Positions 1 through 26,988 of a DNA stretch of 26,988 bases are shown piece by piece. Both the position numbers and the translations under genes were made by a program. The number at the start of each line of letters is the position of its first letter. The first letter of the stretch is position 1. The notes beneath the pieces are model-generated. The model was not told the origin of the DNA. It worked only from the letters and a program-made list of their open reading frames with translations, and did not search any database. The stretch is from a virus: the IMG/VR virus record IMGVR_UViG_3300043427_002112, positions 1 through 26,988 of that record; one strand, given 5' to 3'.

Positions 1-7
1 CGATGTT

Positions 8-31
8 TATTTAGTTAGCCCAGTTCTGGGC
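8..31 (-). promoter_or_regulatory. hairpin and possible late-promoter core after tRNA-Gly
   Basis: Positions 18-31 form a perfect 6-bp inverted repeat (GCCCAG TT CTGGGC) just downstream of tRNA-Gly. It has no U-run, so RNA processing or 3'-end protection is as likely as termination. On the minus strand it is followed by CTAAATA (8-14), a variant of the T4 late-promoter core, pointing to a gene outside the left edge. This is inference from short motifs only. Confidence 0.3.
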
Positions 32-33
32 AA

Positions 34-104
34 GCGAGATAGGGGATTCGAACCCCTGACGTTCAGCTTGGAAGGCTGACATTCTACCACTGAATTAATC
101 TCGC
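34..104 (-). tRNA. tRNA-Gly (anticodon TCC)
   Basis: Read on the minus strand this 71-nt sequence folds as a cloverleaf. The acceptor stem GCGAGAT/ATCTCGC is perfect (98-104 with 34-40), the anticodon loop CTTCCAA gives anticodon TCC, and the T-arm carries GGTTCGAACC. The 3' CCA is not encoded (TTG follows), so the host would have to add it. It is the last gene of a four-tRNA cluster interrupted by an HNH endonuclease gene. Confidence 0.95.
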
Positions 105-110
105 AAATGG

Positions 111-128
111 TGGGGGATTTCTCCCCCA
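111..128 (-). other. GC-rich hairpin between tRNA-Thr and tRNA-Gly
   Basis: Positions 111-117 (TGGGGGA) and 122-128 (TCCCCCA) form a perfect 7-bp stem with a 4-nt loop, directly upstream of the tRNA-Gly 5' end. No U-run follows on either strand, so a tRNA-precursor processing or spacing element is more plausible than a terminator. Confidence 0.4.
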
Positions 129-183
129 ACGCACTTCTTCACACGGACTTGCGTATTATAAGACATAACGAGTATTATGTCAA

Positions 184-256
184 GCCCCCAGCGAGGATTT
201 GCACCCGCGACTATCGCTTACAAGGCGATTATTTTAACTACTACAACTATGGGGGC
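184..256 (-). tRNA. tRNA-Thr (anticodon TGT)
   Basis: A 73-nt minus-strand cloverleaf. The acceptor stem GCCCCCA/TGGGGGC is perfect (250-256 with 184-190). The anticodon stem ATCGC/GCGAT encloses loop CTTGTAA, giving anticodon TGT. The T-arm GCGGGTGCAAATCCTCGC departs slightly from the usual GGTTCGAATCC form. No encoded CCA. Confidence 0.9.
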
Positions 257-283
257 AGTAAAGGTATTATAACGAAATAAAAA

Positions 284-880
284 CTACTTGTCAAGAGAAC
301 GGCGGTAATCTTTTTTTGCCCGTTCCCTTCTTTCTACTCTACCATTTCCCATATTTTTTCCCTTATATGTGGAGGTTTGAGAATGGCAATTAGGGCATAG
401 TAGGGAAAGATTGGTTTTAGAATTATTAAAAGCATTTCCATCAATATGCTCTAATTCCAAAACTATTGGTTTATCAATCCAATCAATAATTCCACAGTTC
501 CAGCATCCAGTCTTTTGTTCTGACAAATATCTTTTTATCAAAGTTTTTCCTGGATATATTCCAGCATCTTCCCACATAGAAAGACTTACTTGATTTTTAT
601 GTTTAGATTGACATTTTGCTCCGCAATATGTGGATTTTTTTGATTTACATTCAATTCCACATACTATACATTTTGGTTTTGCCTTTGCCTTTTTTTTGTT
701 ATTATAAGAAGCAGAGCAACTAGAAGAGCAAAAAACATTTATATTTCTTTTTTCATATGGGACTACTCCATTACATTCTTTACAATATTTTGGAGAACTT
801 AAATATTTTTCCAAATATTTTTGTTTATATTTTTCTCCCCATTCCAACATTGCTTCTTTATGTTTATTAGAAGTGCCCAT
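284..880 (-). CDS. HNH homing endonuclease with N-terminal zinc ribbons
   Basis: This 198-aa protein has a C-terminal HNH nuclease region: CWNC at residues 126-129, the first catalytic histidine in LELEHIDGNAF (H145), and a closing LCPNCHSQ (C162, C165, H166). Two extra four-cysteine modules precede it (C33/C36/C51/C55 and C71/C74/C86/C90), probably zinc ribbons for DNA recognition. The gene lies between tRNA-Asn and tRNA-Thr, the sort of site used by homing endonucleases in T4-like phages (T4 SegB is also next to tRNA genes). A TATAAATA late-promoter core sits 23 nt before the start codon (904-911). The Shine-Dalgarno sequence is weak, and M11 is an alternative start. It probably acts as a mobile site-specific DNase; the target is unknown. 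Confidence 0.85.
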   Translation of the reverse strand: MGTSNKHKEAMLEWGEKYKQKYLEKYLSSPKYCKECNGVVPYEKRNINVFCSSSCSASYNNKKKAKAKPKCIVCGIECKSKKSTYCGAKCQSKHKNQVSLSMWEDAGIYPGKTLIKRYLSEQKTGCWNCGIIDWIDKPIVLELEHIDGNAFNNSKTNLSLLCPNCHSQTSTYKGKNMGNGRVERRERAKKDYRRSLDK

Positions 881-903
881 AACTTATATCATATGCTCAT
901 TAC

Positions 904-911
904 TATTTATA
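904..911 (-). promoter_or_regulatory. T4-type late promoter core for the HNH gene
   Basis: The minus strand reads TATAAATA, identical to the T4 late-promoter consensus, 23 nt upstream of the HNH start codon. In T4 this element is recognised by the gp55/gp33 late sigma apparatus and transcription starts about 6 nt downstream, here near 898. Confidence 0.65.
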
Positions 912-921
912 AAAAGGCAAA

Positions 922-993
922 CTCCGAGTGTCAGAATCGAACTGACCTATAACAAATTAACAGTTTGCTCCCGCACCTTGCGGGCTACTCGGA
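922..993 (-). tRNA. tRNA-Asn (anticodon GTT)
   Basis: A minus-strand cloverleaf of 72 nt including the discriminator. Acceptor stem TCCGAGT/ACTCGGA with G as discriminator, D-arm CCCGCAAGGTGCGGG, anticodon stem-loop CAAACTGTTAATTTG giving GTT, and T-arm GGTCAGTTCGATTCTGAC. The TCC start and G73 match known bacterial tRNA-Asn. No encoded CCA. Confidence 0.9.
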
Positions 994-999
994 TTGATG

Positions 1000-1044
1000 G
1001 CGTAAGTGTAATATACCTCATAAGGATATAACAGGGACTTACGC
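1000..1044 (-). other. two-part hairpin between tRNA-Asn and tRNA-Arg
   Basis: GCGTAAGT (1000-1007) pairs perfectly with ACTTACGC (1037-1044). Inside it, TATATC and GGTATA on the minus strand pair again around a short loop. It lacks a T-arm and anticodon loop, so it is not a canonical tRNA. A second small hairpin (1061-1066 with 1072-1077, TGGAGA/TCTCCA) lies just before tRNA-Arg. A precursor-processing signal or a small structured RNA are both possible. Confidence 0.45.
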
Positions 1045-1080
1045 TCTATCAGTTTATATATGGAGAATGAATCTCCAAGC

Positions 1081-1153
1081 GCCTCAGGTAGGATTCGAAC
1101 CTACGGCTAACCGCTTAGAAGGCGGATACTCTGGTCCACTGAGTTACTGAGGC
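1081..1153 (-). tRNA. tRNA-Arg (anticodon TCT)
   Basis: A 73-nt minus-strand cloverleaf with perfect acceptor stem GCCTCAG/CTGAGGC, anticodon stem-loop CCGCCTTCTAAGCGG (anticodon TCT, reading AGA/AGG) and T-arm GTAGGTTCGAATCCTAC. Phages with AT-rich genomes often carry a tRNA for AGA codons. No encoded CCA. Confidence 0.95.
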
Positions 1154-1157
1154 AAGA

Positions 1158-1198
1158 AACCCCCCTGTTTGTGCATCGTTGAGAGGCATGGGGGGGTT
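1158..1198 (-). terminator. hairpin downstream of the Hc1-like gene (possible terminator)
   Basis: AACCCCCC (1158-1165) pairs perfectly with GGGGGGTT (1191-1198) over a 25-nt loop, and the minus strand continues TTTCTT, an imperfect U-run. A competing pairing (GTTGGG 1196-1201 with CCCAAC 1222-1227) uses part of the same arm, so two mutually exclusive folds exist. It lies between the Hc1-like gene and tRNA-Arg and could limit read-through into the tRNAs. Confidence 0.4.
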
Positions 1199-1264
1199 GG
1201 GAATTACTTGAGGTTTGGACCCCCAACACCCATAAGAGCATTATAGAAGGTCCAGAGGAATTCG

Positions 1265-1456
1265 TCAAGCAGCCGCTTTACGGGCAGTCTTCTCTTCGCT
1301 AATTTCGCCTCTACGAGTCTTTACCAGTTTAGCGATTTCTTGAAGTGCTTTACGAGCACGAGTGCCAGCAGCGCCGTTTCCTTTGACTGAAAATTTTTCG
1401 TCTTCTGATTGCCAAGTCGCAAATGCTTCAAGCAGTTGTTCGGTTGTTGTAGACAT
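1265..1456 (-). CDS. small basic histone H1-like (Hc1-type) DNA-binding protein
   Basis: The protein has 63 residues from the ATG at 1456; GGAGAA lies six bases upstream, which decides this start over an in-frame TTG at 1468. Residues in the middle read KGNGAAGTRARKALQEIAKL, closely resembling the core of the bacterial/chlamydial Hc1 histone-like family (KGNKAAxxRxR..L..I.KL, from memory). An Ala/Lys/Arg-rich tail follows. It probably binds DNA non-specifically, perhaps in host-chromosome or phage-DNA packing. A downstream hairpin and tRNA-Arg follow. Family assignment is by pattern only. Confidence 0.65.
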   Translation of the reverse strand: MSTTTEQLLEAFATWQSEDEKFSVKGNGAAGTRARKALQEIAKLVKTRRGEISEEKTARKAAA

Positions 1457-1504
1457 AATGTTCTCCAAAATAAAATGAGATGTCTTTATATATATACAAA
1501 AACC

Positions 1505-1981
1505 TCATTCTAGAGGCATTTCACGAGGGTCTGGAGCAACCCAAGCACCACGAATACCCATAGTTCCATCAGCAAATTCATAATAGACTGCGTTCTCTAC
1601 AATCAACTTTTGGAGTTTATCATATTTGTCCTTGTTGATTTCTTCTAGAATGTTTTTGTTCTTCATATTGATAACTCGGTTTTTTTGTTCTTCCAGTTCA
1701 TAATTTCTGACCGCAGTATCAACTTCTGTTTGTATCTTTTGTTTGAGAAGTTCTGGATCATTATTGATGCGTTGATTCAATTGATTATCAATCTCATTTA
1801 ATATTTCATGAGATAAATTCCAAGGAATATACTTTCTAATTTCATTATAATACTTTAATAAATCTTTTTCAGAAACTCCACATTGAGTGAGCGTAGCAAG
1901 CAGTGTTCCCATTACAAGAGCAATGATGGAACGCTTTGGTGTGAGTTTTACTGTGAATAAAAAATCAGGCTTTCTTGTCAT
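1505..1981 (-). CDS. unknown protein with N-terminal membrane segment
   Basis: This 158-aa protein is not recognised. Residues about 17-34 (RSIIALVMGTLLATLTQCG) form a hydrophobic segment after a basic start. It could be a signal peptide or membrane anchor, and C34 might be a lipid-modified cysteine, although the preceding Gln is atypical for a lipobox. The rest is charged and helical, probably coiled coil, ending with a short motif containing DGTMGIRGAW. The start codon overlaps the end of the upstream gene by 17 nt, so the two are probably co-transcribed. An inner-membrane or periplasmic phage protein is possible; no function is assigned. Confidence 0.65.
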   Translation of the reverse strand: MTRKPDFLFTVKLTPKRSIIALVMGTLLATLTQCGVSEKDLLKYYNEIRKYIPWNLSHEILNEIDNQLNQRINNDPELLKQKIQTEVDTAVRNYELEEQKNRVINMKNKNILEEINKDKYDKLQKLIVENAVYYEFADGTMGIRGAWVAPDPREMPLE

Positions 1982-2261
1982 AATCCTGTATTGATTCGTC
2001 TAGAGTTCTTTCAATACGATATCTTACAAGTTCGTCGTCTTTGATAATATAGTCATTCAGTGCTTCAATACCAAATTTCTTTTGAATTTTATCTATGACA
2101 TTGAATACCTTCTTCTTTTCAACTCCAGGAATCATAGAAATAAGATCCAAAGAACCTTTGAATAAAATACCTAATTTTGCATAATGAAAAATATCATATC
2201 GTTTCTTACCATAATGAAACTCATACTTGTTCTTGTTCCCAGAAGTCATCGATAGCATCAT
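1965..2261 (-). CDS. unknown small protein
   Basis: A protein of up to 98 aa; ATG codons at 2261, 2258 and 2249 are all possible starts, and none has a clear ribosome-binding site. The first part is basic and aromatic (KNKYEFHYGKKRYDIFHYAK), the second a charged helical region. It overlaps the upstream gene by about 40 nt and the downstream gene by 17 nt, which suggests translational coupling in a three-gene unit (2517 down to 1505). No family recognised. Confidence 0.55.
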   Translation of the reverse strand: MMLSMTSGNKNKYEFHYGKKRYDIFHYAKLGILFKGSLDLISMIPGVEKKKVFNVIDKIQKKFGIEALNDYIIKDDELVRYRIERTLDESIQDYDKKA

Positions 2262-2517
2262 CTAACAACTGCTTAGTATCTATATTCTTTTTGGATTCTC
2301 TTAGTTTCTTCGTATCAATCGTGAGAGTGGGTGTGATATTTCCATTCTCTTCTACTTTGATTTTTGTGCCGAATATTGTTCCATCTGGTTGTATCTCCAC
2401 TGAATTATGAGAGTTTAATTTAATATCACCAAGTTCAGTTTTTACCTTTAAATATCCTGCCTTTGCGGCAATATCAATAATTTCTTCTGGTTCTTCTGGA
2501 AGATTATCTATTGACAT
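2221..2517 (-). CDS. unknown small acidic protein
   Basis: A 98-aa protein from the ATG at 2517. The middle has a beta-strand-rich pattern (VEIQPDGTIFGTKIKVEENG) and the C-terminus is acidic (DDAIDDFWEQEQV). The start codon directly follows the U-run of a strong hairpin (2518-2542), so there is no room for a normal Shine-Dalgarno sequence; an in-frame GTG just upstream would place translation inside the hairpin. Two AATAAATA late-promoter variants lie just before the hairpin. Function unknown. Confidence 0.6.
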   Translation of the reverse strand: MSIDNLPEEPEEIIDIAAKAGYLKVKTELGDIKLNSHNSVEIQPDGTIFGTKIKVEENGNITPTLTIDTKKLRESKKNIDTKQLLDDAIDDFWEQEQV

Positions 2518-2542
2518 AAAAAAGGGGAGCACAGAACTCCCC
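2518..2542 (-). terminator. intrinsic terminator of the tail-lysozyme gene, abutting the next start codon
   Basis: On the minus strand GGGGAG (2542-2537) pairs with CTCCCC (2529-2524) over a 7-nt loop and is followed by six T (2523-2518) and then immediately ATG of the next gene. This is a canonical Rho-independent terminator in an unusual position. Confidence 0.8.
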
Positions 2543-2544
2543 AG

Positions 2545-2566
2545 TATTTATTAGATTGTATTTATT
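2545..2566 (-). promoter_or_regulatory. tandem late-promoter-like cores
   Basis: AATAAATA occurs twice on the minus strand (2559-2566 and 2545-2552), a one-base variant of the T4 late core. With T4 spacing the proximal copy would start RNA near 2539, inside the 5' arm of the hairpin at 2518-2542, so late transcripts would lack a complete terminator stem. Confidence 0.45.
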
Positions 2567-2567
2567 A

Positions 2568-3209
2568 TCAAACTTCAGTAAGAACCATTCGCTTTGAATA
2601 ATCATAAGCAAAGTCAGTTCTTGCTCCGTGATGACCCCAACGAATCCACTTTTTAGCAAGTCGCATATAATCAGTAATAGACTTACCAGGTGTTTTCATC
2701 TGGGTTTCAATCATCTTCCAATCACCTTCATGCAGCATATAGTCAAGTTGTGCATCCAGTGAAGAAGGATTAGCACCAATACGAGCAGCGTGTCTTCCTA
2801 GTCCATAAAAACGAGGAGCATTGGTCCATTGAATCAGACCATACCCCCCACCACAGTTAGGATAGGAAGTTCTAGCACCACCTTCACAGATATTGGGAGT
2901 GAAGGTAGATTCTTGTCGGATATTGCCCATAATGGTTGCTAGGGCGTTTTTGTCAGTGATTCCTCGTTTCTGTAAGAATTCCAGAGTACGGGACTCATTA
3001 GTATTACATCCTTTACAAACTAATCGTTTTACTTTAGGTTTCTCGGGAACAACCTCTTTGGTCTCTGTCTCTTGAGTAGGACCTTCAGGAACAATTGCAA
3101 ATGGTGCTTGTACTGAAGATGTTGCCATACTCGGTGCTGGCAGTGTTGCCGCTGATGTTGCAACCGCACCTAAAAGAGCTACGGTCACATTTGTTAGGTT
3201 TTTAAGCAT
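2568..3209 (-). CDS. secreted tail-lysozyme-like peptidoglycan hydrolase
   Basis: A 213-aa protein. Residues 1-29 look like a signal peptide (Lys near the start, hydrophobic VTVALLGAVATSAA, small residues before SMA), followed by a Pro/Glu/Lys-rich linker and a CKGC pair. From about residue 75 it resembles the phage tail lysozyme domain (Phage_lysozyme2 type): helix with GITDKNALATIMGNIRQE, whose E100 is the likely catalytic acid, then GGGYGLIQWT and a helical remainder. It would cut murein during entry or lysis. A terminator follows directly. The 5' side is the divergent intergenic region 3210-3420. The signal peptide is unusual for a virion-borne enzyme and hints at export instead. Confidence 0.8.
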   Translation of the reverse strand: MLKNLTNVTVALLGAVATSAATLPAPSMATSSVQAPFAIVPEGPTQETETKEVVPEKPKVKRLVCKGCNTNESRTLEFLQKRGITDKNALATIMGNIRQESTFTPNICEGGARTSYPNCGGGYGLIQWTNAPRFYGLGRHAARIGANPSSLDAQLDYMLHEGDWKMIETQMKTPGKSITDYMRLAKKWIRWGHHGARTDFAYDYSKRMVLTEV

Positions 3210-3420
3210 TTAGTTAAATTGAATTCGGCATCCGTATAGAAAGGGGGTACACCCTTTTCTCAAAGGGCACTTTCCACGGCTCTAGGTGTCACGATCAAAG
3301 ACTCATAATCAGTACCCTGCTCATAACGGGGATTTTTTCATAATAAGTTAATATTTAGGATTTGTCAAGTGTTCGGTAAACCATCCAAATCATAAATATT
3401 ACGTATCATAAGTTACTCTA
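3210..3420. promoter_or_regulatory. divergent intergenic region with hairpins and late-promoter cores
   Basis: These 211 nt separate the minus-strand lysozyme gene from the plus-strand gene island and hold no convincing ORF. A perfect 6-bp hairpin CCCTTT/AAAGGG with a TCTC loop lies at 3252-3267, nested inside weaker pairing (CTTTC with GAAAG on the minus strand). A plus-strand CATAAATA late core is at 3391-3398, 22 nt before the first plus-strand start. A minus-strand CTAAATA (3352-3358) would give the lysozyme mRNA a leader of about 140 nt. It was checked for a tRNA and none was found. Confidence 0.5.
3391..3398 (+). promoter_or_regulatory. late promoter core for the plus-strand island
   Basis: CATAAATA, one base from the T4 consensus TATAAATA, ends 22 nt before the ATG at 3421. 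It is the only good promoter candidate seen for the five plus-strand genes. Confidence 0.55.
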
Positions 3421-3534
3421 ATGTCCAAGTCTCCCAACAAAGGTAAGAAAGGATCTGCTGGCGGTAAGCAGTCAAAACAAAACTCAGGTAATGCGACTGC
3501 AAAGAAAGCCAAAAATGGTGGTAAGAAAAAATAA
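3421..3534 (+). CDS. 37-residue extremely basic peptide
   Basis: ATG at 3421 to TAA at 3534 encodes a 37-aa peptide made almost only of Lys, Gly, Ser, Asn, Ala and Gln (it starts MSKSPNKGKKGSAGGK and ends NGGKKK), with no aromatic residue and no acidic residue. It sits directly behind a late-promoter core and 3 nt before the next gene, so expression is plausible. Such composition suggests binding to nucleic acid or packaged DNA, but there is no fold evidence. Chance ORFs rarely show such composition; short length limits confidence. Confidence 0.55.
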   Translation: MSKSPNKGKKGSAGGKQSKQNSGNATAKKAKNGGKKK

Positions 3535-3537
3535 AAA

Positions 3538-3732
3538 ATGCCAAGAGAGTTCAATACTCCTCACCGTGAAAAGTGGAACGCACCGATTCATCAAATCCTT
3601 AAGGCAATAGATAGTCACACTCACGAGTATTTTAAGAGTGGTGATACTTGGCATCTAAAAAAAGCAGATATGTTGAGACAATACTTGAATGAATTAAAAA
3701 CTTGGATACATAAGCAAGAGGGAAAATTATGA
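3538..3732 (+). CDS. unknown small protein of the plus-strand island
   Basis: A 64-aa protein starting MPREFNTPHREKWNAPIHQI. It is basic and helical, with several His and Trp residues (residues ~11-36 include HQILKAIDSHTHEYF). It starts 3 nt after the preceding stop codon and its TGA overlaps the next ATG (ATGA), a sign of translational coupling. No family is recognised. Confidence 0.65.
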   Translation: MPREFNTPHREKWNAPIHQILKAIDSHTHEYFKSGDTWHLKKADMLRQYLNELKTWIHKQEGKL

Positions 3733-3869
3733 GCGAAATTGTCTGGAGCGTAAATATTCTATTAGGTATTGGACTACTTGGAGTTCTATGGGTTATTTAC
3801 TATATACTTACTCAAGATAATAGAGAAAATGTATCAATACAAGATCAAGAAAATAAACAGAGTCATTGA
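3729..3869 (+). CDS. 46-residue single-span membrane protein
   Basis: ATG at 3729 overlaps the preceding stop as ATGA. The 46-aa product has one clear membrane span (about residues 8-27, VNILLGIGLLGVLWVIYYIL) and a short polar tail rich in Gln and Asn. The last 41 nt overlap the nuclease gene in another frame. A short N-out span with a polar tail could be a small holin or an anchor, but nothing specific supports either. Confidence 0.55.
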   Translation: MSEIVWSVNILLGIGLLGVLWVIYYILTQDNRENVSIQDQENKQSH

Positions 3870-4170
3870 TGGTGATACTCTGGATGTTGATATTGATTTA
3901 GGTTTTCATCTAACAATCACACAAAGAGTTCGTCTAAAAGGCATCAACGCTGCTGAAACTAAAACAAAAGACTTAGAAGAAAAAGAAAAAGGAATAGAAG
4001 CAAAAGCATGGTTGGTTAAAGAATTATCAAAAGAAGGTGAATGGATAATTGAAACCACAAAGGAAGATAAGTATGGAAGAATACTTGGAACTCTTTATCT
4101 TGTCGGGGAACCCGTCACAGTCAATGAAAGAATGTTGAATGAGGGAATAGCAAAACCTTATATGCAATGA
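3829..4170 (+). CDS. staphylococcal nuclease (thermonuclease)-like protein
   Basis: A 113-aa protein from the ATG at 3829 (GAGAA just upstream); an in-frame upstream extension is hydrophobic only because it runs across the membrane gene and is not used here. It matches the SNase fold: RVIDGDTLDVDIDLG near residues 11-25, RVRLKGINAAETK with R35 and E43 (the classical Arg/Glu pair), and DKYGRILG with R84 for the second catalytic Arg. No signal peptide is present, so it likely acts in the cytoplasm or virion on DNA or RNA. Related small nucleases are found in marine T4-like phages (from memory). Confidence 0.85.
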   Translation: MYQYKIKKINRVIDGDTLDVDIDLGFHLTITQRVRLKGINAAETKTKDLEEKEKGIEAKAWLVKELSKEGEWIIETTKEDKYGRILGTLYLVGEPVTVNERMLNEGIAKPYMQ

Positions 4171-4331
4171 AGAAAAAACTTCTTCCTATTCTTATTCTTA
4201 TGAGAATTATAATGAATGATGGTCTCTTTATGGAGAACCGAAGATCTCAACCTAAACCTCAACCGCCAGAAGTTCGTGCCGCAATTCGTAGAACCTGGAG
4301 AAGAGGTAGAAAATTATTTACGACCCCATAA
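4167..4331 (+). CDS. 54-residue basic protein with hydrophobic N-terminus
   Basis: ATG at 4167 overlaps the nuclease stop as ATGA. The 54-aa product has a Lys-rich start, a short hydrophobic stretch (LLPILILMRIIM) and an Arg/Pro-rich C-terminus (RRTWRRGRK). The last 18 nt overlap the 3' end of the convergent minus-strand lysozyme gene. Translational coupling and position argue that it is real; function unknown. Confidence 0.5.
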   Translation: MKKKLLPILILMRIIMNDGLFMENRRSQPKPQPPEVRAAIRRTWRRGRKLFTTP

Positions 4332-4931
4332 GGCACCTTCTGCCTTTCTTCTACGGAGCAATCCTGCTTCTACCTTTGATCCAGGATTGCGATAAAGTTC
4401 TAGTGCCTTTGGAACTTCACTCCATTTCTTTTCTTTAAGAACTCTGGTTATGGTATTAAAGTCAGAGCTTCCATAAAAATCAGCGCCAAGATTATAAGCA
4501 AAGCTAAGAATTGCGCCTTGTTGATTTTCATTCATCTCTCTCCAATAAGGTATTTTTTGTAATGAGGGAAGAAACTCACGACGAAGTTGATAATAAAGTA
4601 AATCATCTGCTTCTTCTTGACTAATTCTATTTCCAATCATAAACCGAGAACCATCTTTTCTACGAGTGCTTCCCCACCCAATCGTAATAGGAAGACCACC
4701 CGTATGAGGGTCATAATATGCTTTAGAACTAAAATCTTCAAATTCTTTAATAAGAAGCACACCTGGAAGAGGAAGTCCATCCAGTGTTGGTTCTATCTTT
4801 TCATTGCGATATAATCTGGCAAACTCATCTAGAACTTCTTTATGAACCGTTGCCTGAAGAAATTGCCAGGCACGATTTTGATGGTCTAGGTCTTTATGAT
4901 TTTTTACTGCATCAATGAATTTGATACTCAT
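4314..4931 (-). CDS. GH24 endolysin (T4-type lysozyme) with N-terminal helical module
   Basis: A 205-aa protein from the ATG at 4931, which overlaps the upstream stop as ATGA (the longer form would need a TTG). Residues 1-45 form a helical module (FIDAVKNHKDLDHQ...) also hinted at in the neighbouring peptidase. Residues 58-205 are a T4-lysozyme-like muramidase: catalytic Glu E65, Asp D74 nine residues later, Thr T83 in ITIGWGST, and a GLLRRRKAEGALW C-terminal motif typical of GH24. It cuts the glycan backbone of murein at lysis or is virion-borne. No signal peptide, so release would need a holin or the virion. Confidence 0.9.
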   Translation of the reverse strand: MSIKFIDAVKNHKDLDHQNRAWQFLQATVHKEVLDEFARLYRNEKIEPTLDGLPLPGVLLIKEFEDFSSKAYYDPHTGGLPITIGWGSTRRKDGSRFMIGNRISQEEADDLLYYQLRREFLPSLQKIPYWREMNENQQGAILSFAYNLGADFYGSSDFNTITRVLKEKKWSEVPKALELYRNPGSKVEAGLLRRRKAEGALWGRK

Positions 4932-5614
4932 TTGAAAATTCTTCCCCAACCAGTTTTATCTTTACCTTTATCTAACCATCTATACTTTAAAACTTCAACA
5001 GAATATTGAACTCCCTTACCATTTGTTACTGGTCCAGTATATCCATCATTTAGAGAACCATAAGGATCATTACAGATATAAGATTTTCCATCAGGACTTT
5101 TTCCAATCACTACACATATGTGACCACCAGTAGGAGCAGATAAAGTACCGCGATGGAGTATCCCAATACAAACAGGTCTCCCAGCAGATAACTCACGGTC
5201 AAGATCAGCAAAGCCAAGATTATAGCGAAACTCAGAAGCAACTCCATAATCTTTAAGAACACGGGTCTGTACTGCGTGATCTGTTGTGTCCCCAATTGCA
5301 AATACTTTTTGAACATAGGCATCATCACCCTTTGCTCCTTTGAGAGTTCCTGGTTTGAAATACTCTAGGCACATCGCACAGGAAGATGAATTACAGGTTC
5401 TATTTGCGTCTCTATAATTATCTGTCTGTGGAAAATAGGGAACTGATAATACACCAGGAACAGATGGTTTTGTTCTATAAATTTTAACCCAATTGGAATT
5501 ATCTTCCAAAAGTGGGGAGTCCTTCAAATCCACTTCCAGTTGTTCTACTGCAGCAACGTGTTTTGGATTATTAGGATCGTAATGTTGAAAAAAGTTGTGT
5601 AAATCAATCCTCAT
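4928..5614 (-). CDS. C39-like papain-fold cysteine peptidase
   Basis: A 228-aa protein; AGGAG eight bases before the ATG at 5614 fixes the start. Residues 1-45 form a helical module (FFQHYDPNNPKHVAAVEQL). From about residue 55 it resembles the peptidase C39_2 family: VPYFPQTDNY, then nucleophile candidate C74 in TCNSSSCAMCLEY, the catalytic His in GGHICVVIG, and an Asp in ICNDPYG. It is directly coupled to the GH24 lysozyme gene, which suggests cleavage of peptide cross-links in the wall, together with the muramidase. Substrate is inferred. Confidence 0.75.
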   Translation of the reverse strand: MRIDLHNFFQHYDPNNPKHVAAVEQLEVDLKDSPLLEDNSNWVKIYRTKPSVPGVLSVPYFPQTDNYRDANRTCNSSSCAMCLEYFKPGTLKGAKGDDAYVQKVFAIGDTTDHAVQTRVLKDYGVASEFRYNLGFADLDRELSAGRPVCIGILHRGTLSAPTGGHICVVIGKSPDGKSYICNDPYGSLNDGYTGPVTNGKGVQYSVEVLKYRWLDKGKDKTGWGRIFK

Positions 5615-5807
5615 ATTTATCTCCTAGGTATTCGAGTGAAAAAACATCATGCTCTGGAATATTTGGATCTAACCATTCACTAAATTCTAATTGAATTGCG
5701 TGTGCATTCTCATACTCATAGTCTTCATTTTGCTCACAAAGATGATGAATACGATCAACCGCCCAATCGTGAGAATTTCTAAGAGTTTGTTCCAGTAACG
5801 TCATCAT
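5604..5807 (-). CDS. unknown small acidic protein
   Basis: 67 residues from the ATG at 5807 (a second ATG follows at 5804; AGAAAAG lies upstream). A longer ORF to 5873 exists but has a weaker start. The product is acidic and helical (TLLEQTLRNSHDWAVDRIHH ... EFSEWLDP). It overlaps the end of the SegE-like gene upstream by 29 nt and the peptidase gene downstream by 11 nt. No family recognised. Confidence 0.6.
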   Translation of the reverse strand: MMTLLEQTLRNSHDWAVDRIHHLCEQNEDYEYENAHAIQLEFSEWLDPNIPEHDVFSLEYLGDKYED

Positions 5808-6222
5808 AATAATCTTTTCTAAAATATCGGGAGAGAATATTTGAATTATAGTACGCTGGAACTCCGGAGTCAAGTGATTCGGTCAGTACATTATTTAGAA
5901 AAAGTTGTTTTGTTTCTTCAAAATTACATTTGCCTTTTGTTTTATGAAGACTTATAATTTCTCTATTGAAAAACTCTTTACCATATTTAATTACATCTTC
6001 CTTCAATTCGGGGCAAGAACCATAATAATTTTTCCAATCAGATTCTGTCTTTACTTTTCTCTTCTTTCCTTTTGGGGTTCTGAACTGCCAAAAGTACTTT
6101 CTACCAATATATTTCCTATTTGTTGTAGAGCAAGAAATGAGATATACAAAACCAAAATAATCTTGAATATGAGAAGACTCAAAAATTTCTCCATTATATT
6201 TCCAAGGGTTCTCATAGCTCAT
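5779..6222 (-). CDS. SegE-like GIY-YIG endonuclease
   Basis: A 147-aa protein with a compact GIY-YIG nuclease fold: GFVYLI at residues 24-29, KYIGRK at 37-42, then DWKNYYGSC (62-70), a GKEFFNREI helix and a conserved Glu in CNFEETKQ (near 102). The pattern resembles the SegE-like GIY-YIG domain of T4 phages. No extra DNA-binding domain is visible, so it is close to a minimal nuclease. It has its own GATAAATA late core 21 nt upstream and a terminator just before that. A homing function is inferred. Confidence 0.8.
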   Translation of the reverse strand: MSYENPWKYNGEIFESSHIQDYFGFVYLISCSTTNRKYIGRKYFWQFRTPKGKKRKVKTESDWKNYYGSCPELKEDVIKYGKEFFNREIISLHKTKGKCNFEETKQLFLNNVLTESLDSGVPAYYNSNILSRYFRKDYYDDVTGTNS

Positions 6223-6243
6223 AAAGTAATCTTATAGAGCTAT

Positions 6244-6251
6244 TATTTATC
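6244..6251 (-). promoter_or_regulatory. late promoter core for the SegE-like gene
   Basis: Minus strand GATAAATA, one base from TATAAATA, 21 nt before the start codon at 6222, downstream of the terminator at 6282-6306. Confidence 0.55.
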
Positions 6252-6281
6252 CTTCAACGGAGACAAACCTAGTCTAGCAAT

Positions 6282-6306
6282 AAAAAAGGGGACTTGTCAA
6301 GCCCCC
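6282..6306 (-). terminator. intrinsic terminator of the 517-aa virion-type gene
   Basis: On the minus strand GGGGGCTT (6306-6299) pairs with AAGTCCCC (6295-6288) around a GAC loop (8 bp with one G-U pair), followed by six T (6287-6282). It lies 24 nt after the stop codon of the 6330-7883 gene. Confidence 0.85.
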
Positions 6307-6329
6307 ATTAAAGTTATGTTAGAGATTTA

Positions 6330-7883
6330 TTAAAGACCGTATTTTTTCCTTATTTCTTCTCTTGCAGCATCTTCACGTCTATTACGCTCACCAAACAAAT
6401 CATCTCTACGTGCTTTTAGGCGTCCTCTCATTCTTTTCTCCTTTGCTGCCCTTTGAGTAGCTGGAAGTTTATTTAATCCACGACTCCTTCCTTGATGTTG
6501 ATTATCAAGAACATTACCTGCCTTGTAAGTCGTCTTTACACCTCTTTCAATTTGCTTATTTGACTGATCTGCTGCTGCCTCACAGATACTCTGAATGGTC
6601 TCAGAGTCCATCTCCATCATCACGTAGAGTGCTTCTTCTAAGGTGTCTGTATGCCCCTCAGAGAGGAGATACTCAAGTACAAGATCAAAGGATTCCTTTT
6701 GGGTTTTTGGTGCTGATATTCCAGCAGCCACTGCTGCTTTTTCTACTTCTGCAGGAGTTTTTCCTGCTTTTTTTGCTTCTTCTCTTGCTTTTCTAGCTGC
6801 ATCTAATTCTGCTCTAGTTGCTGCTCTTCTCTCAAACTTTTCACCGCCTGAAGTAGTTCCAACATATGTTGGTCTTCCAGTTACTGCCGATACTCTTTTT
6901 TCAACAGGTGCTGGAGCAGGTGCTTTTGGTCTAGGTGCTGGAGCAGGTCTAGATGTTGCTGCTGAAGGAATTACAGGTAGTTGAGCGGCTCTAGGTGCTG
7001 CTACTGGTGCTGTTGCAATTTTTTGTCTTTCAGATTTCCATCTCTCAGAAGCTTGTCTTGCTGAGTTCATATCTGTAATGGGAACCCATTGTCCAGATTT
7101 AGATTTTTGAAACCACTCTTTACCTGCCTTCCCAGTTATTGGTGCTACTTGAGCTGGAGCTTCTAAAACTAAAGAATCATTTTCTAATTCAACATGATTA
7201 ACAATAACTCCACCTTTTGGACCTCTTTTTACTCCACTATCAGATGGTTTTGGTTTTGCAATTGCTTCTGGTGTTTTTTGTTCAGGTTTAATAGGACCAC
7301 CAAATCCATATGAACCACCTGCCCTAACAAGAGGATCTGCAGCTCTAGATGATCCTCTAGAAGGGGCAAGATACTCACCAGCACCTCTTCCAGCATCCGA
7401 AGAAGATGCTGGTGTTTGAGTTGGTTTAGGCGTAGGTTTAGCAATTGTTGCTGATTTTGGTGTAACAGTTCCCCCAATTTTATTAATTCCTCTTTCGGCT
7501 TTTCTTCCAAGTTCTTCTAAATCTGCTCCAGTAGCCGCCTTAACAATACCCGAAGTTGCTTGACCAGCATAATCAGTTGCTGCTTTAACTGCAGAAGAAA
7601 CTGGATTTGCAAAATATCTATCAGTTGCTCTACTAAACCAACGAGCACCTCTTTCCCATTGTTTTGAGGTATCACTTTGCTGTTCTGCTACAATTTCACC
7701 CAATGCCATTTCATACATTTCTTCCCAAGTATATTCACTCAGGTCATAACCTTCTTCTAAAAGTGAATTAACCCAGTTCTCAACTTCTTCCCATACTTGT
7801 TCTTCAGTGAGTTCTTGTGGGGCATAGACAGCACTATATGCTTCCATCATACCTTTTGCATCACTTCCAGTAAGTCTAGACAT
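6330..7883 (-). CDS. large low-complexity virion-type protein
   Basis: A 517-aa protein. Residues 1-65 form an acidic helical module (ELTEEQVWEEVENWVNSLLE...) and residues 395-436 a similar one (LVLEYLLSEGHTDTLEEALY), separated by long Pro/Ala/Lys-rich linkers (residues 140-215 and 295-330). A short globular-looking part (255-285, EWFQKSKSGQWVPITD) lies between linkers, and the C-terminus is very basic and helical (residues 470-517). It resembles structural proteins of marine T4-like phages by pattern only. A terminator and TATAAATA late promoter precede it and a terminator follows, so it is a monocistronic late unit. A head-core, neck or tail-associated role is possible; not assigned. Confidence 0.65.
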   Translation of the reverse strand: MSRLTGSDAKGMMEAYSAVYAPQELTEEQVWEEVENWVNSLLEEGYDLSEYTWEEMYEMALGEIVAEQQSDTSKQWERGARWFSRATDRYFANPVSSAVKAATDYAGQATSGIVKAATGADLEELGRKAERGINKIGGTVTPKSATIAKPTPKPTQTPASSSDAGRGAGEYLAPSRGSSRAADPLVRAGGSYGFGGPIKPEQKTPEAIAKPKPSDSGVKRGPKGGVIVNHVELENDSLVLEAPAQVAPITGKAGKEWFQKSKSGQWVPITDMNSARQASERWKSERQKIATAPVAAPRAAQLPVIPSAATSRPAPAPRPKAPAPAPVEKRVSAVTGRPTYVGTTSGGEKFERRAATRAELDAARKAREEAKKAGKTPAEVEKAAVAAGISAPKTQKESFDLVLEYLLSEGHTDTLEEALYVMMEMDSETIQSICEAAADQSNKQIERGVKTTYKAGNVLDNQHQGRSRGLNKLPATQRAAKEKRMRGRLKARRDDLFGERNRREDAAREEIRKKYGL

Positions 7884-7909
7884 TTTTACTTCTTAGTTCT
7901 TTATAATTT

Positions 7910-7917
7910 TATTTATA
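7910..7917 (-). promoter_or_regulatory. late promoter core for the 517-aa gene
   Basis: Minus strand TATAAATA, identical to the T4 late consensus, 26 nt upstream of the ATG at 7883. It begins on the last T of the upstream terminator U-run, as TTTTTTTATAAATA (7910-7923). Confidence 0.7.
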
Positions 7918-7941
7918 AAAAAAGAGGGTACAAAGACCCTC
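7917..7941 (-). terminator. intrinsic terminator fused to a late promoter
   Basis: On the minus strand GAGGGT (7941-7936) pairs with ACCCTC (7929-7924) over a 6-nt loop, followed by seven T. The stop codon of the 53-aa gene overlaps the stem start. The U-run leads directly into TATAAATA. Confidence 0.8.
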
Positions 7942-8101
7942 AAGAAACATCATTAGTTTTTGTATCTTTCCAAACATATGAGTAATCGTGATCTCCAAAA
8001 AGGAAATCATCGTATTCTGCTGCTTCTTTGAAGGCGTTCAGGAGTTCCTGCTCACACCATTCATCATAATTGGAATCCTGAGAAAGTATCTTTGGCAACA
8101 T
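7940..8101 (-). CDS. 53-residue acidic protein
   Basis: ATG at 8101 overlaps the stop of the upstream gene by one base (TAATG). The 53-aa product is acidic and rich in aromatic residues (SNYDEWCEQELLNAFKEAAE, then YDDFLFGDHDYSYVW). A terminator follows immediately, its stem starting within the stop codon. Coupling and the terminator support a real gene; no function recognised. Confidence 0.6.
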   Translation of the reverse strand: MLPKILSQDSNYDEWCEQELLNAFKEAAEYDDFLFGDHDYSYVWKDTKTNDVS

Positions 8102-8514
8102 TAGATTATGTTAAGTCCTGGTTCTAATAATTTATACTCTTTTCCATCATATACAACCCCAGAGTAATATTCTGTAGTATTCATAACGGAAAATATATTA
8201 TATTCTCTACCATCTTCAAATGGTGTTATATCAACCAGATCTCCAAAAGTATTTCTCCAGATACTGTGATATATCGCACATCCATAAGTATTATCATCAA
8301 TATCTGTAATCAAATAGTATCCACTTATCTTCTCCCCACCATAAGTGTGTACATGGTGATTTACATTATTATGACAGTTTGCATCAACACATAATGGTTT
8401 TTTAATAACTGGCACCTTTAATAAAGTGGAAGAAAACTTACAATACTCTTGAAGTTTTATCACACACTCATCTTCAGGTAATGATATTCTAAATTTTCTC
8501 AATTGACCATCCAT
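8101..8514 (-). CDS. unknown conserved-looking protein
   Basis: 137 aa from the ATG at 8514 (AAGAAAAA just upstream; a longer ORF to 8553 runs into the homing endonuclease gene). It is a compact globular sequence with several Cys and His residues (LCVDANCHNNVNHHVH), then GGEKISGYYLITDIDDN, AIYHSIWRNTFGDLVDITPF. The Cys/His set could bind metal and the alternating pattern suggests an alpha/beta enzyme fold, but no family is assigned. Its first 26 nt overlap the end of the GIY-YIG gene, so it lies just behind an invading element. Confidence 0.65.
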   Translation of the reverse strand: MDGQLRKFRISLPEDECVIKLQEYCKFSSTLLKVPVIKKPLCVDANCHNNVNHHVHTYGGEKISGYYLITDIDDNTYGCAIYHSIWRNTFGDLVDITPFEDGREYNIFSVMNTTEYYSGVVYDGKEYKLLEPGLNII

Positions 8515-9103
8515 TTTTTCTTGGTCCTTTTCTTTCATAAAGTATTGCTGCATTCATTGTTGCATAAGAAATATTTTGAGATTTACAAAATTTCTTTAAT
8601 CCACCAACAATAATATATTCTTTATTTTCTGGAGAAATGATTTTCCAAGTTTTAGAGTTTGGATTATCTTTTCCAAATTTTGGTGCTCTATTTTGACTTA
8701 TTTTATTTCTTGTTTCTTGTGAAAGTTTAACGCCATATCTTGGATTATTTTTACCAGCAACCTTTTCACTTATTCTTTTCTTTGCTTCTTCGGTGTGTTT
8801 TTTTCCACCAAAACCTACTGTTTTTTGTCCTCCAGGTTTTCCTTCACCACCAAGATTTTGATTTAATAAAACTCCACCATCACACTCTCTTTTCCAAAGT
8901 GCTATATGTTTTATTTCTAACTCTATTGCTTCTTCTTTAGATAAACTAGATTTCACAACCCATCTTCTTTCTCTTGGTGGTAATAGATTTGCCCCATTAC
9001 TTCTCAAATGTTTTGCGTGTATTCTTCTTGGTTTCCCATATCCAACATAAAAGGGAGAACTAAAGTCCTCCCTTAAGTAGTAATAAAGAATATAGTTATT
9101 CAT
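8489..9103 (-). CDS. GIY-YIG homing endonuclease downstream of nrdB
   Basis: A 204-aa protein. Residues 4-30 hold the GIY-YIG core (YILYYYLRED ... FYVGYGKPRRIHAKH), with a later Glu-rich helix (EEAIELEIKHIALWKRE) expected to carry the catalytic Glu. Residues about 100-150 contain two or three NUMOD3-type DNA-binding repeats (KKHTEEAKKRISEKVAGKNN, LSQETRNKISQNR), then a helix-turn-helix-like tail (LKKFCKSQNISYATMNAAI). It lies just after nrdB and resembles T4 Seg/Mob enzymes. A late promoter in the loop of a 12-bp hairpin controls its start. The cleavage target is likely nearby sequence in phages lacking the gene (inference). Confidence 0.9.
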   Translation of the reverse strand: MNNYILYYYLREDFSSPFYVGYGKPRRIHAKHLRSNGANLLPPRERRWVVKSSLSKEEAIELEIKHIALWKRECDGGVLLNQNLGGEGKPGGQKTVGFGGKKHTEEAKKRISEKVAGKNNPRYGVKLSQETRNKISQNRAPKFGKDNPNSKTWKIISPENKEYIIVGGLKKFCKSQNISYATMNAAILYERKGPRKNGWSIEKI

Positions 9104-9158
9104 TTTAAGACTGAACTTATCTATTATTATTTATATAATACACTATTTCAGTCTTAAA
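9104..9158 (-). promoter_or_regulatory. 12-bp inverted repeat enclosing a late promoter, abutting a homing endonuclease start
   Basis: TTTAAGACTGAA (9104-9115) and TTCAGTCTTAAA (9147-9158) are perfect complements over a 31-nt loop. The 3' arm on the minus strand ends exactly at the ATG of the GIY-YIG gene, so a read-through nrdB transcript would hide the translation start. The loop holds TATAAATA (9128-9135), so a late transcript starting near 9122 lacks the 5' arm and cannot form the hairpin. Confidence 0.7.
9128..9135 (-). promoter_or_regulatory. late promoter core in hairpin loop
   Basis: Minus strand TATAAATA, identical to the T4 late consensus, 24 nt upstream of the GIY-YIG start codon at 9103 and inside the loop of the 9104-9158 hairpin. 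Confidence 0.65.
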
Positions 9159-9163
9159 GTCAA

Positions 9164-10306
9164 TTATAACTGGAATCCAGAAAAAGTATCTTTTGTGACA
9201 TCCTGTTTAATTCCACCAACAATATAAGACTGAACTTGCGTTTGTTGAGGTGCCACTTGAAGTCCTTTAGAAGAAATCCAATGTTCCGTCCAGGGAAGGG
9301 GATTATTCTTTGCTGGAATATCATAAAGTGGGCGAAGACCAATCGCCTTCATTCTACGATTTGCAATCCATTCAACATACTGTTGTAGTAGTTTGTCATT
9401 TAGACCAATCATAGAACCATCCTTGAACAGATACTCTGCCCAAAGTTTTTCCTGATTGACAGCATTCTCAAAGGTCTTGTAGACCCACTGCTCTTCTTCT
9501 TTGGCAATTCTTTGCATCTCAGGGTCATCACCTTCTTTCCACTTATTCAGAATGTTTTGAGTAATAACCAGATGCTGATTCTCATCTCTGGCAATTAGTG
9601 AGATGATTTTTGCACTTCCTTCCATAAGTTTGAGTTCGCCAAATGCAAAACTGCAAGCGAAACTGACGTAAAAGCGAATACCTTCAAGAATATTAACGTT
9701 TGCAACTGCTCTAAAGAGCTTGCGCTTGAGTTCATATCTTTCTGCCTGTGCGTAAGGAACTTGTTCTTGGGCGTGTTTCCAAAGTTCAGAAGTTCCATAA
9801 TGTTGGGCACTATTGATGAAATCATTGTATGCCTCAGTCACGCTGACAGCACGTTCCATAATACGATCCTCACGGAGAATCGTATCAAAGACTTCAGATG
9901 GGTCTGAATAAACATTCTTGATGATATAAGTGTATGAACGGGAGTGGATCATCTCCATAAACTCCCAAACTTTCATACATGCTTCTAGTTCGGGAAGGGA
10001 GCAGTATGGAGCAAATGCCATACCAGGACCACGACCTTGAACAGAATCAAGCATCACCTGATACTTCAGGTTACTAGTAAAAATATGCTTTTGTTCTGGA
10101 CGAAGAGATTGATAATCTCCCCTATCTTTTTGAAGGGAAACCTCTTCAGGTCTCCAGAAATATCCAAGTTGCTGAGTTGTTAGTTTGTCGAAGATTGGAT
10201 ACTTGTAAGAATCATATCTTTGAATTCCTAATGGTTGTCCAAAAAACATCGGTTGCTTTTTGGTATCTACCTCCTCAGAATTGAAAACGGTCATTGACTG
10301 AACCAT
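9164..10306 (-). CDS. nrdB: ribonucleotide reductase class Ia, beta subunit
   Basis: A 380-aa protein that makes and holds the diiron-tyrosyl radical needed by NrdA to reduce ribonucleoside diphosphates to deoxy forms. Visible ligands and radical site: D87 in MLDSVQ, E118 and H121 in EMIHSRSY with radical Y125, Glu in NILEGIRFYVSF, and EXXH in ARDENQH. Length is normal for phage NrdB. AGAGGA eight bases before the ATG at 10306 supports this start; an in-frame ATG at 10345 also has a ribosome-binding-like AGGAAG and would add 13 residues. Homing endonuclease genes lie on both sides, separating it from nrdA. Confidence 0.97.
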   Translation of the reverse strand: MVQSMTVFNSEEVDTKKQPMFFGQPLGIQRYDSYKYPIFDKLTTQQLGYFWRPEEVSLQKDRGDYQSLRPEQKHIFTSNLKYQVMLDSVQGRGPGMAFAPYCSLPELEACMKVWEFMEMIHSRSYTYIIKNVYSDPSEVFDTILREDRIMERAVSVTEAYNDFINSAQHYGTSELWKHAQEQVPYAQAERYELKRKLFRAVANVNILEGIRFYVSFACSFAFGELKLMEGSAKIISLIARDENQHLVITQNILNKWKEGDDPEMQRIAKEEEQWVYKTFENAVNQEKLWAEYLFKDGSMIGLNDKLLQQYVEWIANRRMKAIGLRPLYDIPAKNNPLPWTEHWISSKGLQVAPQQTQVQSYIVGGIKQDVTKDTFSGFQL

Positions 10307-10390
10307 ATTCTTTTCCTCTAAACCTGTTTTAAATCTAAATGTCATAATTCTTCCTACTAAACTAACCAACACTTATTATATTTAATGAAG

Positions 10391-11074
10391 TTATATTTTA
10401 ACATAACTCCACCTATATCCTCTACAGTGATTAAATTTTCCTTCACAGGTATATTTAATATTTGAAGGATTTGTTTCTACAAATTTAGCGGCGTCACTAA
10501 TAGATTGAAACTCTCTTAAAAAGTTTCCTTCAATATCATACTGAAATACTTTGGTTCTTTTTATGTTTGGATTGTTTTTTAGTGTTTGAGAAGTTTTAGA
10601 TTTACTTTCCTCTTTATGTGATTTTCCAGCAAATCCACAAGGAGATGGTTGTCCCTTTCTCATTTTACTCCACTTTTCTTTTTGTTCTTCGGTATGTGTT
10701 TGATTGTAGAATGGATTTTCTTCTTTAATAAATTTACCTTTTCTTTTTAATGACAATAGTTGTTTCGTTTTTTCTGTATGAGAATACCCAAGCATACCAC
10801 CATCACCACCAAGAGTTTGATTATATTCTGGTTTTAATTTAGAAATCCAAAACATTTCTCTAAAACCTAAATTATCTTCACATTTTTCAATTTCTTCAAT
10901 AATAAAATTATTTTTTCCATACTTTCTAATTGCCCGATGAAGATATGTTGTTGAACTTCTTTTAGTGGCATCATAGCAGTGACTGTAAAATCTTTTTTTC
11001 AAAGAGTTCAATGTCTTTCCAACATAAGTTTTATTATTGATTTTATTGGTTATGAGATAAATGCGTCCAGACAT
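10391..11074 (-). CDS. GIY-YIG homing endonuclease between nrdA and nrdB
   Basis: A 227-aa protein with a textbook domain order. Residues 3-20 hold the GIY-YIG core (GRIYLITNKINNKTYVGKT) with R28 and H32 in the next helix; the catalytic Glu is probably in FREMFWISKL. Residues about 95-160 carry NUMOD3-type repeats (SHTEKTKQLLSLKRKGK, THTEEQKEKWSKMRKG), and residues 172-227 a NUMOD1-like helix-turn-helix (KVFQYDIEGNFLREFQSISD ... GYRWSY). T4 also has a mobile endonuclease gene (mobE) between nrdA and nrdB. The late promoter is the loop of a perfect 11-bp hairpin immediately upstream. Confidence 0.93.
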   Translation of the reverse strand: MSGRIYLITNKINNKTYVGKTLNSLKKRFYSHCYDATKRSSTTYLHRAIRKYGKNNFIIEEIEKCEDNLGFREMFWISKLKPEYNQTLGGDGGMLGYSHTEKTKQLLSLKRKGKFIKEENPFYNQTHTEEQKEKWSKMRKGQPSPCGFAGKSHKEESKSKTSQTLKNNPNIKRTKVFQYDIEGNFLREFQSISDAAKFVETNPSNIKYTCEGKFNHCRGYRWSYVKI

Positions 11075-11084
11075 AGATATTATT

Positions 11085-11116
11085 AAAACCTATTACTATT
11101 TATAATAATAGGTTTT
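11085..11116 (-). terminator. 11-bp hairpin after nrdA with a late promoter as its loop
   Basis: AAAACCTATTA (11085-11095) pairs perfectly with TAATAGGTTTT (11106-11116), leaving a 10-nt loop that contains TATAAATA (11097-11104). On the minus strand it starts 10 nt after the nrdA stop codon and ends GGTTTT, so it can act as a terminator or translation block for read-through RNA. A transcript started from the loop (near 11091) begins inside the 3' arm and cannot fold it. Confidence 0.65.
11097..11104 (-). promoter_or_regulatory. late promoter core in hairpin loop
   Basis: Minus strand TATAAATA, identical to the T4 late consensus, 22 nt upstream of the GIY-YIG start codon at 11074, forming most of the 10-nt loop of the 11085-11116 hairpin. 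Confidence 0.65.
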
Positions 11117-11126
11117 TACACTTTTG

Positions 11127-13427
11127 TCAAATAGAGCAACTATCACAGGTTGTTTCGTCAGCATCAGAAAGTTCTTGAAGAATTGATTGAAGATCCTGTT
11201 TTGGTTCTTCTACTACTTCATCAGTTTTATGGTCATAAGTATTTTGATAATATGCTGTTTTGTGTCCCAGACGATAAGTTTCAAGCATATCGTGTGCCAT
11301 TACACTAACAGGAACTTCATTATCGGGATAATTTTCTGGATTATAGGACCAGTTTCCAGAAATCGCTTGATCGAAGAACTTCTGCATAACTGCAACAATG
11401 TGAATATAACCACGATTGCTAGGCATATCCCAAAGAAGCGTATAATTGTTCTTAAGAGTTTGATAACCAGGAACAATTTGCTTAAGAGGACCTTTCTTCG
11501 ACTTCTTAATGGACAAGTACCCGCGAGGCGGTTCGATTCCATTGGTTGCATTTGACACAACGGAACTGCTCTCCGAAGGCATCTGTGCGGACAAAGTGCT
11601 GTTCCGTACTCCGTACTTCTTAACACGCTCCCGTAGTAATTCCCAATCATATTTCAGTTCGTTAGGTACAATTTCATCAACATCTTTTTTGTAGGTATCA
11701 ATTGGAAGAATACCCTGCCCATACTTGGTTCTGTGAGAATATTCACAAGCACCCTTTTCTTCAGCAAGATTGACAGTTGCTCGAATAAGATAATACTGAA
11801 ACGCTTCTGTAAGATCATGGACTAGTTGCCAAGCCTCCTGGTCCCCATAGTTTGCCCCGTGCTTGGCGAGATAGTGTGCCAGACCAATATATCCTACCCC
11901 AAGCGAACGACGTGCCCTGGTGGCAATTTCTGCTGCTTTAACGGGGTATCCCTGAAAATCAATAAGTTCATCAAGACTCCTAACAGCAAGATCGCAGAGA
12001 ACCTCAAGATCTTCATTATCCCTAATTTTTCCAACGTTAATAGCACTAAGAATGCAGAGAGCAATTTCCCCATTTGGATCATCAATATGTTGAATTGGTT
12101 TTGTGGGAAGTGTAATCTCCTGACACAAATTACTCATCTCAACTTTGTCCATAAAGGAAGAGTGAGAGTTGCAGTGGTCGATATTCATAATGTAAAGACG
12201 ACCAGTTTCAGCACGTTCTTTTAGAAGGTCCAGAAAGAGTTCTTGAGCGCCAATAGTTTTTCTTGGAATAGACTGATCTCGTTCCGCAGCAACATACAAC
12301 TCGTCAAATGCATCAGTCCCAAAAGCATCATAAAGGCCTGGAACTGAGTGTGGAGAGAAGAGAGTGATTTCTTCGTTACGGATAAATCGTTCATAGAACA
12401 ATTTGGAGATTTGGATAGAATAGTCTAACTTACGAACGCGGTTGTCTTCAGTTCCTTTATTATTTTTCAGTACTAGGATGTCTTCTATTTCTTGGTGCCA
12501 GATAGGAAAGTGAACTGTAGCAGAACCACCTCTGATGCCGTTTTGAGTGCAGCATCGGACAGTTGCCTCAAACTTCTTAAGGAAGGGGACAACGCCTGTG
12601 TGTTGTACCTCTCCACCTCTGATTTTAGAGTTGATACCACGGATTCTGCCTGCGTTAATACCGATGCCAGCCCTTTGTGCGACATATTTACCAATAGCCA
12701 TATCGCTGCTAAAGATACTATCGAGGGTGTCATCAACATCAACGAGAACACAAGATGCATATTGACGAAGTGGTGTTCGCACTCCTGCCATGATTGGTGT
12801 GGGGATGTTGATTTTGTGTTTGCTGATTGCGTCATAATACTTCTTAACGTAATCTAACCGTGTTTCTTTGGGATACTTGGAGAAAATAGTAGCGGCAATC
12901 AAAAGATACATAAACTGAGGGGTCTCATACATAACACCAGAACTCCTATCTTGCACAAGATACTTATCGACTACCTGACGAAGACCCGCATAGGTAAATA
13001 GATAATCACGCTCATGATCAATGAAGGATTCTAATTTTTCAAAATCTTCTTTAGTATAAAGATTCAGAATTTCCTGATCATATACACCTCGTTCAACACA
13101 ATTGCGAGTATGTTGAAGAACAGTTGGACACTCATACATACGACCGAACAACTGCTTGCGGAGAGCGAACAGAAGAAGGCGAGCGGCAACAAACTGATAG
13201 TTGGGATGGTCAAGGTCAATAAGATCGCTTGCAGAGCGAATTAGGATCTCCTGAACCTCTGCCGTAGTAATGCCATCATAAAACTGAATACCAGACTGCA
13301 TTTCAACCTGAGATGCTGATACACCTGCTAGGTCTTTACAGGACTCTTCCACCATAACGTGGAGTTTATTGAGATCAAGGGGTTCGGTTTTTCCATCTCT
13401 TTTTACGACTTTCGTTCCGTTGCTCAT
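11127..13427 (-). CDS. nrdA: ribonucleotide reductase class Ia, alpha subunit
   Basis: A 766-aa protein, the catalytic large subunit reducing NDPs to dNDPs. An ATP-cone-like N-terminus (VVKRDGKTEPLDLNKLHVMV) is followed by the barrel with the redox cysteine C226 in YASCVLVD, the radical-site motif NLCQEI (N433, C435, E437), the partner cysteine C458 in ALCILSAINVG, and SNATNGIEPPRG. The C-terminus has the thioredoxin/glutaredoxin-accessible CDSC pair. It is full length and uninterrupted, with no intron or intein. The ATG at 13427 overlaps the primase stop as ATGA; GGAA lies upstream. It is separated from nrdB by a homing endonuclease gene. Confidence 0.98.
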   Translation of the reverse strand: MSNGTKVVKRDGKTEPLDLNKLHVMVEESCKDLAGVSASQVEMQSGIQFYDGITTAEVQEILIRSASDLIDLDHPNYQFVAARLLLFALRKQLFGRMYECPTVLQHTRNCVERGVYDQEILNLYTKEDFEKLESFIDHERDYLFTYAGLRQVVDKYLVQDRSSGVMYETPQFMYLLIAATIFSKYPKETRLDYVKKYYDAISKHKINIPTPIMAGVRTPLRQYASCVLVDVDDTLDSIFSSDMAIGKYVAQRAGIGINAGRIRGINSKIRGGEVQHTGVVPFLKKFEATVRCCTQNGIRGGSATVHFPIWHQEIEDILVLKNNKGTEDNRVRKLDYSIQISKLFYERFIRNEEITLFSPHSVPGLYDAFGTDAFDELYVAAERDQSIPRKTIGAQELFLDLLKERAETGRLYIMNIDHCNSHSSFMDKVEMSNLCQEITLPTKPIQHIDDPNGEIALCILSAINVGKIRDNEDLEVLCDLAVRSLDELIDFQGYPVKAAEIATRARRSLGVGYIGLAHYLAKHGANYGDQEAWQLVHDLTEAFQYYLIRATVNLAEEKGACEYSHRTKYGQGILPIDTYKKDVDEIVPNELKYDWELLRERVKKYGVRNSTLSAQMPSESSSVVSNATNGIEPPRGYLSIKKSKKGPLKQIVPGYQTLKNNYTLLWDMPSNRGYIHIVAVMQKFFDQAISGNWSYNPENYPDNEVPVSVMAHDMLETYRLGHKTAYYQNTYDHKTDEVVEEPKQDLQSILQELSDADETTCDSCSI

Positions 13428-14395
13428 ACTTTTTTCCAATTGTTAAACTTAATTTTTGCTTCTAAACCTGAATATGTATTTAATTTTAACACACCCATAA
13501 CATTAAGTCCAGTGAGCACCATATCATTAATATCCTTTTGCTCAATGGATTTTGGCCAAATAATTACTTTGTCACCTCTATTAATTGTTTTTGAGATTCG
13601 GTTGACTATTTCTCGATTACGTGGTTCGTTATCAAAAACGTAAATATAATCGCTCCAACCAAACGATCTAATATCAATGTCGGATCCACACATAGCAACA
13701 GCATTTTCGATAAATGTGGAATCGAAAGGTCCCTCAACGATGTAAATGGGTTTGTTAGAATCCACTTTTTCAAGTCCGTAAATTTTCGGAGCATCATCAT
13801 CAAGCATCACGGTGATATATTTATTGGGAGAAGAACCAAGTGCTCTTCCCTGAAATCCAATCAGATTTTGATCTACACCATATAAAGGTATGATAATTCG
13901 TTCTTCGTCCCTAGTGATAGTGTCGAACGTTTGTTTCTGTTGATTTACCCACTCTTTGAATTTGTGAGTAAAGTAAAACTTTTCTGGGTCAAGTTTTCTT
14001 TTATATAAATATTCTCTCGCAACTGGAATTTCAGACGCTTTGGGTAGGTCTAATTTTTTCCTAAAGACTGGTTTTGTAAATTCAAGTTTTGGTTCTTCAA
14101 CTACAAAATTCTTTCCAGTAAATCCTTCTTTGAACTTTTCAAGTGTATATTGTTTGTGAAGTACAGGATCAATTTCTTTTAGAAAATTATTAAATGATAG
14201 ACTTGCCCCACAATTATGGCACTTAAAATTGACGTTTGCCTTAACAGCATAAAAATATCCTCGTGCCTTACTTTTATTTCTTTGAGAGTCACCACAAATT
14301 GGGCAGCGGAAATTGTAAAGATCTGCTTTGACTCTCTTAAATTTTTGTAGGCGTGACGAAACTAACCCAACGTACTTGGAGTCAATCAAATCCAT
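13424..14395 (-). CDS. 61: DNA primase (T4 gp61-like)
   Basis: A 323-aa protein that makes RNA primers for lagging-strand synthesis with the gp41 helicase. The N-terminus has a zinc-binding site (CPIC at 31-34 and CHNC at 59-62), the middle a linker, and the C-terminal half a TOPRIM-type core: IYIVEGPFDSTFIENA with the metal-binding Glu, and YIYVFDNEPRNREIV with the Asp. INDMVLTGL further on also fits the gp61 family. The length is close to T4 gp61. It ends in an ATGA overlap with nrdA, so primase and reductase are likely expressed together. Confidence 0.93.
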   Translation of the reverse strand: MDLIDSKYVGLVSSRLQKFKRVKADLYNFRCPICGDSQRNKSKARGYFYAVKANVNFKCHNCGASLSFNNFLKEIDPVLHKQYTLEKFKEGFTGKNFVVEEPKLEFTKPVFRKKLDLPKASEIPVAREYLYKRKLDPEKFYFTHKFKEWVNQQKQTFDTITRDEERIIIPLYGVDQNLIGFQGRALGSSPNKYITVMLDDDAPKIYGLEKVDSNKPIYIVEGPFDSTFIENAVAMCGSDIDIRSFGWSDYIYVFDNEPRNREIVNRISKTINRGDKVIIWPKSIEQKDINDMVLTGLNVMGVLKLNTYSGLEAKIKFNNWKKV

Positions 14396-14404
14396 TATAA
14401 AGAG

Positions 14405-14818
14405 TTATTTTGTAGTTTCTATCCTAGCAGGTTCTGGTGTTGGAGTCAAGAAATCCACTACGATGTGTGATTGGGAAATTGCAAATGTTACAACAGCAAA
14501 AACTCCAACTATAATCCAACGAAATTTTGTAACATCATCAATTTTAGTTTCTAATTCATCAATTCTTTTTTCTACTTCTGCGTGTTGATCTTTATTTTCT
14601 ATTCTAAGTTCTTCAATCATTCTAGTGATATAATCATCCGCTCTTCCACACTGCTCAATTCTTTCTTCATGAACAGCAAGCATCTTACTAATATTTTGAT
14701 TTGCTTTACCAACTAATTGAATAGCTTCGTCTATTCTTTTAAGCATAAGTTCATATGCAGAAAGACGTTCTTCTAAGACAGCAATTTTAGTATCCGCAGT
14801 AGTATTTTGATTGAACAT
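14405..14818 (-). CDS. coiled-coil protein with C-terminal membrane span
   Basis: A 137-aa protein. Residues 12-95 are predicted coiled coil (VLEERLSAYELMLKRIDEAI ... VEKRIDELETKID), then one membrane span at about 98-118 (FRWIIVGVFAVVTFAI) and a Pro-rich tail. The order coiled coil then single span resembles XhlA-type lysis-associated phage proteins, but sequence identity cannot be judged here. It lies 9 nt before gp61, in a mixed unit. A holin-partner or membrane-tether role is a guess. Confidence 0.65.
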   Translation of the reverse strand: MFNQNTTADTKIAVLEERLSAYELMLKRIDEAIQLVGKANQNISKMLAVHEERIEQCGRADDYITRMIEELRIENKDQHAEVEKRIDELETKIDDVTKFRWIIVGVFAVVTFAISQSHIVVDFLTPTPEPARIETTK

Positions 14819-14893
14819 TTTAATTAGCTATCCGAAAAACCTTATATTTAAATCAGAAAAACTAATTCTTTAAGTCAAATTTATAATTATTTA
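14819..14893 (-). promoter_or_regulatory. AT-rich spacer with weak late-promoter-like sites
   Basis: This 75-nt spacer holds no ORF. On the minus strand it contains TATAAATT and TTTAAATA, one or two mismatches from the late core, and an AATTAG/CTAATT pairing near its ends. None is strong; it may start transcription of the 137-aa and primase genes. Confidence 0.3.
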
Positions 14894-15094
14894 TTATTTT
14901 GGTTTCCAACGAGTTCTTGCTCCAGGATATCTTCCTTTACCTATAATTGTTGGTGGTTTTCTTTTGGTAAATGACATTACAGGATTGTATTTAGCAATAT
15001 TTCCAGTTGAAATATTATTAGTTGGCGGACCACTAACTATACCATCTTCTTTAAGAAATCTAACTATTTCAATCAGTCTATCTACTTTATCCAT
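14894..15094 (-). CDS. unknown 66-residue protein
   Basis: The ATG at 15094 overlaps the upstream stop by one base (TAATG); the longer reading would need a GTG. The product begins with a helical MDKVDRLIEIVRFLKEDG, followed by a Gly/Pro/Asn-rich stretch (GPPTNNISTGNIAKYNPV) and a basic tail (KGRYPGARTRWKPK). PTNN-type segments recur in cyanophage structural proteins (from memory), which suggests a virion-associated role; not proven. Confidence 0.6.
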   Translation of the reverse strand: MDKVDRLIEIVRFLKEDGIVSGPPTNNISTGNIAKYNPVMSFTKRKPPTIIGKGRYPGARTRWKPK

Positions 15095-15465
15095 TAGATT
15101 GCTTGCAACTGTGAAAGACACTCAGTATCTTCTGGAATCTCATGAATTTGAGTTCTTGGATACTCAGGAAAACGATTTAAAAATATCAGAAAACTTTTGA
15201 TCGCAGGCCATAACTCACTATCCAAATTATAAAATAATAAGGGAACTGCTGCATCGTGAAAGACATTAAAAAGAACAATTAAATGATTTAAGATCAAGTG
15301 AGTTTTAAGATCACCAGTGTTTTTATACTTTTTAAGTAATCTTTTAATATAACGAATACGTTTCAAATCAGTTTCAAAATCCTCCATTGTAAGTGCCTGG
15401 GGATTATCATAAAATTTTATAGCAAATAATAAATAATTGCCCTCATTCAATTCATTAAATACCAT
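15094..15465 (-). CDS. unknown helical protein
   Basis: A 123-aa protein starting MVFNELNEGNYLLFAIKFYD, with a middle helix pair (RIRYIKRLLKKY and LILNHLIVLFNVFHDAAVPL) and a C-terminus of mixed character. The pattern is familiar from small conserved proteins of marine T4-like phages, none with known function as far as I recall. It starts 6 nt after the stop of the Ig-like gene and is coupled to the 66-aa gene, so it is probably part of a late unit. Confidence 0.65.
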   Translation of the reverse strand: MVFNELNEGNYLLFAIKFYDNPQALTMEDFETDLKRIRYIKRLLKKYKNTGDLKTHLILNHLIVLFNVFHDAAVPLLFYNLDSELWPAIKSFLIFLNRFPEYPRTQIHEIPEDTECLSQLQAI

Positions 15466-15471
15466 AATCTA

Positions 15472-16389
15472 TTATGCATAATCAAGAATTACACCATTAG
15501 AGAATACTGAAGTAACATTTACATCCGCACCATCATAAACTCTAACTCTGTAGTAGTATCCATCTGGTCTGTTTGCAGCAATTGTTGTGGTTCCGACTCC
15601 CAACGTTGCTCCAGTTGTTCCCGTATATACAATATCATTGAGAGGATTGCTAATAGCAGTATATGCAACTCCAGCATCGGAAGAGTATTGCCATTCGTAG
15701 GCAATTGTTGCTCCACTAGGAACTGATTCAGCGGCAACAGTGAATGATTGAACTGCGGTCGTAGCAACACCAACAAGTGCTACAGGTTGAGATGTTATAT
15801 TAATATAACGATCTGCGAATCTAGTATCATCAGAAGCGTCATAAGTGCTTACAGTATTAATTCCACCAGCAACGAGTACTTCTGACTTAACTCTTAAATT
15901 GCCGTGGGTATCAATATAAGTCATAATTCCTACCCATCCACTATGAGCAACTGCATAAGCTGCTGCTTTGCCCCCAACTGTAGTCACAGCAGCGGCACCA
16001 ACTTCGTTTGCATCTATACCAAAAACTCCAGTGAAGACTGGACTTGTTGAATATCCAACCGTTTTTGATTCGGGTGCTCTATAAACCGAGTCAAAAAGAG
16101 TATAAATTGGTTCTTGAGAAATAAAATATGAAGTTCCAGAAGGAACTGTTGTAATTCCAGTAACAATTCCTGCAGTAGATGCAATTGAAATTGTAGTAGA
16201 AGTAAATCCAGTAATTACCGCATAACCATAAGTTGCACCAGCACCAATCGTAATTACATTGCCAGTTGAAATTCCTGCTGTAGTAAATGTTGTAACACCA
16301 ACAGAACCTGTTACTTCTGTAGAAGGTCCTAGATTGACGGCAATAGTTCCGTCAGAATAGACTAAATCTTTATTGCCCCAGAGTGCCAT
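15472..16389 (-). CDS. virion surface protein with C-terminal Ig-like domain
   Basis: A 305-aa beta-rich protein with low charge and many Thr, Ser, Val and Gly residues. The N-terminus (MALWGNKDLVYSDGTIAVNL) and repeats such as ITIGAGATYGYAVITGFTST suggest a fibrous or capsid-decorating beta protein. Residues from about 200 look like a bacterial Ig-like domain: ITSQPVALVGVATTAVQSFT, IAYEWQYSSDAGVAYTAI, and YYYRVRVYDGADV before the end. Ig-like domains are common on phage surfaces (T4 Hoc). A TATAAATA late promoter lies 34 nt upstream behind a terminator, which fits a late structural gene. Confidence 0.75.
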   Translation of the reverse strand: MALWGNKDLVYSDGTIAVNLGPSTEVTGSVGVTTFTTAGISTGNVITIGAGATYGYAVITGFTSTTISIASTAGIVTGITTVPSGTSYFISQEPIYTLFDSVYRAPESKTVGYSTSPVFTGVFGIDANEVGAAAVTTVGGKAAAYAVAHSGWVGIMTYIDTHGNLRVKSEVLVAGGINTVSTYDASDDTRFADRYINITSQPVALVGVATTAVQSFTVAAESVPSGATIAYEWQYSSDAGVAYTAISNPLNDIVYTGTTGATLGVGTTTIAANRPDGYYYRVRVYDGADVNVTSVFSNGVILDYA

Positions 16390-16423
16390 TCTTTTTACCT
16401 GTATAGTCTTTTAATTATATTGA

Positions 16424-16431
16424 TATTTATA
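16424..16431 (-). promoter_or_regulatory. late promoter core for the Ig-like protein gene
   Basis: Minus strand TATAAATA, identical to the T4 late consensus, 34 nt upstream of the ATG at 16389. It is fused to the preceding terminator as TTTTTTTATAAATA (16424-16437), the same 14-mer as at 7910-7923. Confidence 0.7.
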
Positions 16432-16464
16432 AAAAAAGGAGACCTTAGTTTTTGGTCTCCTTTT
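16431..16464 (-). terminator. strong intrinsic terminator fused to a late promoter
   Basis: AAAAGGAGACC (16434-16444) and GGTCTCCTTTT (16454-16464) are perfect 11-bp complements over a 9-nt loop. On the minus strand the U-run is seven T; the plus strand also has TTTTATTTT, so it could work in both directions. It ends the 61-aa gene. Confidence 0.88.
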
Positions 16465-16477
16465 ATTTTAGTGAAAA

Positions 16478-16663
16478 TTATGGAGTTGGATCAACTGCAC
16501 CCTTTTTCTTGAGGTGTTGCTGAATTTGAAGAATTACAAAAGAAACAATTCCATTTGCTTTGATTTGTGGAATTGAACCAAGAAGTTCAGAAATAAGTAG
16601 AAGAAGTGTAGCTACGGTTGCTTCATTAGCAACAATCCAAGCCCAGATAAGTCCTGCAGACAT
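16478..16663 (-). CDS. small membrane protein, holin-like candidate
   Basis: A 61-aa protein with a strong ribosome-binding site (GGAGG). Two hydrophobic stretches: residues 3-28 (IWAWIVANEATVATLLLLIS) and 39-48 (GIVSFVILQI), then a basic end (HLKKKGAVDPTP). Size, membrane segments and charged tail fit phage holins, but the lysozyme genes are over 11 kb away and there is no direct evidence. It has a CTAAATA late core upstream and its own terminator, so it is a single-gene unit expressed on its own. Confidence 0.65.
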   Translation of the reverse strand: MSAGLIWAWIVANEATVATLLLLISELLGSIPQIKANGIVSFVILQIQQHLKKKGAVDPTP

Positions 16664-16683
16664 AATAACCTCCGTGTGAAGAG

Positions 16684-16702
16684 TATCCTGTCTTATTTAG
16701 GA
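16684..16702 (-). promoter_or_regulatory. late-promoter variant inside a small hairpin
   Basis: Minus strand CTAAATA (16694-16700) lies in the loop and arm of a 5-bp inverted repeat ATCCT/AGGAT (16684-16688 with 16698-16702), 30 nt before the ATG at 16663. The core is weaker than TATAAATA. Confidence 0.4.
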
Positions 16703-16708
16703 TTTAAT

Positions 16709-18124
16709 TTATCTTCCTCTTGCTAGGCTTCTTCTTAATTGTGCTTTTGCCCTTTCTGCTGCAGCATTTGCACGAGCGTCTTCTTCCTCTTGTTGTCTAC
16801 GAGTAGGAGAACCTAATCCACGATATCTTGGCGAATCATCTCTGTCTGCTCCACCTAAAGCATTATCTGGACCACGGCGACCTTCCGTAACTTCACCTTC
16901 TGGTTCATATCCAGCAGTCATTATAATAGGATTCTTTATACCTAATGCTGATCTCAATTTATTTTTAATAACTTGCATTTCAGCATATTTTGCTCTTGAG
17001 TCATCCTCACATCCAGATTCTTGACCGTTATTTTCTTCTTTTTCTTCAGCAACTTTTTTTGCTACTGAAGTGGCAATGGCATAAGTCTTAGAAGTTTTGC
17101 CATACTTAGGCTTTAAACTTTTTACAATTTGTTCTTTTTTTGCCTTCTCTGCCTTGGTTAATTTTTTTTCTTGAATTAAATCAAGAAACTTCGAATATCC
17201 ATCAGTCTCAGCAATTACTTCACCTTCTGCGTCATAATGAGCGAATTGCATAGAAGGTCTCATACTATTATTTTGACTACCGGGAAGTTCGGGATTAATT
17301 TTAACGATATTTTTCCCCTTCATTACATCAATTTCTTGTTTATTTGCATCTGGATTGACTTTTTCATCACTTACTTCACCAAGAAACTCTTCTTTTTGAG
17401 TTTCTCTATTTGATATTGCAGCGCCACGTACTTTTCTACGATTTAAAAGATACTTATCAGTTCTATCCTTGTCGCCATCATTATCAATATCACCATCCTC
17501 TTGACCTACTGGATCTAAATTGTCACCACGTTTTGCTGCAGCAGTTCTCTCCCCCCTCTTTTTCTCACCTTCATAAGGTTCTCCATATCCGGTCATTTCA
17601 ACTGATTCAATATTTGGATTTGCTCTTAGTGAATTAATTTTTTCACGAGTCGCATACCTTACATAGGAACTACCACTTTTATCAGTCACTCTTACCTTAT
17701 ACTTTCTTTCAGCACCGGTTTCCATTTTCTCCATATAAGTGAGGACAATTGGTTCCTCATTTTTGGCACCTTCAACAAATACTCTATAAAGAGCATTTGC
17801 AACATTTGAAGAAGCAGCATCAACCATATTAAAATCTTCCGCCTGCATACCACCCTTGCCAAATAACTTTGCTCTTACAAGAGATTTTTCTTTTCCACTC
17901 ATAGTACTGTGGTTCATATAATCTTGAAATGCTTTTTGAAGAGGTACTTCTTCTCTTCTTGCACGATAACGAATATCATATACCGCCTGTCTAATTCTCG
18001 CTTCAGGAGTTTTAGACTCTTTACCACCACCCCGCTTATCAGACTTTCCACCATCCTCAGTGGGTGCAGCCGCTGCAGGGGAATGCTTTCTCTCTGGGAG
18101 ACTCTCAGCAATATGCTTTTTCAT
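16709..18124 (-). CDS. charged virion-type protein with EF-hand-like loop
   Basis: A 471-aa highly charged protein, AGGA seven bases upstream of the ATG. Residues 40-130 look globular and helical (ARIRQAVYDIRYRARREEVP). Residues 209-226 (EDGDIDNDGDKDRTDKYL) form an EF-hand/dockerin-like DxDxDG calcium loop, followed by a basic NRRK. Later parts are Lys/Glu-rich (KLTKAEKAKKEQIVKSLKPK) and the C-terminus is Arg/Ala-rich helix. The N-terminus has HIAE|S at residues 4-8, matching the T4 prohead-protease consensus. It begins 9 nt after the nucleotidylyltransferase gene and is probably co-expressed. Likely a head-core or internal virion protein; family from memory only. Confidence 0.65.
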   Translation of the reverse strand: MKKHIAESLPERKHSPAAAAPTEDGGKSDKRGGGKESKTPEARIRQAVYDIRYRARREEVPLQKAFQDYMNHSTMSGKEKSLVRAKLFGKGGMQAEDFNMVDAASSNVANALYRVFVEGAKNEEPIVLTYMEKMETGAERKYKVRVTDKSGSSYVRYATREKINSLRANPNIESVEMTGYGEPYEGEKKRGERTAAAKRGDNLDPVGQEDGDIDNDGDKDRTDKYLLNRRKVRGAAISNRETQKEEFLGEVSDEKVNPDANKQEIDVMKGKNIVKINPELPGSQNNSMRPSMQFAHYDAEGEVIAETDGYSKFLDLIQEKKLTKAEKAKKEQIVKSLKPKYGKTSKTYAIATSVAKKVAEEKEENNGQESGCEDDSRAKYAEMQVIKNKLRSALGIKNPIIMTAGYEPEGEVTEGRRGPDNALGGADRDDSPRYRGLGSPTRRQQEEEDARANAAAERAKAQLRRSLARGR

Positions 18125-18133
18125 AAGAAAATC

Positions 18134-19450
18134 CTAATTTTTCTTTTTCCTTTTTCTATATTTATTTATGAATTCAATTCCGTATGCTCTTCCACCATAC
18201 TGAAGATTTTCTTTTCCAGTTCCAATAGCACCTGGAGTCATACTTGCAAAATGCTTAAATGCCCCAAGAGTTCCTACAAGAGTATTTGGATGAATACTAT
18301 CTCTCATAGGACTATCCATTCTTACTTCAGTGTATTCCTGCAAGTCTTTAATCCAAGACTTAAACATTTGCCCTGCTTCGGTTACGCAAATTAGATAGTT
18401 AGTTCCTCTACGAATAATTCGTCCAACAAGACCCGTGTTTAGATTTTCCACTAATTGACCAATTCTAAAGATAGATTCTGCCAGATAATTTTCACGAAGG
18501 TTTTGATAATCGAACTTGGGGGCAACTTCCCATACATCCCAACCTTCTTTTACATTCATTGAACCACGAAGAATGTTGAAAAGTTCTTTTGCTTCTGCTG
18601 GCTTGACTTCTGGGGGAAGACCTGAACGGAAAGTTTTAAAATCTCCTTCGGCAGCAGCAAGTCTCATTCTGGAAGCAGACATTCCTTCTACACCTTTTGC
18701 ATCAGGGTCTCTGTCTCCTGATGAAACAACTTCGATATTATCAAACTGATAGAGTTGATTATTATATTGATTAGAAAGTTTTTCAAACTCTTTAACTCTA
18801 TCGGCACCACCTATGATTCTTACGCCAGCATATCCATTATTATGTGCCATTTTTAAAACATCAAAAATGGTTCTAGTATTTGGATCATTTACAATATTAC
18901 CTGCATGATTAGGATAAAACTTTTGCATATAAGCAATCTTCGTATCAGGGTCAAGAGGATTCTTTTTCTTATCTTGACTTCTTGAAGGGAAAATTAAATA
19001 CTGACCGTCTTTATCCTGAGATGCTGATTGTGCCGCAACATCCATTAATTGCTGATGTCCAATTGTAGGAGGATTGAAGCGACCGAAAGCAACCGTGAGA
19101 GTTCCTTTTGTTTTGGGAACTGGAAGATACTGAGCTAGTGGTGTTTCCTGTGCTGCTGCCTGCTGCTCTGGTGCTGGAGCTTGTTGTTCTACTGGTGCAG
19201 GATCTTGTTGTTGAGTTGCTGGGTCTTGATATCCAGGTGAAGCAATTGTTTTTTCTTTTTCCGTTTGTCTAGGATCTTGCTGCCCAACTTTTTGACGCTT
19301 GTTATAAAACTTAAGTTTTCCACCTTCAGTTTTTGCTACAAACTCTCCCTGCCTATCATACCAGTCACCATGCCCATTTCCAACAAGTCCAAGTCTGGCG
19401 GCTTCTTGGGAGGCGGATGCTTCTGTTAAAAATTGGAAAAAACTTTTCAT
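18134..19450 (-). CDS. nucleotidylyltransferase-domain protein with capsid-targeting-like N-terminus
   Basis: A 438-aa protein. Residues 1-11 (MKSFFQFLTEA) closely resemble the T4 internal-protein capsid-targeting sequence MKTYQEFIAEA, including the gp21 protease site LTE|A after residue 10. Gln/Pro/Ala-rich linker at 60-105. Residues 115-275 are a HxGH-type nucleotidylyltransferase (cytidylyl/adenylyltransferase fold): AFGRFNPPTIGHQQL, a middle GVRIIGGADRVKEFEKL, and GMSASRMR (257-263), equivalent to the ISSTxxR motif. The C-terminus has a beta-rich region (NYLICVTEAGQMFKSWIKDL) and a basic end. Cyanophage versions are often annotated as cytidylyltransferase. The substrate is unknown. An AATAAATA late core lies 50 nt upstream. 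Confidence 0.85.
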   Translation of the reverse strand: MKSFFQFLTEASASQEAARLGLVGNGHGDWYDRQGEFVAKTEGGKLKFYNKRQKVGQQDPRQTEKEKTIASPGYQDPATQQQDPAPVEQQAPAPEQQAAAQETPLAQYLPVPKTKGTLTVAFGRFNPPTIGHQQLMDVAAQSASQDKDGQYLIFPSRSQDKKKNPLDPDTKIAYMQKFYPNHAGNIVNDPNTRTIFDVLKMAHNNGYAGVRIIGGADRVKEFEKLSNQYNNQLYQFDNIEVVSSGDRDPDAKGVEGMSASRMRLAAAEGDFKTFRSGLPPEVKPAEAKELFNILRGSMNVKEGWDVWEVAPKFDYQNLRENYLAESIFRIGQLVENLNTGLVGRIIRRGTNYLICVTEAGQMFKSWIKDLQEYTEVRMDSPMRDSIHPNTLVGTLGAFKHFASMTPGAIGTGKENLQYGGRAYGIEFINKYRKRKKKN

Positions 19451-19500
19451 TACTTATTTTTAAAGGACTTCAAGTTATTAAAAGACTCTTATTCTTCATA

Positions 19501-19508
19501 TATTTATT
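19501..19508 (-). promoter_or_regulatory. late-promoter-like core for the nucleotidylyltransferase gene
   Basis: Minus strand AATAAATA, one base from TATAAATA, 50 nt upstream of the ATG at 19450; it touches the stop codon of the preceding gene. Confidence 0.45.
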
Positions 19509-20806
19509 TAAAGTGCAAATCCCAATTTATCTTTTTTGGAATCATATCCATGCTTACTTCGTAATATCAAATTATTTAAAGTTTGACCTTCAACCCCATT
19601 TGCCCGCCTAATAGCAAATAAAGGAACTCCGGAGTTGAGAGATAAATTGACAAAAAATATCTCATTAGATAATGCTTTTTTTACAATATCAGTAAATTTA
19701 AATGAATGATTAGACTGCTTTGAGTAATTAACTATTAATTTTTCACATGCATATGAAATTTCATTCAGAGTTACTCTGACATTAGAGTAATCGCCACTTC
19801 TAATAAGACTAGACACTCGACTTACTCTAGATCTAAGTCTTTGATCTTCTTGTATAACATTCAGAAATAATTCTGGATTTGGGATTCTAGATGCACCATT
19901 AGCAAGCGTAGAAATTGAATTTGCCGCTTCTTGGCTCACTAATCCCAAAAATTCAGCACATTTTATTGGGCCCATAACCATACTATAATCATTAATCAGT
20001 TGCATAATTCTATATTCTGGGGAAGTTCTTATTTGATTTAGAAGTGTAGAATTTTGTTCAATCAGAGGAATTAAATCTCCAACTTTTAAAGTGTTGGAAG
20101 ATACTCCTTCAGATTTTGCAGAAACTTTAGTTTGTCTAACCATAGGGGGAGTTCCAGATATAATAATATAGTCAAGTAAAGGTTCATTTGATCGAGATGG
20201 GATATAAATTTTTGAATTAAAATTTATACCTAGATTATACGTCGTAAGTCCTCTTTTTATACAATAAATTGGACCTATACACTCACCAAAGTCATTTCTT
20301 ATTTGATCTAATGGAAAATCTGTCGTATCAAATTCCAAAACAGATTCTCCAGTATCTGCAAAATCTACTAAGGCAAGTAAGTATTCTTCCAATTCTCCAA
20401 CTATATCAGTTCTAGAAATAATAGAATTTTTGAGAGTAGTAATATAATTTGGTAAAGTAAATTCTTGATTTTGTAGTCCAAAAGATTGTGGTTTAAAAAT
20501 GCCTTCATACGCAGGTCGTCCAGGTTTTCTCAATCCATCAATTTGCACATAATAAACTTCTTCTTGAGGATTATAGGAATTCCCAAATTGAAATGCAATT
20601 CTATTTTGGTTCTGTTCCATTTGCCCAGAGAGGGAATCAATATAAATCACTTCCTCAGTCAAAGATGGATTTAAGTATCCAATACCTTGTTTACGACTTG
20701 TTGGATCATCAAAATACGCACTTCTTTTTCTAACAGTTGTTACAATATTTCCTCTACCCATCCAATGTTTTTTCCAATTATCAGATCCTTTAGTAGGTCT
20801 AGACAT
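19508..20806 (-). CDS. unknown 432-aa protein
   Basis: The ATG at 20806 begins MSRPTKGSDNWKKHWMGRGN; the longer reading runs into tRNA-Leu and is rejected. The protein is a mix of beta and helical segments without signal or membrane segment. Visible blocks: LNPSLTEEVIYIDSLSGQM, the sequence IRNDFGECIGPIYCIKRGL, and a helical second half (ISTLANGASRIPNPELFLNV). No family is recognised. The gene has a CTAAATA late core only 11 nt before the start and no Shine-Dalgarno, and it stands alone between tRNA-Leu and the head-type genes. A virion or DNA-associated protein is a guess. Confidence 0.7.
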   Translation of the reverse strand: MSRPTKGSDNWKKHWMGRGNIVTTVRKRSAYFDDPTSRKQGIGYLNPSLTEEVIYIDSLSGQMEQNQNRIAFQFGNSYNPQEEVYYVQIDGLRKPGRPAYEGIFKPQSFGLQNQEFTLPNYITTLKNSIISRTDIVGELEEYLLALVDFADTGESVLEFDTTDFPLDQIRNDFGECIGPIYCIKRGLTTYNLGINFNSKIYIPSRSNEPLLDYIIISGTPPMVRQTKVSAKSEGVSSNTLKVGDLIPLIEQNSTLLNQIRTSPEYRIMQLINDYSMVMGPIKCAEFLGLVSQEAANSISTLANGASRIPNPELFLNVIQEDQRLRSRVSRVSSLIRSGDYSNVRVTLNEISYACEKLIVNYSKQSNHSFKFTDIVKKALSNEIFFVNLSLNSGVPLFAIRRANGVEGQTLNNLILRSKHGYDSKKDKLGFAL

Positions 20807-20817
20807 TTTTTTAAAAA

Positions 20818-20824
20818 TATTTAG
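20818..20824 (-). promoter_or_regulatory. late-promoter core very close to the start codon
   Basis: Minus strand CTAAATA followed by TTTTTAAAAAAATGTC. With T4 spacing RNA would start only about 5 nt before the ATG at 20806. The core begins one base after the tRNA-Leu 3' end. Confidence 0.4.
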
Positions 20825-20905
20825 TGCCCAAGAGAGGACTCGAACCTCCACATCTTACGATATATGCTCCTAAGGCATACGTGGCTACCATTACACCACT
20901 TGGGC
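20825..20905 (-). tRNA. tRNA-Leu (anticodon TAG)
   Basis: An 81-nt minus-strand tRNA with acceptor stem GCCCAAG/CTTGGGC and discriminator A, anticodon stem-loop TATGCCTTAGGAGCATA (anticodon TAG, reading CUN), a long class-II variable arm around TATCGTAAGATG, and T-arm GGAGGTTCGAGTCCTC. No CCA encoded. Confidence 0.93.
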
Positions 20906-20907
20906 AA

Positions 20908-20981
20908 TGGAGATAATCGGACTCGAACCGATGACTTCATCCTTGCAAAGGATGCGCTACTACCAACTGAGCTATATCCCC
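20908..20981 (-). tRNA. tRNA-Ala (anticodon TGC)
   Basis: A 74-nt minus-strand cloverleaf with acceptor GGGGATA/TATCTCC that includes the G3:U70 pair, the main alanine identity element. Anticodon stem-loop CATCCTTTGCAAGGATG gives TGC, T-arm ATCGGTTCGAGTCCGAT, discriminator A. It is two bases from tRNA-Leu, so both are likely cut from one precursor. Confidence 0.96.
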
Positions 20982-20996
20982 AATAAAACCATTATA

Positions 20997-21404
20997 TCAC
21001 CGAATAGGCATAAGGTCAAATAGTTCTGGATGAAGATTTCCATACCTTCTCATTATTTCCCCTGCTTTTGCGTTTGCTTGATTTTCTGCAGAACTTCCAG
21101 CACGAGAACTTGAACTATTCGGACCCTTTTCCACCACCTGCTTATAATGAACGTATTCGTGAGCAACGGTTCTCAAAATATCCATCGGATGTCGATTAAT
21201 AACACTAACCTGAATTACATTTTTGTCGGTCATTAATCCAAATGCTCTCATTTTTTTAGAAAATTCAGCATCATCCATAAGTATGATTGGAATATCGTAA
21301 GTTAATCCTAATTGACTTTTTACATAAACAGTGAATCGTTTTAGAATCGCGCTAAATTCAATTTTTGTTGTGGGTCTTCCTAATCTCCTTCCAATCAAAG
21401 ACAT
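20997..21404 (-). CDS. HExxH zincin-like metallopeptidase candidate
   Basis: A 135-aa protein. Residues 79-89 contain TVAHEYVHYKQ, a HExxH zinc-binding and catalytic motif (H82, E83, H86), and the downstream SSAENQANAKAGE helix (E107 and E116) may provide the third ligand. The first half is a mixed alpha/beta region (FTVYVKSQLGLTYDIPIILM). It resembles small SprT/M48-like zincins, though short. It lies in the gp41-mazG unit and begins 13 nt after the 60-aa gene. Substrate unknown; prohead or host-protein proteolysis are possibilities. An AATAAATA core lies 10 nt before the start. Confidence 0.7.
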   Translation of the reverse strand: MSLIGRRLGRPTTKIEFSAILKRFTVYVKSQLGLTYDIPIILMDDAEFSKKMRAFGLMTDKNVIQVSVINRHPMDILRTVAHEYVHYKQVVEKGPNSSSSRAGSSAENQANAKAGEIMRRYGNLHPELFDLMPIR

Positions 21405-21414
21405 TTTTTTAAAA

Positions 21415-21422
21415 TATTTATT
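21415..21422 (-). promoter_or_regulatory. late-promoter core very close to the start codon of the zincin gene
   Basis: Minus strand AATAAATA, overlapping the stop codon of the 60-aa gene, followed by TTTTAAAAAAATGTCT. Only 10 nt separate it from the ATG at 21404, nearly the same layout as at 20818. Confidence 0.4.
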
Positions 21423-21600
21423 CTGGATTAATTACTGCACCAATCTTTTCATCAAGTTGTTGAATGACTTCACGAATATCAGAAATACGGGGAGGAACAC
21501 TTACTTCATCATAAGTATAACCTTTTTGGTTCTCAAAAAGAATTTGACGAACTGCAGCGGCAGTACGAACATCCATTTTAATAGATACGGATTTAGTCAT
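21418..21600 (-). CDS. unknown 60-residue protein
   Basis: ATG at 21600 overlaps the mazG stop by one base (TGATG), so it is translationally coupled. The 60-aa product begins MTKSVSIKMDVRTAAAVRQI and continues with a helix (SDIREVIQQLDEKIGAVI). Residues 8-22 could be a helix for protein or nucleic-acid contact. No family recognised; real gene status is supported by coupling. Confidence 0.6.
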   Translation of the reverse strand: MTKSVSIKMDVRTAAAVRQILFENQKGYTYDEVSVPPRISDIREVIQQLDEKIGAVINPE

Positions 21601-22010
21601 CAGATATCCCCCTCTTCACGATTTTCACTATAATATACATCAAAGAAACCGTCTGGATAACGCTTCATCAGTTTATCAATATTAGTCTGAATCACTTCAT
21701 CAAAAGAAACATCTAAAGCAATACACGCCTGTGCCACATACCACAGAGTATCTCCAAGTTCTTTAATCAGATGAGTACGAGTCTCATCATTCCAAGATTT
21801 ACCCTGAAATACCATCTTCTTCACAATCTCCATAAACTCACCACCTTCGGCATTAATACCAACAGCAGCAGTCAGAAGACGTTCAATATTTGCACCCTTC
21901 TCATCCAACTGAACCATACGGTCAGACAGAGCAAGAAAATCTTTGGATGCATCAGAAGTTACGGCATCTACAAAGTTTTGATATTTGTTAAAATCAACTC
22001 GTTGTGTCAT
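21600..22010 (-). CDS. mazG: MazG-type nucleotide pyrophosphohydrolase
   Basis: A 136-aa single-domain MazG protein. The EXXE...EXXD metal-binding signature is visible: EGGE at 55-58 with E61, then KELGDTLWYV with E84 and D87. MazG enzymes hydrolyse NTPs or dNTPs to NMP plus pyrophosphate; cyanophage MazG has been proposed to act on ppGpp and, in later biochemical work, on dNTPs. The ATG at 22010 overlaps the gp41 stop as ATGA, so it is expressed with the helicase, which fits a role in adjusting nucleotide pools during replication. Confidence 0.9.
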   Translation of the reverse strand: MTQRVDFNKYQNFVDAVTSDASKDFLALSDRMVQLDEKGANIERLLTAAVGINAEGGEFMEIVKKMVFQGKSWNDETRTHLIKELGDTLWYVAQACIALDVSFDEVIQTNIDKLMKRYPDGFFDVYYSENREEGDI

Positions 22011-23386
22011 GAAAATTTAAATCCCTCAAATGATTTTTTTGGTTTAGTATCTTCGTAATTATACTCCTCTTCTTGTCCAGAGTCAAGTATATCTTTTTGT
22101 GCGGTTTGTTCACAATCATATAATCGCATTTTAGCGCGGTCAATACCAAGAACAAAACGTTTATAAACCGTTGGGTCATTGTAACGATTCTTCAATTGTT
22201 TGACCATAATTTGATTTAATCCTTCAAGTTCTTCTGTACTAATAAGAGCAAACATAAGATCAGCAGTCGCAGGGAGACCAAAGGATTCGGAAGTATCAGT
22301 CAATTCAACGTCAGATGATCCAAAACCGCTTCTTGTTGTTTGTGTCGCACTCACAATCGGTACGTTAAACTCCACGGCGAGTCCACGAAGTTCCTCAGCA
22401 ATTGCCTTGATATATGAATAAGAATTAATGTTGCTGTTTCCTTTATATCTAGAAGAAGCACAAATATTCAGATAATCAATAAAGATGATATCAGGTCTAA
22501 ATGACTTCTTAAGAGCAAGTTCATTCAATAATCCCTTGAAATGACCTGAATGTGCGGAAGCAGTAGGATACTCTTTGATAATCAGAGTTCCTTGAGTTTT
22601 CTTCGCAATATTATTTACTTTATTCTCAAACATCTGGCGAGGTAAATCTACCAGTTGCTGAATAGGAACATTCAGGAGATTTGCGTCAATTCTTTCAGCA
22701 ATTCGCTCTTCCGCCATTTCGAGCGTAATGTACAGAACGTTCCGTCCTTGGAGCAAGACGGAGCTAGCCAAATGGCACATGAATAGAGACTTCCCGACGC
22801 CCGTACCAGCAAGAGCGATATTAAGAGTTTTGTTAGGGATCCCACCTTTCGTGATTTTGTTAAAATATTCAAGATCAAATTCAATTTTGTCCTCCTTTCT
22901 ATGATAGTATTCATACCTCTCTTCATAGTTATTTAAGTAATCGTGACCTACATTATTATCAAAAGAAACTGCTAAAGCATCGGACAAAATATGAGGAATC
23001 GCATCCCTACCTTTCTTATCGTCTTTTCCATCAGCAATATGAATTGATTCCATCAGAGCAAGATAAATCGCACGATCACGACACCACTTTTCAGTAGTGT
23101 CTAGCAACCAATTGTTATCTACAGGAGCATCATTTAGAGATTGCTGAATATCACGGATTTCTTTAATTTCAGTTTCGTTTAAGTCTTTTCTATTTTCAAT
23201 TTCAATAGCAAGTGCTTCGTGCGTAATTGAAGAACCATATTGAACAATAAATTGAACTATCTCCTCAAAAATAACTTTTTCAGTTCTTTGGTCGAAATAT
23301 TCTGGTTGAATAAAAGGAATAACTTTTCTTGCGTAATCTTCATTGAATATTAAATTTCTAAGAACTGTATGCTCAAGTCGTTCCAT
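22007..23386 (-). CDS. 41: replicative DNA helicase (T4 gp41/DnaB-like)
   Basis: A 459-aa DnaB-family helicase from the ATG at 23386; a longer reading would start at TTG/ATG near 23414 inside uvsX. Residues 1-150 are the helical N-terminal domain (MERLEHTVLRNLIFNEDYAR). The RecA-like ATPase domain holds Walker A GTGVGKS (194-200), Walker B FIDYLNIC, and an SATQTTRSGFGSSDVELTDTS region with the DnaB-type arginine and glutamine positions. It unwinds DNA 5'-3' at the fork and works with gp61. It overlaps uvsX by 14 nt. Confidence 0.95.
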   Translation of the reverse strand: MERLEHTVLRNLIFNEDYARKVIPFIQPEYFDQRTEKVIFEEIVQFIVQYGSSITHEALAIEIENRKDLNETEIKEIRDIQQSLNDAPVDNNWLLDTTEKWCRDRAIYLALMESIHIADGKDDKKGRDAIPHILSDALAVSFDNNVGHDYLNNYEERYEYYHRKEDKIEFDLEYFNKITKGGIPNKTLNIALAGTGVGKSLFMCHLASSVLLQGRNVLYITLEMAEERIAERIDANLLNVPIQQLVDLPRQMFENKVNNIAKKTQGTLIIKEYPTASAHSGHFKGLLNELALKKSFRPDIIFIDYLNICASSRYKGNSNINSYSYIKAIAEELRGLAVEFNVPIVSATQTTRSGFGSSDVELTDTSESFGLPATADLMFALISTEELEGLNQIMVKQLKNRYNDPTVYKRFVLGIDRAKMRLYDCEQTAQKDILDSGQEEEYNYEDTKPKKSFEGFKFS

Positions 23387-24377
23387 AGGAGAATTGCTGT
23401 TTCGCGGCAGCATCAAGTTGCTGCATTACTTCTTCGGTAAAATATTGCTCTGGATTTTTTAGAATCTCTTTTGCATAGAGTTTCTTACCATTCATTTCAT
23501 AACGACCAGCAACATTCTTCCACATTCCTGCTTCTTCACCAAGTTCAAGAAGACCATAATACTTATCAAGCCCTCTTTCATCATAATAAAGACGAACCTG
23601 AACTTCTTGATTTTCTTTACTTAAACGCGATTTTTGAGTTTTGCATCTAATAATATTTCCAACAACTTCAGCACCGTCCTTTTCTTTTGATTTGGAAAGA
23701 TAAATGATAGTTGATGATGCATATTGCAATCCAGATCCTCCCGACATTTGCTTTCCACCATATAAACTCATCGATTCATATGTATGATTTGTCACCAGCA
23801 TAGGAATCTTTGCTTGACCCAACTTAAGAGTTAGCATACGAAAAGCGCCTTTAATCAATTGCGCTTTAGTCATATCACGGGTATCTTTTTCAGCAAGAGC
23901 ATCGTTTATCTCTTTATTTGTCGAAAGCATTCCCAAAGAGTCGAGTACAAAAATACAAGGTTTCCTATCTTCTTCTTTAGTTTTGAGATAAATATCAACT
24001 GCTTTAAGTGTTTTTGTACGAAACTCCTCTACAGTTACTACATTGACAACCACCAAGCGAGTTGTGTCAATTCCTCTACTTTCCAGAAGGGATTTGGTGA
24101 TTGCAGCTTCAGTATCAAAATACAAACAATATCCAGTAGGATTATTATCAAGGAAATTTTTAACGACGGCGAGAGAGAAGAAAGTCTTACCTGTTGAACT
24201 CTCACCTGCGATTGCAGTAATCTTATTCCCAGATACGCCACCAAATATACTACCGGATACAAGAGCATTAAAAATGTACGAACCCGTATCCACAAAAGTT
24301 TCAGTCTCATCAATCTCTGAGGCAAGTTGGGTGTATTCTCCACCAATTTCTTTTACAATATCTTTAAGAAAGTCCAT
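23373..24377 (-). CDS. uvsX: RecA-like recombination protein UvsX
   Basis: A 334-aa phage recombinase that forms filaments on single-stranded DNA and drives strand exchange for repair and recombination-dependent replication. Walker A GESSTGKT lies at residues 58-65, Walker B-like CIFVLDSLG at 141-149, and a Gly-rich QMSGGSGLQYASS loop matches the UvsX DNA-binding loop region. Length is somewhat below T4 UvsX (391 aa) but usual for cyanophages. It follows gp43 after a 29-nt AT-rich gap and is upstream of gp41, as in related genomes. Confidence 0.96.
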   Translation of the reverse strand: MDFLKDIVKEIGGEYTQLASEIDETETFVDTGSYIFNALVSGSIFGGVSGNKITAIAGESSTGKTFFSLAVVKNFLDNNPTGYCLYFDTEAAITKSLLESRGIDTTRLVVVNVVTVEEFRTKTLKAVDIYLKTKEEDRKPCIFVLDSLGMLSTNKEINDALAEKDTRDMTKAQLIKGAFRMLTLKLGQAKIPMLVTNHTYESMSLYGGKQMSGGSGLQYASSTIIYLSKSKEKDGAEVVGNIIRCKTQKSRLSKENQEVQVRLYYDERGLDKYYGLLELGEEAGMWKNVAGRYEMNGKKLYAKEILKNPEQYFTEEVMQQLDAAAKQQFSYGTT

Positions 24378-24406
24378 AGTATTTAAGTAGTGTAATTAGT
24401 ATAGGA

Positions 24407-26908
24407 TTAAAAGAAGAAAGATTCAAGGTTAATAGTTTTTTCTACACTCCACCCAATTGTATCAAGAATTGTTCTAAGCGGTTCTATAAAACTCTTCTCA
24501 AATTGTAAGTCATAGTCTATGTATTTGTCAAGTCCAAGTTCTTTTGGAAATTCCTGAATAAATGATATTACATTTTCTTGAATGATATTAGGTTTTTTGA
24601 GAAAAATATATTTAACTTTTTCTCCGTTTTGAATTAATGAATATTTGTTTGTAAGATTTTTCTGTTTGACATAATGATTAAAAAGAAGTGCTCCACGAAT
24701 ATGAATGGGAGTTTTTTTAGCGTAAATGTCCGCAGAAGAATAATATTTACGAACATCAGAAGCAGTCCTAGGAAAAGCAACCTGTTCTGGTGGAAGGCTC
24801 TTGAACTCTTCACGGCAATTATCAATAAAGTTAATCATATCATCCTCAGACCCACTCATTAAAATCTTGAAGGAATCTTTCAGCATCTTGCGACAAGGTG
24901 CTGGTGTAGAAGATTTGATTGCCTCAATACCTTTAATTTTCAGTTTGGGTTCTTCATAACGGACACCTTCACTATCCCAGACGTTAAGAATGTATCGCTT
25001 CTTCGCAGTCCAAATACCACGCTCAGCGATACACTCTCGCTTCATAAACATCTTTTGGTCGTAGGCATTCACATAGTCAGCCAATTCTTGGTAAGAACTT
25101 TCAATATACTTTTCAAATTCCACTTGACAGACCTTATCAAGGAACGAAACAATGCTTTGAGTAGCTTTCTTTCTTCCCTTGAATACACTTTCAACCAGAG
25201 GACCCATATTGACATACAAAGAGTCAGTGTCAGAGGCAATAACATAATCCACGTCTCCTGTTTTAAGAATTTTATTCAAATAAGAATTCATCTTATTCAT
25301 AATCCACTGAATGGAGACCTGCCCCGACAGTGTGATTGCCTCAGCATTTGCGAGTTTGAAATATCTAAAATACTGATTGCCGATAGCACCATAAGCAGAG
25401 TTAAGTTGAATCTTACGTGCCATCTGAATATTATTACAGCGGGCAATTTCTTTGAGAAGTTGTTTATTCTTAGTCTTCTCATACTCTTGCTCTGCCGCAA
25501 GCATCTTCTTCTTAAATATTACACGTTCATTATAGATCTTTTCCATCAGTTCTGGAAGAAATCCACGAACGTCTTTACGGTACATAGCACCATTCGCACA
25601 TACCGCATAATCCTTATACATCTCAAAAGTCAATTCTTTATTCAAGACCCTATCAATTGTCACGGAAGGGTGCCTCTCATCCAAAAGGGTTTCTGGTGAG
25701 ATATTATACTGCATAATCAAGTGAGGATATAGTGAGTTCAAGTCAAAACTCACAACCCAATCATACTTTCCAGGAATAGGTTCTTTTACATAAGCGCCAG
25801 CATACTGAGATTCTTTGTCTGATCTTTCCTTTGGTGGAATGACAATATTTCTCTTTTTAAGATAATTGTAGATAATTGTATCCCACATACGAACTTGTGA
25901 AAATACATCAGCATAGTTCGCCTTAGCGTCATATGCCATCGTAATTGCAAGTTCAATCAGTTTCATCTTGTCTTCCATACGGTCAACAAGTTCTACATCA
26001 ACGATGTTGTATTCTACGAACTTCTGCCAACCTTTAGTATAGAAATCCTTAAAGGTATCAAACTCAGAGTGGTCTAGTTTTTTCTGCCCAAGTTCTACTT
26101 CGGCAATATAATCAAGACGATAAGATTCCTGTGCTTTATAAGTGAATTTCTTATAAAGATTCAAATAATCAAGTTGAGTAATACCACCAACATCATACGA
26201 AATATGCCTTCGTCCAGAAATATAAATTTCATTTTCAGTTACAAGACCCCAAGGAGAAAATCTTTTCATCAATTTTTCACCAAGAACTCTATCGAGGCGT
26301 CGAACCAAATATGGAATGTCATATAGTTCAATATTCCATCCAGTCACAACTTCCGGAATATTTGTTTCAACCATCCACCAGTTAATAAAGTCATTTAGTA
26401 AATCATATTCCGTTGAAAATGACCTGTAAATTACATTCTTCTGCTTATTTTGAAACGGTCCAAGACCCCAAGTGCGGATTTGCTTTGAAGAATAATCTTG
26501 AATTGTAATCAAGAGGATTTCTTCGGCAGCAGATTCTACATCAGGGAATCCATTCTCTGATGCGACCTCAATGTCAAGAGTGCTTACTTTAATTTTACTA
26601 ATGTCAAACTTAACTTCATCCTCTGGGTACATTTCAGAAATATACTGATAAATGTACTGAGTATTTCCACAAATTTTAAAGTTCTCTACATTTTCATACT
26701 TTTTGATAAACTCACGACAATCACGGACACACCCAGGTTGGATTGCCTCAACATATTCCCCCATTAAAGTTTTATATTTTGTTTTTTTATTGGAAGGGAC
26801 AAAAAGAGTCGGGTTAAACTTCTCACGGGTCATAAAATGCTCACCATTTTCACAACCACGTACCAAGAAGTGATCCCCGACCATTTGGACGTTAGTATAA
26901 AATCGCAT
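24407..26908 (-). CDS. 43: family B DNA polymerase (T4 gp43)
   Basis: An 833-aa replicative polymerase with 3'-5' exonuclease. Exo motifs: LDIEVASE (D112, E114), WNIELYDIPY (N192, D197), and YNIVDVE (Y300, D304). Polymerase motifs: A, DLNSLYPHLIM (D389); B, KIQLNSAYGAIGNQYF (K499, N503, Y506, G507); C, YVIASDTDSLYVN (D560, D562). The C-terminus (LESFFF) is hydrophobic, consistent with binding to the sliding clamp. T4 gp43 has 898 aa; this shorter form is usual for cyanophages. The ORF is intact, with no intein or split. The ATG at 26908 overlaps the upstream stop by one base (TAATG). Confidence 0.98.
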   Translation of the reverse strand: MRFYTNVQMVGDHFLVRGCENGEHFMTREKFNPTLFVPSNKKTKYKTLMGEYVEAIQPGCVRDCREFIKKYENVENFKICGNTQYIYQYISEMYPEDEVKFDISKIKVSTLDIEVASENGFPDVESAAEEILLITIQDYSSKQIRTWGLGPFQNKQKNVIYRSFSTEYDLLNDFINWWMVETNIPEVVTGWNIELYDIPYLVRRLDRVLGEKLMKRFSPWGLVTENEIYISGRRHISYDVGGITQLDYLNLYKKFTYKAQESYRLDYIAEVELGQKKLDHSEFDTFKDFYTKGWQKFVEYNIVDVELVDRMEDKMKLIELAITMAYDAKANYADVFSQVRMWDTIIYNYLKKRNIVIPPKERSDKESQYAGAYVKEPIPGKYDWVVSFDLNSLYPHLIMQYNISPETLLDERHPSVTIDRVLNKELTFEMYKDYAVCANGAMYRKDVRGFLPELMEKIYNERVIFKKKMLAAEQEYEKTKNKQLLKEIARCNNIQMARKIQLNSAYGAIGNQYFRYFKLANAEAITLSGQVSIQWIMNKMNSYLNKILKTGDVDYVIASDTDSLYVNMGPLVESVFKGRKKATQSIVSFLDKVCQVEFEKYIESSYQELADYVNAYDQKMFMKRECIAERGIWTAKKRYILNVWDSEGVRYEEPKLKIKGIEAIKSSTPAPCRKMLKDSFKILMSGSEDDMINFIDNCREEFKSLPPEQVAFPRTASDVRKYYSSADIYAKKTPIHIRGALLFNHYVKQKNLTNKYSLIQNGEKVKYIFLKKPNIIQENVISFIQEFPKELGLDKYIDYDLQFEKSFIEPLRTILDTIGWSVEKTINLESFFF

Positions 26909-26988
26909 TAGGCAGTTAGTTCAAGATACTTTTCAACAATTTCAGGTTTAGGGTCAACGATAGTAAGAATACTATCAGAATGAATCAT
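26908..26988 (-). CDS. C-terminal end of an unidentified gene upstream of gp43
   Basis: The last 26 codons, beginning with an ATG exactly at the window edge, read MIHSDSILTIVDPKPEIVEK and end YLELTA, then TAA overlapping the gp43 start. The true start is probably outside the window. In T4, regA lies upstream of gene 43, but this short tail does not allow identification. Confidence 0.5.
   Translation of the reverse strand: MIHSDSILTIVDPKPEIVEKYLELTA

Follow-up and report, generated by a model that had tools for sequence, protein, structure and literature searches.

How might a homing endonuclease gene that directly follows nrdB in a cyanophage be held back until late in infection? The window, that is, the whole stretch of 26,988 nt analysed here, comes from a T4-like cyanophage and covers part of its genome; nrdA and nrdB are encoded on the minus strand. 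The 60-nt gap between nrdB and the ORF at 8489–9103 (minus strand) holds both an inverted repeat and a late promoter octamer. We refer to this ORF as HEG-A.

A late promoter in a hairpin loop ahead of HEG-A

The features around the gap are as follows.

9164..10372, minus strand: nrdB (Pfam PF00268, E=7.5e-55); the listed start is GTG, and the true start may be internal
9147..9158, minus strand: 5′ arm of the hairpin, TTTAAGACTGAA, which would occur only in RNA read through from nrdB
9128..9135, minus strand: T4-type late promoter octamer TATAAATA in the hairpin loop, with a predicted start near 9122
9104..9115, minus strand: 3′ arm of the hairpin, TTCAGTCTTAAA, directly before the HEG-A ATG
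8489..9103, minus strand: HEG-A, putative free-standing GIY-YIG homing endonuclease of 204 aa with a NUMOD3 motif (Pfam, PHROG, motif residues)
8101..8553, minus strand: companion ORF of 150 aa, overlapping the 3′ end of HEG-A

The arms at 9104–9115/9147–9158 form a perfect 12-bp inverted repeat with a 31-nt loop that holds the late promoter, just as an earlier sequence-only reading had described. The same reading placed the hairpin at the HEG-A ATG. The helix does adjoin the ATG, which begins at 9103, but the ATG itself lies outside the helix and pairing extends beyond the 12 bp, since inner pairs resume beyond an internal loop. The stem folds with −21 kcal/mol (z = −4.9) on the plus strand, and this stem also forms on the coding strand. 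A first-order Markov model built from the local sequence yields at least 12 paired bases around a TATAAATA in 0.015% of trials (~1.5e-4). A search of 8400–11400 against Rfam gives no match.

The octamer is positioned 32 nt before the HEG-A ATG, and the published late promoter consensus of cyanophages is NATAAATA (PMC2984593). The window has five TATAAATA octamers on the minus strand, each 30–42 nt ahead of an ORF start, and the octamer is therefore a credible late promoter. Elsewhere in the window, an HNH endonuclease-like gene (284–880) lies among tRNA genes, with tRNA-Asn directly upstream, and has its own TATAAATA promoter at 904–911 without an enclosing hairpin.

HEG-A encodes a putative homing endonuclease, as judged from matches to Pfam NUMOD3 (E=8.7e-13) and PHROG 314 homing endonuclease (E=2.2e-15) and from the GIY-YIG residues Y19-x-G21, R27, E63, and N81, which are invariant or nearly so in 26 relatives. 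The assignment to the GIY-YIG class rests on these residues, because the Pfam GIY-YIG model PF01541 gives no match and the AlphaFold model is poor (pLDDT 60). A sequence search of the PDB returns no credible relative, and the annotated phage records searched hold no close copy (best ~45% identity). The companion ORF, whose sole match is a weak one to an uncharacterised PHROG (37148), apparently travels with HEG-A in a cassette in many relatives.

We propose that HEG-A, as a selfish homing endonuclease gene, is very probably under a transcription-coupled translational lock. The transcript of nrdB, the upstream gene, would read through into HEG-A, so that the nrdA–nrdB read-through RNA would carry both arms. 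The stem would then form directly against the AUG and hinder ribosome loading. Late in infection, a gp55-type RNA polymerase would start within the loop, near 9122, and the resulting mRNA, with a leader of ~20 nt, would lack the 5′ arm. HEG-A would thereby be translated only once replicated recipient DNA and the recombination machinery are available. Because no clear Shine-Dalgarno sequence is found ahead of the ATG, what the stem hides is something we infer: it covers the ribosome-binding region instead, and may work as it does in T4-type genes.

Conservation and recurrence of the enclosing hairpin

A search of IMG/VR yielded 80 fetched loci with HEG-A homologues of 64–100% identity. A hairpin enclosing the promoter before the start codon is present in all 80 (40 distinct sequences when compared), as is a recognisable nrdB tail upstream. 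Exact TATAAATA octamers are present in 78 of the 80, and the spacing from octamer to ATG is held tightly at 21–27 nt. When 30 distinct leaders are aligned by sequence, 92.9% of the cells are paired. Two-sided changes affect 6 of the 14 stem pairs; they fill 12 cells, whereas shuffles give 3.1, and this count is matched in 0 of 500 shuffles. For example, GACTGAA/TTCAGTC is replaced by AACTGAA/TTCAGTT, ACCGAAC/GTTCGGT, or ACTGAGG/CCTCAGT. The sequence-only reading had expected the arms to be complementary wherever the gene is present. No homologue with the gene and non-complementary arms occurs among the 80, and the arms covary significantly.

The same operon contains a second case, in the interval between nrdA and nrdB.

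11106..11116, minus strand: 5′ arm of the second hairpin, AAAACCTATTA, between nrdA and HEG-B
11097..11104, minus strand: late promoter TATAAATA in the 10-nt loop of the second hairpin (sequence scan)
11085..11095, minus strand: 3′ arm of the second hairpin, TAATAGGTTTT (pair conservation in homologues)
10391..11074, minus strand: HEG-B, second GIY-YIG homing endonuclease, 227 aa (Pfam GIY-YIG 2.5e-10, NUMOD1, NUMOD3)

HEG-B, which does match PF01541, is preceded by AAAACCTATTA - ttaTATAAATAg - TAATAGGTTTT, a leader unrelated in sequence to the HEG-A hairpin but of the same design. The hairpin recurs in the 77 loci that were fetched and examined, where one variant of the octamer occurs, and 99.2% of pair cells are kept in 22 distinct homologues. 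Covariation at HEG-B alone is not significant, the changes being too few. The chance of this hairpin is 1e-4 by the modelling used for HEG-A. HEG-B, a new case here, would follow the logic of HEG-A with an unrelated hairpin. A third GIY-YIG gene within the 27 kb encodes a SegE-type protein (5779–6222; Pfam PF19835, E=4e-52).

To see how far the arrangement extends, we surveyed five cyanophage genomes in full and a sixth in part, with 196 NATAAATA sites upstream of 186 ORFs. For the null, the upstream and downstream parts of different sites were paired, which places the 99% level at a score of 22. Eighteen ORFs score at least 22, and 17 of them are endonuclease-like: Pfam or PHROGs assign them to the GIY-YIG, HNH, or endonuclease VII type, apart from a few recognised by motif pattern alone. 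Among the low-scoring ORFs, at most 30 of 131 are endonuclease-like, an upper bound obtained by summing family hits. The association is strong (Fisher's exact test, 4e-9), although this value overstates the number of independent events, because the genomes are few, several carry related endonucleases, and the score is our own. Some endonuclease genes have no stem, and the rule is thus not universal.

The hairpins of the surveyed endonuclease genes often have different arms from one another. Distant endonuclease genes of S-SRM01, B23, S-B68, MA01, and S-CREM2 have long stems of other sequences, and several of their loops hold a terminator-like stem together with the late promoter. The arms are unrelated between endonuclease genes, which suggests that the signature arose more than once. 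The loci L178, L179, L176, and L185 (S-SRM01), whose hairpins likewise enclose a terminator-like stem and a late promoter, share their outer arm ends (TTGTGT...ACACAA or CTGA...TTAG); these ends may mark a shared portable module. The timing of homing endonucleases has so far been studied on a few T4-like genes, and the hairpin-nested late promoter is apparently commoner in cyanophages than those few cases implied. As a signature, the combination of a start codon, a strong inverted repeat at it, and a late promoter enclosed by that repeat marks almost nothing but endonuclease genes, among them poorly annotated ones.

We computed the energy needed to keep the start region (−15 to +12) unpaired in read-through and late RNAs. 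The mean cost is 14.3 kcal/mol for read-through RNA versus 3.9 kcal/mol for late RNA in 42 distinct HEG-A homologues, 14.4 versus 4.9 kcal/mol in relatives of HEG-B, and 13.9 versus 4.5 kcal/mol in the surveyed endonuclease genes. The corresponding means for 162 control late promoters are 7.7 and 5.3 kcal/mol. For HEG-A of the window itself the difference is modest (9.8 versus 5.6 kcal/mol), as weak pairing between the late leader and early codons is possible. The earlier suggestion that a late promoter and a hairpin time a free-standing gene draws support from the 80/80 retention, the covariation, and the opening costs, all of them computed from sequence.

The hairpin, the enclosed promoter, their conservation, the covariation, and the recurrence on other endonuclease genes are found at the sequence level, and other explanations for them can be weighed. 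The inverted repeat could be a DNA operator, a palindrome over the late promoter to which the endonuclease or another dimer binds, so that the gene represses itself as I-TevI does. The promoter does sit between the arms, and two-sided changes suit a palindrome as well as a stem. Counts of G-U versus A-C mismatches, used as a strand test, are mixed (8/14 for HEG-A, 16/4 for HEG-B, 9/4 in the survey) and leave this point undecided; we rejected them as proof that the RNA strand matters. Moreover, the 3′ arm has 13 nt (AAGTTCAGTCTTA) in common with nrdB 9224–9236, recalling the resemblance between the operator and the homing site of I-TevI. However, this identity, present in the window, is not kept in all relatives, and carriers without the motif in nrdB (e.g., L034) keep the arm. 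The arms are wholly different between endonucleases, and their spacing varies among relatives and, among unrelated genes, from ~10 to 75 nt, so widely that no single dimer would span all of them alike. We consider an operator unlikely.

The position of the hairpin directly after the nrdB stop codon would also suit a role at the 3′ end of the nrdB transcript, as a stem-loop that terminates or stabilises this RNA; any effect on the endonuclease would then be incidental. But no U-run follows the stem, and on that ground we rejected it as an nrdB terminator. In addition, sampled empty alleles, in which nrdB runs into an overlapping gene, have no such hairpin; equivalent hairpins elsewhere follow gp43 (S-B68) or hypothetical genes (MA01, S-CREM2) and often enclose a separate terminator-like stem. 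A role in serving nrdB is therefore quite improbable. Functionless complementarity is conceivable in a region as A+T-rich as this one, but it would have to produce two hairpins with chances of 1.5e-4 (HEG-A) and 1e-4 (HEG-B), and is contradicted by their conservation and their enrichment on endonuclease genes, and already by the compensatory changes; we regard its probability as negligible. A translational lock on read-through RNA remains our preferred reading.

The cassette at the nrdB junction

Among the 80 fetched loci carrying the gene that lies next to nrdB, 63 have an empty allele, in which nrdB runs into the next gene without a cassette. HEG-A is, by this comparison, a putative free-standing homing element with an empty allele at the same site. 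The empty site, GATGTTACCAAAGATACTTTCTCAGGATTCCAATTATGAT, encodes both the end of nrdB (...DVTKDTFSGFQL*) and the start of the next gene (MLPKILSQDSNYD). In the window, this 39-nt overlap occurs twice, flanking the cassette of hairpin, HEG-A, and companion ORF.

8063..8101, minus strand: original copy of the nrdB/next-gene overlap, which now serves the next gene alone, as its 5′ end; 38/39 nt identical to an empty site (L247)
9163..9201, minus strand: second overlap copy, serving as the 3′ end of nrdB; 33/39 nt against the same set of empty sites (local alignment)
9224..9244, minus strand: nrdB codons QTQVQSY (ETEVESY in empty alleles), candidate altered or protected target site (comparison of carriers with non-carriers)

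The cassette is positioned exactly between the two copies, and nrdB and the next gene therefore keep complete ends. It appears, as a new observation here, that the cassette invaded the overlap and duplicated the 39 nt, leaving both genes intact. Displaced nrdB tails similar to that of the window are found in ~16–20 distinct HEG-A loci, and the distance to the downstream copy is the same in many relatives, about +1002. Downstream of HEG-B, a few loci (L117, L131, L141, and L147) likewise contain a displaced copy of the 3′ end of nrdA, which suggests that HEG-B, too, inserts with a replacement gene tail.

In nrdB, 20–40 nt before the junction, carriers and non-carriers differ. EVESY is encoded in none of the 80 carriers versus 61 of 64 non-carriers, and QVQSY in 54 of the 80 carriers versus none of the 64 non-carriers. 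In distinct nrdB tails, EVESY occurs in 0/24 carriers versus 7/9 non-carriers (Fisher 8e-6), an association inflated by the shared ancestry of the carriers. The split suggests the EVESY site as a candidate cleavage target of HEG-A, and its simplest reading would be co-conversion of a protected site. The nrdB locus is a clear, testable case of homing, with carriers and empty alleles in related phages and a candidate target, and shows a neat way to keep two overlapping genes intact after an insertion. In a wider proposal, the hairpin-nested late promoter would be the standard way in which cyanophages time free-standing homing endonucleases and would have been built independently, and at nrdB it would be accompanied by a re-created 39-nt overlap and a self-immune recoded nrdB tail (EVESY to QVQSY); in our judgement, this could go either way.

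Relation to known hairpin-timed genes

The combination of a hairpin and a late promoter has been described for I-TevI, mobE, and segB (PMC2988022, PMC3014915). In the open-access literature, most subscription papers lying outside the search, we found no description of hairpin-timed endonuclease genes in cyanophages; a study of nuclease genes located where phage genomes exchange segments (PMC10448857) mentions neither promoters nor hairpins. The sequence-only reading had cited I-TevI as precedent. The mechanism is indeed described for I-TevI (PMC2988022), but it is not the sole precedent: T4 segB and Aeh1 mobE are free-standing, and the mechanism proposed for HEG-A is not new in kind.

Aeromonas phage Aeh1 mobE is like HEG-A in being a free-standing gene in the nrd region with a hairpin over the translation start and a late promoter (PMC2988022, PMC3014915). 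It is an HNH homing endonuclease gene, whereas HEG-A appears to be of the GIY-YIG type, and its hairpin sequesters the RBS (PMC2988022, PMC3014915), whereas HEG-A has no clear Shine-Dalgarno sequence. In addition, the mobE insertion splits nrdA, while here nrdA and nrdB are intact and the nrdB/next-gene overlap is duplicated. T4 segB is likewise a free-standing seg-type endonuclease gene with a predicted late promoter and an inhibitory RNA structure (PMC2988022), but differs in locus, lying in the tRNA region according to a reference title in PMC3014915. In our T4 scan, the 90 nt before mobA, mobB, mobC, mobE, segA, segF, and segG contain no late octamer.

For I-TevI of the T4 td intron, and also for I-TevII and I-TevIII, the late RNA lacks the 5′ part of the inhibitory hairpin (PMC2988022), as predicted for HEG-A. 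I-TevI is intron-encoded, and protection of splicing, one rationale there, does not apply to HEG-A. By our stem score the sites also differ, with 12–17 at these T4 sites and 20–36 at the cyanophage endonuclease sites. In T4 genes e and soc, a hairpin blocks translation of the long early RNA and a late promoter lies upstream of the RBS (PMC3014915), much as proposed for HEG-A; our scan recovers soc, with 11 bp. These are lysis and capsid genes, however, and not mobile elements. By its sequence, HEG-A resembles the T4-type genes in having a late promoter immediately upstream and, at the translation start, a hairpin with its 5′ arm ahead of the predicted late start. It has no clear Shine-Dalgarno sequence sequestered in the stem, a deviation that it shares with the segD-like seg43 of Aeromonas phage 25 (PMC2988022).
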